DNA from: Paraburkholderia sp.
Lineage (GTDB): Bacteria > Pseudomonadota > Gammaproteobacteria > Burkholderiales > Burkholderiaceae
Direction: 5' to 3'
DNA: 64,000 nucleotides
Assembly: GCA_004322045.1 (NCBI GenBank)
Contig: SCRN01000012.1
Location: 1 to 64,000 of the forward strand
The notes below the pieces were generated by a model that worked only from the letters and a program-made list of their open reading frames with translations, searched no databases and was not told the DNA's origin. The position numbers and the translations under genes were made by a program. Positions 1 to 64,000 of this stretch are shown here, in pieces (position 1 is the first letter of the stretch; each line of letters begins with the position of its first letter).

Positions 1-65
1 ATATGCGCGTGGACGATGTCGTCGTGATCCATACGCCAGGAGGGGGCGGTTACGGCGCTGCCTGA
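1..65 (+). CDS. hydantoinase B / oxoprolinase family, C-terminal end (partial)
   Basis: Only the last codons are in the window, reading in the frame that starts at base 3 and ends with TGA at 63-65. The visible tail contains VVVIHTPGGGGYG followed by two alanines. A TPGGGGYG-type glycine-rich end is characteristic of the HyuB/N-methylhydantoinase B and 5-oxoprolinase subunit family, which opens cyclic amides with ATP. The gene starts outside the window, so nothing can be said of its catalytic part. A strong terminator follows 27 bp after the stop, so it is the last gene of its transcription unit. Confidence 0.7.
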   Translation, partial: MRVDDVVVIHTPGGGGYGAA

Positions 66-91
66 GGCCACCCCAGCGATCCGAGCTGAAA

Positions 92-128
92 CGCCCGCCG
101 CGAGCCATTCGCGGCGGGCGTTTTTTTT
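92..128 (+). terminator. Rho-independent terminator after hydantoinase B gene
   Basis: A perfect 12-bp GC-rich stem (CGCCCGCCGCGA at 92-103 pairing with 109-120) with a 5-nt loop is followed directly by eight T residues at 121-128. This is a textbook intrinsic terminator for the plus-strand gene ending at 65. Confidence 0.93.
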
Positions 129-169
129 CAGCAGCGCAGCGCAAGATGCGCCGCGGGCCAAAGTGCTCG

Positions 170-925
170 TCAGTCGCTCGAACCGAGCCGTCCCAGGTAC
201 GTGGCAAGCGTCCTTTGGGTCGCCTCTGCGATGAGCAGAGTCAACGCGCTGACGTCCCCGGTCGTGCATGCGCCTTCGAGGGCATAGTCGTATGTCGCGC
301 GGTCCTCGCCGCGGATGATCGCGGGCGGATAGCCTGCCTTCATTACGTCGACATTCGACAGAAGCCGCCCAATCGGTCGGTTCGCCCCCATGAATGGATG
401 AATCTTGACGAACCGTGTATGGAGTTCGGCCGCGCGTGCGAGCGGATGCATCTTATCTGCCTGCGCCCGCCATTCGATCAGCGCAGCCACTTGCGCCGGC
501 ACCTGCGAAAAGTCAATCGGGGCAGGACATGCGCCGGCCGCCGGTACGTTGTGCTCGCGATAACGCCCCGCTTGCGTTTCGTCGATGCCTTTGAGCAGCA
601 AACGATGGATCTCTTGGATGTGCTGCGCCGACAGGATCTCGTTGCCCGCGACGATATCCTCGACATAGCGGATCGCATCGCGATGGTTCACCGCTTCGAG
701 ACGCTCGCGCGACGGCTCACCGGCAACCGCAGCGGCATCGAGCGCGTCCTTCGTTTCGCTCAGCGTGAGCGTATTGCCTTCGAGCGCGTTGGAGTGATAG
801 GTCCACCCCAACGTCAACTGCTCGCGCAGCACTTCGAGCGTATGCAGCGGCAACGGCCGTGCGGTATCCAGCCTTGACTTATCGGCATCGACGGCTTGCA
901 GCAAGGTCTGTAAAGACGGATTCAT
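170..925 (-). CDS. Fic family protein with degenerate active-site motif
   Basis: The 251-residue protein has the Fic/DOC fold layout. Fic enzymes transfer AMP or other phosphate-containing groups to hydroxyl side chains of target proteins. An N-terminal inhibitory-helix motif SNALEG (S45, E49) fits the (S/T)xxxE(G/N) signature of class II Fic proteins. The catalytic loop reads HPFMGANRPIGR at 176-187, against the family consensus HPFx(D/E)GNGRxxR. The catalytic His and last Arg are kept, but the Mg-binding acidic residue is Gly and the central GNGR is ANRP. The start at 925 was preferred over an in-frame ATG at 973 because GGTGA sits just upstream and family members begin with this MNPSLQ-like segment. 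It may be inactive in AMP transfer or use another chemistry. It stands alone, divergent from the AraC gene. Confidence 0.85.
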   Translation of the reverse strand: MNPSLQTLLQAVDADKSRLDTARPLPLHTLEVLREQLTLGWTYHSNALEGNTLTLSETKDALDAAAVAGEPSRERLEAVNHRDAIRYVEDIVAGNEILSAQHIQEIHRLLLKGIDETQAGRYREHNVPAAGACPAPIDFSQVPAQVAALIEWRAQADKMHPLARAAELHTRFVKIHPFMGANRPIGRLLSNVDVMKAGYPPAIIRGEDRATYDYALEGACTTGDVSALTLLIAEATQRTLATYLGRLGSSD

Positions 926-1101
926 GAATTCACCATTGCGATCGTGACGCGCGAGATTGTATACCGTCGCCATGGGCCGCCCCTCATCTTGCGATGACGT
1001 TCCATTCGCGCCCGAACCCCGACGAGCAACCCGTGATTAGGATGGCGTTCATATGCGGCACTCCCGTGAATCGTTGCGGTATCGAGACGATGGTGGTTAG
1101 G

Positions 1102-1125
1102 CTCCGGATTAGCTAAAATCCGGAG
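1102..1125. promoter_or_regulatory. 9-bp inverted repeat upstream of AraC-type gene
   Basis: CTCCGGATT at 1102-1110 is perfectly repeated in inverted orientation as AATCCGGAG at 1117-1125, with a 6-nt spacer. It ends 28 bp before the ATG of the regulator at 1154 and has no T-tract. An operator or a leader hairpin is possible, and the sequence does not decide between them. Confidence 0.4.
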
Positions 1126-1153
1126 TCCTAGTTTCGTTCGTAAGAGTCCGGCC

Positions 1154-2629
1154 ATGGTCGATCCGCTCTCCGAAGTCGTCACGCTGCTGCAACCGCGCGC
1201 GGCATTTTCGAAAGTCGTCGGCGGAGCGGGCCGCTGGCACGTGCGCCGCGCAGAATCGGGCCAACCGTTCTATTGCGTGATTCTGGAAGGTTCGTGCCGC
1301 CTGACCGTCGACGGCTGCGATCCGATCACGTTGCAGGCCGACGATTTCGTTCTCATTCCTTCGGGGTTTGCCCGCTCGATGTCGAGCCTGGCGCCGCCTT
1401 CGTCGAAAGATGCCGTCACCGCCCCGGTGCGCCAGAGCGACGGCCAATTCCGGCTCGGCCTCCAAAGCGGCCCGGCGGACGTTCGTTTTCTGATCGGCCA
1501 TTGTGTCTTCGGCTCGCACGATGCGGGTCTTCTCGTATCGTTGCTGCCGCAACTCGTGCACGTTCGCGGCGACAAGCGGCTCGCCACGCTCGTGCAACTC
1601 GTGGCGGATGAATCGCGCGCGTCGCGCCCCGCGCGAGATGTGATCCTCACGCGGCTGTTGGAGGTCTTACTGATCGAGGCGCTGCGCTCGACCACGGGGA
1701 CGGCAGCGCCACCGGGGCTCTTACGCGGGCTTGCCGACGAACGGCTCGCTATCGCCATTCGCGCCATGCACGAGGCGCCCACGCAATCGTGGACCGTGCC
1801 CGCGCTTGCGAAGCTGGCCGCGCTGTCGCGCTCGGCGTTTTTCGATCGCTTCAGCCGCGCTATCGGCGTTGCGCCCATGGAGTATCTGCTCAATTGGCGC
1901 ATGGCGATGGCCAAGCGCCTCTTGCTGCAAAACGAAGGCAGCGTGGCCGAGGTGGCGGAGCGCGTCGGATATCGTTCCGCCAGCGCGTTCAGCGTCGCAT
2001 TCGCGCGCGTCGTGGGCGTGCCGCCTACGCGATATGCGACCGCAAAGGCGCAGCAAGAATCGGAGGCCGCAGCCGAAGCCGAGCTGGAAGCGCTGCCCGG
2101 CGGACAGCCCGCCCCACCGCCCGTGGCATCGCCCGAGCCCGCCGCTTCGGCTCCGTTGGAAGATCCCGCGTTGCTGCGCCGACTGCTTCGCGCCAAAGAT
2201 CGCATCGACGCCGCCTCGCATGAAGCGTGGCCCGTCAGGCGCCTGGCGGAAATAAGCGGCGTGTCCGAAGCGCACTTCGCGCGCTCGTTCAAGCGCGCCT
2301 TCGGCTTGCCGCCGCACCGCTACCTGCTCACGCGGCGCATCGAGCAAGCTGCCGCACTGCTGCGCGACAGCGATCTGAGCATCACCGAAATCGCCTTCGC
2401 CACCGGTTGGGAAAGTCTGGGCACGTTCGGCCGCATCTTTCGCGACGTCACCGGCCACAGTCCGGGCGCGTTGCGCGATCAAGTCCAGGCCGAGAGGGAC
2501 CGTCTGTCCGTCGTGCCGGCCTGCGTCGTGAAGGCCGCCCAACGCCCCGATATCACCATCGCAGTTTCGGAGAAGCGACGGCGGGCGGCAACCGCTACAT
2601 TGCGGCCGTCAACCAAGGAGGCGTTATGA
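1154..2629 (+). CDS. AraC-family regulator with two AraC DNA-binding domains
   Basis: This 491-residue transcription factor has an N-terminal cupin_6-type ligand domain (about 1-190) and a full AraC HTH domain at about 193-300. A Pro/Ala/Glu-rich linker (about 300-335) leads to a second complete AraC HTH domain at about 340-445. Each HTH copy has both helix-turn-helix units (ALAKLAALSRSAFFDRF and AEVAERVGYRSASAF in the first; LAEISGVSEAHFARSFKRAF and ITEIAFATGWESLGTFGRIF in the second). The usual cupin_6 AraC protein is about 300 residues, so this looks like a fusion with a second, shorter AraC protein of the kind often found next to glyoxalase genes. The stop overlaps the glyoxalase start (ATGA), implying translational coupling. 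Confidence 0.88.
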   Translation: MVDPLSEVVTLLQPRAAFSKVVGGAGRWHVRRAESGQPFYCVILEGSCRLTVDGCDPITLQADDFVLIPSGFARSMSSLAPPSSKDAVTAPVRQSDGQFRLGLQSGPADVRFLIGHCVFGSHDAGLLVSLLPQLVHVRGDKRLATLVQLVADESRASRPARDVILTRLLEVLLIEALRSTTGTAAPPGLLRGLADERLAIAIRAMHEAPTQSWTVPALAKLAALSRSAFFDRFSRAIGVAPMEYLLNWRMAMAKRLLLQNEGSVAEVAERVGYRSASAFSVAFARVVGVPPTRYATAKAQQESEAAAEAELEALPGGQPAPPPVASPEPAASAPLEDPALLRRLLRAKDRIDAASHEAWPVRRLAEISGVSEAHFARSFKRAFGLPPHRYLLTRRIEQAAALLRDSDLSITEIAFATGWESLGTFGRIFRDVTGHSPGALRDQVQAERDRLSVVPACVVKAAQRPDITIAVSEKRRRAATATLRPSTKEAL

Positions 2630-3042
2630 ATCAAGGCATCGATGTCGTAGGGTTGTATGTCGGCGATCAAGACGAGGCGCTCGCGTTTTACGTCGAAAAG
2701 CTCGGCTTCAAGATCCATACCGACGTGCGCAACGGCAACTACCGCTGGCTCACGGTTCAGCACCCGGATCAACCGTCGTTTCAGCTCGGGCTGTTTAAAC
2801 CCGGGCCGCCCATGCACGACGAAGCCACTGCGCAAAGCTTGCGCGCGATAGTCGCCAAGGGCGCCATGCCGCCGCTCGTGCTTGCCGTTGCCGATTGCCG
2901 CGCGACGTACGAGCGGTTGCGCGAGCGCGGCGTCGAATTCACGCAAGAGCCGATCGACCGCTATGGCAGCGTCGACGCGGGCTTTCGCGATCCTGCCGGC
3001 AACGGCTGGAAAATGATCCAAGCGCCAAAGGCAAAGGGCTGA
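2626..3042 (+). CDS. VOC/glyoxalase-fold protein
   Basis: The 138-residue single VOC domain begins NQGIDVVGLYVGDQDEALAF and ends with a DPAGNGWKMIQ-type segment, both usual for glyoxalase/bleomycin-resistance/extradiol dioxygenase superfamily proteins. Such proteins bind a metal in paired beta-alpha-beta-beta-beta modules and act on glyoxals, antibiotics or remain uncharacterised. A strong ribosome site AAGGAGG at 2614-2620 lies inside the end of the AraC gene, and the ATG overlaps its stop codon. The tight coupling suggests the regulator controls or senses the same substrate. The specific reaction cannot be read from the sequence. Confidence 0.88.
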   Translation: MNQGIDVVGLYVGDQDEALAFYVEKLGFKIHTDVRNGNYRWLTVQHPDQPSFQLGLFKPGPPMHDEATAQSLRAIVAKGAMPPLVLAVADCRATYERLRERGVEFTQEPIDRYGSVDAGFRDPAGNGWKMIQAPKAKG

Positions 3043-3044
3043 AT

Positions 3045-3128
3045 ATGAACGCGCGCTCCGCCGTGCCCACCCACGCCATTCGTGCGGCACGCCCCGATGA
3101 TTTCCCCGCTATCCGGGCAGCTCACTAG
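3045..3128 (+). pseudogene. remnant of a GNAT acetyltransferase (first 27 codons)
   Basis: Just after the glyoxalase gene, ATG at 3045 opens a 27-codon frame whose product contains HAIRAARPDDFPAIRA and then meets TAG at 3126. The IRxARPxDxxAIR pattern is the usual first strand and helix of GNAT N-acetyltransferases. The rest of the domain (about 130 residues) is absent, because the convergent kinase gene starts its 3' end 8 bp later. It is best read as a deletion scar. A coincidental short ORF is possible but the motif match is good. Confidence 0.55.
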
Positions 3129-3136
3129 CGTTTCGC

Positions 3137-3790
3137 CTAGACGTTCGCCACGACGAACTGCGCGGCCACGCTTCGCGACAGCACGAGATCGGCGTTCAGG
3201 AGGTCGTTGCCGTCCAGCTTCGCGCGCACGGCAGCCTCGTCCATGCCGTACCCGCGCCATCTCGTGCTCAGGCGATCGATGAGCACGTCGCGCGGAACGT
3301 CGAGCATGACGGTGACATCGAAGAACCGTCGCAAGGGCGCCCATGCGGGATCGTCGAGCAGCAGATAGTTGCCCTCGACTAAGATGCACCGGGCCGAGGC
3401 CGGGATGATCTCCGCGCCGGCCCGCGCGATCTCGAGCGAGCGATCGAACACCGGAACGGCGATCTCTTTTCCATCGTCGGCGGCAAGGCGTTCGAGCATC
3501 GCTTCGAGCCCTCCGACATCGAACGTATGTGGCGCGCCCTTGCGGGCGCGTTGGCCGCGCGCCTCGAGCACGCGATCGTCGAAATGAAAGCCGTCCATCG
3601 CGAGGACGCAAGCGAAACCGGGGCGATCTCGGTTCAAACCGTCGCATAGCGACTGCACGAACGTGCTCTTGCCCGCGCCCGGCGCGCCTGCGATGGCGAT
3701 GAGCTGACGTGCGCCGCACTGCATGGCGCGCACGCGCTCGATTAATTGTGGGAGATCGATTCGGCTCTGCGGCGGTGTTGTGTCGTTCAC
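3137..3790 (-). CDS. nucleoside/sugar kinase-like P-loop protein (YggC/FrcK-type)
   Basis: The 217-residue protein carries a Walker A motif GAPGAGKST (about residues 36-44), a MDGFHFDD segment typical of the uridine kinase/phosphoribulokinase/pantothenate kinase superfamily, and LVEGNYLLLDDPAW, which is conserved in the YggC-like subgroup. It likely phosphorylates a nucleoside or sugar with ATP in the cytoplasm; the true substrate is unknown. The start is GTG at 3790, with CCGGAG about 9 nt upstream. It is monocistronic and runs convergent to the glyoxalase unit. Confidence 0.82.
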   Translation of the reverse strand: MNDTTPPQSRIDLPQLIERVRAMQCGARQLIAIAGAPGAGKSTFVQSLCDGLNRDRPGFACVLAMDGFHFDDRVLEARGQRARKGAPHTFDVGGLEAMLERLAADDGKEIAVPVFDRSLEIARAGAEIIPASARCILVEGNYLLLDDPAWAPLRRFFDVTVMLDVPRDVLIDRLSTRWRGYGMDEAAVRAKLDGNDLLNADLVLSRSVAAQFVVANV

Positions 3791-3932
3791 TGCAAACGGC
3801 TCCGGTGAGAGGGCTCGGACGCAGGCGTCGTGCCTGCATCAAGGCGCGCGCCATGCTACCAGCGCCCTAGATTATCAGCCTTCCCTTGCCGCACGCCCGA
3901 TGCCGCGCGTCTCAGCCTCGCGCTCGCTCTTC

Positions 3933-4028
3933 GTCGTTACGTCGTTACGTCGTCACGTCGTCACGTCGTCACGTCGTCACGTCGTCACGTCGTCACGTCG
4001 TTACGTCGTTCGGTCGTTACGTCGATCG
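3933..4028. repeat. octanucleotide tandem repeat, 12 units of GTCGTCAC-like sequence
   Basis: Twelve consecutive 8-bp units occupy 3933-4028. Six perfect GTCGTCAC copies (3949-3996) are flanked by GTCGTTAC, GTCGTTCG and GTCGATCG variants. The array overlaps the last codons and stop codon of the minus-strand deacylase gene. A unit length not divisible by three means copy-number change would shift the frame of any read-through. There are no spacers, so it is not a CRISPR array; slipped-strand expansion is the likely origin. Confidence 0.95.
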
Positions 4029-4990
4029 ATACGCGCGCCGATTCGGCCGAGCCGCACCACCGTCACGCCCGGCTGCAACTGTCTCAGCGAAGGCATGACG
4101 AGCACGCAATCGTCGTATGGCGTCACGACGGGCTCGCTGTCCGACCATCCGATCACGGTCCCCGCTTCAGGAAACGTCTCGAGCCCCGTGTAATCGCCCG
4201 CAAAACGAAAATCCATACTCTTGGCAACCACCGGTTGCGTCACGCGCACGACCGTCATCCGCTCCGGCAACGGCGCCATCCATCCGGGCGGCAGATCGGC
4301 TTCGTCGACGACACCCGCCATCAGCAGAAACCTGGCCGTGCAATCGCGCGCCACGTCCACCGCGCGCCGCTCCCAATGCTGTCCGCATTCGATCAACAAC
4401 GCGTTCTTCGCACTGCGGGGATCGCCGAACCCTTCGTAATCGCGCATGCGCTTGCCTTGCGGATGCCCTTCGTCGCTGATGACGGTAGCGGGCGCCCCCA
4501 GGTGCACGGCAAGCTCGATGCCTTTATCGAGCGGGCCCGATACGATCAGCGGCGCGCTTCGCTCGTGCATCGAATGAAGATCGAGCAACAAGTCCACGCT
4601 ATCGATGATGGGGCGAATCGCTCGCGCACGGTCGAGCTCCTGCGATCGACGTGTGGGATCGTCGAGCACGGCGGCGGTCCATACACGGTTGAAATCCTCG
4701 TCGACGTACCGCGCGGCGTCGGGCCGGGCGGGATCGAAACGCGCATAGGCCGACACGTTCGCGAACGACAGTGTGAGCCTTCCGCGCCGCGGACGCAGGC
4801 CGTGCCGGAGCAATGCGTCGACGACGATCGCACCGCACACTTCATTGCCATGCGTCAGCGCATTGATCATCACGTGGGGACCGGCGACGCCGGAATCGAA
4901 CGTATGCACGTAATCGACACCGGTGTTGCCCGGCGCGTGCAGGCCGATGTTCGGAAACTCGATTTCAATCGGATAGGCTTCGTGGGTCAC
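4001..4990 (-). CDS. AstE/aspartoacylase-family (M14-like) zinc deacylase
   Basis: The 329-residue protein matches the succinylglutamate desuccinylase/aspartoacylase family, which hydrolyses N-acyl amino acids with one zinc ion. Visible ligands are H47 and E50 (ALTHGNE) and H139 (LLLDLHSMHE), and the family's substrate loop is seen as DEDFNRVW (97-104). The start is GTG at 4990, preceded by AAGGAG; longer upstream reading in the same frame is antisense to the AraC gene. The C-terminus (ARIDRRNDRTT) and TAA are written in the octanucleotide repeat. It follows the AraC gene by 11 bp as last gene of the oxidase/importer operon, suggesting it removes an acyl group from the imported substrate or product. 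Confidence 0.85.
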   Translation of the reverse strand: MTHEAYPIEIEFPNIGLHAPGNTGVDYVHTFDSGVAGPHVMINALTHGNEVCGAIVVDALLRHGLRPRRGRLTLSFANVSAYARFDPARPDAARYVDEDFNRVWTAAVLDDPTRRSQELDRARAIRPIIDSVDLLLDLHSMHERSAPLIVSGPLDKGIELAVHLGAPATVISDEGHPQGKRMRDYEGFGDPRSAKNALLIECGQHWERRAVDVARDCTARFLLMAGVVDEADLPPGWMAPLPERMTVVRVTQPVVAKSMDFRFAGDYTGLETFPEAGTVIGWSDSEPVVTPYDDCVLVMPSLRQLQPGVTVVRLGRIGARIDRRNDRTT

Positions 4991-5001
4991 GCAATCGCTC
5001 C

Positions 5002-5391
5002 TTACGCTGAACGTCTTTGATCCATCGGCGCACGCTTGCCCGATGCGCACTTGGCTTTGCCGAGCGCCGCGCCGCCGGCGGCCACGAATGCCGTCGGCGT
5101 CATCCCGCACATGCGCTTGAAATGCCGGCCGAAATGGCTTTGATCGAAAAAGCCGACTTCGGTCGCGACCGCCACGCTCGGCACGCCTGCCAACAGCAAC
5201 GATTGCGCCCGTTTGATGCGCAAGCCGCATAGATAGCGATAAGGCGACGAACCGAAACGCTCACGAAACACGGTGGCGAAACGCGAGATGCTCAGCGCGG
5301 CGGGGGCCGCCATCTGCGCGAGCGTCAGCGGTTCGGCGAAATGCGCCTCGATATACGCCCTGGCTAGGTCAAGCCCTTCTGAACGCGTCAT
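5002..5391 (-). CDS. short AraC-type transcriptional regulator (HTH domain only)
   Basis: The 129-residue protein is almost wholly an AraC DNA-binding domain: LTLAQMAAPAALSISRFA forms the first helix-turn-helix and VAVATEVGFFDQSHFGRHF the second, followed by GMTPTAF. There is no ligand domain, which is unusual but known for SoxS/MarA-size proteins. ATG at 5391 overlaps the stop of the upstream FAD oxidase gene (ATGA). A longer reading of the frame is antisense material. It sits inside the operon it presumably regulates, between the oxidase and the deacylase. Confidence 0.88.
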   Translation of the reverse strand: MTRSEGLDLARAYIEAHFAEPLTLAQMAAPAALSISRFATVFRERFGSSPYRYLCGLRIKRAQSLLLAGVPSVAVATEVGFFDQSHFGRHFKRMCGMTPTAFVAAGGAALGKAKCASGKRAPMDQRRSA

Positions 5392-6551
5392 GTTGCACCT
5401 ACTTTTTCCTGCCTCGCCGCCGCGTGCGCGCTGAAGCGGCCGATCGAAAACTTGTCGAGCGCGATAGCCGTATTGCCCGTCGATATCAATTCGGCCAGCG
5501 TTTCGCCCACCCCTGGCCCGATTTGAAACCCCGATCCGCTGAATCCAAAACCGTAGAAAAGACCATCGGCCGCTAGGCTCGGGCCGATCACCGGCTCGGC
5601 ATCGGGCAAGTAGCCTTCGACACCGCTCCAAGTCCGAATCACATGCAGCGGCGCAAGCCCGGGCACGAGCCGCCTAAATTGCGCCATTTGGCGCACCGTG
5701 TTGAGCGGCGCGACGCGGGCGCGGTTCGTTTCGATGCTGGCCGGACCATGCGGGCCACCGCCGAGAATCAGGTTGCCGCGCGGAATCTGGCGGAAGTACA
5801 CGCTTTCCGCCTTCACCGAGGTGAACACGCCCATCGACGAATGGAACACGTAAGGGACCGGCTCGGTCACCGCCATTTGCGGGCCGCGCGATTCGAGCGG
5901 AACGGGCTCGCCGAATTGCGAACTGAGTCGATTCGCCCAAGCGCCCGCGCAAATCACGAGTTGAGCGCTGCGATAGATCCGACCCGCGCTATCTTCGACC
6001 CGAAAGCCCGCACCCTCATGTTCGACGCGAACCACCTCGACGTTTTCATGCACGTCGGCGCCCAGCCTGCGAGCGGCCCGGCCGAATGCCGGCGCCGCCA
6101 GTCGCGGGTTGGCGTGGCCGTCCAACGGCGAGACCGACGCCGCCAACACTTCGCGCCCCAGAAACGGAAATCGCTCGAACAGCGCCCGTCCTTGCAATAC
6201 TTCCAGTTCGAGCCCGCACTCGCGCGCCTCGGCCGCATAGCGCACGAACGTATCGACATCCTGTTCGTGGTAGCACACGCGCGTGTGTCCGCTGGCGAGG
6301 AATTCGACATCCTCGCCGAGCCATTCGGCCGTATGGCGCCATGTCGACAATGCGCGATTGGCAAGCGGCAATTGCTCGAGCGCGCGCCCTTGCCTGCGAA
6401 TTCCGCCGAAGTTGACGCCGCTCGCTTGCTGGCCGGTCAGCCCTCGTTCGAGCAAGCGCACCGATTGGCCACGACGACGCAGGAAAAACGCAGTCGTCGT
6501 GCCGACGATCCCGCCGCCGACGATCAGGACATCCGATTCGAGCGTCTTCAT
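5388..6551 (-). CDS. FAD-dependent oxidoreductase, DAO-type catalytic beta subunit (HcnC/OoxB/D-hydroxyproline dehydrogenase-like)
   Basis: The 387-residue protein has an N-terminal dinucleotide-binding motif GGGIVGTTTAFFLRRRG and a C-terminal GFSGSGFQIGPGVGE segment typical of the DadA/DAO fold. In a three-gene set with a BFD-containing FAD protein and a small [2Fe-2S] protein, this is the substrate-oxidising subunit known from octopine/nopaline oxidase (OoxAB), hydrogen cyanide synthase (HcnABC) and D-hydroxyproline dehydrogenase. It probably oxidises the C-N bond of an imported amino acid derivative. Start and stop overlap both neighbours by 4 bp. Substrate is not determined by sequence alone. 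Confidence 0.87.
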   Translation of the reverse strand: MKTLESDVLIVGGGIVGTTTAFFLRRRGQSVRLLERGLTGQQASGVNFGGIRRQGRALEQLPLANRALSTWRHTAEWLGEDVEFLASGHTRVCYHEQDVDTFVRYAAEARECGLELEVLQGRALFERFPFLGREVLAASVSPLDGHANPRLAAPAFGRAARRLGADVHENVEVVRVEHEGAGFRVEDSAGRIYRSAQLVICAGAWANRLSSQFGEPVPLESRGPQMAVTEPVPYVFHSSMGVFTSVKAESVYFRQIPRGNLILGGGPHGPASIETNRARVAPLNTVRQMAQFRRLVPGLAPLHVIRTWSGVEGYLPDAEPVIGPSLAADGLFYGFGFSGSGFQIGPGVGETLAELISTGNTAIALDKFSIGRFSAHAAARQEKVGAT

Positions 6552-7933
6552 GCTTCGGCGTCCTCGACGATCGCCATGGGCAGCGGTTTCACCGGCGCCT
6601 GCGAGCGCAGCCTGCCCACTTGCACGAGCGGCACGCCCGCCGCGGCGGCAATGATTTCGGCCGCGGCATGGCCGCAATAGCGGCCTTGGCAGCGCCCCAT
6701 GCCCACACGTGAAAACGCCTTCGCGCGATTGGCTTCGCTAGCCCCCGTCGCGCGGACGACTTCACGCAAGGCGCCCGCCGTGATCGCTTCGCAGCGGCAC
6801 ACGATCGTATCGTCCGGCAACCGAGCGGCTTCGTGCTCGGGCCACGGAAAGGCCCGCCGCAGGCCATCGGCGAAACGCGTGTATCGAACGAGCGCCTTGC
6901 GCAATTGCGCCACGCCCGGCCCCGGCCCCCCGTTCGTTTGCACGCTCAAATCGTGCAGCACGGCCAACGCGGCCATGCGCCCCGCACGCTCGGCCGCATC
7001 GGCCCCACGTACCCGGGCGCCATCGCCTGCGAGGTAAACGCCTTCGACACTGCTGCGCCCGTCTCCGTCGACTTTCGGCAGCCACTGCCTGCCGGCGGCG
7101 TCGAACTCGAACGCACAACCGGCCAGATCGGCCAATTGCGTTTCCGGGCGCAAGTGGTACCCCATCGCAACCGCGTCGCAGCGCAGTTCGAGTCGACTGC
7201 CGTCCGCTTGCTCGGCCACGACGCCGCGTACGCCCTCTTCGGCCGTGCCGAGGATTTCCAGAGGCCGCACGCCGCAATGCACGGGCACGCGCGCTTTGCG
7301 CAGCACGCGCAGCAATTTCAATCCTTTCACGAGGGCCGAAGGAACCGCGAGCATCGCCGGCAGCGCTGCATAGTGCTCCCTCGCCGTCGACGTATCGAGC
7401 ACCGCAACGAGATTGGCGCCTGCCTTCACGTACTGAGCGGCAAGCAGATACAGCAGCGGCCCGCTACCCAGCAGAATCGGGCGGCTGCCGATGGCGCAGC
7501 CTTGCGATTTCAACGCAATCTGCGCGCCGCCCAAGCTGTAAGTGCCCGCGTACTGCCAGCCCTTGACTGGCATCAAGCGATCGGTCGCCCCGCTGCAAAC
7601 GATCAGTGCATCGAAGGCGAGCGCGCGATAGCGCTCGCCCGCAACGAGATGGATTTCGCCGGGCGTGATGTTCCAGACGAGCGTCTCGGGCAGGTAATCG
7701 ATGCGGCCTTTCAAGGCATCGAAGGTTCGGTGCAGCGCCTCGGCGCGACGGGCCTCCGTGCCGTAGAGCGTCTCATACGAGCGCGTGAACCCCTCGGGTT
7801 GCCGGCGATAGATCTGGCCGCCGTCTCGCCTTCCCTCGTCGACGACGACCGGCCGATGCCCTGCCTGCACGAGCGCTTGCGCAGCGCGCACGCCCGCGGG
7901 ACCCGTTCCGACGATGACTATGCGCGCGGCCAT
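6548..7933 (-). CDS. pyridine nucleotide-disulfide-like FAD oxidoreductase with BFD [2Fe-2S] domain (alpha subunit, HcnB/OoxA-like)
   Basis: The 461-residue protein starts with GTGPAGVRAAQALVQAG (FAD-binding GxGxxG) and contains a second nucleotide-binding fold in its middle. It ends with a bacterioferritin-associated-ferredoxin-like domain whose cysteines are VCRCEA and GRCQGRYC (about residues 370-430). This is the architecture of HcnB/OoxA-type alpha subunits, which pass electrons from the DAO-type subunit to the [2Fe-2S] partner and the respiratory chain. ATG at 7933 is preceded by GGGAGGG. The gene overlaps the upstream [2Fe-2S] gene by 16 bp and the downstream oxidase by 4 bp. Confidence 0.9.
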   Translation of the reverse strand: MAARIVIVGTGPAGVRAAQALVQAGHRPVVVDEGRRDGGQIYRRQPEGFTRSYETLYGTEARRAEALHRTFDALKGRIDYLPETLVWNITPGEIHLVAGERYRALAFDALIVCSGATDRLMPVKGWQYAGTYSLGGAQIALKSQGCAIGSRPILLGSGPLLYLLAAQYVKAGANLVAVLDTSTAREHYAALPAMLAVPSALVKGLKLLRVLRKARVPVHCGVRPLEILGTAEEGVRGVVAEQADGSRLELRCDAVAMGYHLRPETQLADLAGCAFEFDAAGRQWLPKVDGDGRSSVEGVYLAGDGARVRGADAAERAGRMAALAVLHDLSVQTNGGPGPGVAQLRKALVRYTRFADGLRRAFPWPEHEAARLPDDTIVCRCEAITAGALREVVRATGASEANRAKAFSRVGMGRCQGRYCGHAAAEIIAAAAGVPLVQVGRLRSQAPVKPLPMAIVEDAEA

Positions 7934-8232
7934 ACACCCTCCCCAGCCACCGCCAGACGCGTCACGAGCGACATTCCCGGCGCGGCGGGCGTCGTGCATG
8001 CACGCAGACGCGTGCCGTCGTCACACCATACCCAGCAGTCTTGACACGCGCCCATGAGACAGAAGCCCGCACGGCGCCCATCGCCGAATTCCGAATCGCG
8101 CACCGCGCGCACCGAGCCGAGCAATGCGACGAGCACCGTATCGCCCTCGGCGGCCTCGTATGCGACGCCGTCGACCTTGATCGTGAACGTGTGTCGCCCG
8201 CGTTCTGCCACGCGCACGAACCGTCCGTTCAT
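7918..8232 (-). CDS. small [2Fe-2S] protein, gamma subunit of the oxidase (HcnA/OoxC-like)
   Basis: The 104-residue protein has TFTIKVDGVAYEAAEGDTVL, the strand start of a beta-grasp ferredoxin. Its cluster cysteines are in GFCLMGACQDCW with a further cysteine in RLRACTTP, matching the (2Fe-2S)-binding Fer2_4 family. It supplies the electron-transfer subunit to the two FAD proteins encoded next. Its start overlaps the ABC ATPase stop (ATGA) and its end overlaps the alpha subunit by 16 bp, so the three subunits and the importer are translationally coupled. Confidence 0.9.
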   Translation of the reverse strand: MNGRFVRVAERGRHTFTIKVDGVAYEAAEGDTVLVALLGSVRAVRDSEFGDGRRAGFCLMGACQDCWVWCDDGTRLRACTTPAAPGMSLVTRLAVAGEGVWPRA

Positions 8233-10076
8233 GCCGCGCCTCGCAACGGCTGAAGCAGCTTCAATTCATCCGCCGAACGATGGCAGAGAATCTGCGCGCC
8301 GGAAGGCAGCACTCTCACCGGCGGCCGCACTACATTGCACTTGCCCTCCACCCGCGCAGGGCAGCGCGCTCGGAAACTGCAGAGTCCTTCCCCCTCGCCC
8401 GACTCGCTTTCCGACAGCGGCGGCAGCGCGCAGTTGCCGATGTTGCGATGGGCGTCTAGCCAGCCGCGCTTGAGCGCAGGAACCGAATCGACGAGCAAAC
8501 CCGTATAGGGATGATGCGGCGGTTGATCCAGCAAGCGGCGCTGTCCGGCTTCCACGCGTCGGCCGGCATAGAGCACGACCACGTCGTCGCAGATCGAGCG
8601 CACCGTGGAGATGTCATGGCTGATGAACATATACGACACGCCGAGCTCGCGACGCAACTCGCGCAGCAAGTCCAGAATCGCCGCGCCCACTACGGTGTCG
8701 AGCGCCGACGTCACTTCGTCGCACAGGATCAGCGACGGCTCGGCGGCCAGTGCCCGCGCAAAGTTCACGCGTTGCTTTTGTCCTCCGGACAAGCCCGAAG
8801 AACGTCGCGCGGCGGTCGATGCCGGCAACTTGACCAGATCGAGCAATTCGCCGATGCGCCGTTGCGCGACCGCTCCGCGCAACCCCTTATAGAACGCCAG
8901 CGGCCGGCCTAATATGTCGGCAACGGTATGGCTCGGATTCAGTGCCGTATCGGCATTCTGAAACACGAGCTGAATCCTGCGGTATTGATCGGCTGTGCGC
9001 CCGTGCAATCCGGACGACAAAGGCTGCCCCTCGAACAGCACTTCGCCGCTCGTACGCTGCACGAGGCCAGCCACGACGCGCGCGAGCGTCGTCTTGCCCG
9101 ACCCCGACTCACCGATCACCCCAAGGGCGCTACCACGCGGAATCGATAAGTTCACATCGTCGAGCACCCGCACGGCCGGGTTGCCATGGCGATCGACACG
9201 TCCGTAGCCGGCCGAGAGGCCTCGAATCTCGAGCAACGGTACGCTGGGCGCGGCCGCAGCCGCTTGGCTGGACGCAGCGTGCCCCTCCCTGCCCGCCGAT
9301 GCAGCCAACAGCGCTCGCGTATAAGCATGCGCGGGCGCGTCGAGCACTTGATCGACATCGCCGCACTCCTGCACTTCGCCGCCGTTGAGCACGACGATCC
9401 GATCGGCCATCTGCGCCACCACCGCCAAATCGTGCGAGACGTAGACAGCGGTCGTGCCTAGCTCCTTGATCACGCGCTTGAAGGCGACGAGCACTTCGAT
9501 CTGCGTCGTCACGTCGAGCGCCGTGGTCGGTTCATCGAAGACGATCACTGCCGGATCCGTAATCAACGCCATGGCGGCCATTAGGCGCTGCAACTGCCCG
9601 CCGGACACTTGATGCGGATACCGCTCGCCGATGTGCTCGGGATCGGGCAGCGCCAATGCGCGAAAGAGGGCGATAGCTTTCGCCCTTGCGGCCTCGCGCG
9701 TCATCAAACGATGCAGCAACGCCGGTTCGATGACTTGGTCCATCAGCGTGCGGGCCGGATTGAACCCGGCCGCCGCGCTTTGCGCCACATACGCCACCGT
9801 ACGGGCGCGCAACGTGCGCCGGCCCGCTTCGTCGAGCGCGAGGACGTCGGTGCCGCCTACTCGCACACTCCCGCCCGAGAAGGCGCACCCTTGTCGCGTA
9901 TAACCGAGCAGCGACAACGCGATGGTCGTTTTGCCGGAGCCCGATTCCCCGATCAACGCCAGCACTTCGCCTTGCTTCACGGTGAAATCGACGCCTTTCA
10001 CGATTTCCGCGGCGTCCCCTCCCGGGCTGACGGCAACGATGCGCAAGCCCTTCACCTCGATCATGACGTCGCTCAC
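8229..10076 (-). CDS. fused dipeptide/oligopeptide-type ABC importer ATPase (DppD-DppF fusion)
   Basis: The 615-residue protein contains two complete ABC ATPase domains. Half one has Walker A GESGSGKTTIALSLLG, signature VSGGQLQR and Walker B VIVFDEPTTALD. Half two has GESGSGKTTLARVVAG, LSGGQKQR and ILCDEVTSALD. The end carries the oligo_HPY cysteine segment (SFRARCP). Such fused ATPases (YejF/GsiA type) power peptide or opine uptake. GTG at 10076 was chosen because it forms a GTGA overlap with the permease stop and has AAGGAGG six bases upstream; ATG at 10064 is an in-frame alternative. Confidence 0.93.
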   Translation of the reverse strand: MSDVMIEVKGLRIVAVSPGGDAAEIVKGVDFTVKQGEVLALIGESGSGKTTIALSLLGYTRQGCAFSGGSVRVGGTDVLALDEAGRRTLRARTVAYVAQSAAAGFNPARTLMDQVIEPALLHRLMTREAARAKAIALFRALALPDPEHIGERYPHQVSGGQLQRLMAAMALITDPAVIVFDEPTTALDVTTQIEVLVAFKRVIKELGTTAVYVSHDLAVVAQMADRIVVLNGGEVQECGDVDQVLDAPAHAYTRALLAASAGREGHAASSQAAAAAPSVPLLEIRGLSAGYGRVDRHGNPAVRVLDDVNLSIPRGSALGVIGESGSGKTTLARVVAGLVQRTSGEVLFEGQPLSSGLHGRTADQYRRIQLVFQNADTALNPSHTVADILGRPLAFYKGLRGAVAQRRIGELLDLVKLPASTAARRSSGLSGGQKQRVNFARALAAEPSLILCDEVTSALDTVVGAAILDLLRELRRELGVSYMFISHDISTVRSICDDVVVLYAGRRVEAGQRRLLDQPPHHPYTGLLVDSVPALKRGWLDAHRNIGNCALPPLSESESGEGEGLCSFRARCPARVEGKCNVVRPPVRVLPSGAQILCHRSADELKLLQPLRGAA

Positions 10077-10987
10077 GGCCGTCCTCCTTGTCCGAATCCG
10101 GCATGACGCCGCAAGCTGTCGATCAGCAGATTCATCCCGACGGTCAGCGTCGCGATGGCGATCGACGGCATCAACACAGCCGGCGCCGCTTGCGACAAGC
10201 CGCCGATGTTCTCGCGCACGAGAGAGCCCCAATCGGCGTTGGGCGGTTGCACGCCCAGCCCGAGAAAACTGAGGCCGCTGAGGAGCAACACGATGAAGAC
10301 GAACCGCAAGCCGAAATCGGCCAACACCGGATGAATCATGTTCGGCAGCACTTCGACGCGCGCGATGTACAGCAAGCGTTCGCCGCGCGCACGCGCCACG
10401 AGCACGTATTCGAGCGTCATCAAATTGACTGCGAGAGAGCGCGAAATACGGAACGCGCCGGGAATGTAAGCCACGGCCGCCACCATCGTCAGCATCGGAA
10501 CCGACGAGCCGAACGCGGCGATGGCAACGAGCGCCAGCACTTTGCTGGGGATCGAGATCAATGCGTCGAAGAGGCGGCACATGACCTCGTCCACCCAGCG
10601 CGCCGAGACGGCGGCAACGAGCCCCAAGCACGTGCCGATGCCGCTCGCGAGCACGGCGGCTGCCAGGGCGAGCCCGACGGTATAGCGCGTGCCGTAGAGA
10701 ATCCGGCTCAACATGTCGCGGCCCAGATAGTCGGTGCCGAACGGATGCGCGGCGCTAAAGCCGGCGAAGCTCAGCGTCGACGCGAGCACGCCTTCTTTGT
10801 AGGGCGAGAGCATCGGGCCGAACACGGCCATCGCCAGCCAGAAGCAAACGAGCGTCATGCCGATTCTTCCGAGCCAAGACAAGCGAGCGCGGCGCGGACG
10901 GCGCGCCGGGGCCGCCGTTTCTGCCCCCGCCTCGTCGTAGATCTGCGTGCCAGGGTGCGGAATCGAGGACTGAATAGGGCGACTCAT
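10073..10987 (-). CDS. dipeptide-type ABC importer permease (DppC-like)
   Basis: The 304-residue inner-membrane protein begins with a soluble, charged segment and then LGRIGMTLVCFWLAMAVFGP. It has the HPFGTDYLGRDMLSRILYGTR-like stretch typical of DppC/OppC and the permease signature VARARGERLLYIARVEVLPN (EAA loop). It pairs with DppB to form the membrane channel. ATG at 10987 overlaps the DppB stop (ATGA) and was preferred to an in-frame ATG at 11023 that would run 40 bp into DppB. Confidence 0.92.
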   Translation of the reverse strand: MSRPIQSSIPHPGTQIYDEAGAETAAPARRPRRARLSWLGRIGMTLVCFWLAMAVFGPMLSPYKEGVLASTLSFAGFSAAHPFGTDYLGRDMLSRILYGTRYTVGLALAAAVLASGIGTCLGLVAAVSARWVDEVMCRLFDALISIPSKVLALVAIAAFGSSVPMLTMVAAVAYIPGAFRISRSLAVNLMTLEYVLVARARGERLLYIARVEVLPNMIHPVLADFGLRFVFIVLLLSGLSFLGLGVQPPNADWGSLVRENIGGLSQAAPAVLMPSIAIATLTVGMNLLIDSLRRHAGFGQGGRP

Positions 10988-11940
10988 CGTTGACGGAGCC
11001 TCGGATTGGAAAGGATCTGACATAGGTCTGCCATCAAAACAAGAGCGAGATACGCTGCGCAGAACACCATGACGCAGCCCTGCACGAGCGGCATGTCGCG
11101 ATTGGACACCGCGTCCACCATCAGGCTCGCGAGTCCCGGGTAGTTGAAGATCGATTCGACGATGACCACGCCGCCGAACAGGTACGACAAACTAAGCGCC
11201 ACCGCGTTGGCGATCGGGCCGATCGCATTGGGCAGCACGTGACGCCAAACGACGCGCACTTGCGATGCGCCCTTGAGGTAAGCCATTTCGACATAGCCGG
11301 CGTTGAGCTGGTCGAGCACGGCCGCCCGCGTCATGCGCGCCATTTGCGCGACGAGCACGCAGCACAGCGTCATGACCGGCATCGCGTAGATGCGCACGAT
11401 ATCGCTGAACGACGACACCGAAGACAGATACGACAACGCCGGGAGCCAATGCAGATTGACGGCGAAGATCAGTACGGCGACCGTCGCCACCAAGAACTCG
11501 GGCACGGCCACCGTCGAGAGCGTCACGATATTGAGCGCCCGATCGAGCCAGGAGCCGCGAAACATCGCCGAAAAGATCCCGATGGCCAACGCAATCGGCA
11601 CCGAGACTACCGTCGTCAACCCTGCGAGCATTAGCGAGTTGGGCAGGCGCGTTCGGATCAGTTCGCTGACGGGCAGGCTATTGGAGAGCGACATGCCGAA
11701 GTCGCCTCGCACGACATGCGCGAGCCACACCAAATAGCGGTGCAGCGCCGGTTGATCCAAGCCGAATTGATGCCGCAGCGCCGCCACGGCCTCGGGCGTC
11801 GCGGCCTGGCCGAGCGCCTCCTGCGCGGCGTCGCCCGGCAGCAGACCCGTCATGGCGAATACCAGCGCCGAGACAATCAGCAACGTTAGCAAAGCAAGGC
11901 CGAGGCGGCTCGCAATCAGCCTATAAGCTTGACGTTTCAT
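10984..11940 (-). CDS. dipeptide-type ABC importer permease (DppB-like)
   Basis: The 318-residue inner-membrane protein starts with a signal-anchor helix (LGLALLTLLIVSALVFAM) followed by LLPGDAA. It carries the DppB EAA-loop segment YLKGASQVRVVWRHVLPNAI and the VVIVESIFNYPGLASLMVDAV segment typical of the family. AAGGAG lies about 10 nt before the ATG. The gene is separated from its binding-protein gene by 85 bp that include a hairpin, so its level is probably lower than that of the binding protein. Confidence 0.93.
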   Translation of the reverse strand: MKRQAYRLIASRLGLALLTLLIVSALVFAMTGLLPGDAAQEALGQAATPEAVAALRHQFGLDQPALHRYLVWLAHVVRGDFGMSLSNSLPVSELIRTRLPNSLMLAGLTTVVSVPIALAIGIFSAMFRGSWLDRALNIVTLSTVAVPEFLVATVAVLIFAVNLHWLPALSYLSSVSSFSDIVRIYAMPVMTLCCVLVAQMARMTRAAVLDQLNAGYVEMAYLKGASQVRVVWRHVLPNAIGPIANAVALSLSYLFGGVVIVESIFNYPGLASLMVDAVSNRDMPLVQGCVMVFCAAYLALVLMADLCQILSNPRLRQR

Positions 11941-11999
11941 TTACACGCGTCTCCTTCAATCTCGTGCATGGCTTTCTCAGTCTCCTCCTTCTTATGCGC

Positions 12000-12020
12000 G
12001 CCCGGCGCATTGCGCCGGGC
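12000..12020 (-). terminator. intercistronic hairpin between binding-protein and permease genes
   Basis: GCCCGGCGCA (12000-12009) and TGCGCCGGGC (12011-12020) form a near-continuous 21-bp palindrome six bases after the binding-protein stop codon. There is no T-tract. Such hairpins after periplasmic binding-protein genes commonly stabilise the upstream message or partly stop transcription, giving more binding protein than permease. Confidence 0.65.
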
Positions 12021-12025
12021 ATCGC

Positions 12026-13645
12026 TTAGGCTTCCAGCCACACATGCTCCGCGAACGCGAAGCCCATGAGCCCCGCCAGCGGAATGGAGCCGAGCCCTTG
12101 CAGCTTCGTCGTATGGGCGTCGAGCGAGCTCAGGAACATCGGAATGCCGATGCCGCCCTTTTCATGCACGAGCACCTGCATATCGCCGTAGATCTTCTTG
12201 CGCTTGGCCTCGTCCGGCTCGCCGCGCGCCGCAACGAGCATCTGGTCGAACTGCGGGTCTTTCCAATTCGCCTCGTTCCACGGCGCATCCGATTTGAAGA
12301 ACTGCGTGAACAGCATGTCGGCCGTGGGGCGCGCATTGATGTTGCCGTAGGAGAGCGGATGCTTCATCCAGTGATTCGACCAGTAGCCGTCCGACGGTAC
12401 GCGCGTCACTTGCAGCGTCAGGCCCGCGAGCGGCGCGGCCTGCTGCAACAGCATCGCCATATCGACTGACCCATCGGCAGCCGGGGAGGCGAACACTTGC
12501 AGCGGCGTGCTACCCAGGTTGGCCTTCTTGAAATAGAACTTCGCCTTCTCGGGATCGAACGGGCGCTGCGGCAGCCCTGCGAAGTAGTACTTGTTGGTCG
12601 GGTCGATCGGCTGATCGTTGCCGATCGCGCCGTAGCCTTGAAACACGGCTTGGCGCATCTGGTCGCGGTTCTGCAAATGCATGAGCCCGAGACGGAAATC
12701 CTGATTGCCTGTGATCCCGCCGTCGTTGCGAATGATGAGGTCCGTGTACTGCCCCGTTTTCGTTTCGAGCACGGCAAAGCCCGGCGTGGATTTGATGCGG
12801 CCCGTCGATTGCGGGTTCAGCTGATTGATGAGTTGCACGTCGCCCGACAGCAGCGCATTGACGCGCGCCGATTCGTCCGCGATGCCGATGAGCTCGATCT
12901 CGTCCAGATGCGGCAAGCCCGGCTTCCAGTAACGTTCGTTCTTGACCACCACCGTATGCACGCCAGGCATGAATTCCTTGAGCTTGAACGGACCCGTGCC
13001 GATCGCGGTCTTCGTGAAGTCTTTGGTGCCGTCCTTCACGATGAGGAAGTGGGCGTCGGCGAGAATTACGGGCAAATCGGCATTCGGGCCGGACAGCGTG
13101 ATCGTCAGCTCGTTCGCGCCGGTCGCTTTGACATCGCTGATTTGATCGGCAAGCGTCTTCGCCTTCGACGCCGTGGCCGGGTCTTTGTGGCGCAGCAGTG
13201 AATAGGCTACGTCGGCCGGCGTGAGCGCCTTGCCGTCATGGAACTGCACGCCCGAGCGCAGCTTGACGACCCATACCTTCGCGTCCTGCGTATCGAACGA
13301 AGTGGCGAGCGCCATCTTCGCCCCGAGGTGCTCGTCGAGCTCCGTCAGGCCGTTGTAGATCATGTTGCAGCGAACATAGTCCGTTCCAAGCGAGCCCTTC
13401 GCCGGGTCGAGCGTGTCCGCCGTCGACGACGATTGCGTGGCCACGCGAATCTTGCCGCCCTGCTTCGGCTTGGCTTGGGCCTGCGCGGCCGTGCTCGCCA
13501 CGAGCAAGCCGCCGCCGGTCACCGATACGAGCCCCGCCGCAACGAGCGCCCGCAGCGCGTCGCGGCGCGATGCGCCCTTCGCGGTCAATTGCTCGAGTGT
13601 GGTCTCGGCTCCGACAGCACCGTATTGTGAGGTGTCCTTTTTCAT
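12026..13645 (-). CDS. ABC importer solute-binding protein (dipeptide/opine type, SBP_bac_5)
   Basis: The 539-residue precursor has an N-terminal export signal with a twin-arginine look (GASRRDALRALVAAG followed by a hydrophobic run to AQAQA), then KQGGKIRVATQSSSTADTLDP, the usual start of the SBP_bac_5 family. Internal YNGLTELDE and VVKLRSGVQFHDGKALTPAD segments are family hallmarks. It captures the substrate in the periplasm for the DppBC-DppDF importer encoded downstream. GGAGAAG precedes the ATG at 13645. The ligand is unknown; the oxidase genes in the same run suggest an opine, N-modified amino acid or short peptide. Confidence 0.92.
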   Translation of the reverse strand: MKKDTSQYGAVGAETTLEQLTAKGASRRDALRALVAAGLVSVTGGGLLVASTAAQAQAKPKQGGKIRVATQSSSTADTLDPAKGSLGTDYVRCNMIYNGLTELDEHLGAKMALATSFDTQDAKVWVVKLRSGVQFHDGKALTPADVAYSLLRHKDPATASKAKTLADQISDVKATGANELTITLSGPNADLPVILADAHFLIVKDGTKDFTKTAIGTGPFKLKEFMPGVHTVVVKNERYWKPGLPHLDEIELIGIADESARVNALLSGDVQLINQLNPQSTGRIKSTPGFAVLETKTGQYTDLIIRNDGGITGNQDFRLGLMHLQNRDQMRQAVFQGYGAIGNDQPIDPTNKYYFAGLPQRPFDPEKAKFYFKKANLGSTPLQVFASPAADGSVDMAMLLQQAAPLAGLTLQVTRVPSDGYWSNHWMKHPLSYGNINARPTADMLFTQFFKSDAPWNEANWKDPQFDQMLVAARGEPDEAKRKKIYGDMQVLVHEKGGIGIPMFLSSLDAHTTKLQGLGSIPLAGLMGFAFAEHVWLEA

Positions 13646-13787
13646 TTCACTTCTCCGCGAAGTAAGCCAAGGCTGGCAAAAAACAGTTAACCGGCGGTCA
13701 ACTTGAAGGTTTTAATACGCCTTTACGTTCAACGAAGGTTTTCCGACCTTCGCTGCAACGACTGTGAGCGCGCTCGTCGGCCCGATC

Positions 13788-15065
13788 TCAATAGAACACG
13801 TCTTTGATACGGTAATAGGCGCCGACGATCGGCAGAAACCAGGGTTTGCCCGTGTGGCCGGGAATCGCGGGCCACGGTAGGTCGCGCCACGGATTGGCGT
13901 CGGTGCGGCCGTCGATGACATCGGCCATCACCTGCCCCATATGCGTCGACATCTGTGTGCCATGCCCGCTGTAGCCCAGCGAGAAGTACAAACCGTCGTG
14001 CTGCCCGGCTCGCGGCAAGCGGTCCGCCGTGATGTCGACCAGCCCGCCCCAGCAGTAGTCGATGCGCGCCTTCGTCAACTGCGGGAACAACTCCGCGAGG
14101 TTGCGCTGCAAAATGCGCCCGCTCTTTTCGTCGGACGGCTGCTCCGACGCCGTGAAGCGCGCGCGGCCGCCGAACACGAGCCTTGCATCGGCCGTCACGC
14201 GAAAGTAGTTGTGCATGAGGCGCGTCGTCGTATAGGCGCGCCGCTGCGGGAAGATGCGCGCCACGGCTTCGGCGCCGATCGGCTCGGTTACGATGATGAA
14301 CGATCCGACCGGTGCGAGCCGCCGCCGATACCATGCGAAGGGGCCGTGCTTGGACGGGCCGGTAGCGATCAGCACGTTCGTTGCGATCAGCTCGCCACGG
14401 TCGGAGACGATGCGGTAGCCGCCCGCGCCTTGCTTGACGATCGCTGAGACAGGCGCATGCTCGTGCAGCGTGGCGCCGCGCCGGCGCGCTGCGTGCGCGA
14501 GACCGGCGGCGAACTTGCCCATATGCATCTGCCCGCCATGGCGCTGCAGCAAACCGCCGTAGAACCGCTCCGACTGCACCTCGTCGCCGATATGCGCGGC
14601 ATCGATCAGTTCGATGTCTTGATCGACTTCACGATGAATCAACTCGGCGGTTTTCGCCAGATGTTCGTAATGCTGCGGTTTGGCGGCAAGCTTGAGCTTG
14701 CCTGTCGCGAGATAGTCGCAATCGATCGCTTCTTCTCGAATCACGCGTTCTACAGTATCGACCGCAGCCGCGTAAGCGAGGTAGTAGCTGCGCGCACGTT
14801 CGATACCCAGCTGCCCAGCCAGCGCCGCGAAATCCTGCGCGACGCCGGTGTTGACCTGGCCGCCGTTGCGGCCCGACGCGCCGCCGCCGATACGCCCGGC
14901 GTCGAGCAACGCTACCGTCGCGCCGCGCCGCGCGAGCGCAACGGCCGCGGAGAGCCCCGTGAAGCCGCCGCCGATGACGGCGACGTCCACGCGGCCCTGC
15001 ACGGGCCCCTCGTCACCGAGCGGCGCAGCGGGCGCGGTATCGAGCCAGTAGGACTCTAGCTTCAT
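13788..15065 (-). CDS. FAD-dependent oxidoreductase, PuuB/gamma-glutamylputrescine oxidase-like
   Basis: The 425-residue protein has an N-terminal extension (ESYWLDTAP) typical of PuuB/OrdL proteins, the FAD motif GGGFTGLSAAVALARRG, and GGGASGRNGGQVNTG, a hallmark of this subgroup. The C-terminal YSGHGTQMSTHMGQ completes the DAO fold. Family members oxidise N-substituted amines such as gamma-glutamylputrescine, releasing an aldehyde. GAGGAG precedes the ATG. It lies between the HAD gene (39 bp upstream) and the importer (143 bp downstream), and aldehyde dehydrogenase and transaminase genes close by fit amine catabolism. Confidence 0.88.
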   Translation of the reverse strand: MKLESYWLDTAPAAPLGDEGPVQGRVDVAVIGGGFTGLSAAVALARRGATVALLDAGRIGGGASGRNGGQVNTGVAQDFAALAGQLGIERARSYYLAYAAAVDTVERVIREEAIDCDYLATGKLKLAAKPQHYEHLAKTAELIHREVDQDIELIDAAHIGDEVQSERFYGGLLQRHGGQMHMGKFAAGLAHAARRRGATLHEHAPVSAIVKQGAGGYRIVSDRGELIATNVLIATGPSKHGPFAWYRRRLAPVGSFIIVTEPIGAEAVARIFPQRRAYTTTRLMHNYFRVTADARLVFGGRARFTASEQPSDEKSGRILQRNLAELFPQLTKARIDYCWGGLVDITADRLPRAGQHDGLYFSLGYSGHGTQMSTHMGQVMADVIDGRTDANPWRDLPWPAIPGHTGKPWFLPIVGAYYRIKDVFY

Positions 15066-15104
15066 CGTGGCGCTCCTCGGTTCAATGGCGGCAGCGTCGT
15101 GCGA

Positions 15105-15773
15105 TCACAGGCCGAGCAACGACGCGAGCTGCGGGATGCCGTCCACTTCGTGGTACTCGTAATACGGCGTGGAAGGCTCATGTCCCCGGTTGACGAACGC
15201 TTTGTGCTTGATGCCCAAGTCGTGCGCCGTCATCAGGTCGTAGCGCAGGCTCGACGACACGTGCAGGACGTCTTGCGGATTGCAACCGAGCTTGTCGAAC
15301 ATGTATTCGAAGCCTTGCATGCGCGGCTTGTACGACTGCGCTTGCTGGGCGGTGAACACCGCGTGAAACGGCGCGCCGAGCTTATCGACGTTGCTCTGGA
15401 TTTGGTCGTTCGATGCGTTCGACAAAATCACGAGCTTGTATTTCTTGGCGAGACGCGAGAGCCCTTCCGGCACGTCCGGATGAGGGCCCCAGCTCGGCAC
15501 GGCCAAATAGAAGCTTTCCGCCTTTGCCTCGTCGAAGGGCACGCCCACCCGCTTGCAGGCGCGGCGAAAGGCGTTGACGACGACGTCGCGGTAGGGTTTC
15601 CACGCACCCAGCACTTCGTCCAGGCGGTAACCGGCGAATGCACTGACGAGGCTTTCGAGTTGGGCGGAATCGAGTTCCTTGCCATAAAGCTCGCGTGTCA
15701 TATCCGCCATACGGAAACGCGTCAACGTGCCGTAGCAGTCGAACGTGATGTATTTCGGCTCGAAATCGATCAT
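15105..15773 (-). CDS. haloacid dehalogenase, type II (HAD superfamily)
   Basis: The 222-residue protein has the HAD nucleophile motif TFDCYGTL (Asp near residue 12), motif II VILSNAS, and the C-terminal region VSSSLRYDLMTAHDLGI typical of type II 2-haloacid dehalogenases. In this setting it may act on another 2-substituted acid or phosphate ester rather than a haloacid. GAGGATGG precedes the ATG. It is the first gene of a minus-strand run with the PuuB-like oxidase. Confidence 0.85.
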   Translation of the reverse strand: MIDFEPKYITFDCYGTLTRFRMADMTRELYGKELDSAQLESLVSAFAGYRLDEVLGAWKPYRDVVVNAFRRACKRVGVPFDEAKAESFYLAVPSWGPHPDVPEGLSRLAKKYKLVILSNASNDQIQSNVDKLGAPFHAVFTAQQAQSYKPRMQGFEYMFDKLGCNPQDVLHVSSSLRYDLMTAHDLGIKHKAFVNRGHEPSTPYYEYHEVDGIPQLASLLGL

Positions 15774-15815
15774 CTCAATCCATCCTCTGGTAAGTTCATC
15801 CGTTATCGGTTGCTT

Positions 15816-15847
15816 GTGAGCCGCCGCGTCGTTACGCGAAAGCTCAC
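15816..15847 (-). promoter_or_regulatory. two-tier symmetric inverted repeat ahead of HAD-PuuB run
   Basis: GTGAGC (15816-15821) and GCTCAC (15842-15847) are outer arms, CGCG (15825-15828) and CGCG (15835-15838) inner arms, with 3-nt bulges on each side and a 6-nt centre. The element lies 43 bp before the HAD start. Next to it (about 15848-15900) is an unusually AT-rich stretch that probably holds the promoter. It may be an operator or leader hairpin. No regulator can be assigned from sequence alone. Confidence 0.45.
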
Positions 15848-15990
15848 GTCTAAGAAAGATTTAATCAATGCAAAAACAAAGATGTCTCTAAAGTGGCCGC
15901 TACCCACGACATAAAGCGCGCGTTTTGCATCGGTTCGACAGCAGAGTCTGCGGCGTGCCCGCCAGGCTTGGCTCGGGGCCCGCTCGCCGC

Positions 15991-17469
15991 TCAGTCGTTC
16001 AGGTCGATGAGGACGCTTTTGAAGCGCAAATTCGCCTCGTAAGCCTCTTTCCCGAGATCTTTACCGATACCCGAGCGCTTGTAGCCGCCCGTCGGAATGA
16101 TGAAGTCGTTGCTGCGCCCGTAACGATTGACCCAGACCGTGCCCGCATCGAGCGCTCTGACGAAACGCAGGGCGCGGCCCAAGTTCGCGGTATGGACTCC
16201 GGCGGCCAGTCCGTAGTCGGGATGGGCGGCCAGCGCGAGCGCTTCTTCCTCCGACTCGAACGTCTGGACCGTCAGCACCGGGCCGAACACTTCCTCTCGC
16301 ACCGCGGTGGAATCGGCCGTCACGTTTTCGATGATGGTCGGCATGTAATAGGCGCCGGCCAGGTCGGTCGTCGCTCTGCGCGCGCCGCAGCGCGCTTGCG
16401 CGCCCTCGTCGAGCGTCGCCCGCACGATCGCATCGATGCGCTCGGCTTGGGTGGGAGAGATGATCGGCGCGAGATTCGCATGCGCATGCCAAGTCGCGCC
16501 TGCCTCGAACCTGCGGAAGATCTGCGCGACGCGCTCGACCAGCGGCTCGGCGATCGAGCGCTCGACGATGAGCCTCGATCCGGCCACGCAGACTTGCCCG
16601 GCGTTGGTGGTGATGGCGGCAGCGATGCGGCGCGCGACCTCCTCGATACGCGGTGCATCGGCGAAAACGATTTGCGGACTCTTGCCGCCGAGTTCGAGCG
16701 TAACCGGCTTCGTTCCCGAAAAGGCGCAGGCGGCCATGATCGCGGCGCCGGTTCGGGTCGACCCGGTGAACGTCACCTTGCCGACGAGCGGATGCCGCAC
16801 GAGCGCATCACCCGTCGCGCGACCATCGCCTTGGACCACGTTGAAGATACCGGCCGGCACGCCCGCTTCGATCGCCAGTTCCGCCAACCGAAGCGCCGAA
16901 AACGGCGTCATTTCCGATGGCTTCAATACGACCGCGTTGCCCGCGGCCAGCGCCGGGCCAATCTTCCATGAAGCCATCACCAGCGGAAAATTCCACGGCG
17001 CGATCGCGCCGACGACGCCGATCGGTTCGGCAATCGTCATACCTAGATGATCCCGGTCGGTAGGCGCCACCTGTCCGCCGATCTTATCGGCGAACTCCGC
17101 GTAAAAGCGAATCCCTTCGGCCGTGAACGGGATATCCCATGCAAACGCGTCCCGCACGGGCCGCGTCGAACCGACGGCTTCCAAGGGGGCGAGCGTCGCG
17201 GCATCGGCAGCGATGAGATCGGCGAAGCGGCGCAATATACGAGCGCGTTCGCGCGGCGGCATCGTCGCCCAGCCGCTTTTACGCCATGCATCCCAGGCAT
17301 TGTCGACGGCGTAACCGACCAGGCTCTCGTCGCCGATCGGCACCGATGCATAGACTTGCCCATCCGATGGGCGAGCCACGTCGAGGGTCGGGCCTTGCGC
17401 GTCGAGATACGCGCCGCCGATGAAATGGCCACTGCGCACTGCAATCGCATGGGGGTCGAAGGTGTTCAC
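15991..17469 (-). CDS. NAD(P)-dependent aldehyde dehydrogenase
   Basis: The 492-residue protein is a full ALDH: SGHFIGGAYLDAQG start, PWNFPLVMASWKIGPALAAG cofactor loop, FTGSTRTGAAI, the general-base Glu in LELGGKSPQIVF and the nucleophile Cys in NAGQVCVAGSRL. It oxidises an aldehyde to the acid, probably the aldehyde made by the PuuB-like oxidase or the transaminase. GTG at 17469 was chosen for its GGAG eight bases upstream; ATG at 17496 lacks a ribosome site. Confidence 0.9.
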   Translation of the reverse strand: MNTFDPHAIAVRSGHFIGGAYLDAQGPTLDVARPSDGQVYASVPIGDESLVGYAVDNAWDAWRKSGWATMPPRERARILRRFADLIAADAATLAPLEAVGSTRPVRDAFAWDIPFTAEGIRFYAEFADKIGGQVAPTDRDHLGMTIAEPIGVVGAIAPWNFPLVMASWKIGPALAAGNAVVLKPSEMTPFSALRLAELAIEAGVPAGIFNVVQGDGRATGDALVRHPLVGKVTFTGSTRTGAAIMAACAFSGTKPVTLELGGKSPQIVFADAPRIEEVARRIAAAITTNAGQVCVAGSRLIVERSIAEPLVERVAQIFRRFEAGATWHAHANLAPIISPTQAERIDAIVRATLDEGAQARCGARRATTDLAGAYYMPTIIENVTADSTAVREEVFGPVLTVQTFESEEEALALAAHPDYGLAAGVHTANLGRALRFVRALDAGTVWVNRYGRSNDFIIPTGGYKRSGIGKDLGKEAYEANLRFKSVLIDLND

Positions 17470-17807
17470 GGCATACGCTCCGTCTTGGCATGGCATACGG
17501 CCAGCGAGCCGTTGCCGTCGATCGATCGGTCGAGCGTCAGCGCAAAGCGCATTCGCTCCATGACGAAGATCGTACGGCGAGCGCCACAGCATATTGCATC
17601 GACAAAATTGCCGAGACCGCACAACGCAAGCGTCGTTGCACCGCGTAGCAGCGAGATTGCATTGCACAAAACGGAGCGCCTTAGCCGGCGGGCGATTCCG
17701 GGCCGCACGCATGAGCGTGCAAGGCGCGGCCGATAAAAAGATCGTCCTAGTCAACGCCCGCGCCGCGTGACACAGTGCTTACCCATCAAGACAAAGAGGG
17801 GCCTCGC
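17470..17807. other. divergent intergenic region, 338 bp
   Basis: This gap separates the divergent aldehyde dehydrogenase and acetyltransferase genes and must hold both promoters. It has several TTGCA-containing stretches (for example ATTGCATTGCAC near 17668) and a CAACG-N7-CGTTG inverted repeat near 17621-17637. I could not assign promoter boxes or a regulator with confidence. No coding frame with a credible start was seen. Confidence 0.5.
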
Positions 17808-18668
17808 GTGTCCGACTCCATCCATTACAGGCCGTTTACTGTGGCGGACGTCGATGCCGCCCATGCGTTGACGATCGAACTCAAATGGCCGCATCGTGCC
17901 GAGGATTGGCTGTTCGTCGTCAATCTCGGCGCGGGCTTCGTAGCCGAACGCGACGGGCGCATCGTCGGCACCGTCCTGTGTTGGAAGTACGGCGAAGACA
18001 CGTCCTCGCTCGGCATGGTCATCGTCTCGCCTGCCTCCCAGGGATACGGCATCGGCCGCCGGTTGACCGAAATGGCGCTCGAAGCGCTCGGCGCGAGGGC
18101 GACGGTCCTGCATGCGACGCCGGCCGGCCTCCCGCTCTATGAGAAGCTCGGCTTCGCGCCCATCGGCATGCTCGATCAACACCAAGGCGCAGCGCTGCAG
18201 CCGCCTTTGTTGCCGTTGCCCGCGCGGGAACGGCTGCGCCCGCTGGGCGTGAACGACACGCCGCGCCTCGTCGAATTGGCCTCGCGCGCGAGCGGCCTCG
18301 ATCGTTCGGCCGTGCTGCCTGCGCTCGTCGCCTGCTCCGACGGCATCGGGCTCGATCGCGACGGCGAGTTGATCGGCTTTGCCCTGTTTCGCCGGTTCGG
18401 GCGCGGTCGTGCCATCGGTCCCGTGGTCGCGCCGCGCGATGCGGATCCGGTGCGGGCGAAGGCGATGATCGGCCACTGGCTCGCTTCCAATCCGGGCATG
18501 TTCATTCGCATCGACGCGCCGCGAGAAAGCGGCCTGACGGAATGGCTCGAAGCGCTCGGCCTCACGCGCGTGGACAGCGTCGTCAAAATGGCGCGCAACG
18601 CCGAGCGCATGCCGCCGTCCGACGAAGCGCTCGCGCAGTACGGCATCATCAATCAAGCCATCGGCTGA
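17808..18668 (+). CDS. GNAT acetyltransferase with C-terminal YitH-type second domain
   Basis: The 286-residue protein has an N-terminal GNAT domain (about 1-130) with GFVAERDGRIVGTVLCW and the acetyl-CoA loop SPASQGYGIGRRL, then a second domain (about 145-280) resembling the Acetyltransf_18/YitH half. It likely transfers an acetyl group to a small amine or amino acid. GTG at 17808 is preceded by AGAGGGG; an earlier in-frame GTG at 17775 lacks such a site. It is followed after 20 bp by the GhrA-like gene. Confidence 0.85.
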   Translation: MSDSIHYRPFTVADVDAAHALTIELKWPHRAEDWLFVVNLGAGFVAERDGRIVGTVLCWKYGEDTSSLGMVIVSPASQGYGIGRRLTEMALEALGARATVLHATPAGLPLYEKLGFAPIGMLDQHQGAALQPPLLPLPARERLRPLGVNDTPRLVELASRASGLDRSAVLPALVACSDGIGLDRDGELIGFALFRRFGRGRAIGPVVAPRDADPVRAKAMIGHWLASNPGMFIRIDAPRESGLTEWLEALGLTRVDSVVKMARNAERMPPSDEALAQYGIINQAIG

Positions 18669-18688
18669 ATAACAAGCCAACAAGCGTC

Positions 18689-19618
18689 ATGAGCTTTCTC
18701 TATAAAGCCGATCCCGTGCGCGGCACGGTATGGGCCAAGCTGTTCGCCGAACGCGCGCCCGATATCGCGTTTCACGTCTGGCCCGATATGGGCGGCGACC
18801 CAAGCCGAATCCGCTATCTGGCAGCCTGGGAGCCGCCCGACGATCCGATGAGAACGCTGCCGAATCTCGAGGTGCTGTTCTCGGTGGGTGCGGGCGTCGA
18901 TCAATTCGATCTATCTGGCATTCCCCAGCATGTGCCCGTCGTCCGGATGGTCGAACCGGGCATCGCGGAAGGGATGGTCGAGTACGTCACGCACGCGGTG
19001 CTGACGGTCCATCGCGACCTCTTCGACTATGCCGAGCAACAGCGGCAAGCCTGCTGGCGCGAATTGCCGGTGCGCCCGGCCGCTTCGTGCAGAGTCGGCG
19101 TCCTCGGTCTGGGCCAATTGGGGACGGCCGTGCTCGAACGGCTACGCGTGTTCGGCTATCCCTGCGCCGGTTGGAGCCGGTCCGCGCACCGCATAGAAGG
19201 CGTCGATTGCTATGCGGGCGAACAAGGGCTCGATGCGTTCCTTGCGCGCACCGATATCCTCGTTTGCCTGTTGCCGCTCACGGCCGCCACGCACCATCTG
19301 CTCGACGCGCGTCTGCTCGCGAAGCTGCCGCGCGGCGCATCGTTGATTCAAACCGGCCGTGGGGCCCACCTCGTTCAAGACGATTTGCTGCGCCTGCTCG
19401 AAGACGGCCACCTGCGTTACGCGCTGCTCGACGTCACGACGCCGGAACCGCTGCCGGCCGATCATCCGCTTTGGCGGCACCCGCGCGTTCGCATCACCCC
19501 GCATATCGCGAGCGCGACGCGCCCCGAGACGGCGGTCGAATCGGTCTTGGAAAACCTGCGCCGGCACCGCTCGGGACTGCCGATGATCGGCGAAATCGAT
19601 CGCCGCCGCGGCTACTGA
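18689..19618 (+). CDS. ghrA: D-2-hydroxyacid dehydrogenase, glyoxylate/hydroxypyruvate reductase A type
   Basis: The 309-residue protein shows the family NAD(P) motif VGVLGLGQLGTAVLERL, catalytic Arg in LIQTGRGAHLV, and the catalytic His in RITPHIAS. GhrA reduces glyoxylate and hydroxypyruvate with NADPH. It is co-oriented with the acetyltransferase, 20 bp apart, and is followed by a hairpin at 19643. It could drain 2-oxo or 2-hydroxy acids produced by the neighbouring transaminase and dehydrogenases. Confidence 0.88.
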   Translation: MSFLYKADPVRGTVWAKLFAERAPDIAFHVWPDMGGDPSRIRYLAAWEPPDDPMRTLPNLEVLFSVGAGVDQFDLSGIPQHVPVVRMVEPGIAEGMVEYVTHAVLTVHRDLFDYAEQQRQACWRELPVRPAASCRVGVLGLGQLGTAVLERLRVFGYPCAGWSRSAHRIEGVDCYAGEQGLDAFLARTDILVCLLPLTAATHHLLDARLLAKLPRGASLIQTGRGAHLVQDDLLRLLEDGHLRYALLDVTTPEPLPADHPLWRHPRVRITPHIASATRPETAVESVLENLRRHRSGLPMIGEIDRRRGY

Positions 19619-19642
19619 CCGACGCAGCGCCGGCCGCCTCTA

Positions 19643-19667
19643 GCGGTCAGCAGAAAATGCTGACCGC
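19643..19667 (+). terminator. hairpin after ghrA-like gene
   Basis: GCGGTCAGCA (19643-19652) and TGCTGACCGC (19658-19667) form a perfect 10-bp stem with a GAAAA loop, 24 bp after the ghrA stop. There is no T-run, so it may be a weak or Rho-assisted terminator. Confidence 0.55.
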
Positions 19668-19777
19668 ACGCATCAAAACGCTCGGCGCACGCTTTTCACA
19701 GGCTTTTTTCGGAAACGAAGCGAGGTGCACGATCGGTACCATGGATTCATCGATCACACCCGTACGAGCCCGCCACC

Positions 19778-21175
19778 ATGTCGATATCCTCGCTCATCGA
19801 AGCCGACCGCAAGCATCTCATTCATCCCGTTGTCAACTATCGTGCGCATGAGGCGCGCGGCGTCACGATCCTCGAATCGGCGCGCGGCTCGTTCGTGACC
19901 GATGCCGAGGGCAACGAGCTACTCGATGCATTCGCCGGGCTTTGGTGCGTCAACGTGGGATATGGCCAGCAAAGCATCGTCGATGCCGCCGCCGAGCAAA
20001 TGAAGAAGCTGCCCTACGCAACGGGGTACTTCCACTTCGGCTCCGCACCCGCGATCGAGTTGGCCGAGCAACTGGTCGCGCGCACCCCGGCGTCGCTTCA
20101 GCATGTCTACTTCACGCTCGGCGGATCCGATGCGGTGGATTCGGCCGTGCGCTTCATCACGCATTACTTCAATGCCATCGGTCGGCCGCAGAAGAAGCAA
20201 TTCATCTCGCTCGAGCGCGGCTATCACGGCTCGTCCTCCGTGGGTTCCGGCCTGACTGCGCTTCCCGTCTTTCATCGTCATTTCGATCTGCCGCTGCCGC
20301 ATCAGCACTACATCGCGTCGCCCTACGCCTACCGCAATGATTTCGCCGACGATGCGGCGCTCATCGCCGCGTCGGTGGCCGCATTGGACGCGAAGGTGGC
20401 CGAACTGGGCGCGCAGAACGTCGCCGCTTTCTTCTGCGAACCGATACAGGGATCGGGCGGCGTGATCGTGCCGCCTGTCGGTTGGCTCAAAGCCATGCGC
20501 GACGCATGCCGCCGGTTAGACATCCTCTTTGTCGCCGATGAAGTCATCACGGGTTTCGGCCGCACGGGCCCCTTGTTCGCTTGCGAAGCGGAAGGCGTCG
20601 AACCGGATCTGATGACCGTCGCCAAGGGGCTGACGGCCGGCTACGCGCCGATGGGCGCCGTGCTCATGTCCGACGAGGTCTACCGCGGCATCGCGGACGG
20701 CAGCCCAGGCGCGGCGATCGGCCATGGCTACACGTATTCCGCACACCCGGTCAGCGCGGCGATCGCGCTGGAAGTGATGCGCCTTTATCACGAGGGCGGC
20801 TTGCTCGCGAACGCCGCTGCACTCGCGCCTCGTTTCGGGCAAGGGCTCGACGCGTTGCTCGAGCACCCGCTCGTGGGCGATTCGCGCCACCGGGGCCTGC
20901 TCGGCGCGCTCGAACTCGTCTCCGAAAAGGACAGCAAAGCCGGCTTCGACGCGGCGCTCGCCCTGCCGGATCGGATCGCGGCCGCCGCTTATCGCAACCG
21001 GCTGATTTTCCGTGCGTTCGGCGACAACATCCTCGGATTCGCCCCTGCCCTATCCTATAGCGCCGACGAATTCGACCTGCTGTTCGAGCGCTTGCGCCGA
21101 ACCCTCGACGAGGTGCTGGCGCAAAGCGAGGTGCGAGCCGCACTCGATCGCCGAACGCGCGTGGCAGCGTGCTAA
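19778..21175 (+). CDS. class III aminotransferase (SpuC / beta-alanine-pyruvate type)
   Basis: The 465-residue PLP enzyme has DAFAGLWCVNVGYGQ near the N-terminus, PLP-contact segment ISLERGYHGSSSVGS, cofactor Asp in LFVADEVITGFGRTG and the Schiff-base Lys in TVAKGLTAGYAPMGAVL. It matches omega-amino acid/putrescine:pyruvate transaminases (SpuC, BAPT), which remove terminal amino groups and give aldehydes for the aldehyde dehydrogenases flanking it. An Lrp-type regulator follows 43 bp downstream. Confidence 0.9.
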   Translation: MSISSLIEADRKHLIHPVVNYRAHEARGVTILESARGSFVTDAEGNELLDAFAGLWCVNVGYGQQSIVDAAAEQMKKLPYATGYFHFGSAPAIELAEQLVARTPASLQHVYFTLGGSDAVDSAVRFITHYFNAIGRPQKKQFISLERGYHGSSSVGSGLTALPVFHRHFDLPLPHQHYIASPYAYRNDFADDAALIAASVAALDAKVAELGAQNVAAFFCEPIQGSGGVIVPPVGWLKAMRDACRRLDILFVADEVITGFGRTGPLFACEAEGVEPDLMTVAKGLTAGYAPMGAVLMSDEVYRGIADGSPGAAIGHGYTYSAHPVSAAIALEVMRLYHEGGLLANAAALAPRFGQGLDALLEHPLVGDSRHRGLLGALELVSEKDSKAGFDAALALPDRIAAAAYRNRLIFRAFGDNILGFAPALSYSADEFDLLFERLRRTLDEVLAQSEVRAALDRRTRVAAC

Positions 21176-21218
21176 AGTAATCGCTCACCGTTAGTGGCAC
21201 GACTTTGGCGACAGCACG

Positions 21219-21710
21219 ATGAGCGGCGATTGCAAGCTTGATCGGATCGACCTACGGATCCTTTCGCAACTTCAGAAGCGTGGGCGTATTACGAACGTGG
21301 AACTCGCCGATGCCGTGGGCCTATCTCCGAGCCCCTGCTTGATACGTGTCAAGCGGCTCGAGAAGGCCGGCTACATCGTCGGCTACGGCGCGCAGATTCA
21401 GCTCGAAAAGCTCGGCGACGTGCAGATCGTGTTCACGGAAGTCACGCTGGCCGACCACCGCCGCGAGGATTTCATCCGGTTCGTCGCCGCGATCAAGGAC
21501 GTCGACGAGATCATCGAATGCCATCTCGCGAGCGGCGGCTACGACTATCTGCTCAAGTTCGTGACGCGTAGCGTCAGCCACTATCAAAGCGTGATCGAAG
21601 GGCTGCTCGAACGCGATATCGGTATCGAAAAGTATTTCAGCTACGTCATCATCAAATCGCCTTTCGTCAAAACGCACTACCCGCTCGAAGTGCTGTTTCC
21701 GCATTCGTAG
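21219..21710 (+). CDS. Lrp/AsnC-family transcriptional regulator
   Basis: The 163-residue protein has an N-terminal helix-turn-helix (LQKRGRITNVELADAVGLSP, about residues 15-34) and a RAM ligand/oligomer domain in the C-terminal half. Length and order are standard for Lrp/AsnC. It lies between the aminotransferase and tartrate dehydrogenase genes on the same strand and probably senses an amino acid or amine to control the surrounding genes. Binding sites were not identified. Confidence 0.92.
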   Translation: MSGDCKLDRIDLRILSQLQKRGRITNVELADAVGLSPSPCLIRVKRLEKAGYIVGYGAQIQLEKLGDVQIVFTEVTLADHRREDFIRFVAAIKDVDEIIECHLASGGYDYLLKFVTRSVSHYQSVIEGLLERDIGIEKYFSYVIIKSPFVKTHYPLEVLFPHS

Positions 21711-21816
21711 CCCGCGCCGCCTGCAATGCAAACAGTCGATGGTTTATCGACAACGCGCCGGCGCGCGCGGTTGATTTCTCGTTTCGCTCATTACGCTTTT
21801 TGGAGGCAAGTCCGAC

Positions 21817-22905
21817 ATGACTGGCAAATATCGAATCGCCGTCATCCCAGGCGACGGCATCGGCGTCGAAGTCATGCCCGAAGGGTTGCGCGTGCTGGAT
21901 GCCGCGAGCCGGCGCTTCGGCATCTCGCTCGAATACGAGCACATCGATTGGGCAAGCTGCGACTACTACGAGAAACATGGGCAGATGATGCCCGACGATT
22001 GGAAAGCCCAATTGGAGCGCTGCGATGCAATTTTGTTCGGCGCCGTGGGCTGGCCGGCCAAGGTGCCCGACCATATTTCGTTGTGGGGCTCGCTGCTCAA
22101 GTTCCGGCGCGAATTCGATCAATACATCAACCTGCGGCCCGCGCGCTTGTTCGAAGGCGTTCCCTCGCCACTCGCCGGGCGCGGCCCGGGCGACATCGAT
22201 TTCTGGATCGTGCGCGAGAACACCGAAGGCGAATATTCGTCGGTGGGCGGCGTCATGTTCGCCGGCACCGAGCGTGAGTTCGTCGTGCAGGAATCGATCT
22301 TCACGCGCCATGGCAGCGAGCGCGTGCTCAAGTTTGCGTTCGACCTCGCGCAACGGCGTCCCAAGCGCAAACTGACGGTGGCCACCAAAAGCAACGGCAT
22401 CGCCGTGAGTATGCCGTGGTGGGACGAACGTGCTGCCGAAGTGGCGCGCGCCTACCCCGACGTGACGTGGGACAAGCAGCACATCGACATCCTGTGCGCT
22501 CGCTTCGTCCTCAATCCCGACCGCTTCGACGTCGTCGTCGCGACCAATCTCTTCGGCGACATTCTTTCCGATTTGGGTCCGGCCTGCACCGGCACCATCG
22601 GCCTCGCGCCGTCGGCGAACTTGAACCCTGACCGCAAATTTCCCTCGCTGTTCGAGCCGGTGCATGGCTCGGCGCCCGATATCGCCGGCAAGAACATCGC
22701 CAATCCGATCGCAATGATTTGGTCGGCGGCGATGATGCTCGATTTCCTTGGCGGGCACAGCGGCAAGGAACGCGAGGCGCACGACGCCATGCTCGCCGCC
22801 ATCGAAGCGACGCTGAAAGAAGGCCCGCGCACGGGCGATCTCGGCGGCAAAGCCAGCACCGACGAAGTGGGCGCGGCCATTGCCGAGCGAGTCGCGAACA
22901 AGTAA
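21817..22905 (+). CDS. ttuC: tartrate dehydrogenase / D-malate dehydrogenase (decarboxylating)
   Basis: The 362-residue protein belongs to the isocitrate/isopropylmalate dehydrogenase family. It starts IAVIPGDGIGVEVMPEG, has VRENTEGEYSSVGG and, at the metal/cofactor site, NLFGDILSDLGPACTGTIGL and EPVHGSAPDIAGK. The SVGG after the TEGEY loop is the form seen in tartrate dehydrogenase/DmlA rather than LeuB. It oxidises tartrate or D-malate with NAD. GGAGG lies 11 bases before the ATG. GabD follows 92 bp downstream. Confidence 0.9.
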   Translation: MTGKYRIAVIPGDGIGVEVMPEGLRVLDAASRRFGISLEYEHIDWASCDYYEKHGQMMPDDWKAQLERCDAILFGAVGWPAKVPDHISLWGSLLKFRREFDQYINLRPARLFEGVPSPLAGRGPGDIDFWIVRENTEGEYSSVGGVMFAGTEREFVVQESIFTRHGSERVLKFAFDLAQRRPKRKLTVATKSNGIAVSMPWWDERAAEVARAYPDVTWDKQHIDILCARFVLNPDRFDVVVATNLFGDILSDLGPACTGTIGLAPSANLNPDRKFPSLFEPVHGSAPDIAGKNIANPIAMIWSAAMMLDFLGGHSGKEREAHDAMLAAIEATLKEGPRTGDLGGKASTDEVGAAIAERVANK

Positions 22906-22997
22906 ATCAAGAAGCCGGCCTCCGCGCTGCGGTGCGGTGCTGCCGCCGAACCGCCGGAGCGCAACGGCCGGCGCCGATCAGAAGCAGGAGCACAAGC

Positions 22998-24470
22998 ATG
23001 ACGAAGACCTTTACCCCCGAAGCCTTGATCCGGACGGAGAACTTTATCGGCGGCCGCTGGGTGCCTGCCGCGGACAGCGGACGCTTTGCCGTGACCGATC
23101 CGGCCGACGGCGCCTTGATCGCCGAAGTGGCGGACAGCCACGCGGCGGACGCGCGCGCGGCCACCGATGCCGCCGCCGCGGCGCTGCCGGCTTGGCGCGA
23201 TACCCTGCCGAAAGAACGCGCTGAAATCCTGCGCCGTTGGCATGCGTTGATCCTCGCAAATCAGGACGCGCTCGGTGCGCTGATCTCACGCGAGCAAGGC
23301 AAGCCGCTTTCGGAAGGACGCGGCGAAGTCGCTTATGGCGCCTCGTACGTCGCATGGTTCGCCGAAGAAGCGACGCGCATCTACGGCGATTTGATTCCGC
23401 AACAGCACCGCAGCAAGCGGATGAGCGCGGTGAAAGAGCCGATCGGCATCGTCGCCGCGATCACGCCCTGGAACTTCCCGCTCGCGATGATTGCGCGCAA
23501 GATCGCGCCCGCCCTCGCGGCCGGCTGCACCGTCGTCGCCAAACCGGCCGAGGACACGCCGCTCACGGCGTCGGCGCTCGTGCTGCTCGCACAAGAAGCG
23601 GGCGTGCCGCCGGGCGTGCTCAATCTGATCACGGCGTCACGCCAACGCGGGGTGGAGGCCGTGGCCGACTGGCTCGACGATTCGCGCGTGCGCAAGATCA
23701 CGTTCACGGGATCGACGGCCGTGGGCAAGCATCTCGCGCGCGAATCGGCCGGCACGCTCAAGAAGCTCTCGCTCGAGCTCGGCGGCAACGCACCGTTCAT
23801 CGTCTTCGACGACGCCGATCTCGATGCCGCCGTGAACGGACTCATCGCGGCCAAATTCCGCAACGGCGGCCAAACCTGTGTCTGCCCGAATCGTGTGTAT
23901 GTGCAAAACGGCGTGTACGCGCGCTTCGCCACGTTGTTGGCCGACCGCGTGCGGGACATGGTGGTTGGCCCGGCGCGCGAGGCCAATACGCAGATCGGGC
24001 CGATGATCAACGCCCGCGCGGTGGACAAGATCGAGCGCCATGTGGACGATGCGCTCGCACACGGCGCGCGCATCGTCACGGGCGGCAAGCGTCTATCCGA
24101 ACTCGGCCCGAACTTCTACGCACCGACCGTCCTCGCCGACGCCAACGCCAACATGCAGCTATGCGGCGAAGAAACGTTCGGGCCGGTCGTGCCGTTGTTT
24201 CGTTTTGAAAACGAGCAGGAAGCGGTCGATGCAGCAAACGCCACGCCGTACGGGCTCGCGTCGTATTTCTACACGAACGACATGAAACGCATCGAACGCG
24301 TGTCGCGCGCGCTCGAAGCGGGCCTCGTCGGTGTCAATGAAGGCGCGCTGGCCAGCGAGGCTGCACCCTTCGGCGGGGTGAAGGAGTCGGGATACGGCCG
24401 GGAAGGCTCGAAATATGGGCTCGACGATTACCTGTCGATCAAATATGTGTGTCAGGGGGGGCTTGCGTAG
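22998..24470 (+). CDS. gabD: NAD(P)-dependent succinate-semialdehyde dehydrogenase
   Basis: The 490-residue aldehyde dehydrogenase has ISREQGKPLSEGRGEVAYGA, ITPWNFPLAMIARKIAPALA, FTGSTAVGKHLARES, catalytic Glu in LELGGNAPFIVFDD and catalytic Cys in GQTCVCPNRVYV. The CVCPNR and EQGKPL contexts are the GabD subgroup. It turns succinate semialdehyde, the end of the GABA/putrescine route, into succinate. ATG at 22998 has CAGGAG upstream. It closes the plus-strand amine-catabolism run and ends before a large inverted repeat. Confidence 0.92.
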   Translation: MTKTFTPEALIRTENFIGGRWVPAADSGRFAVTDPADGALIAEVADSHAADARAATDAAAAALPAWRDTLPKERAEILRRWHALILANQDALGALISREQGKPLSEGRGEVAYGASYVAWFAEEATRIYGDLIPQQHRSKRMSAVKEPIGIVAAITPWNFPLAMIARKIAPALAAGCTVVAKPAEDTPLTASALVLLAQEAGVPPGVLNLITASRQRGVEAVADWLDDSRVRKITFTGSTAVGKHLARESAGTLKKLSLELGGNAPFIVFDDADLDAAVNGLIAAKFRNGGQTCVCPNRVYVQNGVYARFATLLADRVRDMVVGPAREANTQIGPMINARAVDKIERHVDDALAHGARIVTGGKRLSELGPNFYAPTVLADANANMQLCGEETFGPVVPLFRFENEQEAVDAANATPYGLASYFYTNDMKRIERVSRALEAGLVGVNEGALASEAAPFGGVKESGYGREGSKYGLDDYLSIKYVCQGGLA

Positions 24471-24489
24471 CACACTGCAGCGAGCAGCA

Positions 24490-24537
24490 GGCGGGACGAT
24501 GATGCCGGGCCGGTTCGGCTCGCATCATCGTCCCGCC
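24490..24537. terminator. bidirectional terminator-like 15-bp inverted repeat
   Basis: GGCGGGACGATGATG (24490-24504) is perfectly repeated in inverted orientation at 24523-24537, with an 18-nt centre. It lies between the convergent ends of gabD (24470) and the sugar-binding-protein gene (24611), where a shared terminator is expected. No T-tract follows on either side. Confidence 0.7.
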
Positions 24538-24610
24538 GTCAACACCGCCGCAAAGCTCGGGTGGCGCGCATAGCCGGCCGGCGTGCGAAGGATCACATCG
24601 ATCGTCGCTG

Positions 24611-25561
24611 TCACTCGTACAGAACCGCGCGAACCTTCGGATCGTCGATATTGCTCTTGTCGTACCAGTAGAAGCCGGTATCGATCACCTTCGGCAATTT
24701 CTCGCCCTTGAGCGCTTTCACGGCCGCTTCCACGGTTTTATAGCCAATACCGACGGGATTTTGCGTAATCGCCCCCGCCTCGAAGCCCTCGCGGATCGCA
24801 TCCGTTTGCTTCTTGCCCGAATCGAAGCCGACGATCACGACCTTGCGTTTCATTTCGCGGCAGCCGTTGATCACGCCAATGGCCGAACCCTCGTTCGTAC
24901 CGAATATCCCTTTCAGATTCGGATGCGCCGTCAGGATCGACTTGGTCACCTCGGTCGACTTCAACTGATCGCCGCCGCCATATTGCACCGTCACGATTTT
25001 GACCTTCGGATGCGACGCCTTCATGCGATCGACGAACCCGTCGCGCCGGTCCATGCCGGTGCGGCTCGTCTGATCGTGTGCGACGACTGCCACCTCGCCT
25101 TCGTTGCCGATCAGCGCGGCCATCCGATCCGCGGCTTCCGCCGCGGCGGCCTTGTTATCGGTTGCCGCCGTGGTCACCGGAATCGCGCTGTCCACCCCCG
25201 AGTCGAACGCTATCACCGGGACTCGCTGCGCCTGGGCCTTCTTGAGCAGCGGGATTGCAGCTTGACTGTCGAGCGCCGCGAAACCGAGCGCGCTCGGCTT
25301 TCTGGCCAGCGCGGCCGCTAGCATGTCGATCTGCTTGTCGACCATTGCCTCGGTCTCAGGACCCTCGAAGGTGACGCGTACGTGATAGTCCTGGCCGGCC
25401 TTTTCCGCGCCGGTCTTCACGGCTTGCCAGAATTGATGCTGGAAGCCTTTCGAAATCAATGCAACGTATGGCTCGGGCGCCGACTGCGCATGGGCCGCTC
25501 CGCCCAGCGCGAGCATGGCCGCGAGCCCAAGGGCCATGCGGGCGAAGGTTCGTTTGTTCAT
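24611..25561 (-). CDS. sugar ABC importer solute-binding protein (RbsB-type)
   Basis: The 316-residue precursor has a Sec signal (RTFARMALGLAAMLALGGAA to HAQS) and then the periplasmic-binding-protein type 1 fold: VALISKGFQHQFWQAVKTGA, PVIAFDSGVDS, and GIFGTNEGSAIGVINGC. This is the RbsB/peripla_BP_4 family that binds sugars or polyols. It is the last gene of an A-C-B ordered importer run controlled from the LacI operator region. GAGGAG precedes the ATG. The ligand is not determined, but the linked aldose dehydrogenase and lactonase favour a pentose or 6-deoxyhexose. Confidence 0.9.
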   Translation of the reverse strand: MNKRTFARMALGLAAMLALGGAAHAQSAPEPYVALISKGFQHQFWQAVKTGAEKAGQDYHVRVTFEGPETEAMVDKQIDMLAAALARKPSALGFAALDSQAAIPLLKKAQAQRVPVIAFDSGVDSAIPVTTAATDNKAAAAEAADRMAALIGNEGEVAVVAHDQTSRTGMDRRDGFVDRMKASHPKVKIVTVQYGGGDQLKSTEVTKSILTAHPNLKGIFGTNEGSAIGVINGCREMKRKVVIVGFDSGKKQTDAIREGFEAGAITQNPVGIGYKTVEAAVKALKGEKLPKVIDTGFYWYDKSNIDDPKVRAVLYE

Positions 25562-25686
25562 TTCCCGTCTCCTCTCTGGTTAAACCCGCGGCGCCCCCAC
25601 CGGGCGCGCCGTATGTAAGCAAGGCGCGACTATCCGTTATCGAAACGCCGATCGCGGACCCACTATTTCCTAAGCGGCTGAACTCC

Positions 25687-26739
25687 TCAGCGTTGTTTGC
25701 TCCGACGCAGTATGTCCATATAAACGGCCGCAATGATGATGAGGCCGGTCACGACGATTTGCCATTCCTGCTCGACCGACATCACCCGCAATCCATTGAC
25801 GAGCACGCTCATGATGAACGCGCCGATCATCGTTCCGGTAATCGTCCCCGTGCCGCCGGATAGCGAGGTGCCGCCAATCACCACCGCGGCAATCGCATCG
25901 AGCTCGTAGCCCTGTCCCAACGCGGGCTGCGCGGAGTTCAAACGCGAAGCGATCAGGAGGCCGGCGATGCCGCAAATCGCGCCACCCGAGGCATAGACCG
26001 CGATCTTCCAACGATCGACGTTGACGCCCGAGAGCCGAATCGCTTCTTCGTTGCTGCCTAGCGCGAACGTATACCGGCCGAACAGCGTTTTATTGAGCGC
26101 TATGGCCGCCAAGAAAGCCAGCACGAAGAGAATCAACACCGAATTAGGAATCGGCAATGCCGGAACGAGCGCTCCGATCACGGAATCCTGAGAAATGCGG
26201 GTAAAGCCGGGCGTGTCGTTGAAATAGATGGGGCGCGTGCCCGAAATCACGAGCGAAAGGCCTTTTAGCAACATCATCATGCCGAGCGTAGCGATGAACG
26301 GGGGGATCCGCAGCTTCGCGACGAGCACGCCCGAGATCGATCCGGATAGCGCGCCGAACCCGATCGCCGCCAGCACGCCGATCCATAGCGGCATTCCCCA
26401 ATTCGTCAGAAAGACGCCGCTCATGACCGCGCAGAAAGTCATCAACGTACCCACCGACAGGTCGATGCCGCCGGTAATGATGATGAAGGTCGAAGCAATC
26501 GCCAGCACACCGTTGACGGCCGTCGCCTGCAAAATGCTGACGACGTTCTCCATCTGCAAAAACTCGGGCGATGCAAAGCCGAAGAAGGCGACCAAGACGA
26601 TCAAGCTCGCAAACGCGAGCAGCTTTTGTCTCGCGCTCGAATCGAAAAGCCGCGTCCGGATGGCAGCGAAGCCCTTTCTGCTTCCCATGACGGGAATCGG
26701 CGGCTCTGCTTGGGGTGCGGGGTTCGGGGTATGGGTCAT
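25687..26739 (-). CDS. sugar ABC importer permease (RbsC-type)
   Basis: The 350-residue inner-membrane protein has the BPD_transp_2 fold with about eight to ten hydrophobic helices, including [20 protein letters not shown], the segment typical of RbsC, and [20 protein letters not shown], the cytoplasmic contact loop. It forms the channel with the RbsA-type ATPase. ATG at 26739 has GGAAG seven bases upstream; the earlier ATG at 26790 would overlap the ATPase gene by 35 bp without a ribosome site. Confidence 0.92.
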
Positions 26740-26755
26740 TTGAGCTTCCGTCGAT

Positions 26756-28303
26756 TCATGCGAACACCGTCGATTCGCGCTGTGTCGCAAGCCGCATGAT
26801 CTCTTCCTGCGAGGCCTGCTCGCGCGATAATTCGCCTGTGACGCGCCCCTCGCACATGACGAGCACGCGATCGCTCATGCGCAGCACCTCGGGCAATTCC
26901 GATGAAATCATGACGATCGCCTTGCCTTGCGCCGCGAGCGCATCGAGCAGCCGGTATATCTCGGTCTTGGCGCCAATGTCGATGCCGCGCGTCGGCTCAT
27001 CGAAAAACAGAATGTCGCAATCGCGCAGCAGCCACTTCGCGATCACGATCTTCTGCTGATTGCCGCCCGACAACAGTCGAACCTGCTGGTGCACCGACGG
27101 CGTCTTGATACGCAGCCGCTCGACATAGCCTCGCGCCGCCTCGTCGATGCGCCGCGTGTCCAAAAACAAGCCGAACGACGTGAACGTGCGCAGGCACGGC
27201 ATCACAACGTTCGACGCGACGTCCATGCTGGTCGCCAAGCCGAATTGCTTACGATCTTCGGAGAGATAGCCGATGCGGTGACGCACCGCGTCCTGCGGCG
27301 AGCGGATGGTGACGGCACGCCCATGCACGCGTATCTCGCCCGCATCGATCGCATCCGCGCCGAACACCGCGCGCGCCACCTCCGTTCGCCCCGCGCCCAT
27401 CAACCCGGCGAACCCGAGAATCTCGCCCTTGCGCACCGAAAAGCTGACGTCCCTCAGCGTCTTGCCGCGCGTGAGCCCCTTAACTTCGAGCGCAATCTCC
27501 CCATCGGCCGCCACGCTCGCCCGCCGCTGCGTCATATCGAGTTCGCGCCCAACCATGAGCGCGATGATCGTCTCGATCGGCGTCGTGGCGGTAGGCACGG
27601 TCGCAACGTATTGGCCGTCGCGCATCACGGTGACGCGGCTGGAAATTTCGCGTAGCTCGTCCATCTTGTGCGAGATGTAGACAATGCCGACGCCTTGCGA
27701 CTGCAATTGGCGAATGATTCGAAATAGATCGTGAATTTCCGCGTCGTTCAGCGCCGCGGTGGGTTCGTCCATGATCAGCACGCGCGAGTCGAACGACAAG
27801 GCCTTGGCGATCTCGACCATTTGCTGCATGGCGACCGTCAGCCGGCCGACATTCGTGCGCGGGTCGAGCTTCAAATGCATGCGCGCGAAAATCGCTGCCG
27901 CGCGACGGTTGAGCTCCCGTTCGTCGATGAACATCCCCATCGCCCGTCGCGGCTCCCGGCCGATGAAAATGTTTTGCGCCGCGCTCAGGTGGTTCATCAA
28001 GTTCAGTTCCTGATGAACGATCCCGATGCCCAGATCGCGCGCGCTGCGAGGATCGCGAATCTCGACCGGCCGGCCATCGATGCGAATTTCCCCGGCGTCC
28101 TTCTGATAGACGCCCGACAGCACTTTCATCAACGTCGATTTACCGGCGCCGTTCTCGCCGATCAGCGCGTGGACCTCGCCCGCGAGCAACTCGAATTGGC
28201 ACTGGTCGAGCGCCCGTACGCCCGGGAACGACTTGCACAAGCCGCTAATCGACACGAGCGCGGGTTCGGCGCGCTCGTCGCAGTGCCTTGCTGTCTCGCT
28301 CAT
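26756..28303 (-). CDS. sugar ABC importer ATPase with two ABC domains (RbsA-type)
   Basis: The 515-residue protein contains two ABC domains. The first has Walker [17 protein letters not shown], the modified signature [15 protein letters not shown] and Walker [12 protein letters not shown]. The second has the degenerate P-loop [24 protein letters not shown] and [12 protein letters not shown]. This pairing is standard for the RbsA/MglA/XylG family. It is the first gene of the importer run, 120 bp from the nearest LacI-type operator, and its stop lies 16 bp before the permease start. Confidence 0.94.
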
Positions 28304-28423
28304 GTCCGCCTTGATCGCATCAAAACCGCATGGGTGGCGACGTGCGCTCGGTGCGCTTCACAGCGATTGCCCAGCCTTGCCCAGGCATGCCCGAGCCTGA
28401 TCGAGCGTGGTCGAGCCGCACCG

Positions 28424-28449
28424 CCGAAACGTTTCGCTAAACGTTTCGG
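28424..28449. promoter_or_regulatory. LacI-family operator 1 (inverted repeat with nested AAACGTTT palindromes)
   Basis: CCGAAACGTTT (28424-28434) and AAACGTTTCGG (28439-28449) form a perfect 11-bp inverted repeat around CGCT, and each arm holds the AAACGTTT palindrome with a central CG typical of LacI-family operators. It lies 120 bp before the importer ATPase gene. A 21-bp core (28426-28446) recurs exactly at 28529-28549. Confidence 0.8.
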
Positions 28450-28526
28450 CGAGAGACTAGGATGGCGGTGAATCGCTGTCAATCGGTGAGATAGCCTGAA
28501 TAGGGTTAACGATATTGTTGCTTTCA

Positions 28527-28551
28527 ACGAAACGTTTCGCTAAACGTTTTA
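28527..28551. promoter_or_regulatory. LacI-family operator 2 (same 21-bp core)
   Basis: The 21-bp core of operator 1 is repeated without change at 28529-28549, 103 bp away. It lies about 200 bp before the LacI gene and about 225 bp before the importer. Two such sites in a divergent region suggest repression with DNA looping and autoregulation. Confidence 0.8.
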
Positions 28552-28747
28552 CTTTGCCAAACGCGTAGGAGCGCGCGTATGATTCGAGCGAAAAAACGCG
28601 TGCTTCTTGCCCCCACCGTTCGGGCGAGTCTCGGGGGAGCGGAAACGCGGATGCAGCGCGCGTGCGCTGGCCTCGTCTGCGCCGAGCTACCCGCTTCACG
28701 GCGTTAGCGATTGCGTTGCACAACTGAATTCTGAATTGGATGAGAAC

Positions 28748-29848
28748 GTGGCAGCAACGATGAAAGATGTGGCGCGCCTGTCCGGGGTGAGCCTCGCCAC
28801 CGTCTCGGCGGTGCTGTCGGGGTCGTCATACGTGAGCCCGGATTTGACGCAGCGCGTGCAAAGGGCGGTGCAGACGCTCGGCTACGCGCCGAATTCGGTC
28901 GCGCGCAGCCTGAAAAAAGGCACGACCAAGCTCATTGGCCTCGTCGTGCCGGACGTCACCAATCCGTTCTTCACCGGCATCGTTCACGCGGTGCAAAAGC
29001 GCGCGCGCGCACTCGGCTATTCGGTCGTGCTGTGCGACAGCGAGCGCGACGTCGAGCAAGAGCGGTCTTATCTGAAAATGCTGCGCGCCCATTTGGCCGT
29101 GGGCACCATCTTCTGCCCTAGCGGGCCGGAGGAGGCTTATAAGCGCCTGGAAGACGATATCGGCATCATGCCGGTCATCTGCGTCGACCATGCCGCGCGC
29201 CCCGGCGATTACGATTCCGTCGTGCTGGACAACGTCGGCGCTGCGCGGCTCGCCACGCAGCACGTGCTCGGCCTGGGGCATCGGCGCATTGCCATCGTTG
29301 CCGGTCCGCAGCACCTGATGCCGGGCCGGGATCGCCTCATCGGGTTCGAACAGACCTTGCATGACGCCGGGCTGGGTCTTGCGCCCGAGCTCGTGAGGCA
29401 GGGTGCGTTCGGCGAAGCCGGTGCTTTCGACGCCGTGCAAGCGCTGCTAACGCTTCCCGAGCGGCCATCGGCGATCTTCGTCACGAACAATCAAATGCTG
29501 ATTGGCGCCATGCGTGCAATTGCCGAAAGCGCGCTGTCGTGCCCGCGCGATATCTCCGTCGTGGCCATCGACGATTTCCCTTGGGCCGCGGCCTTCTCGC
29601 CCGCGTTGACGACGGTTCGCCAACCGGTGGACGCCATGGCCGAAGCGGCCCTCGATATGTTGATCGAGCGAGTGCAGGGCAAGCGCGGCCCGCCGAGACA
29701 TCGCGTATTCGCGCCGGAACTCGCCGTGCGCCGCTCGTGCGGCGCCCCGCCCGCGCGCATACCCGCGAGAGCACGGACGCCGCGCAGCAAGCGCGCGCGC
29801 GAAGCAAAGCAGGTCGACGAATCGAAGGTCGTTCTCTCCAATACTTAG
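28748..29848 (+). CDS. LacI-family transcriptional regulator of the sugar importer
   Basis: The 366-residue protein has the LacI helix-turn-helix MKDVARLSGVSLATVSAVLS, hinge helix segment YAPNSVARSLKKG, and the periplasmic-binding-like effector domain starting GLVVPDVTNPFFTGIVHAVQ. Its C-terminus has a basic tail (about residues 335-366) rich in Arg/Lys/Ala that is not typical of the family. GTG at 28748 was chosen; ATG at 28760 (MKDVARL) is an alternative. It is divergent from the importer and next to its operators, and upstream of the aldose dehydrogenase and lactonase genes. Confidence 0.9.
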   Translation: MAATMKDVARLSGVSLATVSAVLSGSSYVSPDLTQRVQRAVQTLGYAPNSVARSLKKGTTKLIGLVVPDVTNPFFTGIVHAVQKRARALGYSVVLCDSERDVEQERSYLKMLRAHLAVGTIFCPSGPEEAYKRLEDDIGIMPVICVDHAARPGDYDSVVLDNVGAARLATQHVLGLGHRRIAIVAGPQHLMPGRDRLIGFEQTLHDAGLGLAPELVRQGAFGEAGAFDAVQALLTLPERPSAIFVTNNQMLIGAMRAIAESALSCPRDISVVAIDDFPWAAAFSPALTTVRQPVDAMAEAALDMLIERVQGKRGPPRHRVFAPELAVRRSCGAPPARIPARARTPRSKRAREAKQVDESKVVLSNT

Positions 29849-29914
29849 CAGAACGAATCATCGCCCGCGTGCGGCCCCTTCCACGCTGAAAATACCAGAA
29901 GGTTCGATCCGACA

Positions 29915-30937
29915 ATGCATCGAGACAACGACGTGGACCATAAGCAAGGGCTGCAACTACAGCGACTCATGGAAACGACAGGCGCGCTCGGTTTCGGCGC
30001 CGCGCCGCTAGGAAATCTGTATGCGAGAGTCACCGACGCGCAGGCCGAGCAAACGCTGACCGCCGCGTGGGACGTAGGCGTTCGCTATTTCGACACAGCG
30101 CCGTTTTATGGTTGCGGCCTTTCGGAGCAACGTGTCGGCAAAGTGCTCGCGCGCTATCCGAGAGATGCATTCGTGCTTTCGACGAAAGTCGGCCGCTTGC
30201 TGGTGCCCGATCGCACCGTGCCGGAAATCCAGCACGGCTATGTGGGAGGTCTGCCGTTTCGCGTCGAATACGACTACTCGGCGGACGGCGCGCGGCGGTC
30301 GATCGAAGCCAGCCTATCGCGCTTGGGGCTCGATCGCATCGACATCGTCTACATCCATGACATCGCGCAGGATACGCACGGCGACGACTGGCTCCGTCAA
30401 TATGCAATCGCAGCGAACGGCGCGATGCGAGCGCTCACGGAGCTGCGGGACGAAGGCGTCATCGGTGCCTGGGGCCTCGGCGTGAATCGGATCGAACCTT
30501 GCCTGATGGCGCTTCGCGACGCGGCGCCGGACGTCTTTCTGCTTGCCGGCCGCTACACGCTGCTCGACACGTCGGCGCTTGGCGAACTCATTCCCGCGTG
30601 CGACGCGAGGGGCGTGCGCGTTGTCCTCGGCGGCCCTTACAATTCGGGGTTGCTAGCAGGCGGCACGACGTTCGAATATGATCGAGCGCCCGCCGACATG
30701 CTCGAAAAAACGCATCGCCTCGCGGCGCAGTGCGCGCGCTACGGTGTTTCTTTGAAAGCAGCCGCCCTACAGTTTTGCGGCGCACCGTCGGCCGTGGCGT
30801 GCGTCATCGCAGGCAGTCGCAACGCCAACGAGATCCGAGAGAATTGGGCGCTCATGCATACGCCGATTCCCGTCGAATTTTGGGCCGACCTAAAGCGTCG
30901 AGGGTTGATACCGGACGACGCGCCCGTGCCGCAATAG
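29915..30937 (+). CDS. aldo/keto reductase, aldose (L-fucose/D-threo-aldose) 1-dehydrogenase type
   Basis: The 340-residue protein is an AKR barrel with catalytic Asp and Tyr in RYFDTAPFYGCGLSEQRVG, Lys in VLSTKVGRLLVPD and His in IVYIHDI. The KVGRLL and APFYGCGLSE forms belong to the group including D-threo-aldose/L-fucose dehydrogenase and pyridoxal 4-dehydrogenase. With a sugar importer upstream and a lactonase downstream, oxidation of an imported aldose to its lactone is the best guess. The likely start has AGAAGG 12 bases upstream. Confidence 0.87.
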   Translation: MHRDNDVDHKQGLQLQRLMETTGALGFGAAPLGNLYARVTDAQAEQTLTAAWDVGVRYFDTAPFYGCGLSEQRVGKVLARYPRDAFVLSTKVGRLLVPDRTVPEIQHGYVGGLPFRVEYDYSADGARRSIEASLSRLGLDRIDIVYIHDIAQDTHGDDWLRQYAIAANGAMRALTELRDEGVIGAWGLGVNRIEPCLMALRDAAPDVFLLAGRYTLLDTSALGELIPACDARGVRVVLGGPYNSGLLAGGTTFEYDRAPADMLEKTHRLAAQCARYGVSLKAAALQFCGAPSAVACVIAGSRNANEIRENWALMHTPIPVEFWADLKRRGLIPDDAPVPQ

Positions 30938-31004
30938 CGCAAAGCGAAGCGGCGCAGGCCGAATCGGCCCGCCGCCTGCGTGTTTGCTTCATCTCAGGAT
31001 ACTG

Positions 31005-31847
31005 ATGACCGATATGTACATCGACAGCCACTTCCACATTTGGTCGCTCGAGCGCGGCGATTACGATTGGCTCACGCCACAGTTGCCGGCGATTTACCGG
31101 GATTTCGGCATAGCGGATTGGCGGATTCAATTCGGTGAGCTCGGCGTAAGCGGCGGCATTCTCGTGCAAGCCGCGCCTACCGATGCCGAAACCGCATTTC
31201 TATTGGAGCAAGCGGCACGGCATGCCGACACCGTCCTTGGCGTCGTGGGTTGGGCGGATTTCGAGCGGAGCGATGCGCCTGCGCATATACAGTCGTTAGC
31301 GGCCGATCGGCGGCTCGTCGGCCTGCGCCCCATGCTGCAAGACCTCCCCGATCCCGCTTGGATCGCACGGCCTTCGATTCAACCGGCGTTGCAGGCGATG
31401 TCGAGCGCAGCGCTGACACTGGATGCGCTCGTCCGTCCGGTTCATCTGCCGTACATCGATGCCCTGGCAAAGCGTTACCCCGAACTGACGATTGTCATCG
31501 ATCATGCCGCAAAACCGGCGATCGCTACGGGACGCGATCGGGACGCGTGGCTCCAAGAGCTGCGTGCGCTCGCAGCGTATCCGTCCGTGTATTGCAAGTT
31601 GTCGGGACTGTGGACGGAAGCCGCGCAAGGCGAACCCGTATCGGTCGTCGAATCGTGGGCCAACGCTGCGCTCGATATCTTTGGCGTCGATCGGGTGTTA
31701 TGGGGCAGCGATTGGCCCGTTCTGCGCTGTGCGGGCGAGGCTCGCGAGTGGTTCGACTGCGCGATGTCGATCGTGGCCTCGCGCGGGCAGGATGCCGTGG
31801 CGAACGTTTTTGGGGCGAATGCTCGGCGCGCTTATCGATTGCGATGA
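31005..31847 (+). CDS. amidohydrolase-family sugar lactonase (fuconolactonase-like, COG3618)
   Basis: The 280-residue protein has the metal-site start IDSHFHIWSLERGDYDWL, a second metal His in IVIDHAAKP, and LWGSDWPVL with the catalytic Asp near the end. This is the COG3618 group, which opens L-fuconolactone, 4-sulfomuconolactone and similar lactones. It is placed 67 bp after the aldose dehydrogenase, forming a two-step aldose-to-aldonate route. No sugar-acid dehydratase follows. It ends 20 bp from the convergent B3/B4 gene. Confidence 0.87.
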   Translation: MTDMYIDSHFHIWSLERGDYDWLTPQLPAIYRDFGIADWRIQFGELGVSGGILVQAAPTDAETAFLLEQAARHADTVLGVVGWADFERSDAPAHIQSLAADRRLVGLRPMLQDLPDPAWIARPSIQPALQAMSSAALTLDALVRPVHLPYIDALAKRYPELTIVIDHAAKPAIATGRDRDAWLQELRALAAYPSVYCKLSGLWTEAAQGEPVSVVESWANAALDIFGVDRVLWGSDWPVLRCAGEAREWFDCAMSIVASRGQDAVANVFGANARRAYRLR

Positions 31848-31866
31848 GAATGGGATCCCCGGCGCT

Positions 31867-32610
31867 TCATACCTCTGCGGTCTTGTCGCTCAATCCCGCA
31901 TTCGCCGGCGGCGATTCGCAATATTCGATCGAGGGCGATGCGGCAGTCAGTGTGGCTACGGACACTGGCGCAATCCACAACATGTTCAACTCGCTAGCCA
32001 GCGCATCGAGCAGACGAGCGATATCGGCCCGCGCGGTTTGATGTAGCGCTTCGGCGACGATCAACACGGCTTTCGTATCTGCACGAATGGCCGACAACGC
32101 GCTTTGCCGATGCGCCCAGCGCCGCGCATGCGCGCGGTTTTCCGCATCGGCGAAAATCGCTTCGCCCGGCTCGGGATGTTCGATGTCCCCTCCGAACGAT
32201 TGGTATTGCTCGTCGCCCTTGGCAAAACGGACTTCGATCCGTTTCGCCACGTGCGCAAGATCGAAGACGGCAATCGGAACGCCAAACGCCAGCGACATCG
32301 CATTGCATAAGTCTACGAGCGGGTGCAAACGCGGCAACGCACCCTCTTTTCGGAAACGTCGAAGCAGCGATTCGGACGCGCATCGATACTGAGTGGGCTT
32401 TAGCCCCATCTGCGAGAATGCGCGCCGCCAAGCTTGCACTTCGGGCCAGTCGCCCTCGGAAGCTTGTTCTAGGCGGGAGCGGGCTACGGATTGGTAATGA
32501 GCGACGCGGGCATCGACATCGCGTTCCGCAGTGATCCTTTCGGCGTATAAGACGCCCGGCACGAGCGCGGGAAACCGTGCCCAGAGCTCGGGGGAATGTT
32601 GGAAATGCAT
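31867..32610 (-). CDS. B3/B4 tRNA-binding-domain protein
   Basis: The 247-residue protein matches the B3/B4 domain, the editing-like part of phenylalanyl-tRNA synthetase beta. Seen hallmarks are WRRAFSQMGLKPTQYRCASE, ALPRLHPLVDLCNAMSLAFG and GEAIFADAENRAHARRW. Free-standing copies may clear misaminoacylated tRNA, but their role is unproven. A good ribosome site AAAGGAGG lies six bases before ATG at 32610. It is monocistronic and convergent with the lactonase. Confidence 0.88.
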   Translation of the reverse strand: MHFQHSPELWARFPALVPGVLYAERITAERDVDARVAHYQSVARSRLEQASEGDWPEVQAWRRAFSQMGLKPTQYRCASESLLRRFRKEGALPRLHPLVDLCNAMSLAFGVPIAVFDLAHVAKRIEVRFAKGDEQYQSFGGDIEHPEPGEAIFADAENRAHARRWAHRQSALSAIRADTKAVLIVAEALHQTARADIARLLDALASELNMLWIAPVSVATLTAASPSIEYCESPPANAGLSDKTAEV

Positions 32611-32795
32611 CGGCCGCCTCCTTTCCTGAACGTGGATGGATGCGAGGATGGTCTAGCCGCGCTTTGCGGTCTTGAACGAAATTGCGGCGGGCTCGGCCGC
32701 GGACCGGTTGCGCCGTGCCGGGGCGTGCATCTAGCTTCCCAACGAGCGGGTTTCGAGAACCACCTATACCGCGACCGCGGCGACGATTCGGTCCG

Positions 32796-34262
32796 TCACG
32801 CGGCTTGTCGTCTCACCACGCGGCCGGCTCGTCGCCCGATGTGGCCACCGCTGGCGAACGTGACTTCACCGTTCACGATAACGGTCTCGATGCCCGCGGA
32901 CGGTTGCGCGGGATTCTCATACGTTGCGCGGTCGCCGACAATCGCCGCATCGAACACCACGAGATCGGCGTAGCTGCCGACTTCAATCGTGCCGCGTCGC
33001 CGGATACCGAAAGTTCGTGCCGTCAGTCCCGTCATTTTCCATATCGCGGTCTCCAGCGGAAAGAGGTTCAATTCCCGGCAATAACGGCCGAGTACGCGCG
33101 GGAACGTGCCCCACAGGCGGGGGTGCGGCTTTTCGCTGCTCGGTAGACCGTCCGAGCCGATCATCGTGTGCTCGAACGCCAATATGCGCTGCACGTCCGT
33201 TTCGTCCATGCTGAAATAAATCGCGCTCGCAGGCTGCAAGCGCTTCGACGCTTCAGCGAGCGAGACGCCCCATGATGCCGCGATATCGGCGAGCTCGCGG
33301 CCAACCAACTCGGGATGGGCTGCGCTCGATGCGATCTTCACGCGGCCCTTGAGGCGCGCCTCATCCAGGTGCAGCATCGTCGAACTCGCGTCGTAGGGGT
33401 AGCAATCGAGACCGACGCATTGGCATTTCATCGCAGCCTCGATCAGCGGCAGCGTAACGATCGACCTTCCGAAGTTCTGCTCGCGAGCCAACTTGTGATG
33501 CGAGATGACGACGGGGATACCGAGCGAGCGCCCGATTTCGAGCGTCTCTTCGATCGACTCGACGCATCGGTCGGCTTCGTCCCGCATATGTGTCACGTAA
33601 ATCCCGCCCTTCTCGGCGAGCGGCTTGCAGACATCCACGATCTCCTTGGTCGTCGCTGCCGCGGCAGGCGGATAGTACGTCCCAGTCGAAAGCCCGATCG
33701 CGCCCGCATCCATCGCTTCCGACAATAGAGCCTGCATCGCCTGCACTTCATCTGGACGCGCCTCACGATCGAGGGCGTCCATCGTCGAGACGCGCAACGT
33801 GGTGTGTCCCACCATCGGAATCACATTCACCGAGGCGGGCGAGCCCTCGAGCGCGGCCAGGTAGCCGGCGAAATCGGGAAACGTCGCGGCATCGTGAGAC
33901 TCGCGGCTGGCAATCAGACTCAGCGGCATGGGACGCTGCGCGCGGGCGGCCAACGGCGCGGTGCTGACGCCGCAGTTCCCTGTGACGACGCTCGTCACGC
34001 CCTGGGAGATCTTCGTCAGCATCAGCGGATCGAGCAGCAGCGCTGCGTCGTCGTGCGTATGCGAATCGATGAAGCCTGGGGCAACGATCTTTCCTGCAGC
34101 ATCGATGACGTGGTCGGCAGACAGTTGCGACGCGTTCCCGATGAAGACGACCTGATCGTCCACGATGCCGATGTCCGCATCGACTCGAGGCCGTTTCGTT
34201 CCGTCGATCAGCGTTCCACCGCGGATCAGGATGGAGAGCTTCATGTCCTTTGGCGCAGCCAT
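32796..34262 (-). CDS. N-acyl-D-amino-acid deacylase (D-aminoacylase)
   Basis: The 488-residue amidohydrolase-fold enzyme cuts N-acyl-D-amino acids to free D-amino acids. Zinc ligands are seen in FIDSHTHDD (H68, H70), the bridging Cys in TGNCGVS (C97), His in YVTHMRDEAD and VISHHKLA, and the catalytic Asp in MIGSDGLPS. Length and motif order match the family. ATG at 34262 has AAGGA about ten bases upstream. It is transcribed divergently from the LysR gene, and a T-N11-A palindrome lies between them. Confidence 0.93.
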   Translation of the reverse strand: MAAPKDMKLSILIRGGTLIDGTKRPRVDADIGIVDDQVVFIGNASQLSADHVIDAAGKIVAPGFIDSHTHDDAALLLDPLMLTKISQGVTSVVTGNCGVSTAPLAARAQRPMPLSLIASRESHDAATFPDFAGYLAALEGSPASVNVIPMVGHTTLRVSTMDALDREARPDEVQAMQALLSEAMDAGAIGLSTGTYYPPAAAATTKEIVDVCKPLAEKGGIYVTHMRDEADRCVESIEETLEIGRSLGIPVVISHHKLAREQNFGRSIVTLPLIEAAMKCQCVGLDCYPYDASSTMLHLDEARLKGRVKIASSAAHPELVGRELADIAASWGVSLAEASKRLQPASAIYFSMDETDVQRILAFEHTMIGSDGLPSSEKPHPRLWGTFPRVLGRYCRELNLFPLETAIWKMTGLTARTFGIRRRGTIEVGSYADLVVFDAAIVGDRATYENPAQPSAGIETVIVNGEVTFASGGHIGRRAGRVVRRQAA

Positions 34263-34359
34263 GCGATTCGTATCCTTGGTTGGTGAAGGTCCGTGCCTTC
34301 GACAATGCGAATATTGCCAGGCATGTCACCAACGTCTAGTGACTTTCTGCACAGTGCCG

Positions 34360-34374
34360 ATAACTCTCGGTTAT
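34360..34374. promoter_or_regulatory. LysR-type operator 1 (ATAAC-N5-GTTAT)
   Basis: ATAACTCTCGGTTAT is a 15-bp palindrome with the T-N11-A core of LysR-type sites. It sits in the divergent region between the D-aminoacylase gene (98 bp away) and the LysR gene (84 bp away). Close relatives precede dadA and the MFS gene. Confidence 0.7.
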
Positions 34375-34457
34375 GAGCGTCGCTTTTTTTCCCGCGCATC
34401 GTTTCCGGTAGCGTAGAGTTGACGCGGAACGCAGACTCCACCGAGGAAGGAAGCAAC

Positions 34458-35369
34458 GTGCGGCTACGACATATCGAAGTGTTCAGTGCCATCATTTCGA
34501 CCGGCTCGGCAGCAGGTGCCGCCAAGTTGCTCCACATATCGCAGCCTGCGATCAGCAAGATTCTCAAGCACGCCGAGCAATCGCTGGGTTTCGCCCTGTT
34601 CATACGGGACAAAGGAAAGCTAGTGCCGACGCCCGAGGCACTCAGGCTGCGTCAAGAGCTCGAGCCACTGGAAGATCAGTTGCGGCGCATTCGGCGATTG
34701 TCGGCCACCCTGGCTCAAGGCGCGGTGCGGCCGTTGGCCGTTGCCGTCACGCCGGCGATCGCCTATAGCGTGCTACCGCCCGCTATCGCCGCGTGGCGCA
34801 AAGCATTTCCCGATGCGCAATGCGAGCTCGCCGTGTCTCACACGCGCGAAATCGAGTACGCATTGTTGCTCGGTGAAGCCGAATTGGGATTGACGATGCG
34901 TCCGATCACGCACCCCAGCTTGGTCGCGACACCCATTCTCGATTGCCACTTATGCGCGATTGCGCCGTTGGGCTGGTGGCCGGACGAAATACTGAGCCGG
35001 CCGTTGCAGCCGGAGGAGCTCGCCAATACCCCATTCGTTTCCATCGATACCGACGACTACCTTGGCGCACTGCTGGCAAATTGGCTGGCCGATAGTGCGG
35101 GCGTGGTGTCCCACATATCCGTGCAGACTTATCCCCTTGCGCGTGCCCTCGTGGAAAACGGCGTGGGCGTCGCGCTCGTGGATTCGCTCACCGCCCGATC
35201 GACCGGCGAACTGCAGACCGTTCAGACGAGGCCCGTCGCATCGGACCAGACGTTGCACGTCTACGCCGTCACGGAGCGTTCGCGGCCTCCCCTGAAGCCC
35301 GGCCAACGCCTGTTGGAGTCGCTGCGGGAAGCCGACCGAAAAAGGGCGGAGCGTACGCCCACGCCTTAG
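34458..35369 (+). CDS. LysR-family transcriptional regulator of the D-amino-acid module
   Basis: The 303-residue protein has an N-terminal winged HTH (LRHIEVFSAIISTGSAAGAA, then LLHISQPAISKILKHAEQSL) and a LysR substrate-binding domain. GTG at 34458 is chosen because of GGAAGG eight bases before it; the frame extends upstream only to a TTG. It is divergent from D-aminoacylase and followed by dadA, so it most likely responds to D-amino acids or N-acyl derivatives and binds the three palindromes described here. Confidence 0.9.
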   Translation: MRLRHIEVFSAIISTGSAAGAAKLLHISQPAISKILKHAEQSLGFALFIRDKGKLVPTPEALRLRQELEPLEDQLRRIRRLSATLAQGAVRPLAVAVTPAIAYSVLPPAIAAWRKAFPDAQCELAVSHTREIEYALLLGEAELGLTMRPITHPSLVATPILDCHLCAIAPLGWWPDEILSRPLQPEELANTPFVSIDTDDYLGALLANWLADSAGVVSHISVQTYPLARALVENGVGVALVDSLTARSTGELQTVQTRPVASDQTLHVYAVTERSRPPLKPGQRLLESLREADRKRAERTPTP

Positions 35370-35382
35370 CGGCTGAAGAGCT

Positions 35383-35397
35383 ATAACCCACGGCTAT
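35383..35397. promoter_or_regulatory. LysR-type operator 2 upstream of dadA
   Basis: ATAACCCACGGCTAT matches operator 1 at 12 of 15 positions and keeps T-N11-A. It lies 86 bp before the dadA start and 13 bp after the LysR stop. Confidence 0.65.
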
Positions 35398-35483
35398 CGC
35401 GTCGGACTCTTTTGGTATTGGACGACTTCCCCACAAGCGACGAACAATGCTCGCGTGGACTTTCGATAGGTGGGTAATACGAT

Positions 35484-36743
35484 ATGCACGTGCTGGTGTT
35501 GGGCGCCGGAGTAACCGGCCTTGCTACGGCCTGGTACCTGGCCGCTGATGGTCATAAAGTGACGATTGTCGAACGCAATGCGGACGTCGCACTCGAAAGC
35601 AGCTACGCAAATGGCGGACAGCTTTCGTACTGCTACGTCGCGCCGTTGGCCGGCCCCGGCGTGCTTTCGAAATTGCCGTGGTGGCTGACGCAACGGCATT
35701 CACCGGTGCGATTCCGTCCACGCGCCGACATGAGTCAATGGCGATGGCTGCTCAAATTCGTACTGGCATGCACGCATGCGCAAAGTGAACTTTCGACGCG
35801 CCGCCTTCTGAAGCTGTCATTTCTGAGCCGCGAACTCATGCACGATCTAATGACCCGTGAGTCCGCACTGTCGTTCGATCATACGAATACAGGAAAACTA
35901 GTGGTGTACCGCAACGCGCAAAGCTTTGCGTCCGCTCGGGACCTGATTCGATTCCAGCAGTCTCTCGGATGTGAGCAACACATACTCACGGCTCGCGAAT
36001 GCGCGCTCACGGAGCCGTCTTTGAGCAAGCTCGAATCGAAACTTGCGGGCGGAATCTTCACACCGAGCGAAGAGACGGCCGACTGCTACAAGTTTTGTCT
36101 TGCGTTGGCCCAACTGCTCAGGTCGAGAGACGTTCAATTCCTGCTCGACACGGAGATAACCTCTTTACGCCCCGACGCAACGGGCGCCACGCCTCGCGTT
36201 TCGGTCCACGCCAACGGCCAGGAAATCGCGGCCGATCAGGTCGTCTTGTGCGCCGGCACGGCAAGCGCAGATTTGCTAAAACCACTCGGTATCAGAATCC
36301 CGCTCTATCCGTTGAAGGGGTACAGCCTCACCGCCCGAATTGATGAACGCGATGCGGCCCCGCACGTGAGCGTGACGGATTACGATCGCAAGGTGGTTTA
36401 TGCGCGCTTGGGCGATCGGCTTCGGATCGCCGGTATGGCCGATATCACCGGCCGTGATGCGACGCCGGATCCCGCAAGGATCGAATCGCTGCGCGCGGAA
36501 GCCTCGCAAGCGTTTCCGCAGGCCGTCGACTTCGGCCGCGCACACGCCTGGTGCGGATTGCGGCCGGCAACGCCTACGAGCACGCCGATCATCGGCGCCA
36601 CCCGATTTGCCAATCTCTGGCTGAACCTCGGGCAAGGCGCACTCGGTTTCACGCTGGCCTTGGCAAGTGGCTTGCTCACCAGCGAGCTCGTCGGGGGGCG
36701 CAAGCCATCGGTCCCGCTCGACGGTTTTGGACTGCCAGCATAG
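35484..36743 (+). CDS. dadA: D-amino acid dehydrogenase small-subunit type (DadA-like)
   Basis: The 419-residue flavoprotein begins HVLVLGAGVTGLATAWYLAA (FAD-binding) and has ESSYANGGQLSYCYVAPLAG, a DadA hallmark, plus GQGALGFTLALASG near the C-terminus. DadA oxidises D-amino acids to 2-oxo acids and ammonia, feeding electrons to the membrane chain. Here it is expected to act on the D-amino acid made by the D-aminoacylase. The amidase gene starts 78 bp later with no obvious terminator between. Confidence 0.92.
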   Translation: MHVLVLGAGVTGLATAWYLAADGHKVTIVERNADVALESSYANGGQLSYCYVAPLAGPGVLSKLPWWLTQRHSPVRFRPRADMSQWRWLLKFVLACTHAQSELSTRRLLKLSFLSRELMHDLMTRESALSFDHTNTGKLVVYRNAQSFASARDLIRFQQSLGCEQHILTARECALTEPSLSKLESKLAGGIFTPSEETADCYKFCLALAQLLRSRDVQFLLDTEITSLRPDATGATPRVSVHANGQEIAADQVVLCAGTASADLLKPLGIRIPLYPLKGYSLTARIDERDAAPHVSVTDYDRKVVYARLGDRLRIAGMADITGRDATPDPARIESLRAEASQAFPQAVDFGRAHAWCGLRPATPTSTPIIGATRFANLWLNLGQGALGFTLALASGLLTSELVGGRKPSVPLDGFGLPA

Positions 36744-36821
36744 GGCGCGGCCGCGGATTGAACCAGTGCGTGCAACAAATCGTATCGCGCTGCGGCGGTG
36801 CGATCCTGAGCAGAGAAGCCA

Positions 36822-38693
36822 ATGGATACATCGATCGATCATTCAACACCCCAGGACTCCGAACGCAATTCCGGCTATGACGTAACGGAAAAATCGGTGC
36901 AGGAGCTACATGCCGCGCAGGCCTCGGGGCTCGTGACGGCTTGCGAGCTCGTGCGGGGATACATCGACAGAATCCAGGCATTCGATCGGGATGGGCCCAG
37001 GCTAAACTCGATTGTCGCGCTCAGCCCGTCCGCATTGGATGAGGCGGCGGCGCTCGACGCCGAACGCCGCGCAAACGGTATGCGCGGGCTGCTTCACGGC
37101 GTTCCCGTACTGGTCAAAGACAATATCGACGTTGCCGGCCTGCCGACGTCGGGTGGCTCGCTGGCATTTGCAAACCTCTATCCTGAGACGGACGCTTTTT
37201 TGGTCCGAAAACTACGGGCTGCCGGCGCCATCGTGTTAGGCAAGACGACGATGCACGAATTGGCTGCCGGCGTAACGAACGCGTCGTCGTTGACCGGCTT
37301 TACACGCAACCCATACGATCCGCGTCGCGTGCCCGGTGGATCGAGCGGCGGCACGGCCGCGGCCGTCGCAGCAAGCTTCGCTGCTGTCGGCATCGGCAGC
37401 GATACGTGCGGCTCGCTGCGTCTCCCGGCGTCGTGTCAGTCGCTCTATACGCTGCGCTTGTCGCGCGGCCTCGCGAGCCGCTCGGGAATGATGCCTCTGT
37501 CGAACACTCAGGACATCCCCGGGCCGCTCGCTCGAACCGTTGCCGATCTTGCCATCGCGCTCGACGCGATCGTGGGTAATGATCCCGGGGATGCTTCGAC
37601 AGTCGACGCGCAAGGACATATTCCTCGCTCGTACTTGGCTGGTATCCAGGCCAATGCGCTGGCGGGGTTGAGGATCGGTGTGTTGCCGCGACTGTTCGGA
37701 AGCGCTGCCGATGAAGTGGAGGTGTCGGAGCTGACCCGCCAGGCGTTGCATACGATGCAGGGGCTAGGCGCGCAACTGGTCGACGTGGACATCCCAGACC
37801 TGGAGCAATCGATGCGAGCGAGCAATGTGATCGCGTACGAGTTCCGCTCCGCCTTGGCCGGCTACCTGCGTCGTTATCCCGCTTCAGCGATAGGCTCGCT
37901 GGGCGATGTCATTGCGGCCGGTTTGCACCACGAGCAACTCGACACGGTGCTGAGAGCCAGAAATGCAACGCAAGGCGCCGATAGCGACGCGTACCGGCAT
38001 GCCATTGCGCAGCAAGCGAAGCTGCGTGGCGTCGTCGAAGCCTGTATGGAGCAGCACGGGGTGGACGTATTGGCCTACCCAGCGTTGCGACGCAAGCCGA
38101 CGCTGATCGGGGAAATCTTGCCGGCCGACAACAGTCAACTTGCGCCGGGCACGGGACTGCCGTCCATGGTGATGCCGGCCGGATGGACGCGTGACGCGCT
38201 GCCGGTCGGCATCGAACTCATGGGTTCGCGCTACTCCGAGCAGGACTTGCTCAGCTACGCGAGCCACTGGGAGGCGCAAGCATGGACTCGCGTGCCGCCT
38301 TATTGCACGCCCTCTCTGTATGCGCTTTCGCTATCGAGCCGAACGATTCGCGGATGCGTGCACCTGTGCGAGCAAGGCGACGACGAAGTAACCGTACGCA
38401 TCGACTATACGTTGGACAGGCTGACGGCCGAACTGAGTTACGAGGCTTCGGCGGGGGCGACCCTTGCCGATCGGCTGATCGCCGTGACCGCCCATGCCAT
38501 GCAGGATCAACTGGTCGGTCCTGTATTTGCGCACCTGCTTGTGCGAGGCGAAAGAAAAAGAGCCGACAGGCTCGCGCTCGCGCCTCATCAACTCGCATGG
38601 TGGGTGAACGGTGAGGTCGTGTTGCGCCTGACCACCACGAACGGAACGCAAGGGATGGTGCCGGCGCGGTTCGGCACAGCCTCGGAGGCGTAG
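36822..38693 (+). CDS. amidase-signature hydrolase with C-terminal extension
   Basis: The 623-residue protein has the Ser-cisSer-Lys amidase core: Lys in PVLVKDNIDVAGLPTSGGS, Ser in RRVPGGSSGGTAAAVA and the cis-Ser/nucleophile pair in IGSDTCGSLRLPAS. The usual nucleophile motif is G(T/S)DTGGS, so Gly to Cys is a change beside the active site. The core ends near residue 505, and an extra 110-residue domain of unknown type follows. Overall it resembles allophanate hydrolase/AtzF-length amidases. It is grouped with dadA and may release D-amino acids from amides. Confidence 0.85.
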   Translation: MDTSIDHSTPQDSERNSGYDVTEKSVQELHAAQASGLVTACELVRGYIDRIQAFDRDGPRLNSIVALSPSALDEAAALDAERRANGMRGLLHGVPVLVKDNIDVAGLPTSGGSLAFANLYPETDAFLVRKLRAAGAIVLGKTTMHELAAGVTNASSLTGFTRNPYDPRRVPGGSSGGTAAAVAASFAAVGIGSDTCGSLRLPASCQSLYTLRLSRGLASRSGMMPLSNTQDIPGPLARTVADLAIALDAIVGNDPGDASTVDAQGHIPRSYLAGIQANALAGLRIGVLPRLFGSAADEVEVSELTRQALHTMQGLGAQLVDVDIPDLEQSMRASNVIAYEFRSALAGYLRRYPASAIGSLGDVIAAGLHHEQLDTVLRARNATQGADSDAYRHAIAQQAKLRGVVEACMEQHGVDVLAYPALRRKPTLIGEILPADNSQLAPGTGLPSMVMPAGWTRDALPVGIELMGSRYSEQDLLSYASHWEAQAWTRVPPYCTPSLYALSLSSRTIRGCVHLCEQGDDEVTVRIDYTLDRLTAELSYEASAGATLADRLIAVTAHAMQDQLVGPVFAHLLVRGERKRADRLALAPHQLAWWVNGEVVLRLTTTNGTQGMVPARFGTASEA

Positions 38694-38724
38694 ATTCGAC
38701 AGCCCATCCGGGCTCGCCGTATCC

Positions 38725-38739
38725 ATAACGCATGTTTAT
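38725..38739. promoter_or_regulatory. LysR-type operator 3 upstream of MFS transporter
   Basis: ATAACGCATGTTTAT shares the ATAAC and TAT ends and the T-N11-A spacing of operators 1 and 2, and keeps C at position 7 and G at position 10. It lies 114 bp before the MFS start and 31 bp after the amidase stop. Confidence 0.55.
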
Positions 38740-38853
38740 AGGCAACCGCCATATCGTCAATTGCTTCGAGATATTGGCGCGCGCAAATTCAAAGCTTGGC
38801 GCTTGTCGAATCCGTTTCGACAAGTCGAAAGAACCAAGCACAAAGGAGCCGTC

Positions 38854-40095
38854 ATGGAGACATCAACATTGAGTACAAAGAACTGGCGTAAGGTGGCGCT
38901 GATCGCCGTCATTTTCATTGCCTGGGTAGTGGCGTACGCCGACCGGATCGTCATAAGCACGGCCGTGATTCCTATTGCACATGAATTCGGACTCAACGAT
39001 CAGGAGCGCGGATACGTCCTCGGCGCTTTCTACTTTACATACGCCTTCATGCAACTGGGAGGAGGATGGCTGGCCGACCGATATGGTGCGAAGCGCGTGC
39101 TGACCGCATGTATCGTCATGTGGTCGATCTTCACCGCGCTGACCGGAATGTCCTGGTCGTTCGCGTCGCTCGTCGTCATTCGGTTGCTGTTTGGCATCGG
39201 CGAAGGCGGCTTCGCGCCGGCCAATGCCGTCGCGATTGCGGAGAATTTCGAGAAGCAGGAGCGCGGCCGGGTGCAATCGTTGATGTCCAGCACCGTGTTC
39301 CTCGGCAATGCGGCCGGGTCTATTTTCGTCGCTGCCGTCATTGCCGCTTACGGCTGGCGTTGGACGTTTCCCGCATTGGGTGTATGCGGTGTCATGGTCG
39401 CCGCGCTATTCGTCTTTATGCTCAAACCCCGTGCGCACGTTCGCAGCAAGAGCGGCACCGCCAGAAACCGTCAGCAGTATCTGGAACTGCTGCGCAATCC
39501 CATGACGTGGCGCGTGGGCCTGATCTGGTTTTGCAGCAGCACGCTGTTCCTCGGGCTGCAATCGTGGATGCCATCCTATTTGCTGAAAGTAAAAGGCATC
39601 GACATTCAACATATCGGTATTGCGTCGATGATCCCCTATATCGCGGCATTCTTCGGCACCAATGCCGTCGGGCATGTCATCGACAAGGCGGGCGCGCAAC
39701 GATCGAAGCCGCTGATGGCATGCGGCGCGCTGCTTTGCGCACTTTTCCTCATTCTGATGATGACGACGTCCTCGCTGCCGCTGCTCGTGCTCTATTGGAC
39801 GTTGTGCATCTGCGCATTCACGATGGTCTACGCAACGGTCTTTACCGTTCCGCTCAAGTATTTTCCGAACGAGAAGGTCGGCAGCGCGACGGGCCTCATC
39901 AACTTCGGCGGTCAAATGGCCGGATTTACCGCGCCCGTGGTCATGGGGCATCTGATCGGAGCGTTCAACGGCTCGTACGTCGGGGCTTTCTCATACCTCG
40001 TGCTTTCGGCAGCGATCGCCTGCGTTATCGCGTGCACCTTGAAGACGCCGACGACGAATCACGATCCAGCGCACGTGGCGCTGGCGAACCCGTGA
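38854..40095 (+). CDS. MFS transporter, anion:cation symporter (ACS) type
   Basis: The 413-residue inner-membrane protein has about 12 hydrophobic helices. WVVAYADRIVISTAVIPIAH and GWLADRYGAKRVL are the first helix and the A-motif loop of the MFS; FGIGEGGFAPANAVAIAENF is typical of the ACS subfamily, which imports organic acids. Given its place, it may import the acylated D-amino acid or export a product. AAAGGAG lies 5 bases before the ATG at 38854; an upstream in-frame start has no such site. Confidence 0.9.
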   Translation: METSTLSTKNWRKVALIAVIFIAWVVAYADRIVISTAVIPIAHEFGLNDQERGYVLGAFYFTYAFMQLGGGWLADRYGAKRVLTACIVMWSIFTALTGMSWSFASLVVIRLLFGIGEGGFAPANAVAIAENFEKQERGRVQSLMSSTVFLGNAAGSIFVAAVIAAYGWRWTFPALGVCGVMVAALFVFMLKPRAHVRSKSGTARNRQQYLELLRNPMTWRVGLIWFCSSTLFLGLQSWMPSYLLKVKGIDIQHIGIASMIPYIAAFFGTNAVGHVIDKAGAQRSKPLMACGALLCALFLILMMTTSSLPLLVLYWTLCICAFTMVYATVFTVPLKYFPNEKVGSATGLINFGGQMAGFTAPVVMGHLIGAFNGSYVGAFSYLVLSAAIACVIACTLKTPTTNHDPAHVALANP

Positions 40096-40138
40096 TTTTC
40101 AGCATGGGCGTCAGTTGCTGAACAGGTCAGGCAATCGA

Positions 40139-40165
40139 GCCGGTAAGCGCCTCCCGCTTACCGGC
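40139..40165. terminator. bidirectional hairpin between MFS and ilvD
   Basis: GCCGGTAAGCG (40139-40149) and CGCTTACCGGC (40155-40165) make a perfect 11-bp stem with a 5-nt loop between the convergent MFS and ilvD genes. No T-run is present. Confidence 0.75.
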
Positions 40166-40206
40166 GTCAAATGTCCCGGCCGCAACCGCGGCCTAGCCGC
40201 GCCCCA

Positions 40207-42069
40207 TCATTTCCGCTTGAGCTGCGAAATATCACGCACGGCGCCGCGGTCCGCCGAGGTCGCCAACGCCGCATAAGCTTGCAACGCCTGGGAGACGACG
40301 CGCTCCCGGTTGGCCGGCATCCATGCCTTATCGCCACGCGCCTGCATTGCCGCGCGGCGGCGCGCCAATTCCTCATCCGCGACGGCCAGATGCATTTTGC
40401 GCTGAGGAATGTCGATTTCGATTACATCGCCCTCTTCCACGAGACCGATCGTGCCGCCTTCCGCGGCTTCCGGCGATGCATGCCCGATCACGAGGCCCGA
40501 CGAGCCCCCCGAGAAGCGGCCATCGGTAAACAACGCACAAGTCTTGCCAAGCCCCTTCGATTTCAAATAAGACGTGGGGTAAAGCATTTCCTGCATCCCC
40601 GGGCCGCCCTTCGGGCCTTCGTAACGAATCACGACGACATCGCCCGCCACCACCTTGTCGCCCAAAATCGCTTCGACGGCTTCATCCTGGCTTTCGAACA
40701 CGCGCGCACGCCCGGAAAAGACCCACTGCGATTCGTCGACGCCCGCGGTTTTGACGATGCAGCCTTTCTCGGCCAAATTGCCATACAGCACCGCCAGACC
40801 GCCGTCTTTCGAATAGGCGTTCTGCTTGCTGCGAATGCACCCGGCCTTGCGATCGGTGTCGAGCTGCGCGAACGTCGCTTCTTGGCTGAACGCGACAGTG
40901 GTGGGAATTCCACCCGGCGCCGCGCGGTAGAACTTTTGCGCCTCTTCGCCCGCGCCGCCCGCGACGTCCCACTTCGCGATTGCGTTGCCAAGCGTGCCGC
41001 TGTGCACGTTGCCGCACGACAGATCGAGCAGCTCGGCGCGCGCGAGTTCGCCGAGGATACCGAGAATGCCGCCTGCACGGTGCACGTCCTCGACATGGTA
41101 TTTGTCGGTTGCGGGCGCCACTTTGCACACGCACGGCACTTTGCGCGAGATGCGATCGATGTCCGACATCGTGAAATCGACGCCCGCCTCCTGCGCGGCA
41201 GCCAGAAGGTGCAACACGGTGTTGGTCGAGCCGCCCATGGCGACGTCGAGCGCCATCGCGTTTTCGAACGCCTGCTTGGTGGCGATGTTGCGCGGCAACA
41301 CCGACGCGTCTTCTTCCTGGTAATAACGGCGGCACAGGTCGACGATCAGGCGGCCGGCTTGTTCGAACAAGCCCTTACGCCATGCATGCGTGGCGACGAT
41401 CGTGCCGTTGCCCGGCAACGAAAGGCCGATCGCTTCGGTCAGGCAATTCATCGAGTTGGCCGTGAACATACCCGAGCATGAGCCGCAGGTCGGGCAAGCG
41501 TTGCGCTCGACTTCAGCCACTTCGGCATCGCTGATCTTCGGGTCACCCGCCTTGATCATCGCGTCGATCAGGTCGATCTTGGCGATCACTTGACTGTCCG
41601 CCGGCGACTTGACCTTGCCCGCTTCCATCGGGCCGCCCGACACGAACACGACCGGAATGTTCAGGCGCATCGCGGCCATCAGCATGCCCGGCGTGATTTT
41701 GTCGCAATTCGAAATGCAAACCATGGCGTCGGCACAATGCGCGTTGACCATGTATTCGACCGAATCGGCGATCAGTTCGCGCGACGGCAGCGAATAAAGC
41801 ATGCCGCCATGCCCCATCGCGATACCGTCATCAACGGCAATCGTATTGAATTCCTTGGCCACCCCGCCAGCCGCTTCGATTTCCCGCGCGACGAGCGCGC
41901 CGAGATCGCGCAGATGCACATGCCCCGGAACGAATTGGGTGAACGAATTCACTACGGCGATGATGGGCTTGCCGAAATCGTCGTCTTTCATCCCGGTGGC
42001 GCGCCAAAGCGCGCGGGCGCCGGCCATGTTGCGGCCGTGAGTCGATGTGCGTGACCGATAGTTGGGCAT
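40207..42069 (-). CDS. ilvD: dihydroxy-acid dehydratase
   Basis: The 620-residue protein is a full-length IlvD of the branched-chain amino acid pathway, which dehydrates 2,3-dihydroxy-isovalerate and -methylvalerate to the 2-oxo acids. Visible marks are [19 protein letters not shown], cluster cysteines in [11 protein letters not shown] and [18 protein letters not shown], and [17 protein letters not shown] near the C-terminus. GAGGA precedes the ATG at 42069. It is a single gene and not tied to the D-amino-acid module on the other side of the terminator. Confidence 0.96.
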
Positions 42070-42492
42070 GGAGTCCTCAGATGTTCAAGTCGATATTGCA
42101 GTGATTTAAGACGCGTAAGGGGCAGGCGCAGGCAGCTCCCCCGGGAGCCCCGTTGACGCCATGAAGCGCGAGTTGCGCCACGGCGCGGGCAGCTCGGCTG
42201 CGGTCAGCTACGAATACTGCGAGATGCGACGTAAGTCGTCCAATATATTTTTACTGCCAAACTAAGTCGAAATACATATTAGAGAATTGGACGAATGCCG
42301 GGAAACGGGTAAAGTGTCGAACAATGGCCTTTGCGCACAAACAGGGGCCGAACATATGGCTTGGATTAGCGTCGAATTCGGCTTCTTTTCGTCCAATCGA
42401 AAAACGGCTGGCGGGCGCAGACTACAAAGCATCGACGCGCTGGCAGGCACCATGCCACAGCAGTCGCGATCCTCGACATCAGGAGACCTAGC
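42070..42492. other. ilvD upstream region, 423 bp without a supported gene
   Basis: The region holds the ilvD promoter on the minus strand and the promoter of the small membrane peptide on the plus strand. Its middle (about 42230-42300) is clearly AT-richer than the surroundings. No clear attenuator or leader peptide for ilvD was recognised. A 69-codon frame at 42287 begins with TTG and lacks a ribosome site, so it was not called. Confidence 0.5.
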
Positions 42493-42636
42493 ATGAGCAC
42501 TTTGGCGGTAATTCTCAGCGTTTGGGCCATGCTTGCGACATGCGCGGCCCTGTTCATCCGTGGCGCGAGCCCGCGCCTGGAACGCGCAACGGTCTCCGCC
42601 GAGCGGCGCTCGGTACAGGTTTCCGCGGCCGAGTAA
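42493..42636 (+). CDS. 47-residue single-pass membrane peptide, unknown
   Basis: ATG at 42493 follows AGGAG (42481-42485) at ideal spacing and opens a 47-residue frame ending in TAA at 42634. Residues about 3-24 (TLAVILSVWAMLATCAALFI) are a continuous hydrophobic segment, and the rest is basic and Ser/Ala-rich with repeated SAE/RR. This is the shape of a small inner-membrane protein with cytoplasmic tail. I do not recognise a family. The ribosome site and composition support it being a real gene. Confidence 0.6.
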   Translation: MSTLAVILSVWAMLATCAALFIRGASPRLERATVSAERRSVQVSAAE

Positions 42637-42805
42637 TTGCTTTCGTCTGAACCTTTCTCAAGAGCGAAATCGAAGGCCCATCGCGTCGCCGAAGGCGGCG
42701 CGGAGGCCTGATTCCCTTCCGTAGTGTAGTGGGCCCGCTTAGCGCGCATTCATTCGCATGCCGCCCGCTCCACCGCGAGCCTCCACCCCCGCCTGATAGC
42801 CGATT

Positions 42806-44335
42806 TCAGGGCCGGCAAAGCTGCGCGCCCGCGTCGATCGCAGCGATCGCTTTGCCGAAGTAATAGCCCTGGCCGTATTCGCAGCCCTTTTGCATCAGTT
42901 TCTCGCAGGCGGTGGGGTCCTCGATCCCTTCGGCGACCACCCTCATCCCTAGGCTCTTGGCCAGGCCGAGGATCGCATCGACGATCTTTTCACTTTCGTC
43001 GTTCCGTTGCATCGATTGCACGAACGATTTGTCGATCTTCATCTTGTCGAACTTCAGTTCGCGCAGGTGATAGAGGCTCGAATAGCCCGTGCCGAAGTCG
43101 TCGAGCGACACTTCGATACCCGCCTCGTGAAAGGCGTCGAAAATCGCTTTCGCAGCGTCGATGTCGCCCACGAGCGCGGTTTCGGTGATCTCGACTTCCA
43201 ATTGCGAGGTGGGCATGCCCTCTTCGCGCAGAATGGCCAAGATCTGCGCCGGCAGGCTCGCGTCCTTCAGTTGATTCGGCGAAATGTTGAGCGCGAGCTT
43301 CCCATCGGGTCGCAGCCATTGGCGTACGTCTTTGCACGCTTGCCGAAGCACGGAAGCCATCAGCGCCGAAGTCAAGCCCAACCGTTCGCAAACGGGAATG
43401 AACGCGTCGGGCGGCACAGCGCCGCGTGTGGGGTGGCGCCAACGGGCGAGAATTTCGAAGCCCCAGATCCTTTGCTCGCGCATTTCGATCAAAGGCTGGT
43501 AGTAAGGCTGAATCGTTCCGCCTTCCACCGCGGCCTTGAGATCCGCTTCCAACTGGGCCTGCTCGTAAAGCTCCTCGTCCATGCGCCGCTCGAAAAAACG
43601 GATCGTGCCCTCTCCTGCATCTTTGGCGCGATGCATCGCTATATAAGCGGCATGAAGCAAAATCTCTTCGTCCAGCCCATCGTTCGGCGCCAAGGCGATC
43701 CCGGCGCACGCGCCGATCGTAATGTCGGTTTTACCCGGCGCGATCACGATCGGCCTGGTGATCGCTTGGAGCAGCCGGGCGGCCAAATGCATCGACTCGT
43801 CGGCGAATCTCGGCCCGTCCGTTCTGGCTATCACGGCGAATTCGTCGCCGGCCAGACGCGCGACCGTGTCGCCCTTGCGGACAACCTGTCTTACCCGCTT
43901 TGCAACCTCGCAAAGGACGGCGTCACCGACCGCATGACCCTGAAGATCGTTAACCGCCCGCAGCCGATCGAGATCGATGACGAGCACCTGATAAACGTCC
44001 CCGTTGACTTTGGCCAGCTCGGCTACCTTGCGCAAGTCCGCCTCGAAAACCCGCCGGTTGACGAGACCCGTCAGCGGGTCGTGCCGTGCGAACGCGCTTG
44101 CCTCGAGCGGCACAAACGTGATCTCCTTGCGGGCCTTCAGGAGCAGCGCTGCGGCTAGCGCCGCGGCAACGGCGGCCGCGAAGGCTAGCAATTCGAGCGA
44201 GCCCGTAACCAGCCGGTCCGCCTCCGGCGCAACCAGCAATATGCCCGCTATGGCCGAGAGCGATAAAACCAATGCACCCAATATGCAGACGAACACCGTC
44301 AATCTTGCGCAAATCGAGCGATGGTGCGATTCCAT
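42806..44335 (-). CDS. membrane c-di-GMP enzyme with GGDEF and EAL domains
   Basis: The 509-residue protein has two N-terminal hydrophobic segments (about 12-35 and 40-65), a GGDEF domain with the changed motif AGDEF (RLAGDEFAV) and an EAL domain. The EAL motif reads EIL (GFEILARWRHP); DDFGTGYSSLYHL, DKMKIDKSFV and VVAEGIEDP are intact. It is likely a c-di-GMP phosphodiesterase with a regulatory or weak GGDEF domain. ATG at 44335 was chosen; a TTG lies 12 bp further up. It is divergent from a diguanylate cyclase gene 316 bp away. Confidence 0.88.
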   Translation of the reverse strand: MESHHRSICARLTVFVCILGALVLSLSAIAGILLVAPEADRLVTGSLELLAFAAAVAAALAAALLLKARKEITFVPLEASAFARHDPLTGLVNRRVFEADLRKVAELAKVNGDVYQVLVIDLDRLRAVNDLQGHAVGDAVLCEVAKRVRQVVRKGDTVARLAGDEFAVIARTDGPRFADESMHLAARLLQAITRPIVIAPGKTDITIGACAGIALAPNDGLDEEILLHAAYIAMHRAKDAGEGTIRFFERRMDEELYEQAQLEADLKAAVEGGTIQPYYQPLIEMREQRIWGFEILARWRHPTRGAVPPDAFIPVCERLGLTSALMASVLRQACKDVRQWLRPDGKLALNISPNQLKDASLPAQILAILREEGMPTSQLEVEITETALVGDIDAAKAIFDAFHEAGIEVSLDDFGTGYSSLYHLRELKFDKMKIDKSFVQSMQRNDESEKIVDAILGLAKSLGMRVVAEGIEDPTACEKLMQKGCEYGQGYYFGKAIAAIDAGAQLCRP

Positions 44336-44651
44336 GTGGAGGTCCAATGCGTTCGGCGCTAACGATGTTGAATCGACGGAGCTTGACGCCCGCTCCGCAA
44401 GGGCGGCCGGCGGCCTGTATCAAAGCGTCCACCGCCATAGCAGATCAGAATGGCGTCGAGCATTTTGTCGCACGATCGGCGGTTCGCGCTTGATGACGAT
44501 CAACGAACCGGCTCAGGACACTCGCCAAACCCTTGATTGGACAAGCACACCCGGCCGCCCCTCTACAGATTTGCCAAAAATTGCCGTAGTACGTGGAAAA
44601 CGTAGGCGATAAGCTGTGCGGGCCATCCCTCGCGAACGATTTATCGGTGTC
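44336..44651. other. divergent region between c-di-GMP genes, 316 bp
   Basis: This gap must hold promoters for both c-di-GMP genes. No inverted repeat of note, no credible coding frame and no recognisable regulator site were seen. The 3' part (about 44570-44600) is AT-richer, with CAAAAATTGCC. Confidence 0.4.
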
Positions 44652-46064
44652 ATGCAAGCAACGCTTATCCAGGCTCCTGCCAGCAAAGAACAGAGACTGA
44701 CCGCCGCGATCGCCGTCGCGCTCATGCTTTGCCTCGCCCTATACGTTTGGCCGCGTTCGACGGTTCAAGCCGTCGTCGTGCCCCCGTTCATGTCGATCTT
44801 CGCCACGTCGGTCGCCATCGCGGACGGGCTGACCGGCTTTCTGCTGTGGACGCAGTTTCGCGCGTCGGGGCGGGTCGTCTTCGCGGCACTTGCTTGCGCC
44901 TACGCCTTCACGACAGTCGCCGCGGCGTTTCATCTGGTCGTCTACCCCGGCGTGTTCGCCGCCAGCGGATTATTCGGTGCGGGACGGCAGACTGCCATAT
45001 GGATATGGCTGCTGTGGCGCGCAGGCTATGCGGTATTGGCGGCGCTTGCGCTCGCGACGCGAAAGTGGCCGCCAATCCAACGCATCGAGCAGCGTCGCCT
45101 CAGCGGCGCCTTGATAATTGTTGGGTCAATCGGTCTGTCGCTGGCGCTCAGTCTCGCCGCGACCGCCGCACGAGATCAGTTGCCTAACCTCGTGTCCAGC
45201 ACGCCGTCGTATCGCCATTTATCCGCGAACCCGATCCTGCTGTCGGTTTGGGCGATCTGCTTGGCTTCACTGCTGATCCACGTCTTCGTCACGCGATTGC
45301 GCACGCCGATGGATCTCTGGCTCGCCGTGGCGTTGCTGGCCGGTTTTATCGACGTGACGCTCACGCTCGGCGCCGGCGCGCGCTACAGCCTCGGCTGGTA
45401 TGCCGCGCGAATCGCATCGATGGTGTCGGCCAATGCCGTGCTCGGCATGTTGATGTCAGAGACGAGCCGCACCTATCAAAGACTGGCCGATGCGCACCGC
45501 GCCCTCAAGGAACTGTCCGTGCGCGACGGGCTCACCGGCGTATTCAATCGCGCCTATTTCGACGAGCGCTATCCCCGCGAAGTGGCGCTCGCCACCGCCA
45601 CCGGCAATCCGCTCTCCGTGTTGCTTGTCGATGTCGATCATTTCAAAGACTACAACGATGCATTCGGACATCTGGCCGGAGACGAATGCCTGCGACGCAT
45701 CGCCCAAGCACTGAATTCATCGCTATGGCGGCAGACGGATTTCGTCGCGAGATACGGCGGCGAAGAGTTCGTCGTCGTGCTGCCCGCCTGCGACCCCGAG
45801 GCGAGCTTGACCATTGCCGAGCGCCTGAGACAGACGATCGCCGAAATGGAATTGCCGGTGACGCGGGCGAATGGGCGCCATGTCACTGTATCGATCGGAC
45901 ATGCCTCGAGCCGATTTCATCCTCACGCTCAGGCGGCGGGCTTGCTGGCGAGCGCGGACGCGGCGCTGTACGAAGCCAAGGCGCGCGGGCGCAATCGCGT
46001 GGAGAACAACCGGGAAGATGGGCTGAAAGACAGCTTCGATCACCGGCAAGCGGCAGTTCGATAA
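44652..46064 (+). CDS. diguanylate cyclase with N-terminal MASE4-like membrane sensor
   Basis: The 470-residue protein has about eight hydrophobic segments in residues 20-280, resembling the MASE4 sensor, and a C-terminal GGDEF domain. The active-site loop is YGGEEF, and an inhibitory I-site RQTD is placed five residues before it. KDYNDAFGHLAGDECL and VRDGLTGVFNRAYFDERY are intact. It should make c-di-GMP with product inhibition. Start ATG 44652 is used; GTG at 44616 is possible. The opposing phosphodiesterase gene suggests a matched pair. Confidence 0.88.
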   Translation: MQATLIQAPASKEQRLTAAIAVALMLCLALYVWPRSTVQAVVVPPFMSIFATSVAIADGLTGFLLWTQFRASGRVVFAALACAYAFTTVAAAFHLVVYPGVFAASGLFGAGRQTAIWIWLLWRAGYAVLAALALATRKWPPIQRIEQRRLSGALIIVGSIGLSLALSLAATAARDQLPNLVSSTPSYRHLSANPILLSVWAICLASLLIHVFVTRLRTPMDLWLAVALLAGFIDVTLTLGAGARYSLGWYAARIASMVSANAVLGMLMSETSRTYQRLADAHRALKELSVRDGLTGVFNRAYFDERYPREVALATATGNPLSVLLVDVDHFKDYNDAFGHLAGDECLRRIAQALNSSLWRQTDFVARYGGEEFVVVLPACDPEASLTIAERLRQTIAEMELPVTRANGRHVTVSIGHASSRFHPHAQAAGLLASADAALYEAKARGRNRVENNREDGLKDSFDHRQAAVR

Positions 46065-46080
46065 TTACGGCACCCCGGCT

Positions 46081-46114
46081 CCGTACCGATAATTATCCAA
46101 AGATCTGTACCGGT
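46081..46114. promoter_or_regulatory. direct repeats upstream of lysE-like gene
   Basis: C(C/T)GTACCG(A/G)T occurs at 46081-46090 and again at 46105-46114, 24 bp apart, and CGATAATTA occurs at 46059-46067 and 46087-46095. The repeats lie about 60-110 bp ahead of the LysE-type gene. Direct repeats of this kind are used by MocR/PdxR-type and other activators. No such regulator gene is next door, so the assignment is open. Confidence 0.4.
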
Positions 46115-46172
46115 ACTGTTACGGCCGACACCCGTACACTCCTCGGACACTGCCCATCCGAGGATCGACGCC

Positions 46173-46790
46173 ATGCTCACCGCCTTGCCCTACGCCGCGC
46201 TGTCCGCCGCCATGACCTTCGCGCTGGTGATGTCGATCACACCCGGTCCCAACAACACCATGCTGCTCGCCTCGGGCGTCAATTTCGGATTTCGCCGCAC
46301 GTTGCCGCATATGCTTGGCATCACCTGCGGCTGCACCATCATGATGGTCGCCATTGCGCTGGGGCTGGGCCAGGTCTTCGCGCGCGCACCCGCGCTTTAC
46401 TCCGCGATGGAGTTCCTGAGCGTGGCGTACCTGATTTATCTCGCCTGGAAAATCGCCGCGTCGCGTTCGCTGTCGGTCGACGCAGCCAACAAGCGGCCGA
46501 TGACGTTCCTCCAAGCCGTGGCATTCCAATGGGTCAATCCGAAGGCGTGGATGATGGCTGTCACGGGCGTCACGGCGTTTCGGGTAAACGACGATCTGCT
46601 CGTTAACGCGCTCACGCTGGCGGTGGCTTTCGCCCTCGTCAATCTGCCGAGCATTTCGATCTGGGCGGCGTTCGGCCTCGGCGTGCGGCGATTTCTGGCA
46701 GGCCCCGCCGCGCTGCGCGCGTTCAACTGGACGATGGCCGCCCTGCTGATCGCATCGATCGCGCCGACCTTCCGGCATGGACTGTCGTGA
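46173..46790 (+). CDS. LysE/RhtB-family amino acid exporter
   Basis: The 205-residue inner-membrane protein shows the family start ALVMSITPGPNNTMLLASGV, then GFRRTLPHMLGITCGCTIMM and FQWVNPKAWMMAVTGVTAF. Six hydrophobic segments are visible. These proteins export amino acids or related metabolites. It is monocistronic and convergent with the P-type ATPase gene. Confidence 0.92.
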   Translation: MLTALPYAALSAAMTFALVMSITPGPNNTMLLASGVNFGFRRTLPHMLGITCGCTIMMVAIALGLGQVFARAPALYSAMEFLSVAYLIYLAWKIAASRSLSVDAANKRPMTFLQAVAFQWVNPKAWMMAVTGVTAFRVNDDLLVNALTLAVAFALVNLPSISIWAAFGLGVRRFLAGPAALRAFNWTMAALLIASIAPTFRHGLS

Positions 46791-46835
46791 ACGAATCGCG
46801 CTCGCGCCGCAGGGCGCCGCGCGTTTCCTGAGCCG

Positions 46836-49127
46836 TCATGCGCCGGCGGCCACCGCATGGAAAAGCTCTTCCTCCTGAGCGCAATGCAAGCGGACGACCG
46901 CCTCCAAACCGTAGAGCAATCGCTGCGCATCGTGCAACTGTTCGAGTGTCGGCCCAGCGGCTGCGATGCTGCCTGCCATCTGCTTGAGACGGCGCGCCAT
47001 ACCGTAGATCTCTCGGTGCGCGCTGCTCATTGCCGCGAGCGGATCGTCGCCGCCAAGCAACGGGGCGAGGCGCGGATATACCTGCTCGTCGTCCGCGCGC
47101 TCATGCGGAATCAGGCGCCGATCGAGGGCGTCGTTGAGCGCCGACAATGCATTGGCGACGCCGGCGCCATCGAGTTCGGGTAAATCATCGGCGAGCGCTC
47201 GGATCTGCACGAGCACCGGTGCAAGCGCGGCGTGTTCGGCCTTCAGGCGCTCCGCGTCGATATGCGCAAGCTCGCGCCCCGGCGCGGTTGGGCGAACCCG
47301 CGCCGCCCGCAAAGCATTGACGATCACGAGTACGTCGATCACCTCTTGAAGCATCGCTCCAGCGACGGGAGGCAGCCACCCCAGCGCCGCAGCGATCATC
47401 GCAGCGGCCGACAGTCCCATGCCCATTACGACGCACTGGACCGCGATCCGGCGCGCGCGCCGAGCGATGCGAACGCCATCCACGAGCCGGTCGAGACGAT
47501 CCACGAGCAGCACGGCGTCGGCCGCTTCCGCGGACGCGGCCGCACCACGCGCGCCCATGGCGACGCCCACGTCTGCCGCTGCGAGCGCGGGTGCATCGTT
47601 GACGCCGTCGCCAACCATGATCACGACGCCTTCGCGCCGCGCGGCTTCGACTGCATGCAGTTTGTCCGCAGGGGTTTGCTCGGCGCGCACTTCGGTGACG
47701 CCGAGCATCGCGCCGACGCTTTGCGCGACGTCATCTCTGTCGCCCGTCAGCATCACGAGCCGGTCGATGCCTTCACGCCTGAGCAGACGCAACGCCCGTG
47801 GCGTGTCCATTCGCAATTGATCGGCCATCCGAATCGCGCCGATCATCTCGCCGTCCACGGCGACGAACACCGCGGCACCGCCTTCGTAGCCGATGTCTCG
47901 CAGCAGATCCTCGCTCCAGGGCACACGTGCGGCGAGTGACGAGACGTAGGCGAAACTGCCGATCGCCACGTTCGCGCCGTCGACTTGGCCCCGCAATCCC
48001 GCGCCCGCCGTTTCCTCGACAGCCGACGGCGCCGTTAGGCCGATGTTGCGCTCGCGCGCCGCGATCGTCAGTGCTTCGGAAATGACGTGGCCGGACGCTT
48101 GCGCCAGCGACGCCGCGAAGCGCAGCACGGCATCGGGCTGGGTATGTGCGGCGCAGTGAATCGATGCGAGCCGCGCCCGTCCGCCTGTGAGCGTGCCCGT
48201 CTTGTCGAAGAAGAGGATCGATGCTTGCGCTAGCCGCTCCAACGCCCCGCCCCCTTTGATCAAGATACCGCGCTTGGCGCAGTTCGATATGCCCGAGACG
48301 ATCGCCACCGGCACGCCGAGAATCAGCGGGCACGGTGTGGCGACGACGAGCACGGCGAGCGCGCGTGCGAGCTCGCCCGTCGCCCACCAACTGCCGCCCG
48401 CGAGCATCAATGAGAGCAACACGAAGAATACCCCGTAGCGATCGGCGAGCCGCGCCGACGGACTGCGCTCGCGCTGCGCCGCCTCGACCATGCGCACGAT
48501 GCCGGCGTAGGTGCTGTCTTGCGCACGTGCGCCAGCCACCATTTCGAATGGGCCGCCGGCATTGACGACGCCGCTGCGCACCGATTGCCCCGCTTGACGC
48601 CGCACGATCTCCGATTCGCCGGTCAGCATCGACTCATCCAATTGCGCGGCGTCCGTCAGCGTGCCGTCTACCGCGACGCATTCGCCGCTGCGCACGAGCA
48701 GGCGATCGCCAGGGCTCACCGCGTCGAGCGCCACCGGTTGCCATTGGCCGTCCTCCAAGCGCATCGCAACGCGCGGCGCACGGCTCAATAACGCGGTCAT
48801 CTCACGTCTTGCGCGACGCTGAGCGTATTGCTCGAGCGAGCGCCCGCTTGCAACCATCAATGCGATCACGGCTGCGGCAAGCGTCTCGCCGAGCGCAAGC
48901 GCGAGGCCGATGGCCAGCCACGCGAGAATGTCGACGCCCGCTTGGCGTTCGAACACGGCCTTTCCGATCGAAATCGTCAGCGCGAGCAAGACCGGCAACG
49001 CCCCGGCGAGCCAGATGTCGCGTCCGAGCGTACCCAGGCCTAGCGCGACGCACGCGCCCCCGGCCATCAGCGTGAGCGCCGAGCCAAGCAACAGCATGAA
49101 ATCGACAGAAAGGCGAAGACGCGGCAT
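46836..49127 (-). CDS. P1B-type metal-transport ATPase with C-terminal hemerythrin domain (Nia-like)
   Basis: The 763-residue membrane protein lacks an N-terminal HMA metal-binding domain. It has TGES in LDESMLTGESEIV, the transmembrane metal motif TPCP (about residue 265), phosphorylation site DKTGTLTGG (about 307), GDGVNDAPALAAADVGVAMG and the late helix MLQEVIDVLVIVNALRA. Residues about 620-763 form a hemerythrin-like domain with AEHAAL, PHERADDEQVYP, SAHREI and LHCAQEEELF. This is the layout of P1B-5 ATPases such as Nia, linked to iron/nickel export. The usual P1B HP dipeptide reads HV (SGHVISEAL). It is divergent from a stress-protein gene. Confidence 0.9.
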   Translation of the reverse strand: MPRLRLSVDFMLLLGSALTLMAGGACVALGLGTLGRDIWLAGALPVLLALTISIGKAVFERQAGVDILAWLAIGLALALGETLAAAVIALMVASGRSLEQYAQRRARREMTALLSRAPRVAMRLEDGQWQPVALDAVSPGDRLLVRSGECVAVDGTLTDAAQLDESMLTGESEIVRRQAGQSVRSGVVNAGGPFEMVAGARAQDSTYAGIVRMVEAAQRERSPSARLADRYGVFFVLLSLMLAGGSWWATGELARALAVLVVATPCPLILGVPVAIVSGISNCAKRGILIKGGGALERLAQASILFFDKTGTLTGGRARLASIHCAAHTQPDAVLRFAASLAQASGHVISEALTIAARERNIGLTAPSAVEETAGAGLRGQVDGANVAIGSFAYVSSLAARVPWSEDLLRDIGYEGGAAVFVAVDGEMIGAIRMADQLRMDTPRALRLLRREGIDRLVMLTGDRDDVAQSVGAMLGVTEVRAEQTPADKLHAVEAARREGVVIMVGDGVNDAPALAAADVGVAMGARGAAASAEAADAVLLVDRLDRLVDGVRIARRARRIAVQCVVMGMGLSAAAMIAAALGWLPPVAGAMLQEVIDVLVIVNALRAARVRPTAPGRELAHIDAERLKAEHAALAPVLVQIRALADDLPELDGAGVANALSALNDALDRRLIPHERADDEQVYPRLAPLLGGDDPLAAMSSAHREIYGMARRLKQMAGSIAAAGPTLEQLHDAQRLLYGLEAVVRLHCAQEEELFHAVAAGA

Positions 49128-49222
49128 GGAGAGCGAAAAGGAAACCTAGAAGGAGCGTTCTGTGCCATCGATCCTACGGCCGCGCGCCTCCACGTGCATT
49201 GACCTGCGGCAAACGCCGGATC

Positions 49223-49236
49223 TTGACGTTCGTCAA
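49223..49236. promoter_or_regulatory. FNR/CRP-like palindrome upstream of universal stress protein
   Basis: TTGACGTTCGTCAA is a TTGAC-N4-GTCAA palindrome resembling the FNR/ANR box TTGAT-N4-ATCAA. It lies 69 bp before the stress-protein ATG and 95 bp before the divergent ATPase. A near-identical copy is at 53785. Confidence 0.6.
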
Positions 49237-49305
49237 AGAGCGATGGGCGTGCGCCCAACACAATCGTCGATGTCGGAACCGAATACCGCCCGCAAGGAGC
49301 AAAAC

Positions 49306-50256
49306 ATGAATTCCCCCGTCTCCGCCCATCAAGGCCCGCGCCTACCCACAAAGATTCTCATTGCGGTCGATCCGTCCCCTGCCTCGCAACGCGCCGTCGC
49401 CTATGCGCGCAACATGATCGCCGCAGGCGCACAGGTGCGGCTGGTCAGCATCGCCGAAGACCCGCGTACGCTCGTTCCGCTAGGCACGCTCGCCAGCGCC
49501 ACGCTGGATGCGGCGCGCGATGAGCTATTGCGCGATGCCCAGCAAGCGCTCGCCAAAGCCAAGGACGCCTTCGCCGGACGAGACGCGCAGGTCGATACCG
49601 AGGAAGTCGACCTTGCAAAGCACGGCGGCAACATCGTCGACGCGCTGCTCGAGGCCGCGCAAGCATCGGGGGCAGAGCTCATCGTAGCGGGCGCCCGTCA
49701 ACACCACGGCATCCTGCGCTGGATCGAAGGCGGCGTATCAGCGCCGCTGGCGCGGCTCGCCGGTTGCCCGATCCTGATAGTGCCGGCCGCCTATGAAGGC
49801 GAGGTCGATCGCGCCCCGCAACGCATCGTCTTCGCCGTGGACGGCAGCCCGCATGCCACACAGGCATTGCATTACGGAAAGCGCCTCGTCGCGCCCGATA
49901 CCTCGCTCCTTGCTTTGTATGTCATCGATCGCGCGGTGCGTCTGAGCGATCTCGTGCCCATCGACGTGCTCGAGGACGCCTTCATCGAACAGGGAACGAA
50001 AGCGCTTGCCGACGCGAAATCGACGTTGGCCGAGGCCTCCGTCCACACGAGCACGCGTCTGGCTAAGACTGCGCACACGCAGGACGATGTGGCTCAGACG
50101 ATCGTTCGCGAGGCCGACGCCTGGAACGCGGAACTCATCGTCATGGGCACGCATGGGCGCCGCGGCGTCGCACGGTGGCTGCTCGGCAGCGTTGCCGAAC
50201 GCGTCGCGCGCCTTTCCAGCGTGCCGCTTCTGCTCGTTCACGGCAGCCAAACCTAG
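49306..50256 (+). CDS. tandem-domain universal stress protein
   Basis: The 316-residue cytoplasmic protein holds two UspA domains. The first starts KILIAVDPSPASQRAVAYAR and ends PLARLAGCPILIVPA. The second starts RIVFAVDGSPHATQALHYGK and carries the ATP-binding loop MGTHGRRGVARWLLGSVAERV. A strong AAGGAG precedes ATG at 49306; a longer in-frame ORF covers the promoter. It is divergent from the hemerythrin-ATPase and has an FNR-like box upstream, consistent with a role in low-oxygen or metal stress. Confidence 0.92.
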   Translation: MNSPVSAHQGPRLPTKILIAVDPSPASQRAVAYARNMIAAGAQVRLVSIAEDPRTLVPLGTLASATLDAARDELLRDAQQALAKAKDAFAGRDAQVDTEEVDLAKHGGNIVDALLEAAQASGAELIVAGARQHHGILRWIEGGVSAPLARLAGCPILIVPAAYEGEVDRAPQRIVFAVDGSPHATQALHYGKRLVAPDTSLLALYVIDRAVRLSDLVPIDVLEDAFIEQGTKALADAKSTLAEASVHTSTRLAKTAHTQDDVAQTIVREADAWNAELIVMGTHGRRGVARWLLGSVAERVARLSSVPLLLVHGSQT

Positions 50257-50374
50257 CGCAGCGCGTTGACCGCCCCGTTCTGACGCCCCCGGTGCGCGCG
50301 CGTTTTCGATGACGCGCCCTCCGGGAACGAAACTTGCAGCGCTCTCGCGCCTAGACCAAACTGCCGAGAGTGAT

Positions 50375-52564
50375 ATGCCGAGCATGACGTCGATCGCCGA
50401 AGGGCTTCCTTTTCCTTTGGGGGCAAGCTGGGACGGCGCGGGGGTGAACTTCGCGCTGTTCTCGGCGAATGCGACCAAAGTCGAGTTGTGCCTGTTCGAC
50501 GAAGCGGGCCATCGTGAGCTCGAACGCATCGAATTACCCGAATATACCGACGAAGTCTGGCACATGTACGTGCCGGGCCTCGCGCCGGGAGCCGTCTACG
50601 GTTACCGCGTGCATGGTCCATACGAGCCCGAAGCGGGCCATCGCTTCAATCCGAACAAGCTGCTGCTCGATCCCTACGCCAAAGCGCACGTCGGTGCTTT
50701 GAAATGGGACCATGCCGTATTCGGCTACACGATCGGCGCAGACGGCGACGATCTGACATTCGACGAGCGCGATAGCGCGCCGTTCGTGCCCAAGTGCGTG
50801 GTGGTCGACCAAAATTTCTCGTGGACGCACCCCATGCGCGTGCGCGTACCGTGGGATCGCACCGTCATCTACGAACTGCATGTGCGCGGCTATACGAAGC
50901 ACCACCCCGGCATTGCGCAACGGCTGCGCGGCACGTTCGAAGGCCTGGCCCAGAACGAAGTGGTGGACTACATCAGGCACTTGGGCGTGACCGCCGTCGA
51001 ATTGATGCCGATTCATTCGTTCGTCAACGACAGCTACCTGCTCGACAAAGGACTCACGAACTACTGGGGATACAACACGATCGGCTTCTTCGCGGCCGAT
51101 CCGCGTTTCTTTGCGCGCGGCGCGGATGCGATTCGCGAGTTCAAAGAGATGATCGACCGCTACCACGACGCAGGGCTCGAAGTCATTCTCGACGTGGTCT
51201 ACAACCATACTGCCGAAGGCAATGAGCGCGGCCCCACGCTGTCGTTTCGCGGCATCGACAACGCATCGTATTACCGGCTGCTGCCCGATCAGCAGCGCTA
51301 CTACATCAACGATACGGGCACCGGCAACACGCTGAACCTATCCCACCCCCGCGTGCTGCAATTGGTCACCGACAGCTTGCGCTATTGGGTGGGGGAAATG
51401 AACGTCGACGGGTTTCGCTTCGACCTTGCGACGATTCTTGCGCGCGAACCATACGGTTTCGACGAGGGCGGCAGCTTCCTGCACAGTTGCAGGCAAGATC
51501 CCGTCCTATCGAGCGTCAAGCTTATCGCCGAGCCGTGGGATTGCGGCCCCGGCGGCTATCAAGTCGGCGGCTTCCCGCCCGGGTGGGCCGAATGGAACGA
51601 TCGGTTCCGCGACACCGTGCGCGCGTTCTGGAAGGGCGACGAGGGCGTCGCGGCCGAACTGGCGAGCCGGATCACCGGTTCGGGCGACAAGTTCAACCGA
51701 CGCGGGCGACGACCGTGGGCCAGCGTGAACTTCGTGACGGCGCATGACGGCTTTACGCTGAACGATCTCGTTTCGTACAACGAGAAACACAATGAAGCGA
51801 ACGGCGAAGACAACAACGACGGCCACGCCGACAACAAATCCTGGAACTGCGGCGCCGAGGGGCCAACCGACGATGCGCAGATCGGCGCCTTGCGCGAACG
51901 GCAGAAACGCAACCTGCTGGCCACCCTGCTCTTTTCTCAAGGCACGCCGATGATCGTTGCCGGCGACGAATTCGGCCGCACGCAATGCGGCAACAACAAT
52001 GCATATTGTCAGGACAACGAAATAAGTTGGACCGACTGGGAGGGAATCGACGACGATGGGCGCGCGTTGACCGACTTCGTCATCAAGCTGACGACGCTGC
52101 GTCATACGCTCCCTGTTCTGCGCCGCAATCGCTTTCTAACAGGCCAATTCGACGAGCGCCAGCAACTGAGCGAAGTGCGCTGGTTGAGCCCGGCCGGCGA
52201 CGATCTTACGGAGGACCAATGGAACGATCCGTCGATGCGATGCTTCGGCGTATTGCTCGACGGCCGCGCGCAGACGAGCGGCATTCGCGGGCCGGCTTCC
52301 GACGCCACGTTGCTCATCGTGATGAACGCCCACCATGACGTCGTCGAATTCAAACTACCCGACATCGCGGGCAGCGATCAATGGCGTTGCCTCATCGACA
52401 CGAACGTGCCCGTGCGCGACGAATTACCCGATTTCGAATCGGGTGACATCTATCAAGTGACGGGGCGTTCGCTGCTTCTTTTTGCGCTGCACGCAAAGGG
52501 CCAAACGCAGCGCATTTTCGTGAGCCTCGGCAAGAAATTAACCGAAGACGCCGACACGAAGTGA
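50375..52564 (+). CDS. glgX: glycogen debranching enzyme (GlgX)
   Basis: The 729-residue GH13 enzyme has an N-terminal CBM48 domain (EGLPFPLGASWDGAGVNFAL) and the amylase barrel with VILDVVYNHTAEGNERGP, nucleophile Asp in VDGFRFDLATIL, acid Glu in KLIAEPWDCGPGGYQ and NFVTAHDGFTLNDLVSYNEK. It cuts alpha-1,6 branches of limit-dextrin glycogen. Other glycogen genes are not next to it. ATG at 50375 was chosen over ATG at 50309, since the family protein normally starts close to the CBM48 domain. Confidence 0.94.
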   Translation: MPSMTSIAEGLPFPLGASWDGAGVNFALFSANATKVELCLFDEAGHRELERIELPEYTDEVWHMYVPGLAPGAVYGYRVHGPYEPEAGHRFNPNKLLLDPYAKAHVGALKWDHAVFGYTIGADGDDLTFDERDSAPFVPKCVVVDQNFSWTHPMRVRVPWDRTVIYELHVRGYTKHHPGIAQRLRGTFEGLAQNEVVDYIRHLGVTAVELMPIHSFVNDSYLLDKGLTNYWGYNTIGFFAADPRFFARGADAIREFKEMIDRYHDAGLEVILDVVYNHTAEGNERGPTLSFRGIDNASYYRLLPDQQRYYINDTGTGNTLNLSHPRVLQLVTDSLRYWVGEMNVDGFRFDLATILAREPYGFDEGGSFLHSCRQDPVLSSVKLIAEPWDCGPGGYQVGGFPPGWAEWNDRFRDTVRAFWKGDEGVAAELASRITGSGDKFNRRGRRPWASVNFVTAHDGFTLNDLVSYNEKHNEANGEDNNDGHADNKSWNCGAEGPTDDAQIGALRERQKRNLLATLLFSQGTPMIVAGDEFGRTQCGNNNAYCQDNEISWTDWEGIDDDGRALTDFVIKLTTLRHTLPVLRRNRFLTGQFDERQQLSEVRWLSPAGDDLTEDQWNDPSMRCFGVLLDGRAQTSGIRGPASDATLLIVMNAHHDVVEFKLPDIAGSDQWRCLIDTNVPVRDELPDFESGDIYQVTGRSLLLFALHAKGQTQRIFVSLGKKLTEDADTK

Positions 52565-52897
52565 GGCACGGCGCGAGCGGCGCAGGGCCAGCGATGCCTT
52601 CGCGCCTCGTTATGAGCCGTAGCCGCGGTAGCCGCCGTATCAGTGCTCTTCGCCCTTCCCGCCTTGCGAAGCGCTCGCAGGCTCGCCCTAAGCAAAGCCC
52701 AGCGGCGCCCGAGGGACGTGCTCGTCGAGGCGGAAAGTGATACCGTTCGACGGCGTGCGCTCGCTCAGGCTCGACTTCTTTCCGGACACATTACGGATTC
52801 TCGTAGTGTCTTTCGATCCTTCCGAAGAAGGTCGCGCTTTGCGCACACGCACCAACCAAAGCAAAGCAAAGCAAAGCTCAAATCCAAGGAGGAGACA
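52565..52897. other. 333-bp region upstream of amino-acid binding-protein gene
   Basis: No supported gene was found. A short GCAAA tandem run (four copies, about 52857-52877) lies just before the ribosome site AAGGAGGAG of the next gene. The rest shows no clear operator or hairpin, and a promoter for the binding-protein gene is expected here. Confidence 0.5.
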
Positions 52898-53710
52898 ATG
52901 CAACCGAAGAACGTCATCAAGGTGCTTTTCCGCAGCGCGCTGCTCGCCGCAGCATTCAGCTTCGTCGGCACGGCCGCTCACGCCGAAGACCTGCTTCAAA
53001 CCGTCAAGACGAACGGCGTGCTGCGCGTCGGTCTGGAGGGCACCTACCCGCCCTTCGATTACCGCAATTCGGCGGGAGAACTGGAAGGCTTCGACGTCGA
53101 TGTCGCGAAAGCCTTGGCGGCGAAGCTCGGGGTGAAGACGCAATTCATCGCCACGGAGTGGAGCGGTATTCTCGCAGGGCTTCAGGCCGGCAAGTTCGAC
53201 GTCATCGTGAATCAAGTCACGATCACGCCGCAACGCAAGGAAGCGCTCGATTTCAGCCAGCCCTACACCTATTCGGCGGCCCAATTGATTCAGCGGGCCA
53301 ACGACAAGCGAGCGTTCACATCGCTGGCCGAATTCAAAGGCGACAAGAAGCTCGGCGTGACGCTCGGAACCAACTACGACCAGATGGCGCGCGCGGTTGC
53401 CGACATCAACGTTCAAACGTATCCGGGCGCTCCCGAGAAGCTGCGCGACCTTGCCTCCGGGCGCATCGACGCGACGTTGGACGATCGGCTCATGCTGCCG
53501 TACATCATCAAGACGTCTCAGCTTCCGCTTCGTGCCGGCAATATCCTGAAGGGCGGCGAACAAGAAATGGGGATCCCCTTCCGCAAGGGCAATCCTCAGT
53601 TCGAGAAGGCGGTCAACGACGCCCTTACCGCAATGAAACAAGACGGCACGCTGGCAAAGATTTCGAACCACTGGTTCGGCTCCGACGTGACTCACCCCGT
53701 CGCGCAATAG
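52898..53710 (+). CDS. amino acid ABC importer solute-binding protein (SBP_bac_3, cystine/glutamine type)
   Basis: The 270-residue precursor has a Sec signal (VLFRSALLAAAFSFVGTAAH to AEDL), then GVLRVGLEGTYPPFDYRNSA and ELEGFDVDVAKALAAKLGVK, the hallmarks of periplasmic amino acid binding proteins. QFIATEWSGILAGLQAGKFD resembles cystine-binding TcyA/FliY. AAGGAGGAG precedes the ATG. No permease or ATPase gene is adjacent, so it must use components encoded elsewhere or is an orphan. Confidence 0.9.
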   Translation: MQPKNVIKVLFRSALLAAAFSFVGTAAHAEDLLQTVKTNGVLRVGLEGTYPPFDYRNSAGELEGFDVDVAKALAAKLGVKTQFIATEWSGILAGLQAGKFDVIVNQVTITPQRKEALDFSQPYTYSAAQLIQRANDKRAFTSLAEFKGDKKLGVTLGTNYDQMARAVADINVQTYPGAPEKLRDLASGRIDATLDDRLMLPYIIKTSQLPLRAGNILKGGEQEMGIPFRKGNPQFEKAVNDALTAMKQDGTLAKISNHWFGSDVTHPVAQ

Positions 53711-53784
53711 TCGTTCGGGTCCCCGTGCGCCCTGCGGCAATAGCCCGCCGCAGGCGCACTGTGCAAGCAACCCAACGCGCAAGC

Positions 53785-53798
53785 TTGACCTTCGTCAA
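53785..53798. promoter_or_regulatory. FNR/CRP-like palindrome upstream of CDF exporter
   Basis: TTGACCTTCGTCAA lies 99 bp before the CDF gene and differs at one base from the copy at 49223-49236. Flanking bases (C before, A after) are also the same, making 15 of 16 positions identical. Confidence 0.6.
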
Positions 53799-53897
53799 AC
53801 GAGACGGCGCCGCACGCGCCAGAATCGGGGCATACGCGCCGCGCGCAGCCCGGCATCCATGCAAACGCGACAACGTGTCCACGTGTAAGCGCACTCG

Positions 53898-54839
53898 ATG
53901 AATCCACAAGCCGCCTTCGACGACGATACGGAAGATCCCGCCGCCTCAACAGCCGCGCGCTCTGCCGCCGCGTCGCGCAGTACCTGGGTCAGCGTCGCAG
54001 TCAATCTTGCGCTGACGCTGGGCCAAGTCACCGCAGGCATTCTCTCTCGCTCGCAGGGCCTCGTCGCCGACGGCATCCACTCCCTATCCGATCTAATCGC
54101 GGACTTCGTCGTCCTCATTGCGAGCCATCACAGCGCGAAGGGCGCGGACGAAAAACATCCTTACGGCCACCAACGGTTCGAAACCGCCGCTTCCCTAGTG
54201 CTCGGCCTGCTGCTTGCGGCGGTTGGGATCGGCATGCTTTGGTCGGCCGTGCGCAAGCTCGAAGCGCCAGCGGCCATTCAGCGCGTGCACGTCCTGGCGT
54301 TATGGGTCGCCGTCGCCGCATTGATCGCGAAGGAGTTGCTGTTTCGCTACATGCTGGCCGTGGCTAAGCGCGTGAAATCGAGCATGCTCGTCGCCAACGC
54401 CTGGCACGCTCGATCGGATGCAGCCTCGTCCCTGGTCGTGAGCGTCGGCATCGTGGGCAATCTCGCGGGCTATCCGATCCTCGATCCGATCGCCGCGCTC
54501 ATCGTGGGCTTGCTCGTGCTGAAAATGGGCGCCGAATTCGGCTGGGATGCCATACACGATTTGATGGATCGCTCGGCGGACGAGCATGAGATCGACGCGA
54601 TTCGCCAGACGCTGCTCGCCACACCGGGCGTGCAAGGCGTTCATGATCTGCGCACGCGCAAGATGGGCGACATGATCGTTGCCGACGCCCATCTCGAAGT
54701 GGATGCGGCGATTCCCGTGGAAGCCGGGCACGAGATCGCCGTGGCGGCACGTCGGAACGTGCTGTCGCGCCACCGGGTATTGAACGTCATGACGCACGTG
54801 GACCCGGTGAAGCGAACCGTTCCCGCAACCGAGCGCTAA
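53898..54839 (+). CDS. cation diffusion facilitator (metal exporter)
   Basis: The 313-residue protein has six hydrophobic segments and the two metal-site motifs of CDF transporters, DGIHSLSD in helix 2 and ANAWHARSDAASS in helix 5. A C-terminal metal-regulated dimer domain starts near residue 225. It exports divalent cations such as Zn, Fe, Mn or Co by proton antiport. The motif HxxxD (rather than DxxxD) in both sites favours Zn/Cd/Fe-type or similar. It is monocistronic and convergent with the membrane-fusion gene. Confidence 0.9.
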   Translation: MNPQAAFDDDTEDPAASTAARSAAASRSTWVSVAVNLALTLGQVTAGILSRSQGLVADGIHSLSDLIADFVVLIASHHSAKGADEKHPYGHQRFETAASLVLGLLLAAVGIGMLWSAVRKLEAPAAIQRVHVLALWVAVAALIAKELLFRYMLAVAKRVKSSMLVANAWHARSDAASSLVVSVGIVGNLAGYPILDPIAALIVGLLVLKMGAEFGWDAIHDLMDRSADEHEIDAIRQTLLATPGVQGVHDLRTRKMGDMIVADAHLEVDAAIPVEAGHEIAVAARRNVLSRHRVLNVMTHVDPVKRTVPATER

Positions 54840-54871
54840 CTCGCGCTGCGCACGCGAGCGGACTTTCACCG

Positions 54872-56038
54872 TCAACGAGACTGCACGCGAGCGTGGTCCG
54901 CGAGCGTGCTCGGCGGGTACACCACGACGCTCTCTCGCTCGCGAAGGCCGTCGAGCACCTGCGCAACGTCCGCATTGCGCTGTCCGACCCGCACCACACG
55001 TTGCGTTGCTCGCCCGTCGGCCACCGCGAAAACGCACCACTGCTCGCCGCAACGGAACAACGCGCCGATAGGCACACTGAGCACGTCGGCTCGCTCCCAA
55101 ATCACGATTCTGCCCTGCACTCGATAGCCGTCGTTCAAACGCCCTGGCGAACCGAGCAGATCGCCTACCACGCGCACGCGCTGCTCTTCCACACCCAGCG
55201 CCGACACCTTGGTAAACGCGCCGGGTTCGACCACCCGCACCTTAGCGTCGATCGGCGTGTCACCGCCCCACTCCTCCAGCGACACGCGCATGCCCGGGCC
55301 GATTTTGACGGCGTCGGTCGACAGCACATCGATCACCACCTCGTAGCGCGACGGATCGGCCAACAGCATGACTGGCGCCCCGGCGGCCGTCACGCGTTCG
55401 CTCTTTTCGTCGACGCGTAGCACCGTCGCATCCACGGGCGCCCGCACCTCCACGGGGTGGCCGGTTTCCAGCGCCTTCAAATTGGCGACCGCGGCTCGCA
55501 CTTCGGCCCCTGCAGCCCGCTCTCTCGCGCGCGCGGCGAGCAGATCGCTAGTGCTCGATGCTTGCGCCGCACGCAACTGTTCGAGCGTCTGACGTGAAAT
55601 CGCGCCGATATCGTGCATCGCTTGTCCACGCTCGCGCTCGCGTCGCGCCTGCGAAACGTCGGCCTGCGCGTGCTCGACGCGTGCTTTCGCCTCGCGATAT
55701 GATGCCTCGGCTGCCTCCACGCGCGCTTGCTGTTCGGCGCTCTCGCCGGGCGTCATCGGCGCCGGCACGACTACCGCCACGACCTGCCCGGCGCGCACGC
55801 GATCGCCTTCGCGCAGGTCCACGCGCAATAAGCGGCCCGCGATCGGCGCGGTGATCACATAGCGATCGTGCGCGCGGATCTCGCCATCCTCGTCGATCGT
55901 TACCAGTAAAGGCCCGCGTTTCACGGTTGCGGTATCGACCACCATCGGCGTCGGCCAGAATGCATAAGCCAACGTCAGGACAACGGCCAATAAGCCCGCT
56001 GCGAACAACGGCAATCGGTATGCTCGGCGGCTCTTCAT
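54872..56038 (-). CDS. membrane fusion protein (HlyD/MacA-like periplasmic adaptor)
   Basis: The 388-residue protein has an N-terminal membrane anchor (YRLPLFAAGLLAVVLTLAYA), a lipoyl-like half (DEDGEIRAHDRYVITAPIAG), a long alpha-hairpin (about residues 100-185, rich in Ala/Glu/Arg) and a second lipoyl half (HPVEVRAPVDATVLRV). It would bridge the ABC permease to an outer-membrane channel. ATG at 56038 overlaps the permease stop (ATGA). A longer frame upstream is antisense to the permease. Confidence 0.9.
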   Translation of the reverse strand: MKSRRAYRLPLFAAGLLAVVLTLAYAFWPTPMVVDTATVKRGPLLVTIDEDGEIRAHDRYVITAPIAGRLLRVDLREGDRVRAGQVVAVVVPAPMTPGESAEQQARVEAAEASYREAKARVEHAQADVSQARRERERGQAMHDIGAISRQTLEQLRAAQASSTSDLLAARARERAAGAEVRAAVANLKALETGHPVEVRAPVDATVLRVDEKSERVTAAGAPVMLLADPSRYEVVIDVLSTDAVKIGPGMRVSLEEWGGDTPIDAKVRVVEPGAFTKVSALGVEEQRVRVVGDLLGSPGRLNDGYRVQGRIVIWERADVLSVPIGALFRCGEQWCVFAVADGRATQRVVRVGQRNADVAQVLDGLRERESVVVYPPSTLADHARVQSR

Positions 56039-58404
56039 GACTCCCTCGCCTTGAGCACGGCTACGATATCGAGCCGCCGGATCTTCCACGCCACGACCAC
56101 GCCGGACGCCGCGACCGCTGCGGCGGTCACGATCGCCGCGTAAGCAAAGGTGGATGAAGCGACCACGAGCGGCAATCGATACAGGTCGGTTTCGAGGCGC
56201 CGAACCAACAAGGCGCACACGCCATAGCCCAACGCGAGCCCCACCGGCGTCGCGAGCCCGGCCAGCAGAAATTGCTCGCCGAGCAGTATCCACGACACTT
56301 CGCCGCGTGTGAAGCCGAGCACACGCAGCGACGCCAGTTGCTGGACTCGCTCGGAATAAGCGATGCGCATGCCGTTGAACGCGACGCCGAATGCAATGAT
56401 GCAGGCGAATGCGAAATTGATCGAGGTCGAGAGCCGGACGCTCTCGTTCATGATCTTGCGAAAACTGTCGATCACCGATTGCCGCAGCGCCACCGCGTTG
56501 ACCGTGGGCATACGCTTGAGCGTCGCGTACAAGCGGTCGCGCGCTTGCGGATCGACCTTCAACCAAGCGCCGGACCAGTCGGCGCTTTCTCCGAGCATGC
56601 GCGAAAGCGCTCGCTGGTCCATATAGGCTTGCACCCCCACCATGTCGCCGATTCGGCCTGCAACAGTCGCTCGGCGGGTTTGGCGCTCGCCCTCGAGCAC
56701 CTGGACCGTGACGGCGTCCCCCGTTCGAACACGAAGCGCATCGGCCAACTGCGACGAAATGAGGATCCCGTCCGGCGGTACGCGCAACGGCATGCTCCGG
56801 TCGTCCAGCAGACGATGCATTTCGGATGAGGGCGAGATCCCGCTCAGGGATAAACGGCGCGATCGCGATCCGGCCACGAGCTTGACGGGGACATCGCGAA
56901 AGGGCTCGACGCGCAATACCCCGGGCAAGCGCTGCAACGCATAGATCGCACGATGTGATAGGGGCTGCGTAAAAGCGATCGTCAGGTCCTGACGTTCGAT
57001 GCGCTGAAATTGAACATCGAAGAGATAATCGATCGCGTCGAAGAAGAATCCTCCCGTTACCAGAATCGCGCTGGCGCAGGCTATCGCAAGAGAGGACAGC
57101 AGAGCCATGGCGGGCCTGCGCGTGACATTGCGCGCAATCATTCGCCATGTCACGCCGAGATGACGATAGAGTCCGAACCGCTCGGCCCATCCCACGGAGA
57201 AATCGGGGGGAACGGGCGCGCGCAATGCCTCCACGGGCGTGAGCCGCGCCGCTTTGGCGACACTGAATGCCGTCGCACCCATCGCGGCCGCGGCGCTCAT
57301 CGTGAAGGCCAGGATAACGACCGCCATATCCACATGAAAGACAAGACGAGCGAAGCGGTAGTACCGAGCGTAAACCTCGATCAGCGTCGAGCCCAATACC
57401 ATTCCGGCGGCAACGCCGAGGGCGGCGCCCACGACGGCGATCACGCCCGCGAACTGCAAGTAATGCATCGCGATCCGTGCATTGCCGTATCCGAACGCCT
57501 TCATCAAGCCGATCTGGGCTCGCTGCATATCGACCAGCCGGCCGAGCACGTTTTGCAGCATGAACATCGCGACCAAAAAGAAGATCGCCGGGACATATGT
57601 CGCGGTAATCCGGTTCTGCGCGATCTCATCCGTAATAAAGCGATTCGACACTTGGTCTTCACGCGTAATCGCCCCCAACCCGCCGTAGGGGGCGAGCGCT
57701 CGATCGATGCGCGCGACGACGTCCGCCGGATTCGCGCGGTCCTCCAGCGTCAGCGCCAAATCGTTGAATGCCCCCTCCATGCGGAATGCGGCCGAGATGG
57801 CATCGCGGCCCATCCACAACACCCCGTAGTGGCGATTGTCGGGGAAGATCGAACCAGCGCCGGCTTCGTAGATATATTCCGGCGACAGCGCGACGCCGAC
57901 GATGCGAATGCGCTTCCAGCGGCCATTGAGCACGGCGCCGATACGCTGCCCCACTTGCAGGTGGTTCGCTTCGGCGAATGCGGCGCTGATCATGGCTTCG
58001 TCATCGCGCCCAGGCGCGATGTATCGGCCGCTCCTCAAGTGCAATACGTTCAGCGTCGGCCAGGTCTGCTCGGGCACGGAGACAATGTGACCGCTGGCAG
58101 GCTCTCTCAGGCCCGGAACGTCCACCGTCACGTCGGCGACAACGCGCGCCTGAACGCGTCGCACCCCCGGCAGGTCTGCAATGCGCGAGGCGACCGAATC
58201 GGGGGCGCGCTTCAGATGCACGAATAGGTCGGCGAAACGGTACGACGCGTAGTACTCGCGCTGCGCGCCGAGGAGCGCCAGATAAGTGCTGCGCATTGCG
58301 ACGAACGTCGCTACGCCGCAAGCGACGACCAGCACCGCCGCGCTCGCCTGCGCGCGAACGTGCCACAAGTCGCGCCATGCCAGCCGAGAGAGCGCGCTTA
58401 CCAT
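56035..58404 (-). CDS. large ABC exporter permease with two FtsX domains
   Basis: The 789-residue membrane protein has an N-terminal helix ([20 protein letters not shown]), a MacB-type periplasmic region, a first FtsX domain near residues 260-395 and a second set of helices near residues 670-789. [22 protein letters not shown] and [20 protein letters not shown] are the FtsX-type coupling loops. It partners the ATPase encoded upstream. ATG at 58404 overlaps the ATPase stop by 7 bp and has AGGA upstream; an ATG at 58425 lacks a ribosome site. Confidence 0.88.
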
Positions 58405-59102
58405 GTCAGATCCTGCGCGCTGCATCGCCGCGCGTTACGGCGTTCGTCGATGATTGCGCCGCTGCTCATCCTAACGACGCGGTTCGCCATCTCTGCGATC
58501 ACGGCGTTGTGCGTGACGACGATGGTCAGCGCGCCAAACTCGCGGTTCACCTGTTCGATCACTTCGAGCACGCGCCTGCCGGTACGAAAATCGAGCGCGC
58601 CGGTTGGCTCATCACACAGCAGCACATCGGGGCGCTTGGCGACCGCTCGGGCAATCGCCACCCGTTGCTGCTCGCCGCCCGACATCTGAGAAGGAAAATG
58701 GTCAGCCAACGCCTCGATCCCAACCATGCGCAACGCCTCGCCGGGATCGACGGGACGCTCGGCGATATCGGTGACGAGCGCAATGTTCTCGCGAGCCGTC
58801 AGGCCGGGTATGAGATTGAAGAATTGAAAAACGAAGCCGACGTGCTCGCGCCGAAAGCGAGTCAGGTCTCGTTCGGTGGCGTCGGACAGGCGATGGTCGC
58901 GGTATTGGATCGAGCCGCTCGTGGGCGTATCGAGTCCCCCCAGCAAGTTCAGCAACGTCGACTTGCCGCTACCCGATGCGCCGAGCAACACGACGAATTC
59001 CCCGGCTTCCAAGTCGAGATTGACGTTCTCGAGCGCATGGACGCTGACGCTACCCATCGGATAAACCTTGGAGACTGCCTGAATCGAAAAGACAGTTTCC
59101 AT
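58398..59102 (-). CDS. ABC exporter ATPase (LolD/MacB-like)
   Basis: The 234-residue protein has Walker [17 protein letters not shown], the [19 protein letters not shown]-loop, signature [20 protein letters not shown] and Walker [13 protein letters not shown]. These are typical of LolD/MacB/FtsE-type exporters that use FtsX permeases. ATG at 59102 starts 37 bp after the histidine kinase stop, so it may be co-transcribed with the sensor operon. Confidence 0.93.
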
Positions 59103-59139
59103 GATGGGCTCAACCAGAAACCGGCAAGTGCCGATAACC

Positions 59140-60519
59140 TTAGCAAGATCGAGCGGCCGCCGATTGACCTGGATCAACGCGCTGATAAGGGAAGGAAACC
59201 TGCACGCGCAGCCCGCCCAGCTCGCTCGATCGCCCCACGTCGATCGCGGCGCCGTGCGCGCTCGCGATGCGCCGCACGATGGACCAACCCAGACCGCTCC
59301 CCGTTTGCGTGTTGTCCCGGCCGCGAAAGAAGCGCTCGCCCAAGCGGTTCGATTCATCAGGAGATAGGCCGGCGCCGCCGTCTTCCACCCTCGCCACGGC
59401 GCGTCCGTTTCGGCTGGACACGGACACCACGATGCGCGAGCGCGCGGGACTGTAGCGCACGGCATTGTCGACGAGATTGCGGAGCAGCAATGCGAGCAAG
59501 GTCTCGTTACCGAATATCGGGCAAGGTTCGGCCGCATCGAGCTCGAGCTGCTGCCGTTTCTCGATCGAACGCGGAGCAAAATCGGCCACCACCTGCCGCG
59601 CGACGCTCGCGAGGTCGACTCCGGCGCGCTCCGTCAGCGTTCCCGCTTCGAGCCGCGAAAGCAGCAAGAGCTGGTCGACCAAATGGGCCGCACGATCGCA
59701 ACCTTCGAGCACGCCGCGCAGCGCATGGTCGCGCAATTGCGCATCATGTTCGGCCAGCGCGACCTGCGCCTGTGCTTTGACGGCTGCAATGGGCGTGCGT
59801 AATTCATGCGCGGCATCGGCCGTGAAGCGACGCTCGGAGTCGAGCACGTCTCGGATCCGATCGAACAGCCGGTTCAGCGCGTCGAGCATCGGCTGCATTT
59901 CCTGCGGCGCACGCATCATGCGGATGGGATCGAGCGCATGCGGATCGCGCCGCGCGAGCGAGCGCCCAAGGTCTCGCAACGGCGCCGCGCCGCGCCGCAC
60001 CGCCCACCACGTAGCGAGCGCGAGGATCGGCAAGGCGCCACCCATGGGCCAGAAGGCGCTGCGCAAGACGGCCATCAGGATGGAGGTGCGCGCGGCCACC
60101 TGTTCGCCTACGTAGACTTGCACATCGTGCTGCGCGCCCGGCGTTGCGAACACTCGCCACGCCTTGCCGTCGATTTGCACCGTCCAAAAGCCACTCGCGC
60201 GGTCGCGCTCGGCTGGGGCCATCGGCTGCGCCGGCGCATTGGCCGAATGAATTCCCAAGTGGCCTCGATGAAAAACCTGGAACACCACGCGCGGCGCATA
60301 CGGATGCAAGACCGGCGCATCGAGCGCCTCGTCTTCGGCTTCCGCTTGGGACTGCTGCATCACGAGCAAAGCCGCAGCCTGCGCGAGGTGGCTGTCGAGC
60401 AGTTGATCGATTTCCCGTTGGGCGTCGCGCCACGTGAGCGCGGTCGCCGCCAGCCATACCACCGCGACGACGGCGGTCACGAGCACCAACAAGCGGCCCT
60501 GCAGCGAACGCGGCAGCAT
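59140..60519 (-). CDS. sensor histidine kinase (QseC/PmrB-like)
   Basis: The 459-residue inner-membrane protein has TM1 ([18 protein letters not shown]), a periplasmic domain of about 135 residues, TM2 (about 165-185), a HAMP-like linker and the H-box [20 protein letters not shown] with His near residue 239. ATP-binding boxes are [19 protein letters not shown] and [16 protein letters not shown] overlaps the response regulator stop by one base (TAATG). It is probably the partner of the regulator encoded just upstream. Confidence 0.93.
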
Positions 60520-61193
60520 TACGGGTCGCGCACCGGTTCGCGCAGCAGCACATAGCCGACTCCGCGCACGGTCCGGATCAAATCGCTGCCCAGCTTGGTG
60601 CGCAAGCGATGGATATGCACCTCCACGGCGTTGCTTTCCACTTCTTGGCCCCAGCTATACAGATGCTGCTCGATTTGCTCGCGCGTCAGGACGCGGCCCG
60701 CGTTCAACATCAGCACATGCAGCAAATCGAATTCGCGCGCCGCAAGCATAACGGGCGAACCGTCCGCATATACCGCGCGCGACGCCGGCTCGAGCACGAC
60801 GTGCTGCGCCTGCAGCCGCTCGCTCGGGCGGCCGTGCGAGCGCCGCACCAGCGCCCGCAACCGCGCGCCGAGCTCATGCAAATCGACAGGCTTGACGACG
60901 TAATCGTCGGCCCCGACATCCAACCCCCGGATCCGATCGGGCACGGCATCGCGTGCGGTCAGCACGAGAATCGGCAACGCCACGCCCGCCCGTCGAACGC
61001 GACGCAGCACGTCGATCCCATCCATGCGCGGCAGTCCCAAATCGAGGACGGCGGCCGCATAGGGTTGCGCACGCAACTCCTTCTCGGCGGCCTCGCCGTC
61101 TCGAACCCAATCGACTTGAAAGCCTTGTTGCTTCAATCCGGCGCGTACGCCGTCTCCGAGCAAGGGGTCGTCTTCGACGAGCAAGATGCGCAT
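60519..61193 (-). CDS. OmpR-family response regulator (QseB/PmrA-like)
   Basis: The 224-residue protein has the acidic pocket VEDDPLLGDGV, phospho-acceptor D51 in AVLDLGLPRMDG, conserved LVLTARD and VVKPVDLHELGARL, and a C-terminal winged helix with VEVHIHRLRTKLG and IRTVRGVGYVL. QseB/PmrA-type regulators bind direct CTTAA repeats, and such a box lies before the cytochrome gene at the head of this run. It starts 24 bp after the cytochrome b stop. Confidence 0.94.
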   Translation of the reverse strand: MRILLVEDDPLLGDGVRAGLKQQGFQVDWVRDGEAAEKELRAQPYAAAVLDLGLPRMDGIDVLRRVRRAGVALPILVLTARDAVPDRIRGLDVGADDYVVKPVDLHELGARLRALVRRSHGRPSERLQAQHVVLEPASRAVYADGSPVMLAAREFDLLHVLMLNAGRVLTREQIEQHLYSWGQEVESNAVEVHIHRLRTKLGSDLIRTVRGVGYVLLREPVRDP

Positions 61194-61217
61194 GGCTTCG
61201 GATCTCGTCGGTGTCGC

Positions 61218-61949
61218 TCAATCGTCCTTGTCGCCGGCCTGCGTATCGGCGCCTGCTCCCGCTGCGTGGCCGGCGGCCGGCGCCACAGGCGCCGTGCGCC
61301 ATTGCGCCCACCAACCACCGAGCACCGCCGCCATCAGCAGGGCCGCGATCGCCCAGCGCGCACGGCGGATGCCTTCATCGGCTTGTCCCGATTTGCGCCC
61401 CGTAATCATCGCGGTGATCAGATTCTCGCGATGCATCAGGCTGCTCGCCAACACCGCTACGACGTGAAGGACAACCAGCGCGAGCAGCGCGTTGGCGGCG
61501 CCTTCGTGAAGCTCCTCGAGCCACTCGCCACCAGTGCCGTTATAGCTCGCCCAGCCGGTAACGCCGACGGCGACCGTCGCCAGCAGCATGGCGAGAATGG
61601 CGACCGCGCCCGCGGGATTGTGGCCCACATGATGCTCCGGGCTCCCTTTCACGAGGCCCGTCAAATATCGGGCGACGGCGGCGGGCGCGCGCACGAACTC
61701 CGCGAAACGCGCATAGCGCGTCCCAACCAGGCCCCACACGATCCGAAAACCGACGAGCCCGAGCATCGTGTAGCCGAGCGTGACATGCAGCAGCCGCCAT
61801 CGCTCGCTCTCCGCAGTCAGCCAAGCGCCGACGAACGACGCCACCATGAGCCAATGGAACACGCGCACCGGCGCGTCCCACACGAGAATGCGGACCGTGC
61901 CGGCTGGCCGCGTTTGACTGTCAGCGCGGGATGCGGATGTATCGTTCAT
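61218..61949 (-). CDS. cytochrome b561-type membrane cytochrome
   Basis: The 243-residue membrane protein has four main hydrophobic segments with heme-ligand His candidates in RVFHWLMVASFVGAW, LLHVTLGYTMLGLVG and LVVLHVVAVLASSLMHREN. VWDAPVRVFHWLMV is the usual start of Ni-Fe-hydrogenase/b561-type cytochromes b. The extra C-terminal helix and Ala-rich tail are also visible. It overlaps the dihaem cytochrome gene by 29 bp. In SHP operons this is the quinol-linked electron donor for the cytochromes c. Confidence 0.9.
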   Translation of the reverse strand: MNDTSASRADSQTRPAGTVRILVWDAPVRVFHWLMVASFVGAWLTAESERWRLLHVTLGYTMLGLVGFRIVWGLVGTRYARFAEFVRAPAAVARYLTGLVKGSPEHHVGHNPAGAVAILAMLLATVAVGVTGWASYNGTGGEWLEELHEGAANALLALVVLHVVAVLASSLMHRENLITAMITGRKSGQADEGIRRARWAIAALLMAAVLGGWWAQWRTAPVAPAAGHAAGAGADTQAGDKDD

Positions 61950-62406
61950 CGAAGTTTCCTCGATCAGCTTGGGTATGGCAGGCAATGCAGTTCGAAGCGC
62001 TTTTCACGGCGGGTAGCCGCCAGGCCGATGCCGGGACCTCGTCGTGCTCGGCGATGAACCACCGCGAGCGCGTGATGCGATCTTGCGGCGGCGCGCTCGC
62101 TGCGCCCCCGCCTTTCGCCGCATGTGCGGTAAGCCAGCCCTCTAGCTCCTTCACGGACGCCGCATCGAGCGATGCATTCTGGCCGAAGTGATGGTCCAGA
62201 TCGCTCAAGATGCGCCGCCATGATTCGGCGGGGAGCATGCCGGGCGGATACGCAATGTGACAGGCCGCGCACTCCTGCCGGTACTTGGGCAACAACGGTG
62301 TGGCGCTGGTCTGTCGCTCCTCTTCTCCGGCGGCAACGCTCGTGAACGCTAGCCAGAAGAGCGCAGCAAGCGCGGATGCAGTGGCGACGCGGCGGCGGGT
62401 AGTCAT
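61921..62406 (-). CDS. dihaem cytochrome c (DHC)
   Basis: The 161-residue periplasmic protein has a signal peptide (about 1-27) and two heme motifs, CAACH at 46-50 and CIACH at 140-144. The spacing, with YPPGMLPAESWRRILSDLDH between them and a C-terminal second heme, matches the DHC family. In Rhodobacter and Shewanella DHC passes electrons to SHP. GAGGA lies nine bases before ATG at 62406. Confidence 0.92.
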   Translation of the reverse strand: MTTRRRVATASALAALFWLAFTSVAAGEEERQTSATPLLPKYRQECAACHIAYPPGMLPAESWRRILSDLDHHFGQNASLDAASVKELEGWLTAHAAKGGGAASAPPQDRITRSRWFIAEHDEVPASAWRLPAVKSASNCIACHTQADRGNFDERYIRIPR

Positions 62407-62456
62407 GAGTCGGGTCCTCGCTATCAAGTCCGTGAAGTCTGTGTCCCCTGGGCGCG

Positions 62457-62873
62457 CTATCGCTTGAGCGTCATCAGCCAACTAAGGATGTCGGCCTTCT
62501 CCGACGCGCTGCATTCGCGCCCCACCACATCCCCGCAGTTGCGGCGGAACCACTTTTCGGTTTTAGCGGCATCCGTAAAGCGCTCCGGATTGAACGCCGG
62601 TGCAAGCGGCGCAATCGTTTTGCCGGTCGCTGCATGCTGCCCGTTGCCGGTTGGCGTCGCGCCGTGGCACGTCGCGCAGGCCCACTCGCGCCCATGCCGC
62701 GTCGTAAAGAAAGCCTGACCGCGCGCAGGCGAAGGCGCTGCGCCGGCCTTTGCGGCGTAATCGCTCAACGCTTGCGCGGGCGTTTGCGCACGGGCGGGCG
62801 AGACCGCATAGACAGCGACCATGCCGGCCACGCATAGCAGCCGAGCCATGTTCGAGCGAGCTGAAGCGGACAT
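62457..62873 (-). CDS. SHP-like monohaem cytochrome c (DUF1924)
   Basis: The 138-residue precursor has a signal peptide (about 1-29) and one heme motif CATCH (66-70). A RRNCGD segment (N112, C113) with C121 nearby resembles the Asn ligand and disulfide described for sphaeroides heme protein (SHP), a cytochrome c that binds O2 and NO. It heads the run shp-dhc-cyt b-regulator-kinase. GGGAGA lies six bases before the ATG at 62873, and a PmrA-like box is about 45 bp upstream. Confidence 0.9.
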   Translation of the reverse strand: MSASARSNMARLLCVAGMVAVYAVSPARAQTPAQALSDYAAKAGAAPSPARGQAFFTTRHGREWACATCHGATPTGNGQHAATGKTIAPLAPAFNPERFTDAAKTEKWFRRNCGDVVGRECSASEKADILSWLMTLKR

Positions 62874-62915
62874 CGTTGATCTCCCAATTCATGCTCTATA
62901 TGTTCGGGCCACTTC

Positions 62916-62931
62916 CTTACCGGATTCTTAA
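62916..62931 (-). promoter_or_regulatory. PmrA/QseB-like box upstream of the cytochrome operon
   Basis: CTTAC-CGGATT-CTTAA on the plus strand matches the PmrA/QseB-type direct repeat CTTAA-N6-CTTAA with one mismatch. It lies 43-58 bp before the SHP start, in reverse orientation relative to the gene. The encoded QseB-like regulator in the same run could bind it. Confidence 0.45.
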
Positions 62932-62975
62932 CACTCGCCACTCGCGCCACACCCATCGCCGCGCTAACAATGGCG

Positions 62976-64000
62976 TCAATCCGATGACGAATCCCCCGCC
63001 GCCGTATCGAGATCCGCCAGCCATTCGCGCCATACCGCCAGCAACGTCGCAATCACGAAAGGACCGATGAAGATGCCGATGAGACCGAATGCCAGCACGC
63101 CGCCCACGATGCCGAAGATCACGAGCAGGAACGGCATATGGCCCGAGCTGCTGATGACGAACGGACGAATGACGTTGTCGATCCAACTGACAGCCAGCGC
63201 ACCCCACAGCAGCAGGCCGACGCCGGGCCATAAATGGCCGCCGACGATCAAGGCAATCCCCGCCGGCGCCCATACGAGCGGCGTGCCGAACGGCAACAGC
63301 GCGGCCACGGCGGTCAGCATCGCGAGCAGCAAGGGAGCGGCGACGCCGGCCGCCCAGTACCCGATGCCTGCAAGCGACCCTTGCGCCGCAGCGGTCAACA
63401 CGATGCCTTGCACCACGGAACGACACACATCGCCGATAGCGGAGAGATAGGCGTCCAGGCGTTCGCCCAGATACGGCCTCAGCGAGCGCCTTACCTGATC
63501 GAGCACCGTCTCGCCGTCGCGATAGGCGAAAAACAACGTCAGGAGCGCGAAGCCGAACTTGACGACGTTGCGCCCCAAGCCGCCCGCAAACCGCGCCGCA
63601 TCGCCGATCCAGCGGTTGCCCCACTGCGTCAGTTGCGCGCGCAATAACGACGGCTCGTGCACGATCTCGTCCATCCAGGCTTGCAGCCACGCGCCTACCC
63701 ATGGCACTGACGCCACCGAGCGCGGCAACGAATCGTGCGCGTTCGCAAACCACGCCGCCATTTGCTTGAAAAACGAGACGGTCTCCCGCATGAGCGGCAT
63801 CGTCAGCAGCAGCATAGGAACGACCAAGCCGAGCGTGACGATCAACGTCATGACCAACGCCGAAAGCGATCGCCGGTTGCCGGTCACGCTACGCACCCCT
63901 TCGAATGCCGGCCAAGTCACGTAGGCGATGATGAAAGCCCACGCCACGGGGATCAGGAACGGCCGCAGGACGACGACGCCCAGCGTGAGGAGCCCGGTGA
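62976..64000 (-). CDS. AI-2E/PerM-family membrane transporter (5' end outside window)
   Basis: The frame is open to the window edge, so at least 340 residues are seen and the N-terminus is missing. It has multiple hydrophobic helices with a large central soluble part, and shows the AI-2E family segments WPAFEGVRSVTGNRRSLSAL, LLTLFFAYRDGETVLDQVRR, VQGIVLTAAAQGSLAGIGYW and GIFIGPFVIATLLAVWREWL near the end. Members export AI-2 or other small molecules, or act in Na/H balance. It is co-oriented with the cytochrome operon but upstream of its promoter region. Confidence 0.9.
   Translation of the reverse strand, partial: TGLLTLGVVVLRPFLIPVAWAFIIAYVTWPAFEGVRSVTGNRRSLSALVMTLIVTLGLVVPMLLLTMPLMRETVSFFKQMAAWFANAHDSLPRSVASVPWVGAWLQAWMDEIVHEPSLLRAQLTQWGNRWIGDAARFAGGLGRNVVKFGFALLTLFFAYRDGETVLDQVRRSLRPYLGERLDAYLSAIGDVCRSVVQGIVLTAAAQGSLAGIGYWAAGVAAPLLLAMLTAVAALLPFGTPLVWAPAGIALIVGGHLWPGVGLLLWGALAVSWIDNVIRPFVISSSGHMPFLLVIFGIVGGVLAFGLIGIFIGPFVIATLLAVWREWLADLDTAAGDSSSD

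Follow-up and report, generated by a model that had tools for sequence, protein, structure and literature searches.

Three 15-bp palindromes in the window, the 64,000-nucleotide stretch of DNA from a Trinickia-like bacterium analysed here, are probably the recognition operators of the LysR-type protein encoded between them, forming a DguR/DgcR-like D-amino-acid regulon; we place the probability of this reading, the best explanation as a whole, at roughly 85%. In the proposed mechanism, a LysR dimer would bind ATAACC-N3-GGTTAT at three locations: between the divergent D-aminoacylase and lysR genes, ahead of dadA-amidase, and ahead of the MFS gene. Each time, the site would have its centre about 63–65 bp upstream of where transcription of the target starts. 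Once a D-amino acid is bound, a second dimer would fill the conserved stretch beside the −35 element and recruit RNA polymerase, while the operator next to lysR would provide autoregulation. LysR would act as the D-glutamate regulators of the DguR/DgcR type do, and the regulon would combine the uptake and deacylation of N-acyl-D-amino acids, possibly amide cleavage, and oxidation of the released D-amino acid. Co-regulation of the module genes by one LysR is well supported by sequence comparison; LysR binding, the ligand, activation, autoregulation, start sites, and enzyme substrates are inferred.

Genes of the module

The D-aminoacylase-type amidohydrolase gene (32796–34262, minus strand; Pfam Amidohydro_3) is divergent from lysR (34458–35369, plus strand, GTG start), which lies on the same strand as dadA. 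The nearest solved relative of the amidohydrolase is 1M7J (566.6 bits), the D-aminoacylase of Alcaligenes, versus 409.8 bits for the N-acyl-D-glutamate deacylase 3GIP, and its family resemblance suggests that it deacylates N-acyl-D-amino acids. The LysR-type regulator, which is DguR/DgcR-like, exceeds the Pfam cut-offs for HTH_1 (PF00126, 61.4 bits) and LysR_substrate (PF03466, 102.5 bits). Its best NCBIfam model is NF008239, the E. coli LysR equivalog, with 124.5 bits, below the curated cut-off of 288, and another gene of the same genome scores 260.4 against this model.

The dadA-like gene (35484–36743, plus strand) encodes an FAD D-amino-acid dehydrogenase scoring 488.9 bits against NCBIfam NF001933, over the curated cut-off of 383. 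It is followed after 78 bp by the gene for an amidase-signature enzyme that carries an additional C-terminal portion (36822–38693, plus strand; Pfam Amidase, residues 42–477 of 623), whose top-scoring solved relatives are the peptide amidases 5AC3 and 1M21. No palindrome precedes the amidase gene itself, and it is presumably cotranscribed with dadA. The MFS transporter gene (38854–40095, plus strand; Pfam MFS_1) has TIGR00893 as its best NCBIfam model, below the cut-off.

Three palindromes and their consensus

Operator 1 (ATAACTCTCGGTTAT, 34360–34374) lies in the divergent D-aminoacylase/lysR promoter region, operator 2 (ATAACCCACGGCTAT, 35383–35397) upstream of dadA-amidase, and operator 3 (ATAACGCATGTTTAT, 38725–38739) upstream of the MFS gene, no strand being assigned to any of them. 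The initial annotation had placed these 15-mers, as LysR-type palindromes with T-N11-A, before the three transcription units. Indeed, all three are present in the window, T-N11-A is found in 3/3 sites, and their location ahead of the genes is borne out with counted distances of 83–114 bases from site to start codon: 83 for lysR (GTG at 34458), 97 for D-aminoacylase (ATG at 34262), 86 for dadA (ATG at 35484), and 114 for the MFS gene (ATG at 38854).

Within the window, ATAACNCNNGKYTAT is matched exactly by operators 1–3 alone. With two mismatches, six matches are found versus 3.8 expected, and 17 of 100 shuffles reach six; this loose pattern by itself is non-significant in the window. ATAAC-N7-TAT gives four strand matches (three places) versus 0.18 expected, and none of 100 shuffles reaches four. 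In the whole 6.0 Mb genome, the same pattern occurs at 17 distinct places (20 strand matches), three of which fall in this 4.4 kb; with 30 for the reversed control pattern, there is no genome-wide enrichment. A wider regulon in this genome did not emerge, as the other 14 places of ATAAC-N7-TAT adjoin no recognisable D-amino-acid genes, with ORF starts judged by eye.

A weight matrix was trained on 15 distinct sites from relatives only, namely g10, g21, and Stutzerimonas-type loci, with none from Trinickia-type loci and with L074 left out. In the window, this matrix ranks operator 2 first, operator 1 second, and operator 3 third; the top three scores are 17.5, 16.8, and 15.6 bits, and the fourth window site scores 4.9. 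Matches of equal strength number 0.05 per sequence in 40 Markov control sequences of 64 kb, the best of which reaches 17.3 bits. The conserved core across sites is ATAA(C)...(G)(T/C)TAT. The C at position 7, regarded as fixed in the initial annotation, varies among relatives (L041 has ATAACCGCCGGTTAT); its presence in all three window sites is fortuitous, and ATAACC-N3-GGTTAT is a better consensus than the pattern proposed at first.

Conservation in relatives

Operators 1 and 3 are kept in L040 and L041, and operator 2 is kept in these two and in 6/6 g10 loci. The proposal had been staked on the 15-mer being kept in relatives carrying the same cluster, and it is kept: among 52 non-identical loci with a LysR identity of 43% or more, all 52 have ATAA-N7-TTAT within 250 bp of lysR when one mismatch is allowed (48 exact), and four control patterns, two reordered and two with altered spacing, are found in 0, 2, 0, and 0 of the same loci. 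Below 43% identity, a split set post hoc after the site-less loci were known, the site is present in 8/19 loci and the control patterns reach 1–4/19. For these counts, 21 of 92 loci were dropped for identical upstream DNA, and identity was read from the best tblastn segment. In D-aminoacylase loci fetched without this LysR, the site is present in 0/20, where a site with one mismatch was counted provided that ATAAC or GTTAT was intact in one of its halves. The site and the LysR gene co-occur. No site is found in L063, L064, L066, L067, and L068 despite a nearly identical helix-turn-helix, nor for three LysR of Trinickia-genus genomes at 40–42% identity.

The site is also kept before orthologues of lysR, dadA, D-aminoacylase, and MFS genes despite changed gene order, with nearly constant spacing to the −35 element, as expected for the shared control initially claimed. 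In g10 loci, the MFS gene and lysR are divergent and lysR is followed by dadA, with sites at the promoters; in g21 loci, a single MFS-D-aminoacylase-dadA operon has the site at its promoter; and in Stutzerimonas-type loci, the site is at the promoter between divergent dadA and lysR. In L124, one site (one mismatch) stands ahead of the genes for D-aminoacylase, MFS, DadA, RidA, and this LysR joined together. The left-hand gene differs in L074, and its lysR-side site is degenerate. Separately, ATAACCCAGGGTTAT, found in seven loci (L116–L122), was rejected as an operator: it falls close to or within the start of the binding-protein gene and is regarded as a coding coincidence (ORF checked in L117).

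Promoter elements and spacing

For the D-aminoacylase gene, conservation suggests a −35 element CTAGACG (34333–34339, minus strand), 20–21 nt from operator 1, and a −10 element CAATAT (34311–34316, minus strand); the −35-like position reads CTAGAC/TTAGAC in L040/L041. The proposed −35 of dadA is TTGGACG (35418–35424, plus strand), 20–21 nt from operator 2 and present in 9/9 Burkholderiaceae lysR-dadA gaps compared, with a proposed −10 of AACAAT (35443–35448, plus strand). For the MFS gene, the putative elements are TTGCTT (38761–38766, plus strand), 21 nt from operator 3, and CAAATT (38784–38789, plus strand).

A −35-like element 20–21 nt after the palindrome is found for dadA in 9/9 Burkholderiaceae gaps and 22 Stutzerimonas-type loci, for D-aminoacylase in 3/3, for the g10 MFS gene in 5/6, and for g21 operons in 3/3. 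Among hand-picked promoters (32, then 10 representatives; the MFS-side row of L074 excluded), TTGACA matches are enriched at this offset in the 10 representatives, none of 2000 mononucleotide shuffles being as high; in the set of 32, the peak at 21 is equalled in height by one at offset 14, where a TTTCAT-like block is conserved. A sigma-70 consensus scan gave no match at the proposed promoters of the module. The composite of site, 20 nt, and TTNGAC is exact at only two places in 11 Trinickia-genus genomes, the window dadA promoter and the G004 D-aminoacylase promoter; with one mismatch, it occurs at 18 places, mostly outside this cluster (reversed control 4). With at most one mismatch, its two places in the own genome are the dadA and D-aminoacylase promoters of the window, and the reversed control also gives two.

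Since the −35-like element lies 20–21 nt past the palindrome, the palindrome centre would fall near −63 to −65 of the putative start sites in nearly all target promoters compared. LysR-type activators usually have their high-affinity site there (PMC5002191).

Ligand, substrate and alternative explanations

A free D-amino acid, whether D-glutamate or another, would be the likeliest ligand; kinship of the LysR to the regulators encoded in dguRABC-like and dgc loci makes a D-amino acid more probable. Candidates are D-glutamate, neutral D-amino acids, and N-acyl forms. A D-glutamate-only reading was set aside: the D-aminoacylase scores higher with 1M7J than with the N-acyl-D-glutamate deacylase, a poor fit to a D-glutamate ligand, and the DadA tree leaves the substrate undecided. 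In this tree of 28 hand-chosen rows, the window DadA falls within a nine-row Burkholderiaceae LysR-linked group (support 96/97), and the 22 LysR-linked DadAs are not one clade, the genome's other DadA-like L137 and L138 joining the Pseudomonadaceae side (87/94).

It is unlikely, though it deserves serious thought, that the regulon handles compounds that are not free D-amino acids, such as opine-like substrates or N-acylated or amidated peptides, and that the ligand is one of them. Such a ligand would suit the kinship of the amidase to peptide amidases, the presence in L069 of a metallopeptidase gene of M81/MlrC type flanked by the MFS and D-aminoacylase genes (a similar ORF is found in L073), the site preceding a family-5 solute-binding protein gene in L112, and the same site shape of the opine regulator OccR (PMC5002191). 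Against it, DadA accompanies this LysR in Trinickia-type, g10, g21, Stutzerimonas-type, and 14/20 Pseudomonadaceae loci, and dgcN and dgcA are the neighbours of the annotated relative DgcR.

It is quite improbable that the regulator bound at these operators mainly represses, the units being off until the substrate arrives. Some LysR-type proteins do repress, and operator 1 is located upstream of lysR itself. Nevertheless, a weak promoter that departs from the consensus, with the site centred near −63 to −65, has the geometry of activation (PMC5002191), and DguR is described as regulating the dguA promoter in the catabolism of D-Glu (PMC10926688). Chance likeness of AT-rich intergenic 15-mers is hardly credible: the degenerate two-mismatch pattern is not enriched in the window, nor ATAAC-N7-TAT genome-wide against its reversed control, but the window excess of ATAAC-N7-TAT, the independent matrix ranking, the conservation in 52/52 loci, the near-fixed promoter spacing, and the co-occurrence with the regulator reject it.

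These results provide an operator consensus and a promoter spacing, both tested by comparison, for one LysR subgroup, tie D-aminoacylase genes to D-amino-acid dehydrogenase control, and make such regulons findable by sequence in Burkholderiaceae and Pseudomonadaceae. More tentatively, the DguR-like regulator may be the hub of a portable promoter module that captures different uptake and degradation genes per lineage. A single sensor responding to free D-amino acids would thereby control how the cell scavenges D-residue peptides or D-amino acids blocked by N-acylation or amidation. Such a module would be composed of the 15-bp palindrome, 20–21 nt, and TTnGACG, and the genes captured here would be those for D-aminoacylase, the peptide-amidase-like enzyme, and the MFS carrier.

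Comparison with known systems

In a tree of 50 hand-chosen rows, among which Pseudomonas aeruginosa DguR does not appear by name, the window LysR belongs to a 37-row group (100/99) with LysR proteins of DadA-RidA clusters similar to dguRABC; the group also includes six Pseudomonadaceae paralogues without DadA linkage. In the family of the L044 genome (Pseudomonadaceae), LysR is divergent from DadA-RidA in 14/20 loci, and the palindrome lies inside the lysR-dadA gap in 12 of these 14, mostly with the same spacing; in L112 and L113, it is found only after lysR. In L117, the next gene is similar to that of a glutamate/aspartate binding protein, its 347 bits falling short of the cut-off of 375.

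The dguRABC layout contains RidA and binding protein genes, with the regulator gene divergent from the dehydrogenase operon; DguR reportedly activates, and its motif is said to have been published as 19 bp. As in DguR-dguABC of P. aeruginosa, which serves D-Glu/D-Gln utilization (He et al., 2014, as cited in PMC10926688), a LysR-type regulator gene adjoins a DadA-type dehydrogenase gene in the window. Unlike in dguRABC, the window lysR and dadA are not divergent, so the system is named DguR-like and not dguRABC; moreover, the module has three operators, and RidA and the binding protein give way to D-aminoacylase, amidase, and MFS genes.

The annotated DgcR of Pseudoalteromonas sp. CF6-2 is 39% identical to the window LysR over 82%. 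Like the window, its locus carries a palindrome, ATAAACATAGGTTAT, in the dgcR-dgcN gap, a single exact match in AT-rich DNA in which one-mismatch matches are not enriched (16 vs 13.4 expected). DgcR differs in adjoining dgcN and dgcA, not dadA and D-aminoacylase, and is placed outside the main LysR tree group on a long branch.

OccR controls octopine genes. The operators of OccR and CynR share with those proposed here the 15-bp inverted repeat and the predicted distance to the start site, ATAA-n7-TTAT being predicted at −66 for CynR and the best OccR site lying at −64 (PMC5002191), whereas the sites compared here typically have an inner CC-N3-GG. The divergent target gene belongs to the same D-aminoacylase family as 1M7J; no regulator of such a gene came up in a literature search of partial coverage, which is weak evidence of absence. 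Taken together, the module looks like a DguR-like regulon extended by a D-aminoacylase, an amidase, and an MFS transporter.

Palindromes in the window

By Pfam and NCBIfam, the cluster at 32796–40095 comprises a D-aminoacylase-type amidohydrolase gene on the minus strand and, all on the plus strand, genes for a LysR-type regulator, a DadA-type dehydrogenase, an amidase and an MFS transporter. The amidase start lies 78 bp downstream of dadA with no palindrome between them, and the amidase is probably cotranscribed with dadA. The three 15-bp palindromes (34360–34374, 35383–35397 and 38725–38739), proposed as LysR operators in the initial annotation, were found where it had placed them, and its consensus has no other exact match in the window. 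The pattern ATAAC-N7-TAT occurs at three places in the window (4 strand hits vs 0.18 expected). The whole genome (6.0 Mb) contains it at 17 distinct places, without genome-wide enrichment (20 strand hits vs 30 for the reversed control). Because a pattern read off the three sites would judge them circularly, a 17-bp matrix was trained on 15 distinct sites from relatives (g10, g21 and Stutzerimonas-type loci). In the window, the three sites take the first three ranks with this matrix (17.5, 16.8 and 15.6 bits), and the fourth place scores 4.9; in 40 Markov controls, hits of three-site strength averaged 0.05 per 64 kb, the best control reaching 17.3.

In a protein search of the same genome, the next-best LysR is 28% identical. 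This genome also carries a second D-aminoacylase-like gene (G000 C42:130974–132398; 50% identity to that of the window). A B3/4-domain protein gene (31867–32610) adjoins the D-aminoacylase gene, and none of the window's best twelve matrix hits lies before it.

Conservation and specificity

Two loci, L041 (T. diaoshuihuensis) and L040 (P. caledonica), have the gene order of the window and keep all three sites, with 85–86% identity in LysR and 77–92% in the other four proteins. LysR matches were found in 4 of 11 Trinickia-genus genomes (E 1e-40), close only in the genome of the window (100%) and G004 (84%) and 41–43% identical in the others, and in 11 of 398 genomes of the family (E 1e-60). In g10 loci (LysR 61–63%), five of six carry D-aminoacylase and MFS genes at the left, followed by site, lysR, site and dadA, while L074 is without the left part. 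Three g21 loci have one MFS–D-aminoacylase–dadA operon divergent from lysR with a single site between, and in 22 Stutzerimonas-type loci (LysR 47–51%) dadA and lysR diverge over CATAACC-N3-GGTTATG or a near variant. Among 71 non-identical loci out of 92, a site with no more than one mismatch lies 250 bp or less from lysR in 52/52 with LysR at least 43% identical, so the expected retention of the 15-mer in relatives is borne out, and in 8/19 below 43%; four control patterns reached at most 2/52 and 1–4/19, respectively. An M81/MlrC-type metallopeptidase gene (Pfam) lies between the MFS and D-aminoacylase genes in L069 (4050–5510, LysR-forward orientation), and L073 has a similar ORF (3770–5230; Pfam assignment for L069 only).

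Thirty D-aminoacylase loci were fetched from many more matches. Five have both a window-type LysR and sites, five are g10 loci whose promoter falls outside the 1.5 kb flank, and the remaining 20 lack both the LysR and a site. Seven of these 20 carry a distant LysR (23–27%), and the genomes of all 20 are distinct from the 11 LysR-positive genomes of the family. The composite of the site, 20 nt and TTNGAC is exact at two places in the 11 genus genomes, both within the D-aminoacylase/lysR/dadA cluster; with one mismatch it occurs at 18 places, mostly outside the cluster (reversed control, 4). Against a regulon stand close helix-turn-helix relatives without sites: L063, L064, L066, L067 and L068 have a nearly identical helix-turn-helix (KILKHAEQ kept), yet the DNA fetched for them lacks such a palindrome.

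Palindromes like ATACC-N5-GGTAT, 20 nt from TTGGAC, occur in several Trinickia-genus genomes (G003 C13:11496 and 12472; G004 C54:215841 and 216816; G009 C43:485090 and 486067; G002 C2:830244; G010 C2:365550). In three genomes they form pairs on opposite strands, separated by about 975 bp; they may be a further set of LysR-type operators sharing this spacing. In L143 (G007 C9:1214–1253, minus strand), ATAACCAGCGGTTAT is followed after 19 nt by TTGGAC, ahead of an ORF judged by eye to be ornithine-cyclodeaminase-like; LysR relatives in G007 are only 41–43% identical.

Promoter geometry

Measured from the last base of the palindrome, a -35-like element begins after 20–21 nt in the promoters compared. 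It is TTGGACG in 9/9 Burkholderiaceae lysR–dadA gaps, TTGGCC or a variant at Stutzerimonas-type dadA, CTAGAC or TTAGAC at D-aminoacylase genes (3/3), TTAGAC at g10 MFS genes (5/6), TTCGAC in g21 operons (3/3), and TTGCTT or TTGCAT, at 21 nt, at Trinickia-type MFS genes; compared with TTGACA, the better-fitting frame begins at 21. In 32 chosen promoters, TTGACA matches peak at offsets 14, 16, 20 and 21 (3.28, 2.41, 2.81 and 3.22; best of 500 shuffles, 2.31), and with ten representative promoters none of 2000 shuffles reached the maximum. The peak at offset 14 corresponds to a TTTCAT-like block adjoining the -35, a candidate activation site. The consensus scan found no consensus promoter at the proposed promoters, which counts against the regulon. 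If the -35 is placed correctly, the 20–21 nt spacing puts the palindrome centre near -63 to -65. According to PMC5002191, ATAA-n7-TTAT of CynR is predicted at -66 and the best OccR site is at -64.

Relation to DgcR and DguR systems

In the plasmid collection, the only relatives found were two Pseudoalteromonas LysR proteins annotated as DgcR (39% identity). In strain CF6-2 the DgcR gene adjoins dgcN and dgcA, and the dgcR–dgcN gap contains an exact site match, ATAAACATAGGTTAT, but in AT-rich surroundings. The LysR tree joins Burkholderiaceae and Pseudomonadaceae members in one group (100/99); DgcR falls outside this group and has a long branch.

In L112 (5033–5047) and L113 (4980–4994) the operator lies at or past the lysR end, and a search of their lysR–dadA gaps found no operator. 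The ORF after the L112 operator encodes a family-5 solute-binding protein, which suggests a peptide ABC transporter in the L112 regulon. ATAACCCAGGGTTAT, present downstream of RidA in seven loci (L116–L122, about 2100–2191), is probably a coding coincidence, the L117 copy lying within the binding-protein ORF.

In the family of the L044 genome, LysR diverges from DadA–RidA in 14 of 20 loci. L044 carries RidA together with an NMT1-like binding protein, and L117 a glutamate/aspartate-like binding protein scoring below the cut-off; such an arrangement corresponds to the dguRABC layout. DguR is an activator with a 19-bp motif. The Pseudomonadaceae locus L124 bridges the D-aminoacylase/MFS and DadA–RidA arrangements, having D-aminoacylase (truncated by the locus edge), MFS, RidA and DadA beside a window-type LysR, all behind one operator that carries a single mismatch. 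DguR and dguA are linked to D-Glu catabolism (He et al., 2014, as cited in PMC10926688). Together, the sequence comparisons argue for a genuine LysR regulon whose mechanism is ordinary and which would be DguR-like with an extended gene set.
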